From a virus, in the IMG/VR virus record IMGVR_UViG_3300028388_004387, positions 1 through 55,462 of that record: a stretch of 55,462 bases of DNA. The stretch is one strand, 5' to 3'. The position numbers and the translations under genes were made by a program. The stretch's first letter is position 1; the number at the start of each line of letters is the position of its first letter. Shown in pieces: positions 1 to 55,462 of the stretch. The notes beneath the pieces were generated by a model. That model was not told where the DNA came from and did not search any database. It saw only the letters and a list, made by a program, of their open reading frames with translations.

Positions 1-99
1 ACAATAACAAACAATAACAAACAAAAACAAACGTCATGAATCAATTTAGAGAAACTTTTGAGGAGCTTACTTGGGAGCTAACAGGTACAGTAATAGTAG
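1..99. repeat. 99-bp exact direct terminal repeat (left copy)
   Basis: Bases 1-99 are identical to 55364-55462. The repeat includes the A/C-rich leader and the first 21 codons of the gene at 36. An exact overlap of 99 bases is typical of a circular assembly whose ends share one k-mer, so I read this as proof of circularity or circular permutation rather than a biological terminal repeat. Confidence 0.95.
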
Positions 100-260
100 G
101 CAACCAAATCTGCTGCGACATCGAGTGGAACAACGGAGAAAAGCAAGCGCAAATGGTTACCATAGACGTGCCCGAGGACTTTGACTTAAGCGACAAAGAG
201 GCGCGTAGAGAATACTGCCTAAGCGAGCTTGGATTGGTACTTGATTACGAACCTGCATAA
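36..260 (+). CDS. small hypothetical protein, cassette gene
   Basis: A 74-residue acidic protein that I do not recognise. It has two cysteines in an I-C-C-D-I stretch and no membrane segment. It starts at the ATG that follows the leader ending in AAACAAACGTCA, shared with the genes at 4590, 5769 and 7048. Its promoter lies across the circular junction at 55329-55359. It is followed 8 bases later by the coiled-coil gene at 269, so it probably leads that operon. Confidence 0.75.
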   Translation: MNQFRETFEELTWELTGTVIVGNQICCDIEWNNGEKQAQMVTIDVPEDFDLSDKEARREYCLSELGLVLDYEPA

Positions 261-268
261 AACGGAAA

Positions 269-1066
269 ATGAAAGCAAACGAAACAACGCACCTCCCCTC
301 CCCTGCACAGTGGGAGGCGGATGTGCAAAGCGATGTGAAAAAGGTGCTGGAGCTATCCCAGCAAATAGAAATGTCTGACCCGCAAGACGCGGAGCAGCTA
401 AAGCACGCAGACGGCATGCGCAAAGCTCTAAAGAAGCTGCGCACTGCGATAGAGGCGCGTAGAAAGGAGCTCACGGCTCCAGCGCTGCAATACCAGCGAG
501 ACCTTAAGAAAGTTGCTGACACGCTTATGATGCCGCTGAGAAAAAGAGAAAACCAGATACAAGCGTTCTGCGACGAAGCAGCAAGGATTGAAGAGGAGAA
601 AAAGCGAGAGCAGGAGCGCCTACGCCAGGAGGAGATGAACCGCAGGCTGCAATACCTTAAGGAGCTGCGCGGGTATGTAGACCACGGTGCCGGGCAAGTA
701 GTGCTATTCGACGGGACGAATATCAGCTTAGCGGAATGGCAAGCAATGCCGCCCGAAGAGTTTGACGCTTACATTGCAAAAGTGCGCCCAGCTATTGTTG
801 AGGAGATACGCCAAATGGAGGTGTTGCAGCAGCAGCTTAAAGAGAAGAAAGAAGCTGAAGCACGCGCAGCTAAACAGCAACCTGAGGAACCGGCATCAGC
901 TACGCCAAAAGCGCAGCAGCCAAACCCGGCAGAGGAGTCTGCTCCTCAAGTGCCTCACGGCATGCTCAAATTTGCACGCTGGTTTAAAGACAACAAATAC
1001 GTCTGCACGAAGGATGGGCAGCAGCACGATATTGAAAACGTACTAAAGGAATATATGTATGGATAA
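269..1066 (+). CDS. coiled-coil phage protein, possibly DUF1351-like
   Basis: A 265-residue protein that is strongly helical and charged from about residue 20 to 130 (many E, K, R and Q), with a Pro/Ala/Glu-rich linker near 200-225 and a compact end containing W and two K-Y motifs. The region of repeated K-x-L-R-x-A-I-E-x-R-R-K-E-L resembles phage pre-recombination DUF1351-type proteins, often found near RecT, but the match is by eye and weak. Its last 8 bases overlap the next gene, which suggests translational coupling. Confidence 0.75.
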   Translation: MKANETTHLPSPAQWEADVQSDVKKVLELSQQIEMSDPQDAEQLKHADGMRKALKKLRTAIEARRKELTAPALQYQRDLKKVADTLMMPLRKRENQIQAFCDEAARIEEEKKREQERLRQEEMNRRLQYLKELRGYVDHGAGQVVLFDGTNISLAEWQAMPPEEFDAYIAKVRPAIVEEIRQMEVLQQQLKEKKEAEARAAKQQPEEPASATPKAQQPNPAEESAPQVPHGMLKFARWFKDNKYVCTKDGQQHDIENVLKEYMYG

Positions 1067-1505
1067 CCTTAAAAGCCTTGCGCCTAAAGCTCCAAAAATG
1101 CACCGGCGCATGATAATTGAAAAAGACGGCAGGAGAGTCTGCGCTTATGTTAAGGGCGCAGCTCCAGCGCTCAATATTTACATGCTGCATTATAAAGACG
1201 AGGATGGGCTTGTTTGGGCAGAGCAGACAAAAATACTGAACCCGGAGTGGGTAAAGCTGGGAGCGCTTGTGGTGCAGGTTGTGCTGTGGTTTCTTAGACG
1301 TGCAAAGATGCCTGGCTATATTTACACGCTGCATAAAGGAGAGCGCAAGATATACCAATACCGCATGTACTACGATATGAACATGTTCGTGGCAGAGTAC
1401 AGCACAAAAGACGGCGAGGTAGTCGCGCGTGAAAAAGGCGAAACAGAAAGGGAAGCAAAAAAGAGGCTTTATGACACCATTGACGCGCTCGGCTTTCTGT
1501 ATTAA
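1059..1505 (+). CDS. hypothetical protein
   Basis: A 148-residue basic protein that I do not recognise. A hydrophobic run near residues 68-80 (V-V-Q-V-V-L-W-F) is short for a membrane span. Tyrosine-rich beta-like segments follow at 85-115. It starts inside the end of the preceding gene with an 8-base overlap, typical of a tightly packed phage operon. Confidence 0.7.
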   Translation: MDNLKSLAPKAPKMHRRMIIEKDGRRVCAYVKGAAPALNIYMLHYKDEDGLVWAEQTKILNPEWVKLGALVVQVVLWFLRRAKMPGYIYTLHKGERKIYQYRMYYDMNMFVAEYSTKDGEVVAREKGETEREAKKRLYDTIDALGFLY

Positions 1506-1539
1506 GCTTGGGAGATATGTGTGGCTAAGCGCGCAGGAA

Positions 1540-1788
1540 ATGCAAGGCGAAAGCTTAGACAAAGACATGCACGTTTCGCTTTATGTTAACCCAAGTAAAG
1601 GTACCTACCTATTAGAATTTTTTGTAAATTGTGTAGGTCACTCGCGGCTTCTAACCAGTGATGTAGAGTTAGTGGGTGAGCTGATTGATTATAGCACAGG
1701 TAAAAACATTCAACAGGCGTTATTTCAATACCCGACTTCGATGCGGGAGAGCTCCCTTATTGGTGATAAAGCTATCCAGCTACTTTGA
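1540..1788 (+). CDS. small hypothetical protein
   Basis: About 82 residues from the ATG at 1540, preceded by AGGA. The frame is open back to 1429, but that part overlaps the upstream gene and is Lys-rich in the manner of an out-of-frame reading. A GTG at 1519, after GGGAG, is another possible start. The C-terminal part (I-D-Y-S-T-G-K) looks beta-rich. No family recognised. Confidence 0.5.
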   Translation: MQGESLDKDMHVSLYVNPSKGTYLLEFFVNCVGHSRLLTSDVELVGELIDYSTGKNIQQALFQYPTSMRESSLIGDKAIQLL

Positions 1789-1795
1789 AGTAGGA

Positions 1796-1969
1796 ATGAA
1801 GCCGCCTGCTAAGCTGCTAAGCACTTGCCAGCTACTGCACCCAGAATATTTCTACAAAGAGCCGTTCTGGAGGAGGTGGTATAATAGTTGGAAGGCGGCA
1901 AGGGAGTTTAACCAAGCGATTGAAAATCTAAGCAATGACATACAGCAAACGACAAGACCAAGCGATTAA
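1796..1969 (+). CDS. small hypothetical protein (57 residues)
   Basis: I place the start at the ATG at 1796, preceded by TAGGA, 8 bases after the previous stop. The open frame extends upstream to 1685 but would overlap that gene. The protein has an aromatic cluster W-R-R-W-Y-N-S-W and a helical end. It overlaps the next small gene (1935) in another frame. No function assigned. Confidence 0.55.
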   Translation: MKPPAKLLSTCQLLHPEYFYKEPFWRRWYNSWKAAREFNQAIENLSNDIQQTTRPSD

Positions 1970-2114
1970 AGAGCAGCTTTTGAACAGCGGGCAGCTAACG
2001 GAAAAGGAAGCGGAGGAGCTGCGCAAAGCACAAAGCACAGACAGCTTAGGTGCCAGGCTGCGCAAAATGATAGGCACAATCAAAAAGAAACTAAAGTCAG
2101 AACCAAAGCAATGA
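1935..2114 (+). CDS. very small basic helical protein (59 residues)
   Basis: ATG at 1935, stop TGA at 2112-2114, overlapping the ATG of the next gene as ATGA. The peptide is highly charged (Lys, Arg, Glu, Gln), probably one or two helices, with E-K-E-A-E-E-L-R-K in the middle and K-K-K-L-K near the end. The tight ATGA junction and the lack of any other gene for this stretch argue that it is real. Confidence 0.5.
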   Translation: MTYSKRQDQAIKEQLLNSGQLTEKEAEELRKAQSTDSLGARLRKMIGTIKKKLKSEPKQ

Positions 2115-2551
2115 AGCGAATACCAGAATCAATTATCCCAGAGGATGTAAGCAAGGACTTAAGCGGAGACGAGCTTAGGCAAATGGTTGCAGATAACGCC
2201 GACGTAATTTATCCGCTACACGAGTACAAGCACACGTTCACAGAAAGAGAAGTGCAGTACATGGAGGAGGTGCTTGTTGCAAAGCAGCTTGAGCTGTACG
2301 GCTTAGAGAAGCACCTTGAGCGGATAAAGGAAGAGCATAAGCAAAAGATGGACCCGCTGAAAAGCACGATTAAGGAGTGCGTTAAAGGCTTAAGCGCAGG
2401 CAGCGAAATGAGGATGGCAGACGCTTTTGGGTACCGCCACGGAGACAAAATGGCACTGTATAACCAACACGGGAAATTGATATATGTTCGGGATGTAAAC
2501 GCTACTGAACAGCAAGGCACGCTGATGGGAGCTATCAGAGAGGAGGAATAA
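2111..2551 (+). CDS. hypothetical protein with central coiled coil
   Basis: A 146-residue protein. Residues 45-90 form a likely coiled coil (many E, K and Q, with L-E-L-Y-G-L-E-K-H-L-E-R). The C-terminal third contains a beta hairpin-like stretch, G-K-L-I-Y-V-R-D-V. The start overlaps the preceding stop by ATGA. I recognise no family. Confidence 0.7.
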   Translation: MKRIPESIIPEDVSKDLSGDELRQMVADNADVIYPLHEYKHTFTEREVQYMEEVLVAKQLELYGLEKHLERIKEEHKQKMDPLKSTIKECVKGLSAGSEMRMADAFGYRHGDKMALYNQHGKLIYVRDVNATEQQGTLMGAIREEE

Positions 2552-2599
2552 GAAACGAAAAGAATGCAGAGCCATACAATATACCAAAAAGCAAAAAGA

Positions 2600-3157
2600 A
2601 TGCGAGAGAAGCTAAATCTCGCAGCGACAGCAGCAATCTTCGTTTTCCTTTTAACTGCGTTGCAAAGCATAGCTCAAAACAAGACTTTCATCTACAACGG
2701 ATATGTCAGCCACTTTAGCTTGGAGTACCAATGCCCGCTGCGCGTAACGTACAGAGTAGAGGCGAAGGAAGGAGATTGTGAGCGCGGCAGGTTTTATGCA
2801 GCAGAGGGAACGCACAAGCCAGACGCCTACTTCGGCACGGGATACGAGCGTGGGCACTGCGCTCCAGCAGCCAACTTCAAGCACGACTGTGAAATGATGG
2901 AGGAGAGCTTTAGCATGCACAACGTATTTCCACAAACACTGTTCACTAATCGCAGGAGCTGGAAATGGACAGAGGAATACGAGAGGAAGCTTGCAGAGCT
3001 CGAAGGGTGTGTGGTAGTACAAGTAGAGCTGTCATGCTTTGTGCAGTCGCAAGGCTTATGGGTGCCCACAATGCTAAGCAAAAAAGTCAGCCGGTGCTGG
3101 GAGCCGGAAATACTATTTGAATTTATTACTCCAAACCTAACATACGAAGCAAAATGA
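2600..3157 (+). CDS. secreted DNA/RNA non-specific endonuclease (beta-beta-alpha-Me type)
   Basis: The frame is open from an ATG at 2564, but the ATG at 2600 begins a good Sec signal peptide (M-R-E-K, a hydrophobic stretch, then S-I-A-Q), so I prefer it. The mature part carries the family signature Y-E-R-G-H-C-A-P-A-A-N-F with the catalytic His (about residue 86), the metal-binding Asn in H-N-V-F-P-Q (about 108), and the following W...E-E-Y-E-R-K-L-A block. These match the Serratia/EndoG nuclease family, which cuts DNA and RNA without sequence preference. The product should act in the periplasm or outside the cell. Its use to the phage is unknown: attack on competing phage DNA, nucleotide supply and superinfection exclusion are all possible. 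Confidence 0.8.
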   Translation: MREKLNLAATAAIFVFLLTALQSIAQNKTFIYNGYVSHFSLEYQCPLRVTYRVEAKEGDCERGRFYAAEGTHKPDAYFGTGYERGHCAPAANFKHDCEMMEESFSMHNVFPQTLFTNRRSWKWTEEYERKLAELEGCVVVQVELSCFVQSQGLWVPTMLSKKVSRCWEPEILFEFITPNLTYEAK

Positions 3158-3546
3158 ACGGAATGCGTAACCTACCAAAAATCGCACAGCACGAGCCTCC
3201 CTCACAACGCGGGCAAGGCTTTGTACACCAAAACAGATATCGCCCACCACGAAAGATTGTGCCCTGGAGCGAGTTGTACCGTAAAGTGCAGATGGGTATT
3301 GAGCTAAACCCAATAGAACGTTTTGTCTATCTGCACGAACCGCATCGCTGCGACGACAACCTGTGGGACTTAGCTTTGTTTGAAGCGCTTATGTATGCTC
3401 AAAAGCAAAGTGATGTAAAACAGCTAAAGGGCACAAAAGCACCCGCTGGCAGAGCTGCAAATATGCAAAAAAGGGGAAACGGCAAAACCGCAAGCATGCC
3501 CACTCCCGAAAAGCGTAAAGCATACAACAGCGTCGCCCATAAGTAA
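3154..3546 (+). CDS. hypothetical basic protein
   Basis: A 130-residue protein starting within the stop of the nuclease gene (ATGA overlap). The N-terminus is rich in Pro, Arg and Gln. The middle has a W-S-E-L-Y-R-K-V and I-E-R-F-V-Y-L-H segment that looks folded. The last 40 residues are basic and low complexity. No family recognised. Confidence 0.65.
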   Translation: MNGMRNLPKIAQHEPPSQRGQGFVHQNRYRPPRKIVPWSELYRKVQMGIELNPIERFVYLHEPHRCDDNLWDLALFEALMYAQKQSDVKQLKGTKAPAGRAANMQKRGNGKTASMPTPEKRKAYNSVAHK

Positions 3547-3555
3547 ACACCAAGC

Positions 3556-3572
3556 GAATAGCTTCGCTATTC
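3556..3572 (+). terminator. short perfect hairpin in intergenic gap
   Basis: GAATAGC, a 3-base loop, then GCTATTC form a perfect 7-bp stem between the gene ending at 3546 and the gp10-like gene at 3588. No T-run follows, so it may be an RNA-processing or stability element rather than a true terminator. Confidence 0.35.
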
Positions 3573-3587
3573 CCCAACTCAAAAGCC

Positions 3588-4157
3588 ATGGCTACACTGG
3601 ATAAAGCACAAATACTCGCACAGCTCCAAAGCTCAATTTCCGTAGTAAGAAACTTCCTTGTCGAGGCACTGAAAAATGAACTCCACGCACAAGGACACGT
3701 TAACACAGGAGCGCTGGCAAACAGCATTGAAGGGCAGATAAAGCAAGTGGCAGACGTTATTGTTTTGACAGTGTGGATGAATGACTATTGGATAAACGTG
3801 AACCGCGGAGTGGGAGCGGATAAGATTCCGTACAGCCCAGGCAGCGGTGCAGGCAGTAGCAACTACATACAAGGCCTTATTGATTTCTTTATGAGCAAAG
3901 GGTTGCAGTTTGACGAGGCGCGTGGTGCTGCATTTGCAACAGCAAACGCACACAAGCGAGAGGGGATGCCCACTAAAGGGAGCTACCGCTTTTCAGATAA
4001 CGGCAGGCGTTTGGGCTTTGTTGACCACACCATAGCAGAGGAGCAACAGCGCATTGACGAGCTACTAACCAACAACACGTTCACGGGAGTTGAGAAAGCG
4101 TTTTATGACTTCCTGGGGAGGGTAGCGCAGGAGAATGGAGCAACTATAAAGCTATAA
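3588..4157 (+). CDS. HK97 gp10-like head-tail/neck protein
   Basis: A 189-residue protein. The block V-N-T-G-A-L-A-N-S-I (about residues 38-47), after a helical N-terminus and before beta strands with V-I-V-L-T-V-W, is the usual landmark of HK97-gp10-type neck or tail-completion proteins. A second block (about 105-150) has H-K-R-E-G-M-P and F-V-D-H-T. It would join the head connector to the tail. It is far from the portal and connector genes (26-28 kb), which is unusual. Assignment is by motif only. Confidence 0.5.
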   Translation: MATLDKAQILAQLQSSISVVRNFLVEALKNELHAQGHVNTGALANSIEGQIKQVADVIVLTVWMNDYWINVNRGVGADKIPYSPGSGAGSSNYIQGLIDFFMSKGLQFDEARGAAFATANAHKREGMPTKGSYRFSDNGRRLGFVDHTIAEEQQRIDELLTNNTFTGVEKAFYDFLGRVAQENGATIKL

Positions 4158-4169
4158 AACCAAGTGACA

Positions 4170-4253
4170 ATGAACTTCCCACTTATGCTGGCGATAGTAA
4201 TAGCAGGCAATGCTGTAATGCTGTGGCTACTGTTTAAAGGAAAGAAGAAATGA
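4170..4253 (+). CDS. 27-residue single-span membrane peptide
   Basis: ATG at 4170 to TGA at 4251-4253. The peptide is one hydrophobic helix (L-M-L-A-I-V-I-A-G-N-A-V-M-L-W-L-L-F) followed by K-G-K-K-K, a typical inside-positive membrane peptide. The stop overlaps the ATG at 4250 as ATGA. It could be a small lysis or regulatory peptide; this is inference. Confidence 0.45.
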   Translation: MNFPLMLAIVIAGNAVMLWLLFKGKKK

Positions 4254-4465
4254 ATTTTGACTTTGCAGCGCGTAAAAGCGGACCGGCTACCCTGCCTGGA
4301 CGTAATATTGGAGCATGCCATAGGCTACATGAGAGGCCGAACAACGAGAGCGCTGCACAGGTTTTGGGTAAAGACCTGACCATATGCTTGTTATGGCATG
4401 CTAAAGGGCGCGCAAGCTGCGAGAGTGCTATGCGCAGGCAAATGTGTCTGCGATATTCAGCTTGA
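4250..4465 (+). CDS. doubtful small protein, reading frame uncertain
   Basis: The ATG frame gives 71 residues of poor protein character (many Arg, Cys, Gly and Pro). The +1 frame from a TTG at 4257 to the TGA at 4377-4379 gives a 40-residue peptide with better amphipathic helix character (L-D-V-I-L-E-H-A-I-G-Y-M-R-G). Either could be the real product, or the region may be a decayed gene. It ends 5 bases before a strong terminator. Confidence 0.3.
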   Translation: MNFDFAARKSGPATLPGRNIGACHRLHERPNNESAAQVLGKDLTICLLWHAKGRASCESAMRRQMCLRYSA

Positions 4466-4470
4466 TTTGG

Positions 4471-4505
4471 GAGCCGGGTGCAGGGATGACACTCGGCTCT
4501 TTTTT
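4471..4505 (+). terminator. rho-independent terminator
   Basis: GAGCCGGGTG pairs with CACTCGGCTC (10 bp with one G-T pair) and is followed directly by TTTTTT. It ends the first operon just upstream of the promoter at 4524. Confidence 0.85.
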
Positions 4506-4520
4506 AAAAAAGCTGCAAGA

Positions 4521-4560
4521 TACTTGCATAGTAAAGTAAAGCACTTTATATTTGTAATGC
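4521..4560 (+). promoter_or_regulatory. cassette promoter P1 (Bacteroidota type)
   Basis: TTG at 4524-4526, 20 bases, then TATATTTG at 4547-4554, matching the Bacteroidota -33/-7 consensus. Between the boxes lies AAAG, 7 bases, CTTT, an inverted repeat conserved in all six copies and a possible operator. It drives the gene at 4590. Confidence 0.85.
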
Positions 4561-4589
4561 AATAACGCACAAACAGCAAAACAAACGTC

Positions 4590-4862
4590 ATGATTCACGT
4601 ATTAACAGAAAAAGATTTTACCTACTGTGTCATTTGCGACTCTCAAATCCATGTTGTCGAAAAAATAAACTGGCACACCTACAAGCTTACTCGCATAAGC
4701 AGAGTCAACAACGCAAAAACCACAGGGCTTATTTCATCCTTAGATTGGGAAGACTTTGTGTACACATGCAAGGAGCACCAAATGGAAAGCACTTGCGAAA
4801 AGTGGATGGATGAATTGGTAATCGTTGATAAGGCTGTTGACAGAGCTGTAGACCCTGTCTAA
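4590..4862 (+). CDS. small hypothetical protein, cassette gene
   Basis: A 90-residue protein with four cysteines (C-V-I-C near residue 13, then single Cys residues near 60 and 69), which might bind a metal. It has its own promoter (P1), an A/C-rich leader ending AAACAAACGTCA at the start codon, and a downstream hairpin, so it stands as a single-gene cassette. No family recognised. Confidence 0.7.
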   Translation: MIHVLTEKDFTYCVICDSQIHVVEKINWHTYKLTRISRVNNAKTTGLISSLDWEDFVYTCKEHQMESTCEKWMDELVIVDKAVDRAVDPV

Positions 4863-4886
4863 TAAAACAAGCTGCGCAGCTTCTGC

Positions 4887-4911
4887 ATAAGCGCTGGAGC
4901 TGCGCGCTTAT
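4887..4911 (+). terminator. hairpin after cassette gene
   Basis: ATAAGCGC pairs perfectly with GCGCTTAT across a 9-base loop. A separate palindrome, AAGCTGCGCAGCTT, lies just upstream. The T-run is poor, so termination is likely but not certain. Confidence 0.45.
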
Positions 4912-4924
4912 TAAACTAAGCCAT

Positions 4925-5677
4925 ATGGAAAGCTCGAATAACAAGGCCGTAGAAATAGCAAACGCCCTGAGCAACGGAAGCCCCATGTGTTATTATGACG
5001 TGCGGTATTTCCTAAATCAGCACCCGCGGTTTCTTAACGCGGAGTATGTGTGCACACTAAAGGAATGGCGGGAGCAAGGGAGCGTCTGCAAGGCATGGCC
5101 GTTCTGGGAAGCGTACCGCTACCTGGGGCCGCAAGATATATGTATATTCTCTTTAGGCGACAAGTATTATGCAGTAGCATGGTATGGGGTGGTGCCCACC
5201 TACACTCCCAGCGTAAGGTTCCGACGCGTGTACTTCGACCGCCAGCCGCCTCGTCGCCGGAATCAGCGCACCTACAATATCGCTGATAACACCATAATAG
5301 ATACGCAGAGCCGCGAGGATAACGATTGTCAGGTGCGTTGCCTTGCTGAAATAACTCAACGCCCGTACAGTGAAATTCTCAAGCGCATGCAGCAGCTTGG
5401 GTGGAGCGCGAAGACGCCCGGCAGGTGGGAGCAAGACAGAATAGACGCTGTGCTGAAAGCGTACGGGCTAAAGAGGGTAGAGGTGTTTGCAAAGAAGTGG
5501 AATGACAAAACCGTGCAAGCACGCAACGCTGGGAAGCTAATTGAGCAGCATCACAGCGCGTGGCATACTGTACTCGTGTCAGGGCACGTTGCAGCGTGGA
5601 AGGAAGGTATGCTGTATGACTCTTGGGATAGCGGCAGGAGGCTTGTGCTGCGCATCGAGAGAATAGAGCCTCTCTAA
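4925..5677 (+). CDS. putative papain-like cysteine peptidase
   Basis: A 250-residue protein. The C-terminal half has a plausible Cys-His-Asp triad: D-N-D-C-Q-V-R (Cys135), S-G-H-V-A-A-W (His221) and Y-D-S-W-D-S (Asp232). This spacing is seen in uncharacterised C39/papain-fold phage proteins. The N-terminal 120 residues form a separate domain rich in aromatics (W-P-F-W-E-A-Y-R-Y). Target and role are unknown: protein maturation, host protein cleavage or deubiquitinase-like activity are all possible. No signal peptide, so it probably acts in the cytoplasm. Confidence 0.55.
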   Translation: MESSNNKAVEIANALSNGSPMCYYDVRYFLNQHPRFLNAEYVCTLKEWREQGSVCKAWPFWEAYRYLGPQDICIFSLGDKYYAVAWYGVVPTYTPSVRFRRVYFDRQPPRRRNQRTYNIADNTIIDTQSREDNDCQVRCLAEITQRPYSEILKRMQQLGWSAKTPGRWEQDRIDAVLKAYGLKRVEVFAKKWNDKTVQARNAGKLIEQHHSAWHTVLVSGHVAAWKEGMLYDSWDSGRRLVLRIERIEPL

Positions 5678-5702
5678 AAAAATTTAAAATCTTTTTGGAA
5701 GA

Positions 5703-5742
5703 TACTTGCACAGTAAAGTAAAGCACTTTATATTTGTAGTAC
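5703..5742 (+). promoter_or_regulatory. cassette promoter P2
   Basis: TTG 5706-5708, 20 bases, TATATTTG 5729-5736, with AAAG-N7-CTTT between them. The 60 bases from about 5680 are almost identical to the region before the gene at 7048. Confidence 0.85.
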
Positions 5743-5768
5743 ATTAGCAAACAAACAAAACAAACGTC

Positions 5769-5981
5769 ATGAAAAAATTATTTGCAATTATCTACAGAGA
5801 AGCACAAGGATACTACGGATACAACAAAGACGTGGTAGAAATGGTTTCCGTAAAAGATGTAAACACTGCATGCAGCGAAGACGCTCGCTTTGAAGTGTAC
5901 TGCACAGAGAAGAACGATGTAGACGCATGCTTAACGCACAGAGAAGCTAAAGCATGGGCAGCTAAAAACCTAAAGAAGTAA
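5769..5981 (+). CDS. small hypothetical protein, cassette gene
   Basis: A 70-residue soluble protein with beta strands at the start (K-K-L-F-A-I-I-Y-R) and an alpha-helical end (T-H-R-E-A-K-A-W-A-A-K-N-L). No family recognised. It has its own promoter and the shared leader ending AAACAAACGTCA, and is followed by a GC hairpin, so it is another single-gene cassette. Confidence 0.7.
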   Translation: MKKLFAIIYREAQGYYGYNKDVVEMVSVKDVNTACSEDARFEVYCTEKNDVDACLTHREAKAWAAKNLKK

Positions 5982-5997
5982 ACACAATTTTCAACCC

Positions 5998-6018
5998 GGG
6001 GGGCGTACAGCGCCCTCC
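5998..6018 (+). terminator. GC-rich hairpin between cassette gene and DUF932 gene
   Basis: GGGGGGCG and CGCCCTCC pair around a TACAG loop, 8 bp with one G-T pair. No T-run follows, so it may attenuate rather than stop transcription into the DUF932 gene at 6035. Confidence 0.4.
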
Positions 6019-6034
6019 ACAATACCTTTATCAA

Positions 6035-6892
6035 ATGTCAAATTTCACAAAAGAACGATTCAATTACGAAGTCCAAACTTCACCCGTCTACTTCGAGTGC
6101 GGAGGTGAGTTTTGCGAAGTGCCTAACAAGCAGATTATCAAAACCAGCGACAATAAGGTGCTTAGCATTATGAGCAAAAGCTACAACCTTTTCACCAACG
6201 AGCAGTTTTGCGACCTTGCAGAGCAAATCAGCGACACGCTAAGCTTGAAGCTGCAATGGTATGCAGACTACAAAGGAGGCAGACAAGTGCTTGCAAGCTT
6301 TAAAAACGAGAGCGAGCTTAGCATCCTGGGGCACACGTTCAACTCCAACATCGTCCTCTTTGATAGCCGAGACGGTACAACGTGCTTAGGCTTAGCTGGA
6401 GTGGGTATGCTGCACAGATGCAAGAACATGTTCACAAGCGTAAAGAACAGCAAGACGCAGTACAAAATCCGCCACAACAATAAGCTGGAGGAAATGGTAG
6501 CAGAGTTTCAGCTCAACCTTGAGATGTACCACATTGCAGCGCAGCAGCGCATCAAGCGATTGGAAGCACTTGAGGGCGTGAAAATCACAGACAAAAATGC
6601 TATGGAGTGGATAGCTAAGTGGCAGGAGACGCAAGCGGATAAAGTTGCGGGAGTGCTAAAGGGGAAAGAGGATGTCTTGGCTGAAGTTAGCACACGTAAG
6701 CAAGGGATAATCACTGACGCTTGGGAAAGCTGGAAAACAGAGAGCAACGACCTTGGGAAGAACGGCTTTGCACTTTGGAACGCCACCACCCACTACTACA
6801 CACACGCAAGAGACAAGAAGCCAACAGATTTTTTGTTCGCCGATGCAGGCTACCAAGAGGAGCGCAGCATCAAGTTCGCGGAGGCCTTATAA
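6035..6892 (+). CDS. DUF932 (phage/plasmid TIGR03299-like) protein
   Basis: A 285-residue protein matching DUF932 in layout: an N-terminal segment with Y-N-L-F-T-N-E-Q-F, a central L-F-D-S-R-D-G-T-T-C-L-G-L block followed by C-K-N-M, a long helical region (130-220), and near the end W-N-A-T-T-H-Y-Y-T-H. The family is common on phages and plasmids and its biochemical role is not established. It has no promoter of its own that I can see and is probably read through from P2. Confidence 0.75.
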   Translation: MSNFTKERFNYEVQTSPVYFECGGEFCEVPNKQIIKTSDNKVLSIMSKSYNLFTNEQFCDLAEQISDTLSLKLQWYADYKGGRQVLASFKNESELSILGHTFNSNIVLFDSRDGTTCLGLAGVGMLHRCKNMFTSVKNSKTQYKIRHNNKLEEMVAEFQLNLEMYHIAAQQRIKRLEALEGVKITDKNAMEWIAKWQETQADKVAGVLKGKEDVLAEVSTRKQGIITDAWESWKTESNDLGKNGFALWNATTHYYTHARDKKPTDFLFADAGYQEERSIKFAEAL

Positions 6893-6909
6893 ACCAACCT
6901 CAAGTTCAC

Positions 6910-6942
6910 GCGCCTGGTACTGCATAGTGCCGGGCGCTCTTT
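6910..6942 (+). terminator. rho-independent terminator
   Basis: GCGCCTGGTACT and AGTGCCGGGCGC form a 12-bp stem (two G-T pairs) with a GCAT loop, followed by TCTTT. It ends the DUF932 transcript just before promoter P3. Confidence 0.75.
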
Positions 6943-6976
6943 AGCTGTAAAAAAAATTTAAAATCTTTTTGGAAGA

Positions 6977-7016
6977 TACTTGCACAGTAAAGTAAAGCAC
7001 TTTATATTTACAGTAC
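6977..7016 (+). promoter_or_regulatory. cassette promoter P3
   Basis: TTG 6980-6982, 20 bases, TATATTTA 7003-7010, a variant last base of the -7 box shared with the promoter at 55329. The upstream 50 bases copy those of P2. Confidence 0.8.
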
Positions 7017-7047
7017 AATAACAAACAAACAACTAAAAACAAACGTC

Positions 7048-7311
7048 ATGAATCCACAAGTAAAAGTATCTTTCGCAGACAATCAAGTTACCACTACCTA
7101 CACAGCAGGAAACGCAGTCCTAATCGTTAAGCAGGACACAAAGTATAACACAAGCATAATAACCATGCAGCACATGTACGGTAGGTTTCAAGCTGTAAAA
7201 GCAGCATGCAGCCCACAGGAGGCTTCTTACATTATGTCAAACTTCTTGAACAATGAGCTGAAAGAGGCACACGGAGCTCTTAAGTGCTGCGACGGAGCTG
7301 AATTGTTTTAG
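7048..7311 (+). CDS. small hypothetical protein, paralogue of the gene at 55020
   Basis: An 87-residue protein clearly related to the 95-residue product at 55020. Shared blocks include T-T-T, G-N-A-V-L-x-V-K, R-F-Q and A-H-x-A-x-K near the end, finishing with G-A-E. A beta-rich first half is followed by a helical second half. Function unknown. It has its own promoter (P3), the leader ending AAACAAACGTCA, and two hairpins after it. Confidence 0.75.
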   Translation: MNPQVKVSFADNQVTTTYTAGNAVLIVKQDTKYNTSIITMQHMYGRFQAVKAACSPQEASYIMSNFLNNELKEAHGALKCCDGAELF

Positions 7312-7316
7312 TCGAA

Positions 7317-7357
7317 ACGCGCATTGCTGCGCGTCTACGGGAATAAGCCTACCCGTA
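7317..7357 (+). terminator. two tandem hairpins
   Basis: ACGCGC/GCGCGT (6 bp, 6-base loop) is followed at once by TACGGG/CCCGTA (6 bp, 10-base loop). No T-run follows. The next gene at 7398 has an A/C-rich leader but no recognisable promoter, so these hairpins may be processing or attenuation elements inside one transcript. Confidence 0.4.
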
Positions 7358-7397
7358 CTGAAGAGACAGGCAATAACAAACAAACAATCAAACAGTC

Positions 7398-7697
7398 ATG
7401 GGAAAAAATTTAAGAGTTACAATCAAAGAGGAAAGAGGCATGCGCACCAGCGTCCTTTGGACGCGATACACGCAGGACAAGCTTGGATTTGAAATTCGCG
7501 GGCACAGCTTAGGTGGACAGATGTTCATTTGCAGGATGCTTGAGGAGTGGGAGCCAGACGATGAATGCGACCAGTACCGCTTTGGGAAAATTGACGAAAT
7601 GGGCTTGCTCCCTTATGAGGTAGCGTACTTGCTGGACACGGTACAAGACAAAGGTATGGAAGCTGCGCACACGTTCCTTAAAAGCTTAAACCGATGA
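7398..7697 (+). CDS. small hypothetical protein
   Basis: A 99-residue protein with mixed charge, containing E-W-E-P-D-D-E-C-D and a helical end. The leader (CAATAACAAACAAACAATC) is similar to the other cassette genes, although the last bases read AAACAGTCATG. Its last 4 bases overlap the start of the membrane protein at 7694. No family recognised. Confidence 0.65.
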   Translation: MGKNLRVTIKEERGMRTSVLWTRYTQDKLGFEIRGHSLGGQMFICRMLEEWEPDDECDQYRFGKIDEMGLLPYEVAYLLDTVQDKGMEAAHTFLKSLNR

Positions 7698-7933
7698 AAA
7701 AGAAATATGACGTTTTCCAATCTATGCAGCGCGGGGTCGTGCTGTTTATCATCATCACGATACTCGTGTTCTGCATAGTTGGTGCCTTAGAGGAGTCGCT
7801 CAACCCTGCCAGCTGGAGTAATGCAGCATCAGTCGCATTCGCGGTTGGAGTGTTCTGCGCAGCACTTGTAGGCATGCAGCACGCGATAGAAATTTGTGAC
7901 TTTAAAAGCAAGGACGATGGTAAAGGGATTTGA
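7694..7933 (+). CDS. small two-span membrane protein
   Basis: A 79-residue protein with two predicted membrane helices: about residues 15-33 (V-V-L-F-I-I-I-T-I-L-V-F) and 45-65 (A-S-V-A-F-A-V-G-V-F-C-A-A-L-V). Short charged ends; K-K-K at the start suggests the N-terminus inside. Could be a superinfection-exclusion or lysis-related protein, but nothing specific supports either. Confidence 0.65.
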   Translation: MKKKYDVFQSMQRGVVLFIIITILVFCIVGALEESLNPASWSNAASVAFAVGVFCAALVGMQHAIEICDFKSKDDGKGI

Positions 7934-8348
7934 GGAGATTACTTACGAGGTAACAGACAATGAGCGCAAGCTTGCTAAGCAGATTTGGAGGATACTGCAA
8001 TCACGCCAAGGGGAGTATGTAACCAACGACCAGCTGCAAGAGCTGTTAGGCAAGAAGGTAGGCAATGCGCGCATCAGAAAAATCATACAGCACATTCGCA
8101 AGGTAGCGGCAAGCAACACAGTGCAAAAGCCAATGCCAGCAGTCATAGGAAATAAGAACGGCTATATGATGACACGCGATTTGCAAATGCAGCACGACCA
8201 CATCATTAGCCTTGCGCAAAAGATAAGCGCGCTGCAAACAAGCTTAAGAGCTGCTGACATAATTTACCGCAGGCAGCTGGAGCTTGAGAATAAAGCTTAC
8301 CAATTGAGTATTTACGCTGAACTTGGAATAGATGCAGAAGAAGAATAA
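7917..8348 (+). CDS. putative winged-helix DNA-binding protein
   Basis: About 143 residues from the ATG at 7917; the frame is open from 7896. The N-terminal 75 residues read like a winged helix: a helix with E-R-K-L-A-K-Q-I-W, then V-T-N-D-Q-L-Q-E-L-L-G, then a basic recognition helix N-A-R-I-R-K-I-I-Q-H-I-R-K, and a wing ending G-N-K-N-G-Y-M-M. A coiled coil follows (100-140). Likely a transcription or replication regulator. It overlaps the membrane protein gene by 17 bases. Confidence 0.6.
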   Translation: MVKGFEEITYEVTDNERKLAKQIWRILQSRQGEYVTNDQLQELLGKKVGNARIRKIIQHIRKVAASNTVQKPMPAVIGNKNGYMMTRDLQMQHDHIISLAQKISALQTSLRAADIIYRRQLELENKAYQLSIYAELGIDAEEE

Positions 8349-8357
8349 TATATTTGT
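8323..8357 (+). promoter_or_regulatory. possible promoter before the gene at 8370
   Basis: TATATTTG at 8350-8357 follows TTG at 8323-8325 with 24 bases between, longer than the 20 of the cassette promoters. The start codon at 8370 lies very close, so this transcript would have almost no leader, unlike the cassettes. Confidence 0.5.
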
Positions 8358-8369
8358 ATTTTTGCCTAT

Positions 8370-8753
8370 ATGGCAGCAAAAAGCAAAACGCTAAGCATGC
8401 GCACTCAACAAATTTACGCGACAGTGCGCGAGAGATGCTTTCTGCGCTATTTAAACAGCGAAAGGGTATACGAGGTGGCGGAGAAGCGAGAAAGTGGCGA
8501 TATGAAGCTCAATGTGTGGTTGTTGGATAATGGTCTGATGAAGCTTGCACGCAAAGGAGTAGAATGCGAGTACCACATTAGCAGCTTTGAGTACGGATTG
8601 GCGAACGGTACAATCGCAGTGCTTAGCGAAGCGCCCGGTACAAAGCTGGAGCAAGAGAAAAAGAAAGTAGCCGCACGCAAGGAGCAGGTGAAAGAAATAA
8701 AGAAACAGCGCAAGCAAGCAGCGCAAGCTGCACAGTCGCCAACGCTGTTTTAA
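8370..8753 (+). CDS. hypothetical protein with basic coiled-coil tail
   Basis: A 127-residue protein. The first 80 residues look folded, with L-N-V-W-L-L-D-N-G-L-M. The last 40 are a highly basic helix (K, E, R and Q, with several A-A-R-K repeats) that could bind nucleic acid. No family recognised. Its 3' untranslated region contains the segment complementary to the shared cassette leader (8766-8777) and then a strong terminator. Confidence 0.65.
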   Translation: MAAKSKTLSMRTQQIYATVRERCFLRYLNSERVYEVAEKRESGDMKLNVWLLDNGLMKLARKGVECEYHISSFEYGLANGTIAVLSEAPGTKLEQEKKKVAARKEQVKEIKKQRKQAAQAAQSPTLF

Positions 8754-8765
8754 GGAATTGAAAAT

Positions 8766-8777
8766 TGACGTTTGTTT
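8766..8777 (+). promoter_or_regulatory. anti-leader segment in the 3' UTR
   Basis: TGACGTTTGTTT is the exact reverse complement of AAACAAACGTCA, the last 12 bases of the leaders (including the A of the start codon) of the genes at 36, 4590, 5769 and 7048. It sits 3 bases before the stem of an intrinsic terminator, where Hfq-type small RNAs often carry pairing sequences. Function is inferred; the complementarity is seen directly. Confidence 0.5.
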
Positions 8778-8780
8778 GTT

Positions 8781-8821
8781 GGGCGGAGTATGCAGCGCTC
8801 GCCAGCGCTCCGCCCACTTTT
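8781..8821 (+). terminator. rho-independent terminator
   Basis: GGGCGGAG pairs with CTCCGCCC. The loop contains AGCGCT, CGCC, AGCGCT, which can form its own helix. ACTTTTAAAA follows. Confidence 0.75.
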
Positions 8822-8834
8822 AAAACCAAAGAAA

Positions 8835-9122
8835 ATGAAGCTTACTAAGCAAGAGCGAAATCACGTAACCCACTGGCACGTCAGAGGCTTGGGAGTAGGT
8901 AAGCACGGGCACATTTTGCGCGACATTCCAATAAGGAGTTACCTGGTGGAAAGGTGCCACACAGAAAGCCAAGCAGCAGTAAGAGCGCTTGAGCTTATCC
9001 CCAGTGAAGAAATTACACACTTAGTAGTAAACGGAAGCGGGTATGGAGCCCGGTATGATGTTAGCTGGATAATGACAGTCAAAGAGCTTGTGGAAATGCG
9101 GAATAAAAGCCGCGCCACGTAA
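8835..9122 (+). CDS. hypothetical protein
   Basis: About 95 residues from the ATG at 8835, which follows the terminator; the frame extends back to 8772 but through that hairpin. Contains H-V-T-H-W-H-V-R-G-L near the start and a helix with A-A-V-R-A-L-E-L-I. No family recognised. It stands between two terminators, so it probably forms a separate short unit, although I see no good promoter for it. Confidence 0.6.
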   Translation: MKLTKQERNHVTHWHVRGLGVGKHGHILRDIPIRSYLVERCHTESQAAVRALELIPSEEITHLVVNGSGYGARYDVSWIMTVKELVEMRNKSRAT

Positions 9123-9140
9123 CCTGCGACCAACTTGAGA

Positions 9141-9186
9141 GCGGGCAGGGTTTTTCCTCGCACGGTTTTCCCTGCTCGCATTTTTT
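9141..9186 (+). terminator. rho-independent terminator
   Basis: GCGGGCAGGG pairs with CCCTGCTCGC (10 bp, one G-T pair) and is followed by ATTTTTT. Confidence 0.85.
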
Positions 9187-9208
9187 GAAGCAAATCAAAA
9201 CAGCAGAA

Positions 9209-9442
9209 ATGAATGTAGTAAAGCAAACAACGACAACCGGAGAGGTGTTCTTAACACATAGCTCAGACGGCACTTGGTTTTGCGAGGTAGGCGGACATGT
9301 TCTAAAGCGGACTACAGAGCCCTTCCTCTTTCAGCAGGATGTGTCAAAGCTGCAAATATTTGAGGAGGAGGATGTGATAGTGGCAGTGGAAACGGAGGAG
9401 CAGTTTAGGTCGCAGCTTGTAAAGCTTATGCGACATGCGTAA
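9209..9442 (+). CDS. small hypothetical protein
   Basis: About 77 residues from the ATG at 9209, chosen because the upstream part of the frame (from 9185) lies in the terminator T-run. Beta-rich first half (T-G-E-V-F-L-T-H, W-F-C-E-V-G-G-H-V) and an acidic second half. Its end overlaps the HTH gene at 9435. No family recognised. Confidence 0.55.
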   Translation: MNVVKQTTTTGEVFLTHSSDGTWFCEVGGHVLKRTTEPFLFQQDVSKLQIFEEEDVIVAVETEEQFRSQLVKLMRHA

Positions 9443-9674
9443 ATCAACAGAGAAACAGCGATACAACATAGCCGGAGAAGTGTATAAGCGACGCATGGAA
9501 ATGGGCATTACTGCACAAGAGGTTGATGAGCGGATTAGAGCGCTTGGAGTAAACGTCCCAAAGAACTATACGTCAAACGTTGAGTCAGCAAACGTCAAGT
9601 CGCTGCACACTCTTCGCTTCACGAGCTTGCGCTTTGTGCTTGGCATGAGTAAAAGGGCATACGCGGCGAAATGA
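9435..9674 (+). CDS. putative XRE-like helix-turn-helix protein
   Basis: A 79-residue basic protein. The order of helices fits a Cro/XRE fold: Y-N-I-A-G-E-V-Y-K-R-R-M-E-M, then I-T-A-Q-E-V-D-E-R-I, then N-Y-T-S-N-V-E-S as a possible recognition region, then L-R-F-V-L-G-M-S. No catalytic or dimerisation domain is visible. It could control the promoter ahead of the tail operon, which starts just downstream. Confidence 0.5.
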   Translation: MRKSTEKQRYNIAGEVYKRRMEMGITAQEVDERIRALGVNVPKNYTSNVESANVKSLHTLRFTSLRFVLGMSKRAYAAK

Positions 9675-9732
9675 TAAAGAGCAGGGGTAGGCGCGCCAGC
9701 GCTTGCTTCTTTGTTTGGTTACATTAACAGTT

Positions 9733-9769
9733 AGGAAGAGGATAGTCAAGTCTATGCTCTTCCTTTTTT
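9733..9769 (+). terminator. strong rho-independent terminator
   Basis: AGGAAGAG pairs with CTCTTCCT, with an inner ATAG/CTAT stem around a TCAAGT loop, followed by TTTTT. It separates the early-type small genes from the tail module. Confidence 0.9.
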
Positions 9770-9786
9770 ATATGCAGTGATATAGG

Positions 9787-9794
9787 TATATTTG
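9787..9794 (+). promoter_or_regulatory. -7 box of the probable tail-operon promoter
   Basis: TATATTTG lies 20 bases before the tape-measure ATG and just after the terminator. No TTG lies at the usual distance upstream, only a T-rich tract, so this promoter may need an activator and may be a late promoter. Confidence 0.5.
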
Positions 9795-9813
9795 TTAATA
9801 CTAAAGCCGCAGC

Positions 9814-12800
9814 ATGTCAAGGACTATCGCATTCAGCTTGGAGGTACAAGCGGTTGGCAGCATCGCCAGCCAACTTAGCACAGTAGGCCAAGAGCTGGAC
9901 AAGGTTGCCAAACGTACGAGAGAAGTCCGCAAACAGCTTAACACGCTAAATCAAGGAGGCGCTGGAGCAGAGGAAGTGCGCAGGCAACTACAGGCGCAAG
10001 GGCGCAGCGTTGACGATTTGCGGAAAGAATACAAGGAGCTGATAACGGAAAGCACGCGCCTCAAACAAAGCCAAAAAGATTTACGGAAAGATTTCCGAGA
10101 CCTTGCCAAGGATGCTGCTGCGGTACGCTTCCCGAAAGGCAGCTTAGCGGACCTGGAGCAGCGATACCGCAAGCTCAGACAAGAGATTAGGCTGCTGGAT
10201 GAAACAGCACTAAAAAGCAAGGGAGGGCAGCGCTTAATCTCAGAAGCGCGACAGCTAAAAACGCAAATAGACAGCACCAATCGCAGCATAGGGATATTCA
10301 ACGGGAATGTCGGTAACTATAAGAGCGCTTTCAGCGGGCTTGCAAGTGTGGTGAAAAGCACGGTTGGCGTTTACTTTAGTGCGCAAGCTATATTCAGAGG
10401 GCTGCAAGATGCAGTCACTACCATAAGGGAGTTTGAGCAGTCGCTTGCGGAGCTGCAATCAATCCTGGGTGTAACAGACCAGGAGCTGCAATTCTTTGGA
10501 GACCAGGCGCTACTCATTGGGCGCAACTTTGGAACAAGCGCCAAGGAGATAGCTGACGGCTTTGCGCTTATAGGCTCAAAGAAGCCAGACCTGCTTGAAG
10601 ATGCTGCTGCGCTTGCTGAAGTAACAAAGCAAGCCGACATCCTTGCGAACGCTGCTGGGCTTACATTGCCGGAGGCAGCTGATGCGCTTACAAAGTCGCT
10701 AAACCAATTCCAAGCCCCTGCACGGGACGCCTCAAAGTTTGTTGATATCTTAGCTACGTCGCAGCAGCGAGGTACCGCCCGGATTGAAGCACTTAGCGCC
10801 TCGCTAAAGAACGCGGGTGCGGTAGCCAACGCTTTTGGGCTAAGCTTTGAGGATACGAACGTTGTGCTGCAAGCACTTGCGAAGGGTGGGCAGGAAGCAG
10901 AGGAAGCTGGTACCAAGCTGCGTACCTTCCTATTGAAGCTTGCTGCAACTGGCGACAAAGATTTGAACCCTGCGCTGAACAGCACAGTGAGCATCTTAGA
11001 AACGCTGAAGGAGCGTTACACAGACCAGGAAACAGGTTTGCTGAACGTTACGGAGCTGACTGAAATATTTGGCGACAGGGCAGTGGTTGCTGCTACCACC
11101 CTAATCGGGCAAATAGATGCAGTTAAGACACTTGACGGAAACCTGCTGGAGCTGGGTAACGCTTTAGGGCAAGCAAACAACAATACCAACACACTTGACG
11201 GCTCTCTCAACAAGCTGGGGCAAGCATACGACGCTCTCATCTTAAGCTTGGAGGGAGGAGAAAAAAGAGTCAGCGGAGCGCTTAAAGGACTGACAGATCA
11301 GTTCACCGACCGCCTCACAGCGCTGCAAGAGTTTAATGACGGGAACATAGGATTCGGGCAGCTTATAGCAGTCATAACCGGGCAAGTCAACCCGCAGCTC
11401 ATCCTGCTTCAAGCGGAGCTGGAGCGCGCAAAAAAGAGCGCCACTGGCTTAAGCGAGGAAAGCGGAGAGGTATCGCTGCGCTTTAGCGACAATGCTACAA
11501 AGCTAAGAGCATACAAAGAGGAGCTTGAGGAAGCAGAGCTTGCACTAAGCGGAATAGAGGAGGGGACGAAAGGGTACGAGGATGCGCTGCGCAATGTTGA
11601 GCAACTGCAAACAATAGTAGGCAGGCTGGCAGGAGAGGTAGCTGCTGAATTAGCAGGTACTGCACAGCAACCAACGGAAACAATCGCCAGTCTTAAGGAG
11701 GAGCAGAAAAAGCTTAGAGAGGAGCTGGAAAGCACAGCTATAGGCACCCAGGAATTTGACGACAAGCTGGAGGAGCTTATTGATGTGAACAATAGGCTTG
11801 ACAAAGCAACTGAAAAGCTGCGCAAAAGCGTAAAGAAAGTCAAGGAGGAAGTAGAGCCCGCAGCAGGTAGCATAGACGCGCTGAACAAAAAAATCAGGGA
11901 GCTTACAAAGGACTTTAATGCAAGCGCTGACGAGCGGGAGCGACTAAGCATACTAAACCAGATAGACGAGCTTAAAGAGGAGCTTAGGTTCCTGCAAACA
12001 GGAGCCGCTGGGAAAATCATAATACCGCTGCCTGGCTTAGACGACGCAGCACTTGAAGAAGGGATAAAGGCAGCTGGAGAAAAAGTGCTTGATTTAGACA
12101 AGCAAATCAAAGCCATAGAGGAGTTGCAGCAGCGCAGCAACCTACAGCTTTTCGAGGAGTTTGGAAGCAACTATGAAAGCATTGAGGAGGCGGAGGGGCT
12201 GCTGGCTAACTTGCGCGCGCAGTTTGAAAAGTCAAAGTTTGCTATTGAGCAGGAGATAAAAACGCAAGTTGACATCACTGACTCGCTGCGTACAGTGCGC
12301 AGGCTGCAAAAAGTGTTTGAGGATTTCCGCAACTTAGAGGACCCGCTGCAACTGTACGAGGAAGTGCAAGCAGAGAAAGATAAAGCGCTTGTAGAGGACA
12401 TAGGCGACATTATCGAGTCGCAGCAAAGGGAAATAAAAAAGAACGCTGGGAAGTACAGCATAGGAGAGGAGTATCGCAAGCAAGCAGAAAAAGCAGCAGA
12501 AGCATGGGAGCAGCTAAGCGGATTATTCGTAGATATAGCTGGAGCGCTAAGCCAAGCAATTACAGACGCACAAATATCAGACATAGAGCGGGAAGAAGAA
12601 GCGCGAATCGCTGCGTTAGAAGCGCGCTATGAACGCGAAATAGACTTGGCGGGTGATAACGCCGAGGAGCAGGAACGCCTTGAGAAAAAGCTTGAGAGGG
12701 AGCGCAAGAAAATCGAAAAGGATGCAGCTAAAGAAAAGAAACGGCTTGCGCTTATTGATGCAGCCATACAAGTTGCTTTGTCTATCATCGAAGCTTCCCC

Positions 12801-13323
12801 GGACCCGATAAGGATAGCAGGAGCAATCGCTATTGGTGCAATACAGACAGCCACCATTGCTGCGCAGCAGTTTTGGAAAGGGGGTAAGGTGAAGCCAGAG
12901 GTGCTTAATGACGGGAAGATAAACGCACGCAGTAACGTAAAGCCAGACGCCCACGGTGATAGGGTGCTTGCACTTGTAAAGCCTGGAGAGGTGATACTGA
13001 ATGAATGGCAGCAAGCTTTGCTGGGCGGAGCGGCAACTTTTAAGAGGATAGGCGTACCCGGTTTCGCAGCAGGAGGAGCGGTAGGCTCGCAAGCTACACA
13101 AACACCGTTCGTGGTGACAAGCACAATACAAGGCAGGACAGAGATATCGCCACAAAGCATAGAAATGATGAGCAGGATGGTTGCTGGTGCTGTGCTGCAA
13201 AGCTTTGGGCTGGCACAAGAAGGGCTGGCACAGTCTTTCCGTGAAAGCATACAAGAGGGGCTTGAAATAGCAAACAGAAACAGAGAAAGAAGGATAGAAG
13301 CAAGCAAGCAAAGCACTTACTAA
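9814..13323 (+). CDS. tail tape measure protein (TP901 type)
   Basis: 1169 residues. Residues 10-160 are helical coiled coil. About 190-480 is the TP901-type core (V-G-N-Y-K-S-A-F, E-F-E-Q-S-L-A-E-L, A-K-G-G-Q-E-A-E-E-A-G-T-K-L, E-I-F-G-D-R-A-V). From 530 to 950 runs a long coiled coil rich in E, K and L. Near 985-1020 is a hydrophobic stretch (I-A-G-A-I-A-I-G-A-I-Q-T-A), and the end carries the usual Gly-rich G-D-R-V-L-A-L-V-K-P-G-E-V motif with F-A-A-G-G-A-V. It sets the length of a long tail, which points to a siphovirus or myovirus; no contractile sheath was seen. The stop overlaps the next ATG. Confidence 0.92.
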   Translation: MSRTIAFSLEVQAVGSIASQLSTVGQELDKVAKRTREVRKQLNTLNQGGAGAEEVRRQLQAQGRSVDDLRKEYKELITESTRLKQSQKDLRKDFRDLAKDAAAVRFPKGSLADLEQRYRKLRQEIRLLDETALKSKGGQRLISEARQLKTQIDSTNRSIGIFNGNVGNYKSAFSGLASVVKSTVGVYFSAQAIFRGLQDAVTTIREFEQSLAELQSILGVTDQELQFFGDQALLIGRNFGTSAKEIADGFALIGSKKPDLLEDAAALAEVTKQADILANAAGLTLPEAADALTKSLNQFQAPARDASKFVDILATSQQRGTARIEALSASLKNAGAVANAFGLSFEDTNVVLQALAKGGQEAEEAGTKLRTFLLKLAATGDKDLNPALNSTVSILETLKERYTDQETGLLNVTELTEIFGDRAVVAATTLIGQIDAVKTLDGNLLELGNALGQANNNTNTLDGSLNKLGQAYDALILSLEGGEKRVSGALKGLTDQFTDRLTALQEFNDGNIGFGQLIAVITGQVNPQLILLQAELERAKKSATGLSEESGEVSLRFSDNATKLRAYKEELEEAELALSGIEEGTKGYEDALRNVEQLQTIVGRLAGEVAAELAGTAQQPTETIASLKEEQKKLREELESTAIGTQEFDDKLEELIDVNNRLDKATEKLRKSVKKVKEEVEPAAGSIDALNKKIRELTKDFNASADERERLSILNQIDELKEELRFLQTGAAGKIIIPLPGLDDAALEEGIKAAGEKVLDLDKQIKAIEELQQRSNLQLFEEFGSNYESIEEAEGLLANLRAQFEKSKFAIEQEIKTQVDITDSLRTVRRLQKVFEDFRNLEDPLQLYEEVQAEKDKALVEDIGDIIESQQREIKKNAGKYSIGEEYRKQAEKAAEAWEQLSGLFVDIAGALSQAITDAQISDIEREEEARIAALEARYEREIDLAGDNAEEQERLEKKLERERKKIEKDAAKEKKRLALIDAAIQVALSIIEASPDPIRIAGAIAIGAIQTATIAAQQFWKGGKVKPEVLNDGKINARSNVKPDAHGDRVLALVKPGEVILNEWQQALLGGAATFKRIGVPGFAAGGAVGSQATQTPFVVTSTIQGRTEISPQSIEMMSRMVAGAVLQSFGLAQEGLAQSFRESIQEGLEIANRNRERRIEASKQSTY

Positions 13324-13598
13324 TGAGCGAAGAGTACACAACGTGGGGCGTACTTGAGGGCGGGTGTACATATAGTTGGTTCTGTGCGCAAATCATAAGC
13401 AAGAAAACAGCGACGAAAGAAGTAAAGCTCTTGCTATATTTACTCCAAGAAGGGAGCAACACAAAACAACAAGATGAAAGCGCAAGCAATATACCAAAGA
13501 ACTATCGAGCCAGGGAGTGCAGAAATTTTGTGTTTAACGGTTTACCAAGCCCCTACAGCTCAGGATATGTTAGGCTCTACCGCCCCTTGTTTAACTGA
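13323..13598 (+). CDS. small hypothetical protein after tape measure
   Basis: A 91-residue frame starting at the ATG that overlaps the tape-measure stop (TAATG), a typical coupled start. The first 55 residues look like a real protein (W-G-V-L-E-G-G, then V-K-L-L-L-Y-L-L-Q-E); the last 35 are less convincing. Another frame starting at 13474 covers the same end, so only one of the two is fully real there. Confidence 0.5.
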   Translation: MSEEYTTWGVLEGGCTYSWFCAQIISKKTATKEVKLLLYLLQEGSNTKQQDESASNIPKNYRARECRNFVFNGLPSPYSSGYVRLYRPLFN

Positions 13599-13605
13599 CG
13601 AAAAA

Positions 13606-13770
13606 ATGAACAAGCAGAAGCAGCAAATAGAAGCAGAACTTAAGCGCTACCAATCGCAGCTCATAAGCGCAGCAGGCGTCAGTGTAGTGCGTGAAATTAT
13701 GCGGAACATCTATCGGCTGAAAATACAATACAGGATAATCACTAAAGCCCTTTCGCTATGCCAACAATAG
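13606..13770 (+). CDS. small helical protein
   Basis: 54 residues from the ATG at 13606, 8 bases after the previous stop. Basic and helical (Q-Q-I-E-A-E-L-K-R-Y-Q, then I-M-R-N-I-Y-R-L-K). The frame is open from 13474, where a CAA-rich leader and a TATATTTA at about 13435 offer another start. It overlaps the next gene by 13 bases. Confidence 0.5.
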   Translation: MNKQKQQIEAELKRYQSQLISAAGVSVVREIMRNIYRLKIQYRIITKALSLCQQ

Positions 13771-14939
13771 ACCTCGAGCCTTCCGGCGTAAAAGGAGTAG
13801 GCGAATGCCTGCAATACGGAGTCAGCATGGCAAGCCTTGGCAGCGGGACAATTACGCGCAAGCTTGGGTACAGGCTTAAGGATGCTGACACAGGCGACTA
13901 CATTACAGCAGAGCGCGCAATGACTCCAAGAAGCGCAGGGTTCACAGAGTACCTGGACTTCACGCGCAACGTCAAAGGCCTCGTGTACACCACTCCGCCC
14001 TTACTGCAAAGCTGGAGCTTAACAGCAGCAGAGTCTGACGACAACTTTATGAAAAGCGTGCAGCTTGAAACAAAGGAGTACGTAGTTGAGAACGACCCAA
14101 GCGCTGACCCGCCTGTCTGCAACACAACAGAAGAGGCTGGGCCTACAAGTGCTTCGGTGCAAATAGTCAACAGCGCCACACAGAATTACCAGATATTCGT
14201 CGAGCGTATAGGCATGGCGCTAAGCATGCGCCCGGAAACGTGGAACGTCCCTCACACGACTTATCAGTGGGTGTGGACGTACGGTCCGGCGAACATTAGA
14301 TTGAATGCGTACAACAAGGAAAACGGCTTGGCGCAGCAAATTGATATCAGCGGAGCGAACAACGTGAATATCGTTCCAATAGGCCCTTTCAATAGCAGCA
14401 TTGCAAACGTGCAAAACATACGCAGAGTTGAAGTGCTGAACCTCAACTTCAGCGAGGGGGATGCGCGACGTAACATTGGGACGTATTATGTCAACATGTG
14501 CGACCACTGCCCAGAAAATATCCAGGAGATTTACTTCCTAAGCCCGCTGGGAGGATACGATACGATTACGTTTGATTGCCCTTCCGTTAGTGTAGTGAAA
14601 AACTACAAGGAAATCTGTAGGTACGACAACTGCGGCGGCACACAAATCAATAGGCTGCAAAGAGGAGGAAAGACAATCGGTGACGCAACTGCTGCAACGC
14701 AGTTCACTCTCACGCGCACAGCAGCCAATACACCCTCGCAGATAGAGTGGTTTGAGAGCTTCCTGGCGTCAACAAGCTATTACAAGCGCAGAACGGTCAA
14801 CACATTTGCGCCAGTAGACCAGGCTGTCAAGGTTTTAATAAATGGAGGGACAATCGGCATAAATGAGGACACGGGCGAGCTGGTAATGCAAGTTACGGGA
14901 AGGTACTTAGATTGGTCACTGCAAGGAAGTCAACTGTAA
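13758..14939 (+). CDS. tail structural protein, distal-tail candidate
   Basis: A 393-residue beta-rich protein between the tape measure and the giant tail adhesin, the position normally held by the distal tail (Dit) protein or baseplate hub. It contains several Cys in the second half (C-D-H-C, and C-R-Y-D-N-C) and a late A-P-V-D-Q-A-V-K-V-L-I-N-G-G block before a final strand pair. I recognise no exact family, so the role comes from position. A single base separates it from the next gene. Confidence 0.6.
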   Translation: MPTIDLEPSGVKGVGECLQYGVSMASLGSGTITRKLGYRLKDADTGDYITAERAMTPRSAGFTEYLDFTRNVKGLVYTTPPLLQSWSLTAAESDDNFMKSVQLETKEYVVENDPSADPPVCNTTEEAGPTSASVQIVNSATQNYQIFVERIGMALSMRPETWNVPHTTYQWVWTYGPANIRLNAYNKENGLAQQIDISGANNVNIVPIGPFNSSIANVQNIRRVEVLNLNFSEGDARRNIGTYYVNMCDHCPENIQEIYFLSPLGGYDTITFDCPSVSVVKNYKEICRYDNCGGTQINRLQRGGKTIGDATAATQFTLTRTAANTPSQIEWFESFLASTSYYKRRTVNTFAPVDQAVKVLINGGTIGINEDTGELVMQVTGRYLDWSLQGSQL

Positions 14940-14940
14940 T

Positions 14941-17900
14941 ATGTCAGAGTGCTGCTTAGTCATAGAAATAATTGAAGCGCTGGAGCATGTGCCCAGCCGC
15001 TTTTATGAAAGCGATGGACGCTTAATTTTAGACTTGGATAGTGGCAGCAGCTTAAGCTTAGATAAGAAAGCAGAGGAGCTGAATGACATTAACCAAATCA
15101 GCATAGACGTTGCAGCTCCTTTCACAGTCCCCGCAAGCGATAAGAACTTTGCTATACTGCGCGAATACCTAAACGCAAATATCTGGAACCAAAACTTCAA
15201 GCCGTGGGTTGTGCGTGTAACGCAAGGAGGGGAGCCACTGCGCATGCGCTACCTTTACCCGCGTGCTTTTAACGAAGGAGCAGATTCATTTGAGCTTATT
15301 CTAAGCACGGATGAGCATTGGGTGCAAAAAGCAAGCGAGTTAAGGCTATGTGACCTAAACCTCCCTGCCATACCCGTAAGCTGCGCAACGTGGCTGGATA
15401 AGATGCAAAACAACGCGCAGTACGTAGACGGGGACGATGGGTATTGGATTCCGCTTGTAAACTACGGAGGGCAGAATGTTCTAAACTATGTGCCTATTGA
15501 ATTCCTGCGCCCGTGGTACAGCTTGCTTTACTTGCTCCAGGTTGGCTTTTGCCAAATAGGCTTTAAACTTTCAGCGCCAGCATTGGAGACAGCGTTCGGT
15601 AGACGCATTCTCTCGTACGTTTGGAGCGAGGACTACGGAAAGGACCGGTACGTGCTTGATAAGCGCAGAGCAAGCGCGAGAATGACTCTCACGGATATTC
15701 CTCCGTATGGTCAGGTACCTTTTACGATGGTAGTAACAGAGGAAGTAGGAATAAGCTCTCAAAATGAAATCCCGCTGAACGATGTGCTGCAAGACGAAAG
15801 CCAGCTGCTGCAACCAAAGCCGTCAGGGCAGTTTGGAACGTTTACTGCATATACCGGCACAGGCATTGTAGAGGTAGCGATTAAGGGGTACCTGGATAAT
15901 GTGGATTATCTGCCAGCGAGCATCATAACCAATTTGGTGCTGCACATAAGGCTCGTGAAGAGGGACCAGGACGGCAACGACATACCGCTCGAAAATCACG
16001 TCATCCCTTGGGACCCGGTAGTAGCTCCGCGCCTACAATTCAACCACACATTTGAGCCCGCTGAAGTGCTGCCCGGGGAATACCTGTTCATAGACGTAGT
16101 ATGCGACCCGGTTGGGCAGGCGTTTGGAGAAGGGCAAGCGTTTGGGATAAACATGAGCGCTGACTTTGAAACGCAGCGCGTTTTCTTTAGCGAGGGAGAG
16201 GAGATAGACCCGTCAAGCAACATTAGCTGCAAGGATAGTTTCTTAGACCTTGTCAAAGCTGCTGCGCACTTGCTGAACGCAAAGTTTGACACAAACCTTG
16301 CAAGGCAGGAGGTAGGCATGTACTGCCCGTACGATGTGGAGTGGTACGGAGAGAGTGTTGAAGGGTACTATATTGAGGATGGGGAAGTGGATGACTGGAG
16401 CGATAAAGTGCAGTGCAAAAGCGAGCGCACAACTACGCCGGAGAACAATAGGGAAAGGTATTTGAATATCGGGTTTAAAAGGAGCCAGGATAAGTACATA
16501 GACGACACGCTCAACGAGGATGAAATAGACGAGGAGTTCAATCACATACAGGACCTTGGGGAGCAGTATCGTGACGCTACAAAATCAATACGAAATCCGC
16601 TATTTGAGCCAACACTAAACGGCGACGTTTTAATCGCCAACCAGGAAGTGCAAGAGGTGCTGAATATTCCCGTGTGCTGGGACAACGAGGATGGGGAGGA
16701 GATAAGCTACAAGCTTGGATACCGTTTGCTGTACGCTCACGGCTGGGATATGCAGTATTTCGAGGAGGTGGCTCGGGAGTGGTTTTTCTGCTTGGATGGA
16801 GCAAGTTACACATCGCTGCCTCTTGCATATCAAATTCCAAACCGCCCGACAGCCATTACCGGCACCGCAACCACGCCCGACATCCCAATGTGGCGCCTGA
16901 CATACGGAGCAAGTGTCAACAGCTTGTTCAATATGTTTTACCGCAGGATAATAGCAGAGACGCTTGAAAATTACGGCATAGAGTTTTTGATTTACATAGA
17001 CGTGAACATGTGGGGGTTCATAGACTTCCGCAAGCGCTATGCAATCAACTACAAAGACACGGTCCTTGTCGCATGGATAAAGGAAATCAGAGATTGGCTT
17101 CCGTGCAGTGATGTAAGCACGCCGGTTGCATTTCGCGGAGTAAGGGAAAGCACAGACTGCCTCCCAGACCCTATACTTGCGCTACCTCCCGGAGCGGGGT
17201 TTTGTAGCGGTAATAACCCGGCTATCGTTGCAGTAAGAAATGGAAGCTGCGTAGACTTTAGCATAGGCGGTGTAAGTGTGAGCCCAATCGTCTTTCAAGA
17301 GTGGGAGTATAAGAAGGCGTCTGAGACGGTGTTTACAAGCTTCGGGACTAATCCTACCGCCAACCTGTGCACGGGCGAGAGAACCACGATAAAGCTTACT
17401 GTCGCGTATGATATAGGCCCGGATGGCTCTACATGCGAACCTAAAACAGTCATAACCGTTATCAATCCATGCGCAGACAACCGCCCTGTCGGGCTATGCG
17501 AAAGCTATCAAAACGAAGATGGAGACTGGTGCCTTAAAGCAGAGGTAGGAGGGGTTATTTTTGACCCGTACGTTGAGCAGAATTTTGAGTATAGCGTGAA
17601 CGGAGGCACAACGTGGAGCAGCTACACAAGCGGTTCTGAGCTTTGCGGCTTAGCAGGCACAGTGAATTTCCGCGTTACGTTGAACTGGAGCAATGATTGC
17701 GCAGACACGCTCCTGGAGTGGAGCTGCAACGTTGAGCCAGCCATACTTGACTGCGATGTAACTGACGCCGATGTAACATGCGCAGAGGTAGGAGGAGAGG
17801 TATGCTGCTTTGAGATAACGCCAAGCGCCACACAGTTCGCCTGCCAGGTAGCAACGGATGTGGTTTACTGGAGGGGAACGAACGATGGAAGCACATGGAC

Positions 17901-20900
17901 AGAATGGACTGAATGGGACGGCAGTAATGTGTGCGGGCACAGCAAGCTACAAGTAAAGCGCGTTATCACTTTTTGTGATGATTGCTGCCCAACGTATTGC
18001 AGCCCGATAAGCGAATGCCAGTGCTGCGATTTGACAGCAGACGCAGGCGCTGATGAAAGTATATGCCCAGGCACTATAACAACGCTCACAGCAACACCTA
18101 CAGGAGGCACAGCGCCCTACACATACGAATGGCAAGACAGTAGCGGTACAACAATAGGCACAACGCAGTCAGTCAACGTAATGCCTGCAAGCACAGAAAC
18201 ATACACGGTGATAATCACAGACGCGCTTGGATGTACTGCACAGGATAGCGTCACCATTACCGTGTACCCGGAGATGGCTTTGAGCGTAAGCGGAGACCCA
18301 GGCCTTGCAATCTGCAACGGCGGAAGCACTGATGTGGAGGTTACAGTTACGGGCGGCACAGCGCCTTTCACTTATGACTGGAGAGAGGTAGGCGGAGGTA
18401 GCTTAGGCACAACCAATCCAATCACCCTTTCCCCTGTTGTCACCACAGACTACGAGGTGGAGGTTACGGATGCAAATGGCTGCTCTAAAATCGAGCTTTT
18501 CACTATTACCGTGTACCCAGCGGTGACAGCAGACGCAGGGCCCGACGTTACAACGTGTCAGGGTACAGTTGTGCTTACGGGTACACCAGGAGGAGGCACA
18601 GCGCCTTACACAGAGGAGTGGGAAGACCCGAGCGGGATAATCACACCCGGCAACCCTTTAACCGTTTCGCCTCCTGTTACGGGCACCTACATTTATCGCG
18701 TAACCGACGCCAACGGATGCACAGCGGAAGATACTTTGCTGCTAACTGCAAGCGCAGGCCCCACTGCTGATGCTGGAGCTGACCAAACCATTTGCCCGGG
18801 CGATACTGCAACGCTATCAGGCAGCGCGACAGGCGGTACAGCACCCTACTCATACGAGTGGTTTGAAGGGGCTGTCAGCATAGGTACAACGCAAAACGTG
18901 AACGTAACGCCAGCAAGCACAACAACCTACACGCTTGAAGTAACAGACGCGAGCGGCTGCATAAGCACTGACACGGTAGAAATAATCGTAGATTCATGCG
19001 CTCCGGCGTGCGGGATTTCGTGCAGCATTGCAACCAACCCAAGCCCTGCGGAAATATGCGAAGGAGATAGTGTTGAGTTCACAGTAACTCCAGCAGGCAT
19101 GACAGGTCCTTACACTTACGAATGGGATGCGGATGGGGGCGGCTTCATGACTGGCTCCCAGACAATGGTGTTCACCTTCGTAAATGCAGGCACGTACACA
19201 GTACAGGCGCGCGTAACTGATGCAAACGGATGTATGACAACGTGCAGCGTAAGCGTTGACGTAGAGGAGCCATTATGCGACCCGGGCGCACAAGCTGCAA
19301 CCGTTTGCCAAGACTCGGGCACATATACGCTTTGGAGCTTGTTGACTTGGCCTTTTCCTTGCACGCCTCCGTCGCCTGCGACAGGGAATTGGTCGCTGGT
19401 AAGCGGAAACGCAAGTTGGTTCACACTTAGCGCCGACGGAGATCCGACTAACGACATTATAGATACCACAGGTATAGCGGGCGGAAGCACAGCAAGCTTA
19501 GACCTTACTCTAACCAATGGCGCATGCGCTGACCTGATTATACGATTAGACATAACCATTCGCTCACAATTCTTTTCCGGGCACCTTGCAGTTACTCCAG
19601 TCATCGATGTATGTGCACTTGGATTTGACGGCAAGGAATTTGACCTTAAAACGGTGTACGACACATGGCTTGCAACGCAAGGGCAGCCGCCAGCCGATGC
19701 GGGAGGAGAGTGGTGCGAGGTGAAATACGATTCTGGGTGCGTCGGTCCCTACACAACAAAGGAGGTAGATGCGGAAAGCACAGGCTGCACAACATACCCA
19801 ACAACCAGCGATATTCTTCCCGGCGGAGATAACCCGACAGTGAACTTCGAGTGTGGCGCACCTAACGACGGATGCTACCGCATAAGGTACAAAGCTCCAG
19901 CTGGAGAGTTGTGCCCAAACGACACAGTCGTAACCTTTAAGAGCGAAACCTGTACGCCAACATGTACAGCTTCCGTAACCATTACCGGAACCTGCTTGCT
20001 TACTGCAAACGTGACAGGCGGATGCCCAGGCGCTACATACCAGTGGCAGAGGTTTGTGGGAGGTAGCTGGTTCAACATTGCAGGGGCTACCAATAGCACT
20101 TACTTAAGCACCGCAAACGAAACGGTGAGAGTGCAAGTTTCATGCACGGATGGGTGTTCTTATACCAGCGCCCCCAGAACCGTTTCATGTGCGCCAGCAT
20201 GTACAGCGACAGCCACAGTCAATCAAAACTGCTGCCTGCTAACATTGATTACCACAAACTGCTCCTCTCAAACACAGCAGTGGCAGGAGTTTGTTGGAGG
20301 TAGCTGGGTGAATATTTCCGGAGCCACAGGAACCACTTTCAACGCCACAGGAAATGGCACCTATAGAGCTGCTGTAAATTGCTCGGGTTGCCCGACTATT
20401 TTTACTGCATCGCGGACGGTAAATATCAACGCTACAATCAGCGAATCAAGCTGCGTACTCACCGCAACCGTGACAGGGTGTACCAGCGTTTCAAACTACC
20501 AGTGGCAAGAGTTTACAGGAGGAACCTGGCAGAATAGAGGAAGCAACCAAAGCACGCACGACATAAGCGGTACCAATAGTACATGGCGGTGCGTTATAAC
20601 GATGGTAGGCGGATGCACATATACCTCCAACACCATATCAAAGAACTGCGTTGTAGCGTGCAGTATCTCCATATCGCTGGTTGAGCTGCCTAACGGAGAT
20701 TTGCGCGCCACTGCAAGCGGCTGCGGCACCTTAGATACTCCTCAATGGACGTATGCTACAAGCTACACTATTCCGGGCTCATGTTCGGGTGCAGGAGGCT
20801 GGTCTGCTGCGACAGGCACAACGGTAACGATAGGTAACGTATCAACGCACACACCTGCCAATGGCGCGCAGTGTTATAGAATTATTTGGAGGTGCTTAGA

Positions 20901-21924
20901 TGGAGCTACATGTATAGACGTTGAAACCATATATGCAGGCCCTTCATGCACCAACACAGTCAACGCAACACGCACAGCGCAGACATGCGATTACGAAATG
21001 TTCGACGAGCACCCGATAACAGGAGGCGCAAACTGGCGAGGGCGAGTGTTTGCAAACGTGTCGGACGCCACAGCTGAAAGGCGCTTTAGGGTTGAGAAAG
21101 ACTGCGGGGGAACGGTTACAACGGTGCTGGATACAACGCGCCTTGTCCCGCTTGCGCTTAGGCATACATATTTCAGCAATGCGTGGAACGAAGGGGACGT
21201 AATTGATTACGTTCGCCTTTACGAAAACGACGGAGCGGGAACAGTTACGGGCCCGATAGATGTGGTAGTGAATGTAAGCTTCACAGCAGGGCAGTCAAAT
21301 GCAACTATACGCACCAACCTTGAAAATGCAATAGAGGGTTGGCTGACGTCAAACTATTCAGCAAGCAACGGCTCAGACTATGAGCTTGAGATAGAGGTGC
21401 AAGGGAGCGGCACGCAGCGCAATGTGTGGATTCATTTCACATGCAGGCACGTGGGGGCGCAAAACTGGTTCGGGATAAACAAGACAGACAGCAACATGCA
21501 AATCACGCAGGTAGGCGGAGCGCTGTTCAATATCCCAGCTACACAACAGGAATGGGAGCGCAGCCCTTTCAATATCCCAGACGTGCAGTACACGCTGCCC
21601 TGCGGTACCGTGCTGCGAGTGCGTGTGCTATTCACAAATCCTCCGGGTATTATTGTAGATAGCAGCAGTAATTTCGATACACTCGTCCCGCTGGACCCTG
21701 CACCTTTCTACTACATACAGGACAGGCTTGGAAGCTGCACAGAACACACGCTGACAGCAAACACCTCCGGCTGCACAGGAACGGAAACCTTCGAGTGGAG
21801 GAATCCAGCCGGCACCGTTATAGGCACAACGCGCAGCATAGTCGTAACAGCAAGCGGCACATATGAGGTGACAGTAAAGTGCCCTGGCTGCCCAGATATA
21901 ACAGACACAGTAACCGTACCATAA
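14941..21924 (+). CDS. giant tail adhesin/fibre with SprB-PKD and Ig-like repeats
   Basis: 2327 residues, the largest protein here. Residues 1-720 look like a tail-associated baseplate part. About 730-1030 are Cys-rich Ig-like domains. About 1030-1350 hold four repeats of some 80 residues built on G-G-T-A-P-Y-x-Y-E-W and ending x-D-A-x-G-C, the SprB/PKD style of Bacteroidota surface adhesins. About 1360-1440 is a PKD-like domain (G-P-Y-T-Y-E-W-D). From 1690 to 1880 are three domains with W-Q-x-F-x-G-G-x-W. The end (2260-2327) is one more such domain. It probably contacts the host surface; the repeats may come from host adhesins. No signal peptide. Confidence 0.8.
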   Translation: MSECCLVIEIIEALEHVPSRFYESDGRLILDLDSGSSLSLDKKAEELNDINQISIDVAAPFTVPASDKNFAILREYLNANIWNQNFKPWVVRVTQGGEPLRMRYLYPRAFNEGADSFELILSTDEHWVQKASELRLCDLNLPAIPVSCATWLDKMQNNAQYVDGDDGYWIPLVNYGGQNVLNYVPIEFLRPWYSLLYLLQVGFCQIGFKLSAPALETAFGRRILSYVWSEDYGKDRYVLDKRRASARMTLTDIPPYGQVPFTMVVTEEVGISSQNEIPLNDVLQDESQLLQPKPSGQFGTFTAYTGTGIVEVAIKGYLDNVDYLPASIITNLVLHIRLVKRDQDGNDIPLENHVIPWDPVVAPRLQFNHTFEPAEVLPGEYLFIDVVCDPVGQAFGEGQAFGINMSADFETQRVFFSEGEEIDPSSNISCKDSFLDLVKAAAHLLNAKFDTNLARQEVGMYCPYDVEWYGESVEGYYIEDGEVDDWSDKVQCKSERTTTPENNRERYLNIGFKRSQDKYIDDTLNEDEIDEEFNHIQDLGEQYRDATKSIRNPLFEPTLNGDVLIANQEVQEVLNIPVCWDNEDGEEISYKLGYRLLYAHGWDMQYFEEVAREWFFCLDGASYTSLPLAYQIPNRPTAITGTATTPDIPMWRLTYGASVNSLFNMFYRRIIAETLENYGIEFLIYIDVNMWGFIDFRKRYAINYKDTVLVAWIKEIRDWLPCSDVSTPVAFRGVRESTDCLPDPILALPPGAGFCSGNNPAIVAVRNGSCVDFSIGGVSVSPIVFQEWEYKKASETVFTSFGTNPTANLCTGERTTIKLTVAYDIGPDGSTCEPKTVITVINPCADNRPVGLCESYQNEDGDWCLKAEVGGVIFDPYVEQNFEYSVNGGTTWSSYTSGSELCGLAGTVNFRVTLNWSNDCADTLLEWSCNVEPAILDCDVTDADVTCAEVGGEVCCFEITPSATQFACQVATDVVYWRGTNDGSTWTEWTEWDGSNVCGHSKLQVKRVITFCDDCCPTYCSPISECQCCDLTADAGADESICPGTITTLTATPTGGTAPYTYEWQDSSGTTIGTTQSVNVMPASTETYTVIITDALGCTAQDSVTITVYPEMALSVSGDPGLAICNGGSTDVEVTVTGGTAPFTYDWREVGGGSLGTTNPITLSPVVTTDYEVEVTDANGCSKIELFTITVYPAVTADAGPDVTTCQGTVVLTGTPGGGTAPYTEEWEDPSGIITPGNPLTVSPPVTGTYIYRVTDANGCTAEDTLLLTASAGPTADAGADQTICPGDTATLSGSATGGTAPYSYEWFEGAVSIGTTQNVNVTPASTTTYTLEVTDASGCISTDTVEIIVDSCAPACGISCSIATNPSPAEICEGDSVEFTVTPAGMTGPYTYEWDADGGGFMTGSQTMVFTFVNAGTYTVQARVTDANGCMTTCSVSVDVEEPLCDPGAQAATVCQDSGTYTLWSLLTWPFPCTPPSPATGNWSLVSGNASWFTLSADGDPTNDIIDTTGIAGGSTASLDLTLTNGACADLIIRLDITIRSQFFSGHLAVTPVIDVCALGFDGKEFDLKTVYDTWLATQGQPPADAGGEWCEVKYDSGCVGPYTTKEVDAESTGCTTYPTTSDILPGGDNPTVNFECGAPNDGCYRIRYKAPAGELCPNDTVVTFKSETCTPTCTASVTITGTCLLTANVTGGCPGATYQWQRFVGGSWFNIAGATNSTYLSTANETVRVQVSCTDGCSYTSAPRTVSCAPACTATATVNQNCCLLTLITTNCSSQTQQWQEFVGGSWVNISGATGTTFNATGNGTYRAAVNCSGCPTIFTASRTVNINATISESSCVLTATVTGCTSVSNYQWQEFTGGTWQNRGSNQSTHDISGTNSTWRCVITMVGGCTYTSNTISKNCVVACSISISLVELPNGDLRATASGCGTLDTPQWTYATSYTIPGSCSGAGGWSAATGTTVTIGNVSTHTPANGAQCYRIIWRCLDGATCIDVETIYAGPSCTNTVNATRTAQTCDYEMFDEHPITGGANWRGRVFANVSDATAERRFRVEKDCGGTVTTVLDTTRLVPLALRHTYFSNAWNEGDVIDYVRLYENDGAGTVTGPIDVVVNVSFTAGQSNATIRTNLENAIEGWLTSNYSASNGSDYELEIEVQGSGTQRNVWIHFTCRHVGAQNWFGINKTDSNMQITQVGGALFNIPATQQEWERSPFNIPDVQYTLPCGTVLRVRVLFTNPPGIIVDSSSNFDTLVPLDPAPFYYIQDRLGSCTEHTLTANTSGCTGTETFEWRNPAGTVIGTTRSIVVTASGTYEVTVKCPGCPDITDTVTVP
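18030..18990 (+). repeat. four tandem SprB/PKD-like coding repeats
   Basis: Units of about 240-250 bases recur, with the core GGCACAGCGCC followed by codons for Y-x-Y-E-W near 18103, 18354, 18592 and 18832. They stay in frame and differ by substitutions, so they are protein-domain repeats, not DNA-level repeats. Confidence 0.8.
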
Positions 21925-21934
21925 AACGATTGAA

Positions 21935-22441
21935 ATGGCATACTACAATTTGATTGAAATTAAGGATGACAGGATGGTAATTGTGAAGCAAGCGCTAAGC
22001 CGGGAGGAGTACGAAGCAAACCCTCATGTCAGCTCTGGCGTGCAAACCTTCTGGAGCGTAACGCAAAACGATACAGAGCAAGCAAGCTTAGAGGACCAGG
22101 TTAACAGCTTCACAACCGCGTTGCAGAACAGCGCAGTAATGGAAGCCAAGAAAAAAGACCCAGCCAACGGAGCAGGCGGCGGCATTATACCTCCCTCAGA
22201 GGTAGTGATAGGGCAAGCAACGCCACAGCCTTCTGCACAAACAGTAGACATTGAACTTGACTTATCCAAGCTAAGCAAACAGCAAAAAGCAGAGGCGGAG
22301 AGGATAGCAAATGAGGGCACAGATAACGAAGCGTTCTTCTTTGCTAAGCAACATAAAATCGCCAACATTGATTTGTGCTGCTCGGGCTTTGCAAAAAGCG
22401 TAATGGCTGCGCTTAAAAGTTCACTTAAAAGCGAGGAGTAA
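21935..22441 (+). CDS. hypothetical structural protein
   Basis: A 168-residue protein starting 10 bases after the adhesin. Residues 70-105 are a flexible Gly/Pro/Ala linker, followed by a helical end with K-Q-Q-K-A-E-A-E-R-I. No family recognised. Position in the tail operon suggests a small virion or assembly protein. Its stop overlaps the next ATG (TAATG). Confidence 0.65.
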   Translation: MAYYNLIEIKDDRMVIVKQALSREEYEANPHVSSGVQTFWSVTQNDTEQASLEDQVNSFTTALQNSAVMEAKKKDPANGAGGGIIPPSEVVIGQATPQPSAQTVDIELDLSKLSKQQKAEAERIANEGTDNEAFFFAKQHKIANIDLCCSGFAKSVMAALKSSLKSEE

Positions 22442-22647
22442 TGTGGGACTGGAGCAAGCTACCAAAGGAGGAACACGAAGCAGCGATTGAAGCGTACAGC
22501 TATGGGCGCTGGAGCGTGCTGCGGCAACTGCATGACAAGTATAGCTTGAGCCCCTACTCTTATTGCTGCGACACCAAAGGAATAATCAATCACTTCAAAC
22601 ACGCAATCGAAAATGGAATACTCCAAGGAAGAGCTGTCGAAGCGTAA
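22441..22647 (+). CDS. small hypothetical protein
   Basis: A 68-residue helical protein (H-E-A-A-I-E-A-Y, W-S-V-L-R-Q-L-H-D-K-Y) starting within the previous stop and overlapping the next gene by about 35 bases. It could be one partner of the HTH protein that follows. No family recognised. Confidence 0.6.
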   Translation: MWDWSKLPKEEHEAAIEAYSYGRWSVLRQLHDKYSLSPYSYCCDTKGIINHFKHAIENGILQGRAVEA

Positions 22648-22882
22648 AAAAGCAATCGCTAAGTTTCTAAGCGCAGTAACACCCGAGAGATATATGCCAG
22701 AGGACGTGACAGAAGCGCATCTCGCGTTTTTTAGCGCATATCGCCTAAAAGAGCTGGTGAAGCCTCTTGTCGTGCGAGACAAGCGAAAAAAACCAACTGC
22801 CACTGAAGGGCAGCTTGCAAACAAGTACGGCATAAAGCCAACACAGGTCCAGTACATGTTCCGTCAGTGTAAGCGCAGCTAA
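22613..22882 (+). CDS. small protein with C-terminal helix-turn-helix
   Basis: An 89-residue basic protein. Residues 63-86 read as a helix-turn-helix (T-E-G-Q-L-A-N-K-Y-G-I, then P-T-Q-V-Q-Y-M-F-R-Q). It closes the tail operon, and the head operon begins after a 106-base gap, so it may regulate that boundary. This is inference from position. Confidence 0.55.
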   Translation: MEYSKEELSKRKKAIAKFLSAVTPERYMPEDVTEAHLAFFSAYRLKELVKPLVVRDKRKKPTATEGQLANKYGIKPTQVQYMFRQCKRS

Positions 22883-22988
22883 AGAAGTTCCGTAATTTTT
22901 ATTCGCTACTAAGGAAATCGCTTGCCTGTATAAATTCCTTTCCTTTACTTCGTTGAGACGGATTTAGTTACCCGAAACAAAAAGCAGT
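22883..22988 (+). other. intergenic gap between tail and head modules
   Basis: A 106-base gap. AAGGAA at about 22912 can pair with TTCCTT at about 22946, with a T-rich tract after it, a weak terminator candidate. I find no clear TATATTTG-type promoter for the head operon here. Confidence 0.3.
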
Positions 22989-24065
22989 ATGAGTCAAACC
23001 TTAGAGATACAAATTTTTGAAGAGATAGGTGGCTGGGGCTTCGGCATGCGCGACTTAGTTGAGCAGCTAAGAGGCTTCACCGGAACCAACATCCGCGTCC
23101 CTATTAACTCCTATGGAGGAGTTGTTACAGAGGGCATTTCAATTTACAACGTACTGAAAGGGAGGAAGGAGCATGTAGAGGCTCATATTGTAGGCTATGC
23201 AATGAGCATGGGTACAGTAATTGCCATGGCAGCGGATACTGTAACGATGCCCGAAAACGGCTACTTTATGATACATGAGCCGTGGGGCGTTGAAGTAGGC
23301 GACGCAGAGGAGATGGAAAAGATGAGCTCGCTGCTTGAGAAAATGGCGGAAATGCTTGCCAAAATATACAGCGAGAAGACAGGGCTCACTGTTAATCGCG
23401 TGAGGAAAATGATGAAAGAGGAGACGTGGCTTACTGCAAAAGAAGCGAAAGCGCTTGGCTTTGTAGACAAGCTCACTAAGGGTGCAGAAATTACTGCTGC
23501 ATACCATGTACAAAATCAGGAAATCCTGGCAGCTTGCAACAAGTTGCCTAAACCTATTTATAATTCACTTAAATCCACGGAAATGGAAAATACGTTTTTG
23601 AACAAAATCGGAAAGATTCTGGGTTTGGTAGGTGAAGGCACGGAGCCAATCACTGAGGACCAAGCAGAAGCAAAGCTCCAGGAGTTAGTTGAGCAAGCGC
23701 AAGCAAGCACGCAAAACACCGAGGAGCTGAGCAAGTTCCAGAACAATGTCAAAGACCTGTTCGGTAAAATGAACGAGGAGTTTGGCACCAAGCTCAAAGC
23801 TGTCCAAGACGAGTTAAGCGAAGTGAAAGCTGCCGCTGACAAATTCAAGGAAAGCAACGACGAGCTGACCACCAACTACAATGCGCTCCAGGAGGAGCTC
23901 AAGGAGTTGAAAGGCCAAGCCAGCGGAGGGCAAACCAAAGGCGACGGTGCTCCGCCGGCCCGGAAAACAGGTGCCGCTGCTGAAGGCGGTGCGACAGTCA
24001 TTGCTGCAAGCATGATTGACGAAATGCTCGGGAGCGATGTAAAAATCGTAAGGCCTGGAGCTTAA
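22989..24065 (+). CDS. ClpP-type head maturation protease with scaffold-like C-terminus
   Basis: 358 residues. The first 175 are an S14 (ClpP) peptidase: S-Y-G-G at 41-44, catalytic Ser73 in A-M-S-M-G, His96 in M-I-H-E-P-W, and the closing L-T-A-K-E-A-K-A-L-G-F-V-D. Residues 195-310 are a coiled coil of scaffold type, and the last 45 are a Gly/Ala-rich linker and a short end. The protease would cut the scaffold during capsid maturation; having both in one chain, just before the capsid gene, is a known arrangement. Confidence 0.88.
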   Translation: MSQTLEIQIFEEIGGWGFGMRDLVEQLRGFTGTNIRVPINSYGGVVTEGISIYNVLKGRKEHVEAHIVGYAMSMGTVIAMAADTVTMPENGYFMIHEPWGVEVGDAEEMEKMSSLLEKMAEMLAKIYSEKTGLTVNRVRKMMKEETWLTAKEAKALGFVDKLTKGAEITAAYHVQNQEILAACNKLPKPIYNSLKSTEMENTFLNKIGKILGLVGEGTEPITEDQAEAKLQELVEQAQASTQNTEELSKFQNNVKDLFGKMNEEFGTKLKAVQDELSEVKAAADKFKESNDELTTNYNALQEELKELKGQASGGQTKGDGAPPARKTGAAAEGGATVIAASMIDEMLGSDVKIVRPGA

Positions 24066-24105
24066 TTTGGAACCATAGTACATAACCTACTCAATCTAAA
24101 GAAAG

Positions 24106-25302
24106 ATGATTCAATTAACAGGAGACTTTGGTAGCATGGTTTACTCCGGCAACCAAAGCGGAAGATACCTGGATATTCCTACTGAAGTAGCAATGAAGCT
24201 ATTCTCAAAGTTGGCTATCCAGAAGCCCAATATTGTGCTGAATGCTTTAGGCATGTACACTCTCGCGCCAGTAGGCCGCGACGGTAAAGCACGTTTCGCG
24301 AACCTGAGTACGCCAAGGCACCTCTTGCAAAAGAGAAACAACGGCTGCGCATGGAATGCCAAAGGCCGCACTATTATGGAAACGGATTCCATTGATACGC
24401 ATGCGGTAGAGTACAACGGAGAGCAGTGCCCAGACCACTTGTGGGAGGGTTGCTTGGAGTTGCTCGCAGGAGCTGGCAATGACGTCAAAGACGTATTTGC
24501 TACGCCCGAAAGCGCTGCTATTATGCAGCAAGTAATTGAAAGGACCTACTTGGGTCTTGGAAATTCCTTCTACGACCTAATCAACTACGGGCAGCACCCG
24601 CTCATCACGCAATCCGACACCAACGGGTGGTACAATGAGCAGGAGGATGCTTGGGATGATTTTGTTGACCAGCAGTCTATCCTGGGAGGGCACATTACGC
24701 AAATTGATGCGCTGAAGTCCTCAGGCTACGACAATTTCCAGGTCGTAATCAACGAGGGTGACACGGACGGCAATAGCAAGTTCACGGCCAACGCCACAGA
24801 CTTGTTTGACGAGGTGATTGCTCGCGGAGGAACGAAGTTGAGGATTATGGTTAAGCAAATGCAAGCAACTGGAGGAAACGACAGACCGCTTCTGCTTGTT
24901 TCTCCAAGCATCTACAACAAGTACCGGGATGAGCTCATCAACGACTACAACACCCTGCCAGAAGCGTACACGTTGCAGCTTACAGCAAGCGACGGTCGTT
25001 TCACTGCGCCAGGCGTGCTGATGTACGACGGGTTTTGGGTCGTAAGGATGGATGAGTGGGACCTGTTCGACGAAATCACGGGAACCAAAACCTTCCGATG
25101 CTTGCTTACCGTCCCGGGCAACTTTGCAGTCGCCTACGACGTCCCAAGCTTGAATCAGTTCACCGGGATGAATATGCGCATTGTGCAGAAGCTTGACCCG
25201 CCTTACAACGGGAAGGTTTACATGCACACCAATTTCAAAGTTGGTGCGGGTATCATCGATACTGAACTGATGACAATGGCAGCCTTGACCCTTACTCCTT
25301 AA
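24106..25302 (+). CDS. major capsid protein
   Basis: A 398-residue protein directly after the protease-scaffold gene and before the portal, the standard position for the HK97-fold capsid protein. A long P-domain-like helix region (about 105-150), acidic middle, and a late beta-rich part ending K-V-Y-M-H-T-N-F-K-V-G-A-G fit the fold. The codon choice here differs slightly from neighbours (more C-ending codons), as expected for a highly expressed gene. Assignment rests on position, length and character. Confidence 0.8.
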   Translation: MIQLTGDFGSMVYSGNQSGRYLDIPTEVAMKLFSKLAIQKPNIVLNALGMYTLAPVGRDGKARFANLSTPRHLLQKRNNGCAWNAKGRTIMETDSIDTHAVEYNGEQCPDHLWEGCLELLAGAGNDVKDVFATPESAAIMQQVIERTYLGLGNSFYDLINYGQHPLITQSDTNGWYNEQEDAWDDFVDQQSILGGHITQIDALKSSGYDNFQVVINEGDTDGNSKFTANATDLFDEVIARGGTKLRIMVKQMQATGGNDRPLLLVSPSIYNKYRDELINDYNTLPEAYTLQLTASDGRFTAPGVLMYDGFWVVRMDEWDLFDEITGTKTFRCLLTVPGNFAVAYDVPSLNQFTGMNMRIVQKLDPPYNGKVYMHTNFKVGAGIIDTELMTMAALTLTP

Positions 25303-25335
25303 CTGGAGGGGGTCAACTCCCTTTTTCTTAACACC
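25303..25335 (+). terminator. weak hairpin after capsid gene
   Basis: GGAGGGGGTCAACTCC can form a short stem and is followed by CTTTTTC. It may be a partial terminator that lets the capsid gene be made in excess over the genes downstream. Confidence 0.35.
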
Positions 25336-25353
25336 AAATAAACAAAGAACAAA

Positions 25354-26019
25354 ATGAAAATCTTTAGTTTAGTATTGGCTCTAATCACCCTTCTGGGGGC
25401 TATCATATTTCCACAATTCGCTGTTGAGCTTCTGGGTGCGTTTGCAGTGCTTGGAGTGCAGGGTGCAATGTGTACCATAATCGCACTTGACGAGCAAGCA
25501 GATTGCCCAGAGGCCCAAGGCGGTATCTACCAAAGCTACTTGACGGAGTGCAGTAACATCACTCTTTCGGGTACTGCTAAAGACGTAGACGACCAAATCA
25601 CAACGCTGGTCATGACGGGTCTGGGCCTTTGGGTAAAGTGGGTTTATGATGATGACGATACAGCCTTTTACAATGAAACCGGAGAGCGGCAGGGTAACTT
25701 GCATGTGTTCAACCAGCAGGCCTTCCTAAAGTTTGGGGGACTAACCAACACCAAGAGGAAAGTTGCTAACGGTATCAAAGACTGCTGCTGCATTGTCGCA
25801 ATCCACTTCCTAAACAACGGTACGCAAGTTGTGCAAGGGATAGAGGAGGATTCTTCCGGCAACTGGAGATATACCTCCAGGAGTAGAGCGAAAGCCACTG
25901 TCAGCTTGCTATCCGGTACCGGAGCGGAAGAGGACAGAGCAGAAATTTCAATCGACTCAATTAGCCGCGCTGGGTCCTATGTCACGACACTGGATGCAGC
26001 AGCTATTGAAGCACTCTAA
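25354..26019 (+). CDS. structural protein with hydrophobic N-terminus
   Basis: 221 residues. The first 35 are strongly hydrophobic (F-S-L-V-L-A-L-I-T-L-L-G-A-I-I-F-P). The rest is beta-rich and soluble (residue 39 onward: M-C-T-I-I-A-L-D-E-Q-A-D-C). An ATG at 25468 would give a 183-residue protein without the hydrophobic part. The A-rich leader AACAAAGAACAAA supports the 25354 start. A tail-tube or capsid-decoration role is possible from position and from R-A-K-A-T-V-S-L-L-S-G-T-G-A, but I cannot tell which. Confidence 0.6.
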   Translation: MKIFSLVLALITLLGAIIFPQFAVELLGAFAVLGVQGAMCTIIALDEQADCPEAQGGIYQSYLTECSNITLSGTAKDVDDQITTLVMTGLGLWVKWVYDDDDTAFYNETGERQGNLHVFNQQAFLKFGGLTNTKRKVANGIKDCCCIVAIHFLNNGTQVVQGIEEDSSGNWRYTSRSRAKATVSLLSGTGAEEDRAEISIDSISRAGSYVTTLDAAAIEAL

Positions 26020-26031
26020 AACCCACGACCT

Positions 26032-26319
26032 ATGTCACTGAAAAAGTATAACTTACACCCGCGTCTTAGGAAGTCTAACCAGACAATGATTATGCCAGTG
26101 CCCGTTGTAGTAGACGGCATTGAAACGTATGCTCCTCGCATTATCCGCGGAGAGCAGAACGTAATCAAGTCAAAGGTGCCGGCTACCAAAGACCAGCCAG
26201 AGTTTGAAAAAGTAGCAACCCGAATCACTGACGAGGAGGTTGATTACTTGTTCAAAACTTATCCCGACAAAGGATACGACCAGCTTTTTGTAAAAGTTGC
26301 TCCTCCTGCGAAAGGATAA
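26032..26319 (+). CDS. small head-module protein
   Basis: A 95-residue protein that begins with basic K-K-Y-N-L-H-P-R-L-R-K and ends with E-E-V-D-Y-L-F-K-T-Y-P. It sits between two structural genes with a 12-base gap. No family recognised; it could be a head-completion or assembly protein. Confidence 0.65.
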   Translation: MSLKKYNLHPRLRKSNQTMIMPVPVVVDGIETYAPRIIRGEQNVIKSKVPATKDQPEFEKVATRITDEEVDYLFKTYPDKGYDQLFVKVAPPAKG

Positions 26320-26354
26320 TTGCAGTACGATAAAATCTCAACAGGTAAGAGGGT

Positions 26355-27674
26355 ATGTCAAGTTGGAATCCAAAAAAGCAATCACGTTCAGCTCCTAAAG
26401 ACAGGAGTATTGTCAAGTGGATGGACTTGGGCAGCCCCTTACCTGCTGAAATTACAGACCCGGAAGTAATACAGAAGTGGTTCAGCAACTTTCCGTTCGT
26501 GCCTTATGCTACATATTCGCACGCCACAGGACACGCGCTGCTGCACTTAATCGACGACTTGAGTGAGCTTAGCGTTACACAAAGCGCATGCCGGAACAGT
26601 ATTTGCTCGCATGTCCTTGGAGGGAAAGTGAAGCTGATAAATGCTTCAAATGAAACGTTCTTTGAGGAGGCGGCACAAGAGGCGGCAGTAGAGGCGAGCG
26701 TGCGAGAGAGCTTAATTCTCGCGCTTACGCAGCAAGTATCATACGGCAAACACAAGAACCTGCGCGGCTTTTACAAAGCTGCATTTGAAAACATGCACCG
26801 AAATGGTAATTGCTGGGTAGAGGTTGTTCAGTATTATGTAGCAGGTGTCCCTTACGTTGATTTGCATGTACACCCAATGTCAAACGTGCTGTACTATGCA
26901 ACAAGCAAAGGGGAAGATAAATACTGCGCAGTAAGCAAGACTTGGTTCTGGGAAGACATCCAGAAAAAGAAATACGACACGCTGCCTGTCTACCCTCTAT
27001 GGGCAGAGCAAAACGGAATAAGAAGGACTATGCTGCACTTCAAGCATGGGGACCTCGATTGGTACGGCAGGCCGCTGTCTTTACCAAGCTTGATTTACCA
27101 ATACCGGGAGTGGCAAGATAGCACATACTTAAGCAAGCAAGCGAACGCAAATTTTGTAGGGCAGGTATTCATGGAGCTGGAGCAAGGCGACCCAGAAACT
27201 GCCAACTTTATCGACGACGAGGCAGCCCAGGAAGCTGGGTTCCAAAGTACGCGCGATAGACTTGAACAAACGTACACAATGAAAGGAGAGAATCCTTCGG
27301 CTATGCTCGTGACGGAAAGGCCGTACAATAGCGGAAGAGCTTTCATATACCAATTCAAACCTCACACCAATCAGGATTTCTACACTAAGATTGGGAAGCT
27401 CGCTGAGGATAAAATCATTGTGGCAAATCAATGGAGCCGTAGGCTAAGCGGCTTGGATGTATCTGCCGGCTTAAACACTTCAGCGTACATAGACGAGCTG
27501 AAAATCAAAGGAGCCGGAGTGCTGCAAGACTGGAAGGAAGAAATTGACGGCATTGTGAACAAAGTTGCTCACATTGCAGTTGAACACATCCAACCAGGCG
27601 CCATGGAAGGCGTGCGCTTAAGTGCTTCAAGCCCCTACGAGCAACTGATTCAACAGGAACAATCAAACCAATAG
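26355..27674 (+). CDS. portal protein
   Basis: A 439-residue protein. Portal-like features are the H-V-H-P-M-S-N-V block, F-K-H-G-D-L-D-W-Y-G-R-P followed by L-P-S-L-I-Y-Q-Y-R-E-W, the stem-region helices (Y-L-S-K-Q-A-N-A-N-F), and the late wing and crown helices. It forms the DNA entry ring of the head. Portal lies after the capsid gene, the reverse of the common order, and far from the terminase at 50.8 kb. Confidence 0.75.
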   Translation: MSSWNPKKQSRSAPKDRSIVKWMDLGSPLPAEITDPEVIQKWFSNFPFVPYATYSHATGHALLHLIDDLSELSVTQSACRNSICSHVLGGKVKLINASNETFFEEAAQEAAVEASVRESLILALTQQVSYGKHKNLRGFYKAAFENMHRNGNCWVEVVQYYVAGVPYVDLHVHPMSNVLYYATSKGEDKYCAVSKTWFWEDIQKKKYDTLPVYPLWAEQNGIRRTMLHFKHGDLDWYGRPLSLPSLIYQYREWQDSTYLSKQANANFVGQVFMELEQGDPETANFIDDEAAQEAGFQSTRDRLEQTYTMKGENPSAMLVTERPYNSGRAFIYQFKPHTNQDFYTKIGKLAEDKIIVANQWSRRLSGLDVSAGLNTSAYIDELKIKGAGVLQDWKEEIDGIVNKVAHIAVEHIQPGAMEGVRLSASSPYEQLIQQEQSNQ

Positions 27675-27678
27675 AAAA

Positions 27679-28350
27679 ATGAATTTGATAACGGGCTTCG
27701 AGGTCGTTGCAAATTCCCCAGCCAGCAGACAGTTTCCAGTGGATGATGTGTGCAAGCACATATACCGAATAGAAACCATTCAGCTAAAGCAATGCTTAGG
27801 GGAAGACGCAAGAGCATACCTAATAACAAAATTGACAGCCGTAGCAGGAGAACCAGAGGAGTGGGTAGAGGGAAATACATATGACCTTGACGAGGTAGTG
27901 ATTTACTTCGGCAGGCTGTATAAAAGCTTGGCAGCAGCAAACACAGCGCTGATAAAAGACACGTCTAAGTGGGAGCCGGTTGAAAAGTTCAACAACGCAC
28001 TGCTGAACGAGCTGTGGGTAAACGGTTTGAGGGATTGGATAGCATATCATGTGCTGGCTGCGACAGTGCCCTATGCAACGTACAAGATAGGGTCGGAAGG
28101 GGTTGCAAAAAACCTGGATAGCAGAGCAGGGATTATGTCAGCAGAGAAAGAGGAAGTGTGGGGAGTGCAGCGGCAGCTAAAAAAACAAGCAGAAGAATAT
28201 CAGGAGCTGGCTTTGTGCTACCTAAACGACAGGTACGACGACAGGGACGGGACAGAGGATATTGACTGGGATAAGTTTAGCATATTCAATGAAAGCTGTG
28301 CCAGTGGAAATTGCAGTAACACACCAGGCGGTCGAAGAGTTGCTTGGTAA
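27679..28350 (+). CDS. head-tail connector candidate
   Basis: A 223-residue protein directly after the portal. About residues 60-105 contain W-V-E-G-N-T-Y, V-V-I-Y-F-G-R-L-Y-K-S and K-W-E-P-V, a pattern of small carbohydrate-binding-like (ChtBD3/CBM5-12) domains that also occurs in virion proteins. The other parts are helical, including a conserved-looking W-V-N-G-L-R-D-W-I-A-Y-H. Head-tail adaptor is the likely role from position. Confidence 0.55.
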   Translation: MNLITGFEVVANSPASRQFPVDDVCKHIYRIETIQLKQCLGEDARAYLITKLTAVAGEPEEWVEGNTYDLDEVVIYFGRLYKSLAAANTALIKDTSKWEPVEKFNNALLNELWVNGLRDWIAYHVLAATVPYATYKIGSEGVAKNLDSRAGIMSAEKEEVWGVQRQLKKQAEEYQELALCYLNDRYDDRDGTEDIDWDKFSIFNESCASGNCSNTPGGRRVAW

Positions 28351-28362
28351 AAAACGAAAGCG

Positions 28363-28656
28363 ATGAGTTGGAGCATTGATAGGCTGCTAAAAGCAGCAGC
28401 TGAAAAAACACTTGCGGGAGAAAAAGTGCCGCCCGAGGTGAAGGAGTTTAGATTAGGCATTTGTGAAGCGAACGATTGCAATGGGTATGCAGTAGTAAGA
28501 GGAGAGAAGAGGTGCCTTTATTGTGGGTGCTACTTGGACGTGAAAGCGGGATGTGCTACAAATGTAAACCCAAAGACAATGAAGTGGGAGGTAACACATT
28601 GCCCAAAGGGGCTGTGGGACGACAAAGAGATTTTAGACTTTTATCAATCACCATAA
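28363..28656 (+). CDS. small zinc-ribbon protein
   Basis: A 97-residue protein with Cys in C-E-A-N-D-C (about 34-39), C-L-Y-C-G-C (about 51-56), C-A-T (64) and H-C-P-K-G (79-80). These can form one or two zinc sites. Such proteins appear in head-connector clusters of Bacteroidota phages; the function is unknown. Confidence 0.65.
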   Translation: MSWSIDRLLKAAAEKTLAGEKVPPEVKEFRLGICEANDCNGYAVVRGEKRCLYCGCYLDVKAGCATNVNPKTMKWEVTHCPKGLWDDKEILDFYQSP

Positions 28657-28666
28657 ATTTCGAACC

Positions 28667-29350
28667 ATGTTCAGAAAATTGTATAACCCGGATGCTCACG
28701 CAGACAACACGCTACAGATTTTGGATTCTGATAGCGGCTGCTGTGGGTCAGACGCTACTGCGTGCGCCTATACGGCTGACGATGTAGATGTCTCTACTGT
28801 GAACGGCATCATCTACATAGACGATGCTGGAGCAGAGCAAACCATTGCGTTTGCCGCTGCCGCAACCAGCTTGCCTGACTTGCGGAGAAAGCTTGCAACG
28901 GCGCTCAAAACTATCGGCTATGTCGAGGATGATGAGCGCAGTGTCCAAGCGCAAGCGAACGGCTCAAACTACGACCTTCAGGTTGTAAGTGAATTGGAGC
29001 TGCACGCTTTCACCACAACCGCTGCCGACGTGGACTTCACTAAGAAGTGTACAATGGTGCCAATTTGTAGCTACAAGGTCCTCTATGCAGGCGGTAGCAG
29101 CATCGACTTGACCGTAGACGGCTCCACTGTGGCGCTGAATACGGCCGCGTACGGAACAGCTGGAGCTACGGCTGCGCTGATTGCTGCGCTGGAAGGCGGA
29201 GGCTTTGCAGCTAAGTTTTGGAAAGTGGTTGAGAACGACACCCTGCAAAAGTGGGAAGTGTACGTGAAGGGCAACCCGAACAGCACCACAGTCGTTTACG
29301 ACGGAACAGCCGTCGAAAGATGCGACTGCTGGCAAGGATGGGAAGCGTAA
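28667..29350 (+). CDS. virion structural protein
   Basis: A 227-residue beta-rich protein with two similar halves: V-N-G-I-I-Y-I-D-D... L-R-R-K-L-A-T-A-L-K-T-I-G-Y, and L-T-V-D-G-S-T-V... A-A-L-I-A-A-L-E-G-G-G-F. This suggests an internal domain duplication. A capsid decoration or head-fibre role is possible. It ends the head operon before a hairpin. Confidence 0.6.
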   Translation: MFRKLYNPDAHADNTLQILDSDSGCCGSDATACAYTADDVDVSTVNGIIYIDDAGAEQTIAFAAAATSLPDLRRKLATALKTIGYVEDDERSVQAQANGSNYDLQVVSELELHAFTTTAADVDFTKKCTMVPICSYKVLYAGGSSIDLTVDGSTVALNTAAYGTAGATAALIAALEGGGFAAKFWKVVENDTLQKWEVYVKGNPNSTTVVYDGTAVERCDCWQGWEA

Positions 29351-29374
29351 TTGCTCCCTCAGATCTATCTTAAT

Positions 29375-29409
29375 GCGAGGAGCTGCATACCGTGGCTCTT
29401 CGCTATTTT
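29375..29409 (+). terminator. probable terminator after head module
   Basis: GCGAGGAGC pairs with GCTCTTCGC (9 bp, one G-T pair), followed by TATTTTA. A T-poor tail makes it less certain. Confidence 0.6.
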
Positions 29410-29422
29410 AAAACCATAATAT

Positions 29423-31567
29423 ATGCTCAATTATATCACTCCGGTTTTGATTGCGCTTGCACTGCACTTTAGCGCTGGGACGCCAACCGCGCCCGTCTTT
29501 GAAAGCGCTGACCCTCCAGTGCTTTTTTCCTGCTTAGATTGCGACAAAAGAATAGGACCAGATTGCGGTATTTGCGATAACCTAAACACCGCAATCGTTT
29601 TTAAAGGCATACGCTTCCAAGAGGTGTATGGTACAAGGAAAAAGGATGTCTTAATCAGGTATCCTTTTAGCATTTCATACAGCCTCACAAAGCTGACAGT
29701 CAAAAGCGCTTTTGGCGAGGAGTACAGTTTCAAAGTAACGCAAGCTTCTGGGTACAGCAACGTTCACGATATCATTGCTGCGATGTGTGCTTGTTTTGCT
29801 GTTGATGTGACACCAGGAGACTTTAGCTGCGAAGCTGCGCTGGGCTGTTCTTACATAGCTCCGCAGCGTGCAGGAGATACTTGGTATTGGATACAATATG
29901 ACACAACCAACACGCCTATAGACACAACTTCCGTCAACCCAATTCCGCACGTATTTGTCAGCCCAGAGCTGCACGCAGGAGTAGACACAACAGGGTATAG
30001 GCTTGATTGGATAGACGGTTACGACGGGGTTCAGACTTATTTGCTGCGTATCCCAGACCACGTATATGACGACAGAAGCGTATCGTGGAGCGAGACGGAC
30101 ACTTCTTTCACGATACTTACATGCACCACTCCAAGCCCAGAACGTACGAGAGAATGCGATACAATAACGATATCAAAGTATAGCATAAGCTGCACAGACA
30201 TTTGGGACCACATTACAATCATCCCCGAAGCAAACGGAGATTCAATTTATTACAAAGCATACTGCAACGGAGTCATCCAGGACACCACAGCCGTAGTACC
30301 CAGGAAGGCGCGCGAGTTGCCTAATCCCTGTGAAGCATTTTTGGAGTGCTTTAGCTTTGATACCATATGCGTAACCAACGAGCAAATCATCCTCGATACG
30401 ATGGTAAGCTGCACGCTTGAGGAGCGCTTTGATACAATCATTTCACCGCTCGACACAACCATAGTCTGCGATACCGTTTTAACGCTGTGCGACACCGTGC
30501 CATTTCCTATTGATACGATTATAAATTGCGATGATATAGCGGAGCCTGATAGTTGCGACTTTACAGCTTTTTGGTGCTGCAACACAATAAACCGCTTCCG
30601 CTTTTCAGACGACCAGGGAAGCACCTGGACAGAGCTGGCACCTCCCCTGGGGACAAACGGATGGGCAAACGCTTCGCAGCTTGGGGGCTTGCCGCCAGGT
30701 TACATTGCGTACAGAGACGCAACTCAAGGGCTATGCGAACAGATTGAGGTAATGGCTTTAGCGCTAAGCCCAATGAACAGAATTTACGAGTGCCTTGTTA
30801 CCGAGAACCCTTTTGGAGTAAGTGTAGCAGGCCGCATAAATTGCAATGCAGATTTATGGATTGACGCCCGATATGATGTTACTGCAAACTGCGATGACTG
30901 CTATGCACCCGGAGTGGGAGCTTGGTACGAGTTCATGCGCTTTGATAGCACGCGCCCGTTCTATCGCATAGAAACTATTTGTGACACCACAATCCTGTAC
31001 GATACGCTATTTGTAGGCTGCGACACCACCATTACCTGCGATACAACTATTTCGGGCGGAGACACCACGTTTGTGCCGCTGCCTGATACGCTTATCTGCG
31101 ACACCACAATAGTCAGCGACACGATTACCACTGGAGACGGGTGCTGGATAGTGCTTGTGGATAGCACAGGCATGCCTAAAGACACTATCGCTTGGCTTCC
31201 GAGCGGAGGAGGCGGAGGAGGCTTTACAACTTGTGAGCAAGTACGCGCATGCTTAAGCGTTGACACTGTTTGGCAAGACGGAGCGGAGCTGGTATTTGTA
31301 GAGGCCATACAGGGCGATACCATACGCCTAAACTTAAATACCATGCTTATTTCAGACGCTGCCTGGAGTACAGCCTGGGACGGGGATACAGCAGCAGCTA
31401 CAAAGAACGCAATTTATGACGGTGTGTGGCGCGACGTTTCTCATGGGATTTACAGCAATGACGCAGACGCGGCAGCAAACGGATGCCCTATAAATCAAAA
31501 CTATACTTTGAACAATGTAAATACCTACGGACTGCCTGCGGGTACTATTAAAAGACGAGTAAATTAA
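29423..31567 (+). CDS. secreted fibre-like protein with Asp-Thr repeats
   Basis: 714 residues. The N-terminus (L-N-Y-I-T-P-V-L-I-A-L-A-L-H-F-S-A-G) looks like a Sec signal peptide. From about 245 to 380 and again 510 to 580 the chain is full of C-D-T-T-I and D-T-x-x-x-C-D repeats, which may bind Ca2+ or be cross-linked. Near the end is A-W-D-G-D-T-A-A-A-T-K-N-A-I-Y-D, a motif of phage fibre stalks that occurs again in the next gene. Likely a tail fibre or appendage; its export signal is unusual for a virion protein. Confidence 0.65.
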   Translation: MLNYITPVLIALALHFSAGTPTAPVFESADPPVLFSCLDCDKRIGPDCGICDNLNTAIVFKGIRFQEVYGTRKKDVLIRYPFSISYSLTKLTVKSAFGEEYSFKVTQASGYSNVHDIIAAMCACFAVDVTPGDFSCEAALGCSYIAPQRAGDTWYWIQYDTTNTPIDTTSVNPIPHVFVSPELHAGVDTTGYRLDWIDGYDGVQTYLLRIPDHVYDDRSVSWSETDTSFTILTCTTPSPERTRECDTITISKYSISCTDIWDHITIIPEANGDSIYYKAYCNGVIQDTTAVVPRKARELPNPCEAFLECFSFDTICVTNEQIILDTMVSCTLEERFDTIISPLDTTIVCDTVLTLCDTVPFPIDTIINCDDIAEPDSCDFTAFWCCNTINRFRFSDDQGSTWTELAPPLGTNGWANASQLGGLPPGYIAYRDATQGLCEQIEVMALALSPMNRIYECLVTENPFGVSVAGRINCNADLWIDARYDVTANCDDCYAPGVGAWYEFMRFDSTRPFYRIETICDTTILYDTLFVGCDTTITCDTTISGGDTTFVPLPDTLICDTTIVSDTITTGDGCWIVLVDSTGMPKDTIAWLPSGGGGGGFTTCEQVRACLSVDTVWQDGAELVFVEAIQGDTIRLNLNTMLISDAAWSTAWDGDTAAATKNAIYDGVWRDVSHGIYSNDADAAANGCPINQNYTLNNVNTYGLPAGTIKRRVN

Positions 31568-31572
31568 AGAGA

Positions 31573-34500
31573 ATGAAAAATGTAGTGTTTTCGGTTTTCT
31601 TAGCAGTTTTAAGCGCAGCGCTGTTCATCCCGGATAGTGCTGCGCAAACTGTTATTGAAGGAGGCGCTGGCGTTGTGCATGTCAGCAGCGACCCAGACTC
31701 AGATGCAGCTTTGCAAACACAAAGCCCAGACGAAGCTTTGTTGGCTATTGATAACAACGGCGGAAGCTTGTATGTTTATGACAGCTTGGCAGCTATTACG
31801 TTGCGCTGGCTTAAGCTTAACGAAGGAGTAGATTGGATAGGCACTTTCGACGGGCAAGAGGGAAGCTATTACCTTGACTATAACAACCTCACAAACCTCC
31901 CCAGCATTCCAACCGTAGACGGCACAGCCTTTGGCCCTTCATGGGATGCTAACGGCGACGCAGCGACAAAGGATGCTATCTACGATGAATTGAGCAATGT
32001 AGGCCTTGACAATTTTGACACTGATGTCGGCCAGCTGTTCGGAATTGTAAGAGGAATTTACCTTGACGACCCGGACGAATGGATTACTTCAGACGGGACT
32101 ACTGTTACGTTGAACATAGAAGCCACGGGAGGCGGCGACATAAGGATGCTATTTAGCGATGGCGTTTTCACATTAGATGCAACTCCAACAGCTACGATTG
32201 CTCTTACAGCAGGGAGCGATGTATCGCCTACTTTGAACTACATCTACATACCGCAATCCACAAAGGTTTTGACTGTTTCAACAACCGGGTGGCCTTCCAC
32301 TGAATATATCGCAGTTGGAACGGCTCTTGTACAAAGTGCTGCGTCGGTTCAAACGGATGGGGTTTACAAGTTTCATCAGTGGAGCGACCACGCTTATAAA
32401 GCCTCGAATAATACAGGCCATTTAGCTCACTTGAACTATTGGATAAGACAACAAGCGGCAACATGGACCAGCGGAGTTGCTTTGACTCCAACGGCTGGAG
32501 TTGGACAATTAGATATAACCACGACAAGCGGTAATATCTTGCAGCTTCATCCTCATGCCTTCCCTGCTTTCACGACAGTTGGAGCAACGGATGATATCTA
32601 CGTAATAAACGACCCTGATGCAGCCTATACAAAAGTAGGAGGATTAACCCAGGCAGAGGGAGTTGATAAAGACTTGAATGGAACCCTTCTTGGGGACCCC
32701 GCAACAGACTTTTATAACCTGGTATTATGGGGCGTTGTTTCGGAGGATTTGACTGACTGTAAATTGATGTTGAACTTGCCAGATGGAGCCTACGCAAATG
32801 ACAATGACCAACAGGCTACCCTTGACAGGGAAAACACAGCAGCCTACGACATCCCGATGGAATATGTAGGAACAGGGTTCCTTATTGCACGCTTAACCAT
32901 CCAGGAAAATGCTGGGACCTATACAGTTGTCAACAACGAAGATTTGAGAGGCTTATTTCCTTCAACTGCTGCTGGAGACGGTACAGGCTTAGGGCAAGGA
33001 AGTGAGTTCGCCGACAATGCGTTTAGGATACATGACGAGGCTGACATATCCAAGGAGGTAGAATTTCAACTTAACGGAGTGACTACATCCACGCTCAGAA
33101 CATTGACTGTTCCGGATGCAAGCGGTACTATCGCCCTAACGTCCGACGTATTTACTCCAAGCACATTGTTGGCTGACTACGGATTCACAGATAATTCCTC
33201 AAATTGGAATACAGCATTTGGGTGGGGCGACCATGCACTTGCAGGCTACCTGACGGATGCTCCAAGCGACGGTTCAGAGTATGTCAGGCTAAACGGAGCG
33301 TGGGCAGTAGCAAGTGGAGGCGGAGGAGGCGGTCCCACATTTGGAACAGACAACCAAATTCCGTACACCAATGCAGGTGGAACGGATTATGATTATTCAG
33401 CCAATTTCACATATGATGGAGCAGGATTATATGTGGGCGGAACAGATGTGGCACTTGATGCAACGGCCAATATAAAAAGCAGCGACGCCAAAAGCTTGAA
33501 AATAATGAACACGGCAACCTCAGGTTCGAGCGCCGGCGCCGGCATTGTCGCAATGTCAGATGATGGAAGCGCGAATGTTGCTGGTGACCGTCTTGGGTTC
33601 TTTTTGTTTGGGGGAAATAATGGGTTAGCAATAAGAAATGCAGCAGGTATTGTCGGATATTCTCAAAGCACATGGAACGGGAGCAATCAGGAAGCTAAAC
33701 TTGTAATTGAAACAAGTCCACCAAATGTGGGCAATGTGCGCGAAGAAGTAGCGGAATTTGATTACACCGGGCTAACAATGGGAACAGGCAACAAGATTGT
33801 CATTGATGGATTGACATTGGAGGATGGGAGTATTTACACAACAGCCGGCGACCTGTTTATTCAAAGTGCAACGGGGAACATGGAGTTGGGCAATATTAGG
33901 TTTGATTCATATCAAACATTAGGAGCGGCACAGCAAGATTTTGTATTCGATTATGATAATGTCAGCGGCATAGCAGCATTTAGAGAATTTGATGGAGACC
34001 ATGCTGACATCGACTACACACCAACGTTTTATACACCCACAACAGCTCCAGCAGAAGCAGCAGACGCTGACGACCTTGCCGCGCACCTTGCGGGTGTTAA
34101 TGCAGCTATTGGAGGGCTGACACCCGAAAACGATGCTTTTGATGCAACATGGGACGGGGACCTTGATGCAGCAACGAAGAACGTGATTTACGACTATGTA
34201 AGCACGCTGATTGCGGAGCTGAAAGACGACCCAACACCCGAGCTGGCTGCTAATTTGATAATGAACGGAACGGCATTTGTTGACACTGTTACGCTCGGGG
34301 AAAATGCCTCCGCAAGAGACTTGCTTACGCTCGACACTGACCTTACTGATGGCAACTATTACCTAACGGACTGCGACGACGTTTCAAGGAGTACAGGGCA
34401 CCTGGTTTTAGCACTGGAAGCTGGGCTGGCAACGGAGCAAATTCAAGTGGCGATATTGGGTAAGGTTCCCGGTTTTACTGCGTTAAGCCAAAAGCCCTAC

Positions 34501-34647
34501 TATATCAGCGCAACTCCAGGCGCAATTACAGACACTGCACCCAGCACCGAAGGACAGGTTGCTCGCATAGTAGGGCAAGGGACAGACACAAATACAATTT
34601 TTAACTTTCAACCAGCAAGTTCATGGGCTATCGTTCAAACACCTTAG
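31573..34647 (+). CDS. tail fibre protein with signal peptide
   Basis: 1024 residues. A clear signal peptide (V-V-F-S-V-F-L-A-V-L-S-A-A-L-F, cleavage near S-A-A-Q). Fibre motifs: W-D-A-N-G-D-A-A-T-K-D-A-I-Y-D near 120 and again W-D-G-D-L-D-A-A-T-K-N-V-I-Y-D near 860; S-S-N-W-N-T-A-F-G-W-G-D-H-A near 550; and a Gly-rich hinge near 580. The central part is Asp/Gly/Thr-rich beta structure. Likely a trimeric fibre; the last 25 bases overlap the next gene. Confidence 0.75.
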   Translation: MKNVVFSVFLAVLSAALFIPDSAAQTVIEGGAGVVHVSSDPDSDAALQTQSPDEALLAIDNNGGSLYVYDSLAAITLRWLKLNEGVDWIGTFDGQEGSYYLDYNNLTNLPSIPTVDGTAFGPSWDANGDAATKDAIYDELSNVGLDNFDTDVGQLFGIVRGIYLDDPDEWITSDGTTVTLNIEATGGGDIRMLFSDGVFTLDATPTATIALTAGSDVSPTLNYIYIPQSTKVLTVSTTGWPSTEYIAVGTALVQSAASVQTDGVYKFHQWSDHAYKASNNTGHLAHLNYWIRQQAATWTSGVALTPTAGVGQLDITTTSGNILQLHPHAFPAFTTVGATDDIYVINDPDAAYTKVGGLTQAEGVDKDLNGTLLGDPATDFYNLVLWGVVSEDLTDCKLMLNLPDGAYANDNDQQATLDRENTAAYDIPMEYVGTGFLIARLTIQENAGTYTVVNNEDLRGLFPSTAAGDGTGLGQGSEFADNAFRIHDEADISKEVEFQLNGVTTSTLRTLTVPDASGTIALTSDVFTPSTLLADYGFTDNSSNWNTAFGWGDHALAGYLTDAPSDGSEYVRLNGAWAVASGGGGGGPTFGTDNQIPYTNAGGTDYDYSANFTYDGAGLYVGGTDVALDATANIKSSDAKSLKIMNTATSGSSAGAGIVAMSDDGSANVAGDRLGFFLFGGNNGLAIRNAAGIVGYSQSTWNGSNQEAKLVIETSPPNVGNVREEVAEFDYTGLTMGTGNKIVIDGLTLEDGSIYTTAGDLFIQSATGNMELGNIRFDSYQTLGAAQQDFVFDYDNVSGIAAFREFDGDHADIDYTPTFYTPTTAPAEAADADDLAAHLAGVNAAIGGLTPENDAFDATWDGDLDAATKNVIYDYVSTLIAELKDDPTPELAANLIMNGTAFVDTVTLGENASARDLLTLDTDLTDGNYYLTDCDDVSRSTGHLVLALEAGLATEQIQVAILGKVPGFTALSQKPYYISATPGAITDTAPSTEGQVARIVGQGTDTNTIFNFQPASSWAIVQTP

Positions 34648-36125
34648 CGTTACTTTTTGCGCTGTGCTTAGTCGCACTGCAAGGAGCAAGCCAGGCGCAT
34701 ATGATAATCAGAGGTAACAGCACCTTGACGGATTCAATACCGGATAGCGGCGACACGCTCAACCTTAAATGGCCGGATGCTGACACTTTGGTTGGTACTG
34801 CTATTCGTTACATAGCAGCAGATGGCTCGTTTGTTTTTGATAGCGCAGGGCGATACCATGTGCAGTACACTGAAAAGCTAACAACATCCTCTACAAATAC
34901 CGCCTACCCTGTTGAACCTAAAATTGGAATTTGGCATTCAGGCCACCAATATTTTTATGGCAGAAAAACACATTGGATAAGCAAGCAGACAAGCAGCAAT
35001 TCAGCTCAAATAACCAACGCAGCGTTGATTGATGCAGCAATAGGCGATACGGTTAGGATTATAGTCGAACGAGTAGATGCAGTTGTTCAGAACGGGGAAA
35101 AGCCTGTGCGCGCAGCAGAAGAAAGCAGCGTTGTCATTTTCAAATTTCCTAACCATTGGGAATGGGCAAGCTATTTCAAAACATCAGCCCAAGCAATAGG
35201 CACCGGAATCAATGCAATCAACTACATAACCCTTGATTCAACCGCACAGGAAGGTACGCCATTCACTTTAGAGGCAAACGGATATGATGTGACAAGCGGA
35301 ACAGCTAATCATATTCTTGCTTACTTTAGTATGAGCGCAAACGGAACCGGAGCAACTGCGGACTATAACATTCAAACCCGGAACAGATTCGCAGGTAACA
35401 CCAATACATACAGGCCGTGGCTGGACAACAAATATTCAAGTTCGTCAGTGCAAAAATTATCCTTTGGGGCGTCGGGTATTTGGCCGGCATCAGTTAGTGA
35501 AACATTTGCAATGCAAACGGTAAACAGGAATGCGACGTATGGCTCAACAAATATCAATACATACGAACTACAAATGATTGAATTACCGTCTACTTCAGAA
35601 GTATTTCATGTGCGTGGCGGTAGCAACCCACAAAACGGATTGGACCAAGACTTCCTTTGGACACAAGTTTTTGAAATAGATGCGCTAACATACGACCAAC
35701 CAAACGACACATTGATAACCATTGAAAAGGCGGGGACCTATTTGTTTTTTGGTGGTTCACAGATTGGCGGAAGCGGAGGTGCTGCATATACTATACCGCG
35801 ACACCAAATAACTATTGACAATACAGTAGATACACGCTTTGGCAGCTCGGACTTCATTAGGGGTGGCTCAACGCTTGACCACATGACGACACAGTTCTCG
35901 GCGATTGTGCCGGGCATAACAGTAGGCACGGAATTAAGGTACCAAGCCAACCGGCTGGGTGCGTCGGGCGGCGGCAATTCAAACGGTGATGTTTTTCAAG
36001 GTATCAACCTAACCACCATACTTGGCAGCCCAGCAGCGCCTTCAAGCGCCTTAGGTATAAACGGAGTAGACGCTTCCACAGTAAACGGCGTCAATTATAG
36101 TTCATTTATAGGTATATCAAAGTAA
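34623..36125 (+). CDS. secreted protein with two jelly-roll-like domains, receptor-binding candidate
   Basis: 500 residues. A signal peptide (L-A-L-L-F-A-L-C-L-V-A-L-Q-G-A-S-Q-A). Two similar beta-rich halves, each with F-V-F-D-S-A-G-R-Y-H or I-E-K-A-G-T-Y-L-F-F style strands and A-N-type turns, look like C1q/TNF-like jelly rolls. The end contains V-D-A-S-T-V-N-G-V-N-Y, similar to a segment of the head protein at 28667. It overlaps the fibre gene by 25 bases. Probably a fibre tip or receptor-binding protein. Confidence 0.6.
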   Translation: MGYRSNTLALLFALCLVALQGASQAHMIIRGNSTLTDSIPDSGDTLNLKWPDADTLVGTAIRYIAADGSFVFDSAGRYHVQYTEKLTTSSTNTAYPVEPKIGIWHSGHQYFYGRKTHWISKQTSSNSAQITNAALIDAAIGDTVRIIVERVDAVVQNGEKPVRAAEESSVVIFKFPNHWEWASYFKTSAQAIGTGINAINYITLDSTAQEGTPFTLEANGYDVTSGTANHILAYFSMSANGTGATADYNIQTRNRFAGNTNTYRPWLDNKYSSSSVQKLSFGASGIWPASVSETFAMQTVNRNATYGSTNINTYELQMIELPSTSEVFHVRGGSNPQNGLDQDFLWTQVFEIDALTYDQPNDTLITIEKAGTYLFFGGSQIGGSGGAAYTIPRHQITIDNTVDTRFGSSDFIRGGSTLDHMTTQFSAIVPGITVGTELRYQANRLGASGGGNSNGDVFQGINLTTILGSPAAPSSALGINGVDASTVNGVNYSSFIGISK

Positions 36126-36130
36126 AAGAT

Positions 36131-36505
36131 ATGAAACACTTGTTGCTCTTTTTTATGCTTGCTTGTGCAGTAGCTTGCAAGCCAGCAAGCGAATCGCTCC
36201 AGCTCGATACAGTGCAGCCAGCCTTGCAAAGCGCACCTGCTTACAGTATTGGGCAGCTTGTAGAGATGAGGACGTACAGCGAGGCAAGAGGGCAAAAGGT
36301 TGCAGACGCAGACGGTAATGTAAGCTTTGGCGGGCTGGTTTTCAACATAGATATGATTCAGTATGCAGGCGATACAATGCGCGTGTCAAACGTCATTACA
36401 GAAATGCCGGGCCTAGACCCTTTGCTTTTGCCTTTGTACGAAATGGAAACGGATAACCAGGAGTGGCTTTGGCCTGAGGTTTTTATCAAAAAGAAAGCCA
36501 GGTAA
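36131..36505 (+). CDS. small lipoprotein
   Basis: A 124-residue protein with a lipoprotein signal: M-K-H-L-L-L-F-F-M-L-A-C-A-V-A-C-K; the Cys in A-V-A-C (residue 16) is the likely lipidated one. The mature part is soluble with several M-E-T and L-P residues. In a lysis neighbourhood it could be an outer-membrane spanin; it might also be an exclusion lipoprotein. Confidence 0.65.
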   Translation: MKHLLLFFMLACAVACKPASESLQLDTVQPALQSAPAYSIGQLVEMRTYSEARGQKVADADGNVSFGGLVFNIDMIQYAGDTMRVSNVITEMPGLDPLLLPLYEMETDNQEWLWPEVFIKKKAR

Positions 36506-36529
36506 ATTTATTAGGGAAGCAGCAGAATT

Positions 36530-36552
36530 GCTTTTCCGTAAAAGCGGTTTTT
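36530..36552 (+). terminator. rho-independent terminator
   Basis: GCTTTT and AAAAGC form a 6-bp stem with a CCGT loop, followed by GGTTTTT. It ends the fibre-lipoprotein operon. Confidence 0.7.
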
Positions 36553-36566
36553 AATTAAATTGCAGC

Positions 36567-36836
36567 ATGGACATAATGCAGCTGATTAAACTGGTGAATG
36601 ATTACGGCACACTGCCCGTCTTGGTGTTTGTGTGCTATATTTGTTATAAGATGTTCGTCAGCGAAAGAGCAAAAGCAGACAAGTGCGCAGAAAGAAGATT
36701 TGAGGACATCAAAGAACACACGGACGACACTAAGGCTTTACTGCAAACAACTCTTAAAGCTATCGGCGAAATGCAGCAAGCAAGCAAGCAGGTAGCTGAA
36801 GCGTGCAAAGAGATTAAAGACATTCTGACAAAATGA
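36567..36836 (+). CDS. small membrane protein with coiled coil (spanin/holin candidate)
   Basis: An 89-residue protein with one membrane helix (about 13-30: Y-G-T-L-P-V-L-V-F-V-C-Y-I-C-Y) and a periplasmic or cytoplasmic coiled coil from 35 to 88. This is the plan of inner-membrane spanins and of some small holins. Its end overlaps the cupin gene by 4 bases. Confidence 0.6.
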   Translation: MDIMQLIKLVNDYGTLPVLVFVCYICYKMFVSERAKADKCAERRFEDIKEHTDDTKALLQTTLKAIGEMQQASKQVAEACKEIKDILTK

Positions 36837-37201
36837 TTAGAGCGATTTTAAGTCACTTACGGAACGACTATGCTACAGAAATCACGTGGGAAGAAATGCT
36901 AAGCATTAGCAGAACAGAATGGACACAGGTAAGTGAAGGATGCAAGGGCATACGAGTAAGAATGCCCGCTCCAAAAATTATGAGCTTTATCATTAAAATG
37001 GAACCGGGCTCGCATATACCCAATCATTGGCACGAAAAAGTGAAAGAATATTTTACGCTGCTGGAAGGAGATTGCTTTAGCAATATTTACCGGGACATGG
37101 AGACAGGTACTGCATACAAAGTGCATCCAGGTGTAGAGCATAACTTTAGCACAGAAAACGGGTGCTTGCTGCAAATGACTGCGGTACGGGTAGGGAAATA
37201 G
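36833..37201 (+). CDS. small cupin-domain protein
   Basis: A 122-residue protein with the cupin metal motif: P-N-H-W-H (His65, His67), E72 in K-E-Y-F-T-L-L-E-G and His103 in H-P-G-V-E-H. It forms a single beta-barrel likely to bind a metal ion. Its reaction is unknown. Position between two small membrane proteins of the lysis region is odd and suggests a role in lysis timing or wall sugar modification, but this is guesswork. Confidence 0.7.
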   Translation: MIRAILSHLRNDYATEITWEEMLSISRTEWTQVSEGCKGIRVRMPAPKIMSFIIKMEPGSHIPNHWHEKVKEYFTLLEGDCFSNIYRDMETGTAYKVHPGVEHNFSTENGCLLQMTAVRVGK

Positions 37202-37232
37202 TTGTAGAACACCATGTAAGCCGCTATATTTA
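37202..37232 (+). promoter_or_regulatory. promoter before the membrane protein at 37258
   Basis: TTG 37202-37204, 20 bases, TATATTTA 37225-37232. Spacing and box match the cassette promoters, but the AAAG-N7-CTTT inverted repeat is absent, so it may be controlled differently. Confidence 0.6.
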
Positions 37233-37257
37233 ACGTCAATCAAAATCATAAAGCTTT

Positions 37258-37743
37258 ATGGAAACCCTAATGAAAATTATCGTACGAACGTTTTTCATGT
37301 TCTACGGAGACAAGCTGAAAGGCGACCGTACTGCGCTTGTAGGAGTGCTGACGGGTATTTTGGCGCTTTGGACAATGATACAAGGCGAGGGACTTTTTCA
37401 AGCGCTGTGCGACTTGGCTGCAAAGATTCCCTTCTTTAGCAAGTTCTGCGACATTGAGTCCACCGTCTATTACAGCATTATGCTGGCGCTGGTAGCAGGC
37501 GTAACAACTGCGCTGAAGTATCTGGACACAAACGAAATGGGCAAGCAGAGGATGATGTCAAGCGGATACACAGAGGGCAATTTTGCTCGGCTCGAAATTT
37601 ATGCCATTGCAGCAGCGCTTATTGTAGTGGCAGCAGTAGTAGTAGGTATATGGAAGATGGGCTTTGCTGCGCTGCTGTTTGGCCTCATTCCTATTTGGCT
37701 ATTGACAAACATATTGGGAGCGATTAAAGCCGCTACCAAGTAA
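37258..37743 (+). CDS. polytopic membrane protein, holin candidate
   Basis: A 161-residue protein with about four membrane segments: 25-42, 68-85, 112-130 and 135-155 (A-A-L-I-V-V-A-A-V-V-V-G-I-W near 115). It contains K-G-D-R-T-A-L-V-G-V-L-T-G-I, which looks like a Bacteroidota phage holin start. It is followed by a strong terminator and has its own promoter, suiting a timed lysis gene. The endolysin at 47845 lies in another operon. Confidence 0.55.
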   Translation: METLMKIIVRTFFMFYGDKLKGDRTALVGVLTGILALWTMIQGEGLFQALCDLAAKIPFFSKFCDIESTVYYSIMLALVAGVTTALKYLDTNEMGKQRMMSSGYTEGNFARLEIYAIAAALIVVAAVVVGIWKMGFAALLFGLIPIWLLTNILGAIKAATK

Positions 37744-37773
37744 GAAGCTTCATTTCGCATCGTTTGCTTTTAG

Positions 37774-37803
37774 GTGGGTGTCGCATAGGCGCCCACTTTT
37801 TTT
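37774..37803 (+). terminator. strong rho-independent terminator
   Basis: GTGGGTGTC pairs with GGCGCCCAC (9 bp, two G-T pairs) followed by seven T. Confidence 0.9.
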
Positions 37804-37820
37804 GTGACTTTTTTGCAGAA

Positions 37821-37860
37821 AACTTGCACAGTAAAGTAAAGCACTTTATATTTGTAATGC
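37821..37860 (+). promoter_or_regulatory. cassette promoter P4
   Basis: TTG 37824-37826, 20 bases, TATATTTG 37847-37854, with AAAG-N7-CTTT. Initial transcribed bases GTAATGCAATAACGCACAA match those of P1. It is the most likely source of transcription for the recombination and deazaguanine genes downstream, if the hairpins at 38093-38242 are passed. Confidence 0.85.
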
Positions 37861-37889
37861 AATAACGCACAAGCAACAAACAAACGCAA

Positions 37890-38087
37890 ATGACAACTTC
37901 AATCTTAAACTCGCAGTACCAATCTTACCTTTCATTCCAGCAACGCCTTAAAGAAAATGACTTCCCTTACGACCAGCCGCTCCTTACCAAGGAGGAGTTT
38001 ATCAAAAAGGAGAAAGCAAAAATGGAGAGGTTGCTTAAAGAGGAGGCAGCTCACCAGCGCAGGATAAGGTCTTTAGAACGAAGGTAG
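37890..38087 (+). CDS. small basic helical protein, cassette gene
   Basis: A 65-residue protein, with helix-rich K-E-E-F-I-K-K-E-K-A-K-M-E-R-L and an Arg-rich end. No family recognised. The leader is A/C-rich but ends AAACGCAAATG, not the common AAACGTCATG. Confidence 0.65.
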   Translation: MTTSILNSQYQSYLSFQQRLKENDFPYDQPLLTKEEFIKKEKAKMERLLKEEAAHQRRIRSLERR

Positions 38088-38092
38088 CCGAA

Positions 38093-38130
38093 ACCTCCTC
38101 CGGGAGGTCTGCTGGAAATAACCTACCAGC
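38093..38130 (+). terminator. two tandem hairpins
   Basis: ACCTCC/GGAGGT with a TCCG loop, then GCTGG/CCAGC with a 10-base loop. Layout resembles the pair at 7317-7357, and again no T-run follows. Confidence 0.45.
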
Positions 38131-38150
38131 ACTGACGAGGCAGGTTCCTT

Positions 38151-38249
38151 ATGAAGCAATACAAACAAGACATTTTAGAAACTAAACTACACACCGCCCG
38201 GGAGTCCTACCACTCTCTCAACACCCTTATAAGCTCCCGGGCACTTTAA
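38151..38249 (+). CDS. possible 32-residue peptide overlapping a hairpin
   Basis: ATG at 38151 to TAA at 38247-38249. The reading frame runs through both arms of the GCCCGGGAG/CTCCCGGGC stem and stops 13 bases before recT. It could act as a leader peptide whose translation opens the hairpin. Coding potential is uncertain. Confidence 0.35.
   Translation: MKQYKQDILETKLHTARESYHSLNTLISSRAL
38196..38242 (+). terminator. long-loop hairpin before recT
   Basis: GCCCGGGAG and CTCCCGGGC form a perfect 9-bp stem with a 29-base loop, then ACTTTAAAA. It may attenuate entry into the recombination operon. Confidence 0.5.
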
Positions 38250-38262
38250 AATCAAATGCAAT

Positions 38263-39228
38263 ATGGCACAAGAAAAACAGCCGAAAAAAAGTTTTGTGGA
38301 GCGCATGCGCGACAACGTATTAAAGCCCCTGCAAGAGCTCGGGATGGAAAAGGCGCAAGCGGAGGCAGAAATACAATGGGCAGCAGAGCAGATTCTTAGC
38401 TCGGAGCAGCTTTTAAAGTGTTCAGCAAATAGCCTTTTCAATGCTGTGCTGGATACTGCACGAATGGGACTATCTCTTAACCCTTCTCGCGCTGAAGCTT
38501 ACTTAACCACAAAGTGGGATAAGGTGTCTAAATCGGCTAAGGCATATTTAGAGCCAAGCTACCGAGGCTTGACTTTGTTAGCTGCGCAATCTTGCGGAGC
38601 CAAGTACAGCATTGCTCATGTAGTGTACAGCGACGACGATTTTGTTATGCCCAATCTGCTTGACCCAAAAAGCGTTGCGGTTCATAAGCCAAGCTTAAAA
38701 AAGAGCGGAGAGCCTATAGGCGCTTATTCGCAGTTCGTTCTACCTGACGGTACTGCGCTGTTTGAGTACATGACGATTGACGAGATTAAGGAGGTGCGTA
38801 GTGCAAGCCAAGGGTGGCAGGCATTTGAGAAAAAGAAAATACAAGCAACGCCCTGGCACAATTGGTTTGGAGAAATGGCGCGCAAGACAGTAGTAAGGAG
38901 GCATATCAAATACCTACCTAAGTACGAGAACACGAAGTACGAAAAGCTGATGGCTGCTGCAAGCGCGATAGATAGCCAATACGAGTTTGAAAACACTCCG
39001 GTGGTAGTAGCAGCGGATGAGCAGGAGAACGTGCGAGAGAACGCGCGAGAAACGCTTGTGAAGCAAATTACCGAGGGCTTAAGCAAGTGCAGCAAAGAAA
39101 CACAGCAAGAGCTGAAGGAGCTGCTAAGAGAGAAAAAGGCAGCAGGAGAAATCACCTTGCAGCTACTTGAGGCAGTGGCGAAGCAAATAGAGGAAGAAAT
39201 TGCAGAATCAACAAGCACGGAGCAGTGA
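38263..39228 (+). CDS. recT: RecT-family single-strand annealing protein
   Basis: 321 residues. The RecT core is visible: C-S-A-N-S-L-F-N-A-V-L-D-T-A-R-M-G-L, Y-L-E-P-S-Y-R-G-L-T, then E-Y-M-T-I-D-E-I-K and P-W-H-N-W-F-G-E-M-A-R-K-T-V-V-R-R-H. The C-terminal 80 residues are charged and variable, as usual. It anneals complementary strands during recombination-dependent replication and works with the exonuclease encoded next, whose start it overlaps by 4 bases. Confidence 0.9.
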   Translation: MAQEKQPKKSFVERMRDNVLKPLQELGMEKAQAEAEIQWAAEQILSSEQLLKCSANSLFNAVLDTARMGLSLNPSRAEAYLTTKWDKVSKSAKAYLEPSYRGLTLLAAQSCGAKYSIAHVVYSDDDFVMPNLLDPKSVAVHKPSLKKSGEPIGAYSQFVLPDGTALFEYMTIDEIKEVRSASQGWQAFEKKKIQATPWHNWFGEMARKTVVRRHIKYLPKYENTKYEKLMAAASAIDSQYEFENTPVVVAADEQENVRENARETLVKQITEGLSKCSKETQQELKELLREKKAAGEITLQLLEAVAKQIEEEIAESTSTEQ

Positions 39229-39863
39229 AAATCTACGACAACATAGTGCAGGGCACTCCCGAGTGGGACGACATTAGGTGCGGCAAAATCACGGGCTCAA
39301 AAATGAATACTCTAATGCAAAAAGGCGGAGTAGGAGATGACTGGGGAGCGGGAGCTGTGACATACGCCTATGAGCTGGCGGCAGAAAGAATGCTGCTGCG
39401 CAACGAAGAGCCTAAGTTTAACCTGCCGCAATTCCAGCGAGGACATGAGGAGGAGGTGCTGGTGAAAAAGAAGCTGCTTGAGGAGTATTGGGAGCCTATA
39501 CAGGAAGTGGGTTTTATACAGCTTAACGACTACTTTGGCGTGAGCCCTGACGGTATTGTTGGCGGGGAAATATTGCTGGAGTGTAAAAGCATAGAAAGCC
39601 CAAGCAAGTTTCTTCGGTTTGTAGACGAGGAGAAAATACCTAACGACCATTACGCGCAAATGCAGGCGGGTATGTATGCAGGCAACTTTCAGTCTGCGTG
39701 GTACGTGCAGTACAACGGAGCCATGAGGAGCTTTCACCGCGTGATAGTTGCGCGAGATGAAACGTTCGTACAAGACATGGCTGTACGTATTGCAAATTTC
39801 AATCAGTACGTTGACAAGCTTAAAATGGAGCTACATGAAAAGGTACGTCAGGGGAATTTTTAG
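39225..39863 (+). CDS. YqaJ/lambda-type exonuclease
   Basis: 212 residues. Motifs of the YqaJ viral recombinase family: Q-G-T-P-E-W-D-D-I-R-C-G-K-I-T-G-S near the start, then G-V-S-P-D-G-I-V, L-E-C-K-S-I-E (the E-x-K of the nuclease core), and Q-M-Q-A-G-M-Y. It degrades one strand from DNA ends so that the RecT protein can load on the other. Together they form a two-gene recombination module. Confidence 0.88.
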   Translation: MKIYDNIVQGTPEWDDIRCGKITGSKMNTLMQKGGVGDDWGAGAVTYAYELAAERMLLRNEEPKFNLPQFQRGHEEEVLVKKKLLEEYWEPIQEVGFIQLNDYFGVSPDGIVGGEILLECKSIESPSKFLRFVDEEKIPNDHYAQMQAGMYAGNFQSAWYVQYNGAMRSFHRVIVARDETFVQDMAVRIANFNQYVDKLKMELHEKVRQGNF

Positions 39864-40311
39864 TGGAGGGCAAATGCGCTTTGATTTTATGCAGCTTACA
39901 CAGCAGGCTGAATCATTGCTAAAGGAAGGAGAGGAGTTTCTTTTAAGTATTGAAAAAGCAAAGCGATGGAAGACGCTTAAACAGTTGCGAGCGTTCCACG
40001 GGCCTGTATGCGAGCAGGTGCAAAGGTACTGGCGAGATGAACATGGAGAGTGGAAGTCGCTTGATAGGGTTAAAGAGGAGCTGAAGGATGAGTTCCTGGT
40101 TAAGAAAAAGCAATACTATGACGATGGTAGTCCTGTTTTGCTTAAGCTTCCGCACCCGAGTCATAAGAATGCAGTATATTTATGGCACCTTGAACAAACG
40201 CCCTCCCTTAAGGATTTGAGCATTGAGGAAATGACTGATTTTATTGAGCAAATAATTAACCACTACTGGCACGAAAAAGGCTGGCAAATAACGATTGAAG
40301 ATGAGCTATAA
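39835..40311 (+). CDS. NinB-like recombination protein
   Basis: About 158 residues from the ATG at 39835, overlapping the exonuclease by 29 bases. An initial strand with G-x-x-x-x-G-x-M-R-F-D and the later R-A-F-H-G-P-V-C-E-Q-V, K-E-E-L-K-D-E-F-L pattern fits NinB/Orf-type proteins, which help single-strand-binding protein turnover and strand annealing. A start at 39874 after GGAGGG is also possible. The family assignment is by pattern. Confidence 0.5.
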   Translation: MKRYVRGIFSGGQMRFDFMQLTQQAESLLKEGEEFLLSIEKAKRWKTLKQLRAFHGPVCEQVQRYWRDEHGEWKSLDRVKEELKDEFLVKKKQYYDDGSPVLLKLPHPSHKNAVYLWHLEQTPSLKDLSIEEMTDFIEQIINHYWHEKGWQITIEDEL

Positions 40312-40567
40312 AAAAGTAGAACAAGCATGCAAAGAAATGTTCCAAAGCAAAGCCTACGACGAGCTTGCTTACGGCACGCAAGGAGTCGCATGGGCGACGT
40401 TTAGACGGACGTGGCAAAACGGCAAGATGGGGCTTCAAAGTATGATTACAACGCTGCGGAAGTTCCATGGCGAAAAGAATGTACAAGTATATGTCAAGCT
40501 TAAAAAGAGAACGCGCAGAGCTGCTCCTAAGCGAGTGGAAGCTATGGACAGTCGTGCTGAAGGATAG
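40301..40567 (+). CDS. small basic protein
   Basis: An 88-residue protein from the ATG at 40301, overlapping the NinB-like stop. Contains T-F-R-R-T-W-Q-N-G-K-M-G and a very basic end (K-K-R-T-R-R-A-A-P-K-R). Could bind nucleic acid. Its last 77-100 bases overlap the next frame, so one boundary is uncertain. Confidence 0.55.
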   Translation: MSYKKVEQACKEMFQSKAYDELAYGTQGVAWATFRRTWQNGKMGLQSMITTLRKFHGEKNVQVYVKLKKRTRRAAPKRVEAMDSRAEG

Positions 40568-40805
40568 CTTCGAGCTTGACGGAGTTAAGTATGCAGCATT
40601 TCACGGAGAGTGTAGACTGGAGGATAGGGGCGGCAAGTGCTTTCTAATAGTAAAGGGAAGCGTAGGAGAGCTGGTGGTTGCTTTGAGCAATGTTGCAGAC
40701 ATGAAGTTTGGCAGCAATAAAACGTCAAAAGCAAACGTCTTAAACCTGTGCAGCACACAGGACAATCAAAACAATAAACCACAAAAAACCAATGACAACG
40801 ACTGA
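40491..40805 (+). CDS. hypothetical protein before queE
   Basis: About 104 residues from the ATG at 40491; ATGs at 40467 and 40479 are also in frame. W-K-L-W-T-V-V-L-K-D and I-V-K-G-S-V-G-E-L-V-V-A-L are beta-like, and the last 30 residues are Asn/Lys-rich. The stop overlaps the start of queE by 14 bases, so it is part of the modification operon. No family recognised. Confidence 0.5.
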   Translation: MSSLKRERAELLLSEWKLWTVVLKDSFELDGVKYAAFHGECRLEDRGGKCFLIVKGSVGELVVALSNVADMKFGSNKTSKANVLNLCSTQDNQNNKPQKTNDND

Positions 40806-41595
40806 AATTTTAGGAAAAGAAAAAGCACCTATCAGCGAGTATTTTTACAGCTTGCAAGGCGAGGGGAGGTACACAGGATACCCAGCATTTTTTGTTCGGT
40901 ACCGCGGGTGTAACCTACTGTGCGGAAGGGACATGAAAACAGATAGCGAGCACCCAGACGCTGAATGGGAGTGCGACACCATTGACGTATGGCGCAAGGG
41001 CAAGATGATGACGAACAAGGAGCTGGTAGACAAAATGAACGAGGAATTTCAGTTCATTGACAGGTTGTTTAACCAGGACGCGCACCTTATCCTAACAGGC
41101 GGAGAGCCGCTTTTGCACATGCGCAGGCTGGAGTGTTTCATAGAGTATGTAGACGGCTTATTGGCAGACGAATCGTTCCCACACTTTCACACGCCTTTCG
41201 TGGAAATAGAAACCAACGGCACAATCACTCCAACAGAGTATTTGCTTAGGCGTGTAAACCAGTGGAACGTCAGCGTCAAGCTGCATAACAGCGGCCAGCC
41301 TTTAGATATGCGAGTGATAGACGATGCCTTAGAAACATTTGCACAAGCGTCAAGGGTTGCAGGTTCAGTAGATTTAAAGCCCGTCATAACACATCCAAAC
41401 GACATTTTCCAGGTGCAAGAAATTGTTGAGAAATACGGCTGGAGCGAAAGCAATGTCGTTCTAATGCCAGGAGGCAGCACGCAGCAGCAGCTTGACGAGA
41501 ACAGCAAGTTGGTTGCAGAGCAGTGCAAGGCGTTTGGGTACAGGATGAGCAGCAGATTACAAGTTATAATCTGGAATGAAGTAACCGGAGTTTAA
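40792..41595 (+). CDS. queE: QueE, 7-carboxy-7-deazaguanine synthase
   Basis: 267 residues, radical SAM. Motifs: Y-S-L-Q-G-E-G-R-Y near residue 19, then the iron-sulfur cysteines C40, C44 and C61, where the last two are separated by 16 residues (a long insertion seen in many phage QueE proteins rather than C-x-x-C). The SAM-binding G-G-E-P-L-L is at 103-108 and E-T-N-G at 140-143. It turns 6-carboxytetrahydropterin into CDG, the third step of preQ0 synthesis. It opens the deazaguanine genes. Confidence 0.9.
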   Translation: MTTTEILGKEKAPISEYFYSLQGEGRYTGYPAFFVRYRGCNLLCGRDMKTDSEHPDAEWECDTIDVWRKGKMMTNKELVDKMNEEFQFIDRLFNQDAHLILTGGEPLLHMRRLECFIEYVDGLLADESFPHFHTPFVEIETNGTITPTEYLLRRVNQWNVSVKLHNSGQPLDMRVIDDALETFAQASRVAGSVDLKPVITHPNDIFQVQEIVEKYGWSESNVVLMPGGSTQQQLDENSKLVAEQCKAFGYRMSSRLQVIIWNEVTGV

Positions 41596-41641
41596 ATAGG
41601 AAAATCAAGTAGTAAACTTTATCTTAGCACAAACAGGAAAT

Positions 41642-42490
41642 ATGGATAAGACAAAATTAAGTTGGAACGACGTCGCCAGGATGGCTGACAACCTTAAAGC
41701 AGTGATTGCTCAAAAGGTACCTCGCCCTAAAGTGTACCCGGTACCGCGAGGAGGTATCTATGCTGCATTGCTGCTCGGGTTCGAAATAGTAGACAGCCCA
41801 GACAAAGCCAATGTCATAGTAGACGACTTGATTGATAGCGGCAGCACTAAAGCACAGCATGAAGTGCTTTACCCAGACAAACCTTTCTACGCTTTATTAA
41901 CAAAAGCACACGACGACCTATGGATAGAGTTTCCATGGGAGCGCAACCAGCGCAATCCGCACGAGAGCGTCACAGACAATGTATCGCGAATACTGCAATA
42001 CCTGGGAGAAGATGTAAGCAGAGAAGGGTTGCTTGAAACGCCAAAGCGATACATAAAAGCCATGGAGGAGTTCTTAAGCCCTCCGGAGTTCAACATGACA
42101 ACTTTCCAAGCAGACAGCCAGGACATGATAATTGTCGATAATATCACATTTGAAAGCATGTGTGAGCACCACTTGTTCCCTTTCCATGGAGTAGGCCATA
42201 TTGGATACATACCCACAGACAAGATGGTCGGCATAAGCAAGATTCCTCGCACGCTGGAGCTGTTTAGCAGACGACTGCAAAACCAAGAGCGGATAGGCTC
42301 TCAAGTTGCAGACCACCTAATGCACCACCTGCAACCAAAGGGCGTTATTGTCATTTTAGAGGCTGCTCATATGTGCATGTGCATGAGGGGAGTGAGGAAG
42401 CCTGGCGCAATGACTAAGACAAGCGCTTTGCGAGGCTTGTTTTGCACTGACAGCGATTTACGAAATGAGTTTTTACAGCTAATCAAATAA
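41642..42490 (+). CDS. folE: phosphoribosyltransferase-GTP cyclohydrolase I fusion
   Basis: 282 residues. The first 95 form a PRTase-like domain with the PRPP loop V-I-V-D-D-L-I-D-S-G-S-T (58-69) and P-R-G-G near 35-38. The rest is FolE: C174-E-H-H, F-H-G-V-G-H, and H243-M-C-M-C-M-R-G-V with the zinc Cys. FolE makes dihydroneopterin triphosphate from GTP, the first step towards preQ0. The PRTase part may salvage guanine to feed GTP, or may be regulatory. The order PRTase then FolE in one chain is unusual. Confidence 0.88.
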   Translation: MDKTKLSWNDVARMADNLKAVIAQKVPRPKVYPVPRGGIYAALLLGFEIVDSPDKANVIVDDLIDSGSTKAQHEVLYPDKPFYALLTKAHDDLWIEFPWERNQRNPHESVTDNVSRILQYLGEDVSREGLLETPKRYIKAMEEFLSPPEFNMTTFQADSQDMIIVDNITFESMCEHHLFPFHGVGHIGYIPTDKMVGISKIPRTLELFSRRLQNQERIGSQVADHLMHHLQPKGVIVILEAAHMCMCMRGVRKPGAMTKTSALRGLFCTDSDLRNEFLQLIK

Positions 42491-42492
42491 GC

Positions 42493-43044
42493 ATGGAAAA
42501 GATAGTAGAATGGGTGCCCGTACCCGGTTTTGATAAGTACGAGTTCAACAAGTACGACGGGCAAATCAGACAAAAGAAAAACGGCAAGGTGCTTGAAGCA
42601 AGCACAAAAGGATGGACTGTAAGGCTAAGAACCAGCGACGGTAGCCGTAAAACCGTTTCTCCGGCGCGTCTCGTGCGCGAAGGGGATTGGCCCTGGAAAA
42701 CTATCCCGGAAGGCATAAAAGCGCGAGAGAACGCAAAAGAGCCCAGCGAGAAGCCAAGTAAGAAGCAAACAAGGATTGAGCGTGACGGAGTAAGGGCGCG
42801 CAAAGCAAAAGGTCAAAAGCTTGTTCCGCGCAGCGCAGCTCCAGCCAAGCCCAAGTATGACGAGCGGACAAAGCGAAAGGTAAAGCTCAACCCTTTGCTT
42901 GCAAAAAAGATAAGAGGACTGCGCAAGGAGGGATGGTACTTAAGGGAAATCGCAGAAGAGTTTGGTGTGCATGTTAGCACGGTAAGCGAAATCTGCTCAA
43001 ATAAACTTTACAAAATCATTAAAACCACAAAACAAGATGGCTAA
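42493..43044 (+). CDS. NUMOD4-like plus helix-turn-helix protein without nuclease domain
   Basis: 183 residues. The first 40 resemble NUMOD4, the DNA-binding module of homing endonucleases (W-V-P-V-P-G-F-D-K-Y-E-F, then I-R-Q-K-K-N-G-K-V-L). Residues 70-130 are a basic linker. Residues 140-175 form a resolvase/HTH_7-type helix-turn-helix (L-R-E-I-A-E-E-F-G-V-H-V-S-T-V-S). No HNH or GIY-YIG catalytic motif is present. It may be a former homing endonuclease kept as a regulator. It lies inside the deazaguanine operon, 2 bases after folE. Confidence 0.6.
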   Translation: MEKIVEWVPVPGFDKYEFNKYDGQIRQKKNGKVLEASTKGWTVRLRTSDGSRKTVSPARLVREGDWPWKTIPEGIKARENAKEPSEKPSKKQTRIERDGVRARKAKGQKLVPRSAAPAKPKYDERTKRKVKLNPLLAKKIRGLRKEGWYLREIAEEFGVHVSTVSEICSNKLYKIIKTTKQDG

Positions 43045-43441
43045 AGCAGAAGGAATGAGCATCCCTTTTGAAGGGAAGGAAGCAATTATGAAAGACGTCC
43101 TTGAAACGTTTGAGTACGGAGGGGATATGTCGCAAATTATCAAAACTGAAACGCACGAGTTTAGCGCAGTATGCCCTTTCAGCGGCTTACCAGATATCGC
43201 TACGCTGCGCATTCATTATCGTCCAACCGCCAACATGTGCGTGGAGCTTAAAAGCTTGAAGTATTACACCATGTCTTACCGCAACGTAGGCCTCTACCAG
43301 GAGCATGTAACCAACGAAATTTTCAACGACATGCTGAAGTGCTTAGGCGTATCTCCTAAGGACCTGTATGTGTACACGAAGTACAATGTGCGCGGAGGCT
43401 TTTACACGGAATGTGAGCTTGGAAACAAGGAGCTGAAATGA
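43037..43441 (+). CDS. queF: QueF, preQ0 reductase
   Basis: 134 residues, the short single-domain (unimodular) type. Catalytic Cys46 in C-P-F-S-G-L-P-D with Asp53, and the substrate/NADPH motif E-L-K-S-L-K-Y-Y at 70-77, Y-R-N-V-G and H90 are all present. It reduces the nitrile of preQ0 to the amine of preQ1 with two NADPH. Its presence next to dpdA predicts preQ1 (or a later derivative) rather than preQ0 in phage DNA. It overlaps the previous gene by 8 bases and dpdA by 4. Confidence 0.9.
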   Translation: MAKAEGMSIPFEGKEAIMKDVLETFEYGGDMSQIIKTETHEFSAVCPFSGLPDIATLRIHYRPTANMCVELKSLKYYTMSYRNVGLYQEHVTNEIFNDMLKCLGVSPKDLYVYTKYNVRGGFYTECELGNKELK

Positions 43442-44169
43442 AATACTTTTTCAGCAGCCCTTCCGGGCTAAAGAAAATCCTGGAACCTGGGGGCGCTCGA
43501 AATTTCCTGCTGAGCTATGCAGTAGACGCAAAGCACTGTAAGAAATTTGATGATATCAGCGACAGCGTTATCATTGATTCGGGCGCCTTTACGGTTTGGA
43601 ACAGGGGCGAGGGGGACATAGATATAGAAGCCTATGCAGATTTTTGCCTTACGCTTCCACAGGATTGGACGTTCATAAACGTGGATGTGATTCCCGAAAC
43701 AGGCAGCACAGCAGCAGACATTGAGCGCTGCTGTGAGCGCGGATACGAGAATTACAAATACCTTAAAAGCAGGATACAAAATATCATGCCGGTGTACCAC
43801 TATGGCGACAACCAGAAGTGGCTAAAAAAGTTTATGGATGAGGCGGATTACATTGGCATAAGTCCAGCCAACGACACCCACGAAAATGTCAAGCGCCAAT
43901 TCCTAAAAGAGACCTATGCTATTTGCGGCACAGACGTAAAGACTCACGCGCTTGGATACAGTAGCTTGGTTGGGCTTAGCATGTTTCCATTTTATAGTGT
44001 AGACAGCATTTCGTACAAGCGAGTGAAAGTGCTTGTTGACGGGAGTGCAAAAGCGCTATTGGTTGCAGGGGATATGAGGTACCTCGGTATTAAGAGTATC
44101 CAGGAATATTTGTACATAGAAAAATACATGACAGAGTTATGGGAAAGCAGGGGAGTTACCTGGGATTAG
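43438..44169 (+). CDS. dpdA: DpdA-type DNA deazaguanine transglycosylase
   Basis: 243 residues, a TGT-barrel relative of tRNA-guanine transglycosylase. Visible motifs: I-I-D-S-G-A-F-T-V-W (Asp47), V-D-V-I-P-E-T-G (Asp83), M-P-V-Y-H-Y-G (His121), I-G-I-S-P, and the late S-M-F-P-F-Y-S-V-D-S-I-S (Asp189). No tRNA-TGT zinc Cys cluster is present, as expected for phage DpdA. It should exchange guanine in DNA for the 7-deazaguanine base made by the neighbouring enzymes. Confidence 0.85.
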   Translation: MKYFFSSPSGLKKILEPGGARNFLLSYAVDAKHCKKFDDISDSVIIDSGAFTVWNRGEGDIDIEAYADFCLTLPQDWTFINVDVIPETGSTAADIERCCERGYENYKYLKSRIQNIMPVYHYGDNQKWLKKFMDEADYIGISPANDTHENVKRQFLKETYAICGTDVKTHALGYSSLVGLSMFPFYSVDSISYKRVKVLVDGSAKALLVAGDMRYLGIKSIQEYLYIEKYMTELWESRGVTWD

Positions 44170-44618
44170 AAACTATCAATCTGAGCGAGGTGCAGCTAAG
44201 CGATAATTGGTTTATGCTGCCCAAGGATGCTGGGAAAATGTTCTTAGCTGCATACACATCAGAACCGGAGCTGTTTGACTTAAGGGTAGCTGAAATAGAC
44301 GGGGCATATTATGCTCTGGAAGGAGATGCTCTTTTTGCTACGCTGCTAAAGTACAAACAGTATGAAGCGCGCTGCCATGTTTACAAAGTAGACAGCCACG
44401 AAAAACTGGTAGAAATTAAAGCGATTAGACAAATCGCAAAGCCTTTTGTAAATTACGTTCAAATCGCTATTGACTTTAAAGAGGTCAGCGATAAGCTGGG
44501 CTTGAAAAAGAAGTACAGCAAAGGAGGTAAATTGTACGAGGATGTGTGCTTGCTTAGCGAGTACGATTGGGAAAAAATTTACCAGGAGCAAACAACGAAT
44601 CAAACTTCACTTTTTTAA
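44139..44618 (+). CDS. ParB/Srx-like protein in the deazaguanine operon
   Basis: 159 residues, overlapping dpdA by 31 bases. The centre (I-D-G-A-Y-Y-A-L-E-G-D-A-L-F-A-T-L-L) resembles the D-G-x-x-R-x-x-A motif of ParB/sulfiredoxin-fold proteins, the fold also found in DndB/DpdB proteins of DNA-modification islands. The match is only a pattern, with no Arg at the usual place, so function is unknown. Its position between dpdA and queC suggests a role in modification. Confidence 0.5.
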   Translation: MGKQGSYLGLETINLSEVQLSDNWFMLPKDAGKMFLAAYTSEPELFDLRVAEIDGAYYALEGDALFATLLKYKQYEARCHVYKVDSHEKLVEIKAIRQIAKPFVNYVQIAIDFKEVSDKLGLKKKYSKGGKLYEDVCLLSEYDWEKIYQEQTTNQTSLF

Positions 44619-44629
44619 AATCAAAGAAC

Positions 44630-45358
44630 ATGGAAAAACATGCGAAACAGAAAGGAGCTTTAGTGCTGCTAAGTGGCGGGCAAGATTCAGTCACTTGTCT
44701 GTACTATGCTTTAGCATATTACGACAAGGTAGCTGCGCTAAGTTTTGACTACGGTCAAAAGCACGCTAAGGAGCTGGAGTATGCGGAAAGCTTGTGCAGC
44801 GACTTACAGGTGCCCTTCAAGCTCATTTCTGTAAAAGGAGTATTTGGCGAAAGCGCACTAACCAACCACGAGCTTGATGTGGATGGGATGCACCAGGTGA
44901 ACGAAGGGCTGCCTGCTACATTTACAGCAGGAAGAAACATGACTTTTCTTTCTATTGCTTGTGGGCTTGCGCACAGCATGGGCATGCCTACAGTCATCAC
45001 AGGGATATGCCAAACAGACTTCAGCGGTTACCCAGACTGCCGAGACAGCTTTAGAGCAGGTATGGAAATTACTGCACAGCTTGCACTTGACAACCCTGAC
45101 ATGAGGATACTGGCGCCCTTAATGTACAGAACCAAAGCTCAAACATGGCAGCTGGCAGGCGACTTGACAAAGCGATTTAAGGAGCTTGGAAAAGAAGGGG
45201 AGTTGTGGGATGTTGTAGAAGTGGTTCGTACGCGCACGCTTACTGACTACAACGGAGACCTGACGCAAAACGAATGGGGCTTAGGCAAAGCCGACAACCC
45301 TGCCAGCAGGCTTCGCAAAAAAGGGTACGAGGAGGCGAAAGAGAAAGGGTGGGTGTAG
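44630..45358 (+). CDS. queC: QueC, preQ0 synthase, lacking the zinc-binding cysteines
   Basis: 242 residues from the ATG at 44630; the frame is open from 44567. ATP motif S-G-G-Q-D-S at 15-20, S-F-D-Y-G-Q-K-H, G-R-N-M, and T-G-I-C-Q-T-D-F-S-G-Y-P-D-C-R are normal. The usual zinc site (T-x-T-C-Y-x-G, then G-C-G-x-C-x-x-C-x-x-R) here reads T-L-T-D-Y-N-G and G-K-A-D-N-P-A-S-R-L-R, so Cys is replaced by Asp206, Lys220, Asn223 and Ser226. It converts CDG to preQ0 with ATP and ammonia. Confidence 0.88.
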   Translation: MEKHAKQKGALVLLSGGQDSVTCLYYALAYYDKVAALSFDYGQKHAKELEYAESLCSDLQVPFKLISVKGVFGESALTNHELDVDGMHQVNEGLPATFTAGRNMTFLSIACGLAHSMGMPTVITGICQTDFSGYPDCRDSFRAGMEITAQLALDNPDMRILAPLMYRTKAQTWQLAGDLTKRFKELGKEGELWDVVEVVRTRTLTDYNGDLTQNEWGLGKADNPASRLRKKGYEEAKEKGWV

Positions 45359-45405
45359 CAGCACCTACCAAGCATCATTAAGGTATAAACCAAAAGCAAC
45401 AGCAA

Positions 45406-45840
45406 ATGAAAACCAAAGCAATAAGATACCACGACATCTGTGCAGGGCATCGCGTACACAATCACGAATCAAAGTGTGCGCACTTGCATGGACACAACTA
45501 CCGTTTCCACTTTACGGTAGAGGCGTTCAACGAGGATGAGCCGCTTGACGAAATTGGGCGCGTGCTTGACTTTAGCGTTATCAAGTCAAAGCTTGCAATG
45601 TGGCTTGAGGAGAATTGGGACCACAAGTTCTTAATCTGGGAGAAAGACCCGCTCTCTCGCGTTTTAAAAGCAGCGGACCAGGATGGCGTGGTGATTGTGC
45701 CGTTTAACCCGACAGCGGAGAATATCGCCCGTCATTTCGTAGATGTGGTTGCTCCTGTGCAGCTTGCGGGAACGCGCTGCAAGTTAACGGGGTGCAAAAT
45801 TGAGGAGACTCGAAAATGCAGCGCCTACTATGGAGAATAA
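45406..45840 (+). CDS. queD: QueD, 6-carboxytetrahydropterin synthase
   Basis: 144 residues. Zinc His residues: H15 in A-G-H, H28 and H30 in H-L-H-G-H; catalytic Cys24 in E-S-K-C-A-H; D72-H73 in W-D-H-K-F-L; P-T-A-E-N-I-A at 102-108, and the late K-I-E-E-T. All family landmarks are present. It converts dihydroneopterin triphosphate to 6-carboxytetrahydropterin, the second step towards preQ0. Its end overlaps the replisome organiser start. Confidence 0.92.
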   Translation: MKTKAIRYHDICAGHRVHNHESKCAHLHGHNYRFHFTVEAFNEDEPLDEIGRVLDFSVIKSKLAMWLEENWDHKFLIWEKDPLSRVLKAADQDGVVIVPFNPTAENIARHFVDVVAPVQLAGTRCKLTGCKIEETRKCSAYYGE

Positions 45841-46642
45841 CAACGAAGCGAAACGAAGCAAAAGAGAGGAGCGCGGATTTAAGGGCGTATGGATTCCCGC
45901 TTACATTTACTTAGACCCTAACTTAAGCGCTTTGGAAAAGCTGCTCATAATCGAAATTGATAGCTTAGACAACGACGAGGAAAAAGGGTGCAGAGCCAGC
46001 AATGAGTACCTTGCTAAATTCATAGGAAAAAGCCCAGGCACGACCAAAAATATGATAACCAAATTAAAGAAAAATGGTTACATTGAGCAGTGCTATTTTG
46101 ACGGTAGAAACAGAGGGCTCAGAGTGTTAAAAAGTGCAAGCTGGTCGCACGTATATGTGCGAGCTGGTTGCACGGATTCGTGCGAGCAGGATGCACGGAT
46201 TCGTGCAAGCTCCGAAACTCACGTTGCTTCTTATAGTGTTAAGAATAACAGTAGTAAGAATAAAAGTAAAAAAGAGCAAAAGTCCGTTTCCGACATTTTG
46301 GCAGAAAAGGTGATTTTTTTCTTAAACGAAATGACAGGCAGGCGCTTTCGCCCAGAGGGGAAAACAATGCTTTTCGCCAGGTGCCGAGAAGGGTACACGC
46401 TTGAGCAGTTCAAAGACGTTATCGCTCTCAAATGTGCGGAGTGGCTCAACACGGAACAGGAAAAGTATTTACGCCCGGAAACCTTATTCAACAAATCCAA
46501 GTTCATAAAATACCTCGAGGATGTACAGTGGCTCAAAGAAAACCCAGCAAAGCAGACAGCTTACTTCAATCAGCAAACCGCAAAGCGAATTGGTTCAAGC
46601 AAGATTGAAGCGCTACGAGACCAAATTGCAAGCTCTATATGA
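45830..46642 (+). CDS. replisome organiser (winged helix plus Phg_2220-type C-terminus)
   Basis: 270 residues from the ATG at 45830, inside the queD end. The N-terminal 100 residues are a winged helix: L-S-A-L-E-K-L-L-I-I-E-I-D-S-L, then N-E-Y-L-A-K-F-I-G-K-S-P-G-T-T-K-N-M-I. The linker (about 100-155) is encoded by the iterons and A-rich tract. The C-terminal domain (V-I-F-F-L-N-E-M-T-G-R-R-F-R-P, then Y-L-R-P-E-T-L-F) matches phage replication C-terminal domains. It should bind the origin inside its own gene and load the host helicase, like lambda O. Confidence 0.75.
   Translation: MENNNEAKRSKREERGFKGVWIPAYIYLDPNLSALEKLLIIEIDSLDNDEEKGCRASNEYLAKFIGKSPGTTKNMITKLKKNGYIEQCYFDGRNRGLRVLKSASWSHVYVRAGCTDSCEQDARIRASSETHVASYSVKNNSSKNKSKKEQKSVSDILAEKVIFFLNEMTGRRFRPEGKTMLFARCREGYTLEQFKDVIALKCAEWLNTEQEKYLRPETLFNKSKFIKYLEDVQWLKENPAKQTAYFNQQTAKRIGSSKIEALRDQIASSI
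46134..46213 (+). repeat. three 23-bp iterons plus a partial fourth (origin candidate)
   Basis: Units at 46134-46156, 46157-46179 and 46180-46202 share GTGCnAGCnGGnnGCACG; a partial copy is at 46203-46213. Each unit has GTGC and GCAC arms as an inverted repeat. Period 23 is not a multiple of 3, so the repeats are not a protein repeat and must be kept for their DNA sequence. An A-rich tract follows directly. Confidence 0.8.
46230..46280. other. A/T-rich strand-opening tract of the probable origin
   Basis: A strand-biased A-rich run (AAGAATAACAGTAGTAAGAA, then AAAAGTAAAAAAGAG) directly after the iterons, the arrangement found at lambda ori. Likely the unwinding element. Confidence 0.6.
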
Positions 46643-47129
46643 GCAGGCGTCAAGCAGCTTTAAGGCACTGCACATTTCGGACATCCGCGAAATCCTTAGA
46701 GCGGACATGCCTACCTTCGCAGACATTGAAGCTCACCGAGACCAAGCTACTGCGCTAAAGGTTGCAATGGTTGCGCTGCTAAGCTTGCAGAGGTATGGGT
46801 TGTGCAAAGACGAGGAGGATGTGTTGTGTTTGAAAGAGGTATCTAAAGACATTGTCAACTCGCCTAGGTATAGAGCCATGTCGCCTTACGATATTTGGCT
46901 CATGTGCAGGTGGGGGAGCGCGGGGAGGTTTGAGGATGACGGCAAGGTGTACAAAGTCAAGTACAACACACTGCACGGTTGGCTGGCGAAGTATAACAGC
47001 GAGCGAATCGCTTTGAAAAAAACAATCAAGCCGGCTAAAGTTTTGCAGCAGCCAAAGCAAAAAAGGAGCCCGGAGTTGGATGCAAAATTTGAGGAGCTTA
47101 AAAGGAAGCTGGATGCCAATAGAGATTAA
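46521..47129 (+). CDS. replication-associated protein of unknown family
   Basis: 202 residues if started at the ATG at 46521, which overlaps the organiser by 122 bases; a later start (for example a TTG near 46590) may be the true one. The core (M-S-P-Y-D-I-W-L-M-C-R-W-G-S-A-G-R-F, then L-H-G-W-L-A-K-Y-N-S-E-R) is a pattern I have seen in Bacteroidota phage replication regions, without a defined function. The rest is helical and basic. Could be a helicase loader partner. Confidence 0.6.
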   Translation: MYSGSKKTQQSRQLTSISKPQSELVQARLKRYETKLQALYEQASSSFKALHISDIREILRADMPTFADIEAHRDQATALKVAMVALLSLQRYGLCKDEEDVLCLKEVSKDIVNSPRYRAMSPYDIWLMCRWGSAGRFEDDGKVYKVKYNTLHGWLAKYNSERIALKKTIKPAKVLQQPKQKRSPELDAKFEELKRKLDANRD

Positions 47130-47817
47130 GTGGGGGCAGTGTAAAGGAGAAAACTGCACAAGCAAAGGCAAGGAGGTGCCATTGGCGCATGTCAAGCTAA
47201 AGCTTTGCCAGAACTGTAACAACATTAGGAAATGGAAGCAAAGTACAAGCGCTACAAAAAGTCAGCGTTCATCAAGCAGCTGGTCGACACAGACTACTTC
47301 TCAGAAACGATTAAAGCAATCAGGCGCGCTAAGAAAAAGAAAAGGCAGCGCCCCACCAAAGACACCTCTCAAGCGTAAAAATGCGATACGCGCCAAATCT
47401 CGCACGTCATTCGCAAAGCAAAAAGAGAGGGCTTGGAACGCTTTTAGCTTGTTTGTGCGCTTACGGGATGCAGACCAAAACGGTTATTGCAAGTGCTGCA
47501 CATGCTCAAAGGTAGCTTACTTCAAAGGAAGCGGGATGCAGGCTGGGCATTTTTGGCAAAGCGGCAACTACCCGAACACCAGATACGACGAGCGAAACGT
47601 TCATGCGCAGTGTGTAGGGTGCAACGTAATGAAGAACGGGATGGAGCTTGCGCACATGATGCACATTAGAAAGAAGTACGGAGAGGAGGTGTTAAACGAG
47701 CTGGAGCAAAAAGCGCACGTACCAAGAAAATACAACGAAATAGAACTGCTCGCGATAGAAAAGCTGTACCTTAAAAAAGCAAAAGAGGAGGCAAAAAAGC
47801 GCGGTATTGTGTTGTAG
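47113..47817 (+). CDS. NinG-like recombination protein (HNH/zinc)
   Basis: About 234 residues from the ATG at 47113, which follows GGAAG. Residues 1-50 have four Cys (C-K-G-E-N-C, C-Q-N-C) as a zinc finger; 50-105 is a basic Ser-rich linker; the C-terminal part has C-K-C-C-T-C, then M-Q-A-G-H-F-W, R-Y-D-E-R-N-V-H-A-Q-C-V-G-C-N and K-Y-G-E-E-V-L-N-E-L-E. This is the NinG/Rap fold (HNH-like, acts on Holliday junctions). It fits the neighbouring RecT/exonuclease recombination system. Confidence 0.8.
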   Translation: MPIEIKWGQCKGENCTSKGKEVPLAHVKLKLCQNCNNIRKWKQSTSATKSQRSSSSWSTQTTSQKRLKQSGALRKRKGSAPPKTPLKRKNAIRAKSRTSFAKQKERAWNAFSLFVRLRDADQNGYCKCCTCSKVAYFKGSGMQAGHFWQSGNYPNTRYDERNVHAQCVGCNVMKNGMELAHMMHIRKKYGEEVLNELEQKAHVPRKYNEIELLAIEKLYLKKAKEEAKKRGIVL

Positions 47818-47824
47818 AAATACT

Positions 47825-47832
47825 TAATTTTG
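47825..47832 (+). promoter_or_regulatory. -7-like box before the endolysin
   Basis: TAATTTTG matches TAnnTTTG and is followed by TAAAAACGATTTATG; the same TTTGTAAAAAC-ATTTAT context recurs at 52272 before another gene. A TTG lies only 15 bases upstream, so it is a weak or activator-dependent promoter. Confidence 0.45.
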
Positions 47833-47844
47833 TAAAAACGATTT

Positions 47845-48333
47845 ATGAAACTTATCACTCCAATCAGCTACATAGACCAGTACCTTGCAGGGGAGACAGA
47901 AAAGTCGGGTCCAGCAAGTAACCCAGCCATACAAAAAATCATACGCGACTGTATGCCTTGGGTTGAGCCTAATGTGGACGACAGCAAGGTGGCGTGGTGT
48001 GGTTGTTTCATGCTGCACGTTTTAAGGCAGTGCGATATAGACGTCAGCCAAATTAAGCATCCCTGGAGGGCGCAGGCGTGGGTGGAGTATGGACACCCAA
48101 GCGAAAATCTCCTTTACGACAAGTGCATTGCAGTATTTAGGCGAGGGGGTAAGAATAGTGTGTATGGGCATGTTGGTTTTCCGCTAAGAGAGAAAGAGGG
48201 TAAGATACTGCTGCGTGGCGGGAATCAAAGCAACGGAGTACACGATAGATGGTACAGCAAAAAGAGCTCTTATTATGAGTTTTTAGGATATAGGTTAATA
48301 CCAGAACTAAATGAAAACTACGAACTGAAATGA
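47845..48333 (+). CDS. endolysin, CHAP/TIGR02594-type peptidase
   Basis: 162 residues. Catalytic Cys52 in A-W-C-G-C-F, A-W-V-E-Y-G at 78-83, His109 in Y-G-H-V-G-F and Asn127 in G-G-N-Q-S-N form the usual Cys-His-Asn layout. It cuts the peptide part of the cell wall at lysis. No signal peptide, so it needs a holin to reach the wall. The stop overlaps the next ATG. Confidence 0.8.
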   Translation: MKLITPISYIDQYLAGETEKSGPASNPAIQKIIRDCMPWVEPNVDDSKVAWCGCFMLHVLRQCDIDVSQIKHPWRAQAWVEYGHPSENLLYDKCIAVFRRGGKNSVYGHVGFPLREKEGKILLRGGNQSNGVHDRWYSKKSSYYEFLGYRLIPELNENYELK

Positions 48334-48695
48334 AAGCAATTGAACACGTAATTATCGCCCTGGGCTTAGACTCAGAGTTTCAGCAAAATTTGCAGCTATG
48401 GAACACGCTTAGCGGTAACCTTGCGCACAACATTAGGGACTACATTTTGCAGCAATGCTCAGAGGATGAGCTGTTAAGCTGGGCAGAGGAGTTTATGCAA
48501 GGGAGGTACGGACACGGAGAAAAAAGAAGCGAGATTTACTATGCAGTAGCGGCAGTCCAAATAACACTTTATGAAGAGGTTATAGACCTGATAAACACGC
48601 GAGTTGAGGAGCTGGATTCGGAATCACAATCCAGGGTCGTATCGCTTGATGTAATGGAGCAGCTTGTAAACAATTACCCAATCAACAAAAATTAG
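48330..48695 (+). CDS. hypothetical protein
   Basis: A 121-residue acidic helical protein (D-S-E-F-Q-Q-N-L-Q-L-W, then E-V-I-D-L-I-N-T-R-V-E-E-L). It overlaps the endolysin by 4 bases and precedes the metalloprotease by 4. No family recognised. Co-expression with the endolysin could mean a lysis-related or inhibitor role, but there is no direct evidence. Confidence 0.65.
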   Translation: MKAIEHVIIALGLDSEFQQNLQLWNTLSGNLAHNIRDYILQQCSEDELLSWAEEFMQGRYGHGEKRSEIYYAVAAVQITLYEEVIDLINTRVEELDSESQSRVVSLDVMEQLVNNYPINKN

Positions 48696-48699
48696 CTTT

Positions 48700-49410
48700 A
48701 TGGCTTGCGGGCACAGCACGATACCCAAAGCGTCCAACTACAAACACATAATCAAAAATAAGACAATACCTATTGAGAATGGTGTTGTCAAATGGAGCAT
48801 TTTGAACTTCAGCAGGGACATGGACCGCCTTGTTCAGCTAAGCATATTCCACGACGTGTTCCAGGAGTATGAGCGCAGGATGTGGCCTATACGTTTCCAG
48901 AAAACAGACAACCCAGATGAAGCGTATTTCAAAGTGGTGTTTGCAAACAAAGGGAAGTACCTTAATCACGAAGGCAGAGAGGTGAGCATACCCGTGCCTT
49001 TTGAGGAGGGCGTGCTTGCATACGCTTACGGCCCGTACGACAATTTTGAGTACCGCGGATGGGTGTTTGTCAATGACGACATTTTTTGGACAATGAAAGG
49101 GCAGTCGGAAGGCGGAATGAAAATACGCTTAACCTTAGACCACGAGCTTGGGCACGCAGTAAACCTCGACCATACAGATGAGGAGGCTGATTTAATGTAT
49201 TGGCAGTACGGAGAGCACCGCACCTGGACGCAAGACAGCCAAGCAGGAATTGACAGTATTTACATGAGGATAATGGTGCCTCTTTTAAACCACTTTGGAT
49301 ATGAGCAACGTTTCAGAAAGTACAAAGCCAAAGCGCAAGAAGCGCAAAAGTACCCGAAAGCCCTTGACTACATCTGTCGCAAAGCAAAACAGTTCTTTTC
49401 CAAGCTCTAA
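48700..49410 (+). CDS. matrixin-like zinc metalloprotease
   Basis: 236 residues. The zinc motif H148-E-L-G-H152-A-V-N-L-D-H158 is the full metzincin H-E-x-x-H-x-x-x-x-x-H, followed by D-L-M-Y with the Met-turn (Met166). The first half (W-S-I-L-N-F-S-R-D-M-D, then V-F-Q-E-Y-E-R-R-M-W-P-I) resembles the start of matrixin (M10A) catalytic domains. No signal or pro-peptide is visible. It may act on virion proteins or on host envelope proteins at lysis. Confidence 0.75.
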   Translation: MACGHSTIPKASNYKHIIKNKTIPIENGVVKWSILNFSRDMDRLVQLSIFHDVFQEYERRMWPIRFQKTDNPDEAYFKVVFANKGKYLNHEGREVSIPVPFEEGVLAYAYGPYDNFEYRGWVFVNDDIFWTMKGQSEGGMKIRLTLDHELGHAVNLDHTDEEADLMYWQYGEHRTWTQDSQAGIDSIYMRIMVPLLNHFGYEQRFRKYKAKAQEAQKYPKALDYICRKAKQFFSKL

Positions 49411-49927
49411 GCCAAGCGAGGTGTGGGTAACGGAGGACGGCAGAATCGCTTCGCGCAGTAAGAAGAAAATCGTGCCAATGCTCATTGCTGCAATGCAAGA
49501 GGTAGTGGAGGACCTTGACAACCTTATTCTCACCGTGCCGGAGCTTGTAGACGAAATCAATTACCACTTGCCTTTGCACATGCGAATAACAGCAAACACT
49601 TGGAGCAGTTGGCAAACGGAATACCGTAACGCAAATTGGGAAGATTTAACTACTGACGAAAAGAACTTTTTGCGGGAAATAAAGCGCATTATGAGGAGCA
49701 GAAAAAAGCTCATGTGGAACCGAATGCGTACCGCACAATCTCATTGGCAAAAGTGGGCTTGGTTGCTTGAGCGTAAGTACGTTGACTTGCGCGCAGTAAA
49801 CACAGTCCAGCACCAGAACCCAGACGGCACAGGCTTGTTTCAAAACAAGACAGACGAGGAGCTTGAAAAGCTGTCAAACAAGTACACAAAAATCATAGAA
49901 ATAACGGATAAAAATGATTCAGATTAG
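49301..49927 (+). CDS. small terminase subunit candidate
   Basis: 208 residues from the ATG at 49301, overlapping the protease gene by about 110 bases; a later start is possible. A basic Ser/Thr-rich head, then L-P-L-H-M-R-I-T-A-N-T-W-S-S-W-Q and long helices with W-N-R-M-R-T-A-Q-S-H-W-Q-K-W-A-W-L-L-E-R-K. This is the helical pattern of Bacteroidota phage small terminases, which recognise DNA for packaging. Large terminase lies two genes downstream. Confidence 0.55.
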   Translation: MSNVSESTKPKRKKRKSTRKPLTTSVAKQNSSFPSSKPSEVWVTEDGRIASRSKKKIVPMLIAAMQEVVEDLDNLILTVPELVDEINYHLPLHMRITANTWSSWQTEYRNANWEDLTTDEKNFLREIKRIMRSRKKLMWNRMRTAQSHWQKWAWLLERKYVDLRAVNTVQHQNPDGTGLFQNKTDEELEKLSNKYTKIIEITDKNDSD

Positions 49928-50345
49928 CCAACAACGATATGCAGCAGAGCTCGCTTCTTATATAGGCTGCAAAGTAAGATGGGAGGTGGAAAGCAAAGTG
50001 AAAGCCACAGGAACGCTGACAGGAGTAAGCGTCAGCAACTCGGACGAAACCTATTACGCGACAATCCTAATGAATGGCGCTCATTATGCTTGCCCGGTAA
50101 AAGAGGTTGAGGTGCTGGCGAAGCCCGCTAAGATTGCAAGTATCGCAGAGATGCGTGAAGCTTTGGAGTATGAGTGGATAATGCAGCACGCTAAAGAGTA
50201 TATCAAGCTGCGAAAAAAGGTGTCGCAAGACATACAGCGCAAAGCAGAAGCTAAAGAAGTTGAAGGGCAGCACGCCTGGAGGTTAATGGCTCAAAAAGGG
50301 TACCAAATACCCGGCCACGAAAAGATTCTTAAATTCGCGAAATAA
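49914..50345 (+). CDS. hypothetical protein between terminase genes
   Basis: 143 residues, overlapping the previous gene by 14 bases. First half is beta-rich (V-R-W-E-V-E-S-K-V-K-A-T-G-T-L), like a small SH3- or OB-type barrel, and the second half is helical. No family recognised. It is 6 bases from ssb. Confidence 0.65.
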   Translation: MIQISQQRYAAELASYIGCKVRWEVESKVKATGTLTGVSVSNSDETYYATILMNGAHYACPVKEVEVLAKPAKIASIAEMREALEYEWIMQHAKEYIKLRKKVSQDIQRKAEAKEVEGQHAWRLMAQKGYQIPGHEKILKFAK

Positions 50346-50351
50346 AGAAGC

Positions 50352-50786
50352 ATGTACAACAAAATCACTTTAATAGGACGCCTGGGGCAAGACGTGGAAG
50401 TGTCGCACGGGCAGCATGGGGAGTATTTCACGTTCTCCTTAGCAACTTCAAAGAGCTGGAAAAACGCTCAAGGAGAATGGGTAGACAAAACGGAGTGGCA
50501 TAGCTGCATATACTCCGGGAAGTATGCAAGCAGCATGGCTAATGGGCTATTCAAAGGCAGGTTGCTTCTCGTGGAAGGGGAATTAACCTACACCAAAAAA
50601 GATAATGTCACCTACTCAAACGTCAGGGCTTATACTATTCGCAAGCTGGACAAAGAGCCGGAAATGCAGGGCACAATAAACGAGCGCCATAGCCCCTTCC
50701 CGGAACCTAAAAAAGCCGCTGACCCTTTCCCTTCTGCAAAAGGAGGCGATTGGGATGGCACGGATGAGGATGACTTGCCATTCTAA
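50352..50786 (+). CDS. ssb: single-strand DNA-binding protein
   Basis: 144 residues. OB-fold start Y-N-K-I-T-L-I-G-R-L-G-Q-D-V, then F-S-L-A-T-S-K-S-W, and the usual T-E-W-H-S-C-I-Y. The C-terminus ends D-D-L-P-F, the acidic tip that recruits host replication and repair proteins, so it can talk to host factors. Length and layout are normal for bacterial-type SSB. Confidence 0.92.
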   Translation: MYNKITLIGRLGQDVEVSHGQHGEYFTFSLATSKSWKNAQGEWVDKTEWHSCIYSGKYASSMANGLFKGRLLLVEGELTYTKKDNVTYSNVRAYTIRKLDKEPEMQGTINERHSPFPEPKKAADPFPSAKGGDWDGTDEDDLPF

Positions 50787-50788
50787 GT

Positions 50789-52258
50789 ATGCCCGTAAGC
50801 CACGAGCATATTATCGCAGCTAAAGCAAAAGCTATCCTGAGAGCGCGTGAGAGCTTGCTTGCTTTTACGCTTATGACTAAAGACGATTATGATGTAAACT
50901 GGCACCACAGGTACTGCTGCGACATGCTTGATAAATTTGCGTTAGGCCACGTCAAAAAGCTTATGATGTTCATGCCTCCGCAAACAGGGAAAAGCGAATT
51001 AAGTAGCAGGCGATTCCCCGCTTACCAGCTCGGTATAGACCCGTCCTGCAGGATAGCGCTATGCGGCTACGGAGACACCTTTACGCAAAAGTTTAACCGA
51101 GCAGTGCAGCGCATAATAGACACACCCGAGTACGCAGAGATTTTCCCCGAAACAAGAATCAGCAGTAAAAATGTCGCCACCTCCTCAAAGCGAAGCTGGG
51201 TGCGAACAAGCAACCTGGTAGAGGTAGTTGAAAGCGCGGGCTTTTTGTACACGACAGGAGTTGGTGGTCCGCTTACAGGTACCAGCGTAGATTGCGGCAT
51301 AATTGACGACCCTGTAAAGGACAGGCAGCAAGCAAAATCAAACGCCTTTAAGACGCAGGTATGGGAGTGGTACACAGACGTCTTTAAAACAAGGCTGCAC
51401 AATCAATCAAAGCAGCTTATATTGATGACGCGCTGGGAGCAAGACGATTTAGCCGGCCGCATACTTGACGAGGAGGGCGAGGTATCGGAAGGCGGTAGCT
51501 GGGAGGTGATACGCCTGGAAGGCATAAGGGAGGATATGAGCGACCCAAACGACCCGCGAAAATTAGGGGAAGCGCTGTGGCCCGAAAAGCACAGCTTGGA
51601 GCGCTGGATGGATATCAAAAAGCGCACGCCCAGGACCTTTACTTCAATGTACCAACAACGACCTGCGCCCCAGGACGGTGACATACTAAAGCGAGAATAT
51701 TTTGAAGTGGTTTCGCACAAGTCGTTGCCAAAAGCATTTTATGAAAAAACAGTGCATTTCACAATAGATACTGCATACACAAAATCGCAAAGCAATGACC
51801 CGTCTGCGGTGCTTGCTTTTGTGGTGTGGAAAGGAGACTTGTATGTAGTGAGCTTTTGGAAAGGGCGCCTGGAGTTTCATAGCTTACTCAAAAAGATAGT
51901 GCAGCGTGTGAACAGCATAGGCAGCCCGAACAGCGCGGTGTTCATAGAGCCAAAGGCAAGCGGGTTGTCAGTGCTGCAAGAGCTTAAGAGGCAGACAACG
52001 CTGAACGTAATGCGCCACAAAATGATAACCGGCGACAAGGAGGAGCGTGTGCAAACGCTTGAGCCCTATTTTGAATCGGGCAGAGTGAAAATAGTTGAAG
52101 GGAGCTGGACGGCAGGTTTTTTACAGCAGCTAATGATATTCCCTAACGGTAAACACGACGAGGAGGTTGATTGCTTAGTGATGGCAGTGGTAGAGGGTCT
52201 TGCGCGAGGGAAAGGGCGTAGTACAGCAGCAGTAAGAAGAACGCTTAGAAGCATGTAA
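50789..52258 (+). CDS. terL: large terminase subunit
   Basis: 489 residues. Walker A P-P-Q-T-G-K-S-E at 63-70; Walker B I-I-D-D at 171-174; coupling motif M-T-R-W at 213-216. The C-terminal RNase H-type nuclease has Asp327 in F-T-I-D-T-A-Y, Glu387 in V-F-I-E-P-K-A-S-G and Asp461 in E-E-V-D-C-L. It packages DNA into the prohead and cuts it. It lies 25 kb from the portal, which is unusual, though on a circular map the genes are on the same strand. Confidence 0.95.
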   Translation: MPVSHEHIIAAKAKAILRARESLLAFTLMTKDDYDVNWHHRYCCDMLDKFALGHVKKLMMFMPPQTGKSELSSRRFPAYQLGIDPSCRIALCGYGDTFTQKFNRAVQRIIDTPEYAEIFPETRISSKNVATSSKRSWVRTSNLVEVVESAGFLYTTGVGGPLTGTSVDCGIIDDPVKDRQQAKSNAFKTQVWEWYTDVFKTRLHNQSKQLILMTRWEQDDLAGRILDEEGEVSEGGSWEVIRLEGIREDMSDPNDPRKLGEALWPEKHSLERWMDIKKRTPRTFTSMYQQRPAPQDGDILKREYFEVVSHKSLPKAFYEKTVHFTIDTAYTKSQSNDPSAVLAFVVWKGDLYVVSFWKGRLEFHSLLKKIVQRVNSIGSPNSAVFIEPKASGLSVLQELKRQTTLNVMRHKMITGDKEERVQTLEPYFESGRVKIVEGSWTAGFLQQLMIFPNGKHDEEVDCLVMAVVEGLARGKGRSTAAVRRTLRSM

Positions 52259-52267
52259 ACAAAACCA

Positions 52268-52275
52268 TATATTTG
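52268..52275 (+). promoter_or_regulatory. -7 box before the gene at 52291
   Basis: TATATTTG followed by TAAAAACAATTTATCATG, the same context as before the endolysin. No TTG is found at about 20 bases upstream. Confidence 0.45.
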
Positions 52276-52290
52276 TAAAAACAATTTATC

Positions 52291-52827
52291 ATGAACAAAG
52301 AACAGGCCTTTGATTTTTTACAAGACGCACAACGCACAGCACAAGGGAGAGAGGATAGAGTGTTCGTTCGGAAAATTGCTGCGGCAATAAAACAGAGATG
52401 GAGCGGCAGAGCGGATAAGCAGCGCGTGCTTGAAATTACCAAGAGCAGAACCGTAGACGCTCCAGTGGCGAGCTCTTTAAAAGTAGCAGAGCTGAAACCC
52501 GAACACTTTGAAAGCTCGGGAAAGCGCTTGAGGCAACGCAAAGCAGAAGCTGCTGCGGATAAACCTGCGCAAGCAAAACCAGCTCCAAGCGCGCTGCCTC
52601 AAGAAGAAGACCCTGACGCTATTCCGTTGAACGCATTTGCTCATTTCGCGGAGATGTCAGACAAGGAGCTGATAAAGGAATTTGGAGAGCTGGCTGCTGT
52701 AAAAAAGTGGGCGCGGGACGTAGTTGGATTGAAGGTAAATATGACAGCTCCAGCAAAACGATTCTTCCCTTGGCTGCGTGAGCAATTAACGCCCGTGGAA
52801 GCAAACCCTTTCGAGGAAGAAGAATAG
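52291..52827 (+). CDS. hypothetical protein after terminase
   Basis: 178 residues with a helical N-terminus (F-D-F-L-Q-D-A-Q-R-T), a flexible Lys/Ala/Pro linker at 85-110 and a helical end with R-F-F-P-W-L-R-E-Q-L. It has its own -7 box and leads the operon that contains the tail-assembly chaperone candidate. No family recognised. Confidence 0.6.
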   Translation: MNKEQAFDFLQDAQRTAQGREDRVFVRKIAAAIKQRWSGRADKQRVLEITKSRTVDAPVASSLKVAELKPEHFESSGKRLRQRKAEAAADKPAQAKPAPSALPQEEDPDAIPLNAFAHFAEMSDKELIKEFGELAAVKKWARDVVGLKVNMTAPAKRFFPWLREQLTPVEANPFEEEE

Positions 52828-52830
52828 CGT

Positions 52831-53586
52831 ATGATTGAAGTGAAGCTGACAGGGTATGAGCAAACGGTAATCAATATACCCGAAAGCCCAGATGAAGTAA
52901 GCTTGGCGCAAGGTGTTAGGTTTACAAACAAGTGGCGCCATTTCATTGCTTGGCTTGAGGAGCGCAGCGACGATGATATTGTCAGCTACAAAGGTCAGCT
53001 GGAGTATGTTAACTGGCTTGCTGATATCATTAGCAGCACGTACGACATAGACAAGGAGAAGATATTGGGGCAGCATGTAGGAGATTGGGTGGAGCATGCA
53101 AGGCGCTTAAAAGGCACGGAGGAGGAGGTTGATGTAGACAGCGCGCAGCACACGCTGCTTTGGATATTTGATAAGACTCAAAACGCAGTGCGCTACACAA
53201 GCAAAGTGAGCATAGACAAGCCGTACGAGTTTGAGCATTGGGACGTGGGGAGGAAGAAGGTTACTACCTGGTACATAGCAGCAGAAAGAGCTGCAATGCA
53301 CATGAGCGGAGCTGTGCTGCCTACGTTTACAGTTGGGCAGGTAGTTGAGGTGATGGAGACTAATCGCCTTATGAGCAGTTATAAAAGCGAGCAAGAGGAT
53401 AATGCTGAGTTCACGCGTATAGTGCGAGAGATTGCAATTCTCGCGCTTAAGCAAGGAGAATCATTCCCAGCTATGCCTGCACAGATAGACGACTTTGTGA
53501 ACACGCGCGTAAAGGTGTTCCAAGATGTTAGCTGGAAAGTAGCTTGCGACATAGGTTTTTTTTTGGAAGCTATTACTCCAAGCTAA
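52831..53586 (+). CDS. tail assembly chaperone candidate (frame-0 product)
   Basis: 251 residues. N-terminal V-K-L-T-G-Y-E-Q-T-V-I-N-I-P-E-S and W-R-H-F-I-A-W-L-E fit the beginning of several tail chaperones; the rest is helical. Near its end lies a run of nine T (53556-53564), and the -1 frame is open across it and continues 93 codons past. Phage tail chaperones commonly use such a slip to make a longer form (like lambda gpG and gpGT). The role is inferred from this architecture. Confidence 0.6.
   Translation: MIEVKLTGYEQTVINIPESPDEVSLAQGVRFTNKWRHFIAWLEERSDDDIVSYKGQLEYVNWLADIISSTYDIDKEKILGQHVGDWVEHARRLKGTEEEVDVDSAQHTLLWIFDKTQNAVRYTSKVSIDKPYEFEHWDVGRKKVTTWYIAAERAAMHMSGAVLPTFTVGQVVEVMETNRLMSSYKSEQEDNAEFTRIVREIAILALKQGESFPAMPAQIDDFVNTRVKVFQDVSWKVACDIGFFLEAITPS
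53556..53564 (+). other. T9 slippery tract, probable -1 frameshift site
   Basis: Nine T in a row inside the 3' end of the gene at 52831. Frame-0 codons here are GGT TTT TTT TTG; the -1 frame reads TTT TTT TTT GGA and is open to 53843. The fusion product would be about 337 residues. Confidence 0.6.
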
Positions 53587-53843
53587 AGAAGCAGCGCAGC
53601 ACAATGTATTTTTTCAATCCGCCGGAACCTACATTGAACAAAGGAGATATGGAGGCGTATAGCAAAGCAAAAGCTGCCAGCGAAAAAGTGTTTAAAAGGA
53701 ACGGATGGAGAAGCATTTATGGGAGGCTTGTGGAAAGTGGTTTTTTCACAGTTAGTACCATGCCGCCTATTGCTGCTGCTGTATCAGCAGACTTTCGCGA
53801 TGCGGCCATTTTAATTTCACAGGAAAATGCACAAACAACATGA
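53566..53843 (+). CDS. -1 frameshift extension of the tail chaperone
   Basis: The -1 frame continues after the T9 run with G-S-Y-Y-S-K-L-K-K-Q-R-S-T and then about 80 residues with N-G-W-R-S-I-Y-G-R-L and P-P-I-A-A-A-V-S-A-D-F, a pattern like the T part of tail-chaperone G-T fusions. An internal ATG at 53604 could also make a separate 79-residue protein. It overlaps the next gene by 4 bases. Confidence 0.55.
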
Positions 53844-54187
53844 AAAAGAAGCTCCTTAAAGAAATTCGCAGCTTAGCGCAGCGCCTCCCTCAAACAGCTG
53901 AAAAAGTAACTGCCGTAGAGATGCGCAAGTGGGGCGAGCTAACAAAAGAGGTTCAGCAGCAAATACGCGAAAGAGATAACATACCCGACGGTTTTGATTA
54001 TTCCTACGATAAGCTGTTTGCAGTACAAGTTGAGAAGCTGGTTTCCGTAGACCATTACAGACGCTTGAAGCGCGCCTACACAAAAGGTGGGTTTAAGCGT
54101 GTGCAAGAATATATCCAGCACGTACAAAAAAATCACCTTAAATTAGCAGCGCAGCACCCAGAGCTGTTTCAAAAAGTAGAACAATGA
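53840..54187 (+). CDS. basic helical protein
   Basis: 115 residues, highly charged and mainly helical, with K-K-K-L-L-K-E-I-R at the start and R-R-L-K-R-A-Y-T-K-G-G-F-K-R-V in the middle. No family recognised. It starts within the stop of the previous frame and overlaps the next gene by 4 bases, so it is translated with them; it may be an assembly protein. Confidence 0.6.
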   Translation: MKKKLLKEIRSLAQRLPQTAEKVTAVEMRKWGELTKEVQQQIRERDNIPDGFDYSYDKLFAVQVEKLVSVDHYRRLKRAYTKGGFKRVQEYIQHVQKNHLKLAAQHPELFQKVEQ

Positions 54188-54924
54188 TTCGCAACCTCAC
54201 CTACACAGAGTTTATCGGCTTTTTCAAAACGGCTGTGCAATTTTATCCGGTAACAGAGGAGCAGTGTCAACGCCCAAACACGTTTGCAATGATAGACACG
54301 GTTGCGGATATGTCAAGCAGCAATTTAAGAAAGTCTATTTGCGACAAAGGGAAGAACTATTTTTTCAGCAGGGAGTGGGCGAACAACAAGTACAACCCGT
54401 CAAAGCTCACCTGGACTTTTCCTATTGTAATGCTGCAAGAGAACAACTTATCGGGCGCCGACATTTTCCGCAAGAATCAAAAGTGGGCATACACCTTTCA
54501 GCTTATAGTTCTCGACCAGTACGACGAAAGCAGCAGAGAGAAGCGAATGTGTGACGGCTGCAAAGGCAGGTTGATAGCGGAAATATTTTTAGACACAGAA
54601 GCAATCCTTAGAAACATACTGCGCTACATAACTACAATGAAGTACGGGCACCGCACAGGAGAAACTCCTGCGGATGCAAAGTGGTACCCGTACAACTTGA
54701 CATTGGCAGACTTTGTGGAGGATACTGCAACGGTAGCAAATTACCAGCGCATGCTAAAGAACTTGAATGCGTCAGTATCTGCACAGCGCTACCAAAGCAT
54801 CAGCATCAATAATGCCTACGGCACCAGCGTCACCGTCAATGTGAATTTCGACTACTGCAATCTACTGGAGTGGGATGTGGAGCAAAGCAGCTATATTACT
54901 ACCTACGACGAAGGGTGCTGCTAA
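54184..54924 (+). CDS. hypothetical protein, structural candidate
   Basis: 246 residues, soluble. First half contains F-A-M-I-D-T-V-A-D and F-F-S-R-E-W-A-N-N-K; a C-D-G-C pair is near 120; the end is beta-rich (I-S-I-N-N-A-Y-G-T-S-V-T-V-N-V-N-F-D-Y-C) and finishes with Cys-Cys. The last gene of this operon. Tail terminator or minor tail protein is possible from position, but I see no specific motif. Confidence 0.6.
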   Translation: MIRNLTYTEFIGFFKTAVQFYPVTEEQCQRPNTFAMIDTVADMSSSNLRKSICDKGKNYFFSREWANNKYNPSKLTWTFPIVMLQENNLSGADIFRKNQKWAYTFQLIVLDQYDESSREKRMCDGCKGRLIAEIFLDTEAILRNILRYITTMKYGHRTGETPADAKWYPYNLTLADFVEDTATVANYQRMLKNLNASVSAQRYQSISINNAYGTSVTVNVNFDYCNLLEWDVEQSSYITTYDEGCC

Positions 54925-54949
54925 AAAAAATTAAAATCTTTTTGCGAGA

Positions 54950-54989
54950 TACTTGCACAGTAAAGTAATTGGCTTTATATTTGTAATGC
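54950..54989 (+). promoter_or_regulatory. cassette promoter P5
   Basis: TTG 54953-54955, 20 bases, TATATTTG 54976-54983. The spacer reads AAAGTAATTGGCTTT, so only the outer AAAG and CTTT match P1-P4; this supports the inverted repeat as the conserved element. It drives the gene at 55020. Confidence 0.85.
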
Positions 54990-55019
54990 AATAACGCACA
55001 AACAAACAATTTTTAAAGC

Positions 55020-55307
55020 ATGTCAAACGTCAAAGTAGAAATCAAAAGAGAGCAAACTTACACAGGTAGCTACATAACCACAACAAGGTACCAAGTAGGT
55101 AACGCAGTCCTGTTCGTTAAAACTGCAAACGAGGAGTCAAGCAGCAAGCTTATAATCAAGCACTTGAATAACAGGTTCCAAGGACATAGCGGAAGAACTT
55201 CACAACAAGAAACCGCACGCGTAATGAGCTTGTTCTTAAGCGGCGACATCGCGGCAGCACATGAAGCAGTCAAATCCAGCTACGGAGCAGAAGCTTTGCC
55301 AAGATAG
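55020..55307 (+). CDS. small hypothetical protein, paralogue of the gene at 7048
   Basis: 95 residues, sharing T-T-T, G-N-A-V-L-x-V-K, R-F-Q, A-H-x-A-x-K and G-A-E with the gene at 7048. Beta-rich first half, helical second half. The leader is A/C-rich but lacks the AAACAAACGTCA end, so unlike its paralogue it should not be a target of the anti-leader segment. No family recognised. Confidence 0.75.
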   Translation: MSNVKVEIKREQTYTGSYITTTRYQVGNAVLFVKTANEESSSKLIIKHLNNRFQGHSGRTSQQETARVMSLFLSGDIAAAHEAVKSSYGAEALPR

Positions 55308-55325
55308 TTAAAAAAAATTGCGAAA

Positions 55326-55365
55326 AACTTGCATAGTAAAGTAATTGGCTTTATATTTACAGCAC
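55326..55365 (+). promoter_or_regulatory. cassette promoter P6 (reads across the junction)
   Basis: TTG 55329-55331, 20 bases, TATATTTA 55352-55359, AAAG-N7-CTTT between. On the circle it drives the gene at position 36. Confidence 0.85.
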
Positions 55366-55462
55366 AATAACAAACAATAACAAACAAAAACAAACGTCAT
55401 GAATCAATTTAGAGAAACTTTTGAGGAGCTTACTTGGGAGCTAACAGGTACAGTAATAGTAG
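55364..55462. repeat. 99-bp exact direct terminal repeat (right copy)
   Basis: Identical to 1-99. It ends inside the coding sequence of the gene that starts at 55399 (the same gene as 36-260). Confidence 0.95.
55399..55462 (+). CDS. partial second copy of the gene at 36 (assembly overlap)
   Basis: The first 64 bases of the gene at 36, cut by the window end. It is the same gene seen twice because of the circular overlap, not a duplicate. Confidence 0.9.
   Translation, partial: MNQFRETFEELTWELTGTVIV

What the first reader, a model, noticed from the sequence alone, without database searches (positions are those of the whole stretch)
40792..45840. Complete deazaguanine DNA-modification operon predicted to make preQ1 in phage DNA
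FolE (in a fusion), QueD, QueE, QueC, QueF and a DpdA-type transglycosylase lie in one operon. This is the full route from GTP to preQ0, its reduction to preQ1, and exchange into DNA. Known phage systems use various 7-deazaguanines to block restriction enzymes; QueF beside dpdA predicts an amine-type base (dPreQ1 or a further derivative). Having every step encoded by the phage makes it independent of host queuosine synthesis.
Basis: partly seen in the sequence, partly recalled or inferred. Interest (0 to 1): 0.85.

Follow-up and report, generated by a model that had tools for sequence, protein, structure and literature searches.

The report
Phage operon writing preQ1 into DNA
A bacterial virus carries its own gene set for making the unusual base preQ1 and swapping it for guanine in its DNA, probably to escape restriction enzymes; this kind of system is known, but comparing its relatives reveals a small sequence mark in the swapping enzyme that goes hand in hand with the preQ1-making gene.

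Summary
On the + strand, 40792-45840, lie QueE, a phosphoribosyltransferase-FolE fusion, a small HTH protein, QueF, DpdA, a hidden ParB-like protein, QueC and QueD, nearly end to end: a complete GTP to preQ0 to preQ1 to DNA route in a virus. The kind is known: Streptococcus phage Dp-1 has the same enzymes and measured dPreQ1, and Cellulophaga phage phiSM has nearly the same operon. Added here: (1) the unnoticed 159-aa gene after dpdA has the ParB fold and matches the bacterial DpdA-DpdB pairing. (2) QueC has lost all four zinc cysteines, as have about a third of the related phage QueCs examined. (3) In 125 complete related loci, a DpdA motif, S-P-x-N-D, at the apparent place of the TGT loop that responds to guanine or preQ1, occurs only with QueF (67 of 67); 56 of 58 DpdAs without it have no QueF. 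The link holds after correcting for shared descent (8 of 8 independent pairs, p about 0.008). The window has SPAND. This argues that QueF reduces free preQ0 before insertion, a question left open in 2019. Most likely product: dPreQ1. No chemistry was measured.

The parts
40792..41595 (+). QueE, 7-carboxy-7-deazaguanine synthase (radical SAM); lengthened cluster loop Cx3Cx16C
   Evidence: phrog_2076 E 4.5e-51; several QueE models at E 1e-9 to 1e-15 but below their cut-offs; loop compared across relatives
41642..41941 (+). Shortened xanthine-guanine phosphoribosyltransferase domain, residues 1-100 of the fusion: PRGG and VDDLIDSGST motifs, Lys88, WIEFPWE; the flexible loop/hood of the full enzyme is missing
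   Evidence: Profile of 17 relatives hits solved XGPRTs at E 4e-10; alignment; NF006613 E 2.2e-6
41975..42490 (+). FolE, GTP cyclohydrolase I domain of the same protein
   Evidence: PF01227 E 3e-64; model of the fusion matches FolE structures, TM 0.8-0.9 on the target
42493..43044 (+). 183-aa protein with NUMOD4-like N-terminus and HTH C-terminus; role unknown, possibly a regulator or remnant of a homing gene; a similar ORF lies in the L005 operon
   Evidence: HTH_23 E 5e-4, phrog_18472 and phrog_6086; L005 ORF at 4495
43037..43441 (+). QueF, NADPH-dependent preQ0 reductase, with Cys46, Asp53, E-LKSLKYYTMSYRN and Glu89
   Evidence: TIGR03139 100.7 bits, cut-off 86.9; aligned with B. subtilis QueF 4f8b E 4.7e-15; alignment A2
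43438..44169 (+). DpdA, DNA guanine transglycosylase, 243 aa, with IIDSGAF (Asp47) and SVDS (Asp189)
   Evidence: phrog_887 E 2.6e-42; 27% identical to Dp-1 DpdA, E 6e-21; profile match to CAjan DpdA E 2e-14
43861..43875 (+). DpdA base-pocket motif S142-P-A-N-D146, at the position of the E. coli TGT loop GGLAVGE
44139..44618 (+). 159-aa ParB-like protein, putative DpdB-type partner of DpdA; start overlaps the dpdA end by 31 nt
   Evidence: profile of genes in the same slot finds it at E 5.9e-5 among 464 window ORFs; family profile hits solved ParB/Noc at E 1e-9; predicted fold matches ParB, Foldseek E 7e-5
44630..45358 (+). QueC, 7-cyano-7-deazaguanine synthase, with SGGQDS, YGQKHxxE, RN and YPDC motifs
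   Evidence: PF06508 E 1.5e-54; TIGR00364 173.5 bits, cut-off 150.3; alignment A3
45245..45316 (+). Place of the QueC zinc motif; all four cysteines replaced (DYNGDLTQNEWGLGKADNPASRLR), the tyrosine that matches E. coli Tyr189 kept
   Evidence: motif definition from PMC13329287
45406..45840 (+). QueD, 6-carboxytetrahydropterin synthase
   Evidence: phrog_2389 E 1.9e-48; PF01242 E 2e-24; TIGR03367 E 5e-20, below cut-off

Best explanation
This is a phage-encoded system that replaces some guanines of the phage's own DNA with preQ1 (dPreQ1). FolE, QueD, QueE and QueC turn GTP into preQ0. QueF then reduces the free base preQ0 to preQ1. DpdA cuts out guanine from DNA and puts preQ1 in its place, using a pocket (S-P-A-N-D) that has been re-tooled for preQ1 in this class of DpdA. 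The ParB-like protein encoded directly after dpdA is the likely nucleotide-driven DNA-binding partner, as DpdB is in bacteria. The short phosphoribosyltransferase fused to FolE may salvage or sense guanine, for example the guanine that DpdA releases. The modified DNA would resist restriction enzymes. Shown here: the genes, their conserved residues, the statistical DpdA-QueF link and the ParB fold. Inferred: every chemical step, the order of reduction and insertion, and protection.
For: All six enzymes are encoded in one run of genes. QueF passes the preQ1 synthase cut-off and keeps catalytic residues shared with Dp-1 QueF. DpdA is homologous to Dp-1 DpdA and to CAjan DpdA; per PMC6884629 Dp-1 DNA contains dPreQ1 (about 1.7% of G) and CAjan dpdA is needed for modification. 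In 125 complete loci SPxND DpdAs all have QueF (67 of 67) and 56 of 58 others do not; 8 independent pairs agree, 0 disagree, p about 0.008. Sister DpdAs switch together: Dp-1 (QueF, SPAND) and MS1 (no QueF, GGLV); the window clade (QueF, SPAND) and L096 (no QueF in its 51.9-kb record, GFGNS). The motif aligns with the TGT loop GGLAVGE, whose Leu231/Ala232 peptide flips between guanine and preQ1 (PMC3660597). ParB-like genes directly follow dpdA in 9 of 9 loci of the closest DpdAs.
Against: QueC has lost the zinc-binding cysteines called a hallmark of the family; no phage with a zinc-less QueC has been analysed chemically in the papers I could read. QueF is found with the ordinary GG-type DpdA in one viral clade (L051, L057, L061, L075) and in Mycobacterium phage Rinkes, so QueF can work without SPxND. 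Bacterial TGT uses GGLAVGE and still takes preQ1, so the motif is not the only way to bind preQ1. The match of the DpdA motif to the TGT loop rests on weak alignments (hhalign probability 6%, E 0.006).
Confidence: 0.78

Rival explanations
1. DpdA inserts preQ0 and QueF then reduces it on the DNA (the order seen for archaeal QueF-L on tRNA). The end product would still be dPreQ1.
For: Left open by Hutinet 2019 (PMC6884629). QueF occurs with GG-type DpdAs in one clade and in Rinkes.
Against: The DpdA base loop changes together with presence of QueF. That is expected if DpdA meets preQ1, not if it always meets preQ0.
Confidence: 0.08
2. QueC without its zinc site stops at ADG or does not act, so the DNA carries dADG or another base, or preQ0 is taken from the host.
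For: All four zinc cysteines are replaced, and ADG is the QueC intermediate (PMC13329287).
Against: Nearly every other motif needed in E. coli QueC is kept, including the tyrosine equivalent to Tyr189. Zinc-less QueCs recur in complete operons: 11 of 20 loci that hold all six genes, QueF included, have one. QueF needs preQ0.
Confidence: 0.06
3. The QueF protein is an amidinotransferase of the QueF-L type and the product is deoxyarchaeosine (dG+).
For: QueF and QueF-L are hard to tell apart by sequence (PMC6884629).
Against: Passes TIGR03139 (preQ1 synthase) and aligns with B. subtilis QueF through Cys, Asp and the NADPH motif. Dp-1 and HVTV-1, whose QueFs share the E-x-K-S-L-K motif, contain dPreQ1 and little or no dG+ (PMC6884629).
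Confidence: 0.04
4. The final base is a derivative of dPreQ1, such as a methylated or formylated form (reported for other phages; from memory of a 2023 paper by Cui et al., not held in the library).
For: phiSM and Pan1 have a YkgJ-like cysteine-cluster gene directly before dpdA, also found in about a dozen QueF loci.
Against: The window has no homologue of that gene and no formyltransferase. Most small window proteins have no known family, so an unknown enzyme cannot be excluded.
Confidence: 0.1
5. The genes serve tRNA queuosine: the transglycosylase acts on host tRNA.
For: TGT homologues normally act on tRNA; annotations call such genes queuine tRNA-ribosyltransferase.
Against: The protein belongs to phrog_887 with phage DpdAs, is 243 aa, and has no CxCxxC zinc motif; its homologue in CAjan is needed for DNA modification (PMC6884629); no QueA or QueG model matched in the operon.
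Confidence: 0.02

Closest known systems
Streptococcus phage Dp-1 (HQ268735) dPreQ1 system
   Same: FolE, QueD, QueE, QueC, QueF and DpdA in one cluster; DpdA with SPAND; dPreQ1 measured in its DNA (PMC6884629)
   Different: No ParB-like gene next to dpdA, FolE not fused to a PRTase, zinc site kept in QueC, carries QueT; DpdA 27% and QueF 34% identical
Cellulophaga phage phiSM and relatives (KC821616 and others)
   Same: Same order QueF - DpdA - ParB-like - QueC - QueD; DpdA 57% and QueF 55% identical
   Different: FolE not fused, QueC keeps the zinc site, an extra YkgJ-like gene before dpdA, QueE after QueD
Queuovirinae phages with PRTase-FolE fusion (Vibrio 1.207.B, VpKK5, Pseudomonas NP1)
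   Same: Same PRTase-FolE fusion, 40-44% identical, in a preQ0 operon with DpdA
   Different: No QueF; GG-type DpdA; some use Gat-QueC for archaeosine
Bacterial Dpd island (DpdA-DpdB-DpdC)
   Same: DpdA works with a ParB-like ATPase, DpdB (PMC12839542)
   Different: Uses preQ0 and DpdC to give dADG; the phage ParB-like protein is a short single domain; no restriction genes
Halovirus HVTV-1
   Same: preQ0 genes plus QueF; about 30% of G is dPreQ1 and its DNA resists all enzymes tested (PMC6884629)
   Different: No DpdA of this subfamily reported there; archaeal host

Membership tests
Phage 7-deazaguanine DNA modification (DpdA type) | DpdA homologue | tested here: met
   phrog_887 E 2.6e-42; homologous to CAjan and Dp-1 DpdA
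Phage 7-deazaguanine DNA modification (DpdA type) | preQ0 genes FolE, QueD, QueE, QueC | tested here: met
Phage 7-deazaguanine DNA modification (DpdA type) | modified base in virion DNA | not testable with these tools
   needs mass spectrometry; no isolate
dPreQ1 group (Dp-1 type) | QueF with catalytic Cys, Asp and NADPH motif, over the preQ1 synthase cut-off | tested here: met
dPreQ1 group (Dp-1 type) | DpdA specific for preQ1 | tested here: inconclusive
   SPAND motif linked to QueF across 125 loci; specificity itself not measured
Canonical QueC (PF06508 cluster 1) | SGGxDS, YxQxHxxE, VPxRN, YPDC motifs | tested here: met
   SGGQDS, YGQKHAKE, YPDC kept; VPxRN is TAGRN here, with R and N kept
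Canonical QueC (PF06508 cluster 1) | C(x)8CxxCxxC zinc motif | tested here: not met
   all four Cys replaced. So it is filed as a QueC homologue that probably works like QueC, not as a canonical QueC
DpdB / ParB superfamily | ParB N-terminal fold | tested here: met
   family profile E 1e-9 to ParB; Foldseek E 7e-5. The window protein alone has no Pfam match
DpdB / ParB superfamily | ATPase or CTPase activity needed for DpdA | not testable with these tools
   biochemistry needed
Xanthine-guanine phosphoribosyltransferase | PRPP loop, PPi loop (RGG), purine Lys, WxxxPW | tested here: met
   invariant or nearly so in the fusion family
Xanthine-guanine phosphoribosyltransferase | flexible loop and hood of the full-length enzyme | tested here: not met
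   segment between the RGG and PRPP loops is missing or very short in all 17 fusions

The most novel reading that the evidence does not exclude
Phage DpdAs of this superfamily include a preQ1-dedicated class marked by S-P-x-N-D in the base loop, which arose or was exchanged several times together with QueF, so QueF acts on the free base before insertion. The motif then predicts which phages carry preQ1-type bases, including those that encode only DpdA and would take preQ1 from the host. Further, the short PRTase fused to FolE may recycle the guanine released by DpdA into GMP; that part is much less certain (about 0.25).
Probability: 0.6. Interest if true: 0.65.

Novelty: new member of a known kind. 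Interest (0 to 1): 0.48.

Why it matters
The operon itself adds one more phage to a known defence-evasion strategy. The wider value is the DpdA motif: it gives a sequence rule to tell preQ1-type from preQ0-type phages, speaks to whether reduction comes before or after insertion (left open in 2019), and names residues to swap in a simple test. The zinc-less QueCs and the PRTase-FolE fusions show that phage versions of this pathway differ from the textbook enzymes in ways I did not find described in the papers I could read.

Tried and rejected
Chance or mis-annotation: rejected by family scores. A strict reading that QueF always goes with SPxND: rejected; L051/L057/L061/L075 and Rinkes have QueF with a GG-type DpdA. 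QueF elsewhere in the contigs of loci counted as lacking it: checked in 41 records; every hit lay in a FolE frame. A first phylogenetic test had too few independent pairs (1 and 3), so 131 more loci were fetched and the test repeated. PRTase linked to DpdA rather than to preQ0 synthesis in general: weak (p 0.026, and 0.17 when short loci are left out). A methyl- or formyltransferase for a further derivative: none found. A scan for close relatives of the fusion found nothing. Promoters and terminators: no more than in shuffles. DpdA against PDB sequences by HMM: no TGT hit. The chemical follow-up paper on phage 7-deazaguanines (2023) is not held, so I could not check what was measured in phiSM.
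Full report
What is there. The window is a virus record of 55,462 nt. From 40792 to 45840, on the + strand, lie eight genes with gaps from a 31-nt overlap to 47 nt: QueE, a PRTase-FolE fusion, a NUMOD/HTH protein, QueF, DpdA, a 159-aa protein, QueC and QueD. Family searches confirm each named enzyme with E-values from about 1e-20 to 1e-64. Terminase, RecT, a RecE-type exonuclease, NinG and SSB lie around it, so it is part of a tailed phage genome. I moved the QueC start to the ATG at 44630, from its alignment with relatives.

The product-deciding enzymes. QueF aligns with B. subtilis QueF through the catalytic Cys and Asp and the NADPH motif and passes the NCBI cut-off for preQ1 synthase. DpdA shares IIDSGAF and SVDS with the DpdAs compared; these align with the two catalytic-aspartate regions of TGT. 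It is related to Dp-1 DpdA (27%, E 6e-21) and to CAjan DpdA. From Hutinet et al. 2019 (PMC6884629): Dp-1 DNA contains dPreQ1 at about 1.7% of G, HVTV-1 DNA about 30%, CAjan DpdA is needed for modification, and it was left open whether QueF acts on the free base or on the DNA.

A motif that goes with QueF. Where most DpdAs read GG(L/M)V, the window reads SPAND (residues 142-146). In the first set of loci, 23 of 24 SPxND DpdAs had QueF nearby and 46 of 50 GG DpdAs did not; among complete loci the counts were 18 of 18 and 40 of 41. I then fetched 131 further loci with two other DpdA profiles. One of their search patterns contains SPAND; none involves QueF. Among those with at least three preQ0 genes, 49 of 49 SPxND loci had QueF, and 11 of 12 others had none, the twelfth having a truncated DpdA. 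Pooled, 125 complete loci give 67 of 67 and 56 of 58. On a DpdA tree built without the motif columns, 8 independent pairs on supported branches all agree and none disagrees (two-sided sign test about 0.008; quick tree). Two natural switches are clear: Dp-1 and its nearest relative MS1, and the window clade and L096, whose 51.9-kb record has no QueF. Exceptions run one way only: QueF with GG-type DpdA in one viral clade and in Rinkes. S, P, N and D are invariant in the SPxND class, and apart from one column that is mostly Gln they are the only positions that separate it from the rest.

What the motif may mean. MAFFT and hhalign both place it on E. coli TGT AVGGLAVGE, though with weak scores. 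In Z. mobilis TGT the Leu231/Ala232 peptide of this loop flips when preQ1 replaces guanine, with Glu235 behind it (PMC3660597). So a DpdA that meets preQ1 may have exchanged this backbone switch for a fixed polar loop; that is inference. If QueF acted on DNA-bound preQ0, DpdA would always meet preQ0 and there would be no reason for its base loop to follow QueF. I therefore favour reduction first, insertion second.

The hidden partner. The 159-aa gene after dpdA has no match in Pfam or PHROGs. In phiSM, Mufasa8 and the nearest viral contigs the same slot holds a ParB-like gene. A profile of those genes picks this ORF out of 464 window ORFs at E 5.9e-5. The family profile matches solved ParB and Noc proteins at E 1e-9, and the predicted model, of moderate confidence (pLDDT 71), matches ParB. 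ParB directly follows DpdA in 9 of 9 of the closest loci and in fewer of the distant ones. In bacteria the ParB-like ATPase DpdB works with DpdA (PMC12839542), and a dpdB-like role was suggested for a mycobacteriophage (PMC6392294).

QueC without zinc. All four cysteines of the C(x)8CxxCxxC motif are replaced, while the tyrosine within it and the other motifs remain (motifs from PMC13329287). Of 102 related QueCs, a set chosen by similarity to the window and therefore biased, 36 were scored as lacking the motif, one of them (L069) only because the sequence ends before it. At least two different replacement patterns occur in separate parts of the tree. The replacements are conserved, so this is not decay. 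Whether such enzymes make preQ0 is untested in what I could read; CAjan, HVTV-1, Dp-1 and phiSM keep the cysteines.

PRTase-FolE. The N-terminal 100 residues form a short XGPRT-like domain (E 4e-10 to solved XGPRTs) with the PRPP and PPi loops but without the flexible loop. The fusion occurs in 17 loci, all with DpdA, and related domains without a FolE part lie in three further preQ0 clusters, one of them cut by the contig or locus frame. Recycling of the guanine released by DpdA, or guanine sensing, would explain it; the evidence is association only.

Verdict. The system is a new member of the dPreQ1 kind seen in Dp-1, with the phiSM operon plan. The most useful result is the DpdA motif and what it implies about the order of steps.

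Noticed in passing
L137, L139, L147, L148, L155, L159, L164-L167, L169-L175, L177 and others: 23 loci have an SPxND-type DpdA but no preQ0 gene and no QueF in the fetched stretch. They may use preQ1 from the host or be fragments.
   Followed up: partly
window 44630-45358; L003, L011-L014, L016-L023, L040, L045, L052, L064-L066 and others: Phage QueCs that lost all zinc cysteines: type DYNGD..NEWGxG..NPA..LR and type [SA]YDGxYPP...HA..LRA.
   Followed up: partly
window 40792-41595; L014, L018, L021, L023, L049: QueE with a long insert between the second and third cluster cysteines (Cx3Cx16C here, Cx3Cx18C and Cx3Cx28C in relatives, Cx3Cx6C in phiSM) instead of Cx3Cx2C.
   Followed up: partly
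L007:11338-11991 (phiSM gp53), L012:4014-4664 (Pan1) and about a dozen new loci: A YkgJ-like cysteine-cluster gene directly before dpdA in part of the QueF phages, absent from the window; candidate for further modification of dPreQ1.
   Followed up: partly
window 48700-49410: Matrixin-type metalloprotease (PF00413 E 5.5e-17) in a phage genome near the terminase.
   Followed up: no
window 36833-37201 and 2564-3157: A cupin protein (PF07883) and a DNA/RNA non-specific endonuclease (PF01223).
   Followed up: no
L124:7328-8488 (HVTV-1 gp69): Hypothetical gene directly after folE; may be the missing transglycosylase of HVTV-1, judged by eye only.
   Followed up: no
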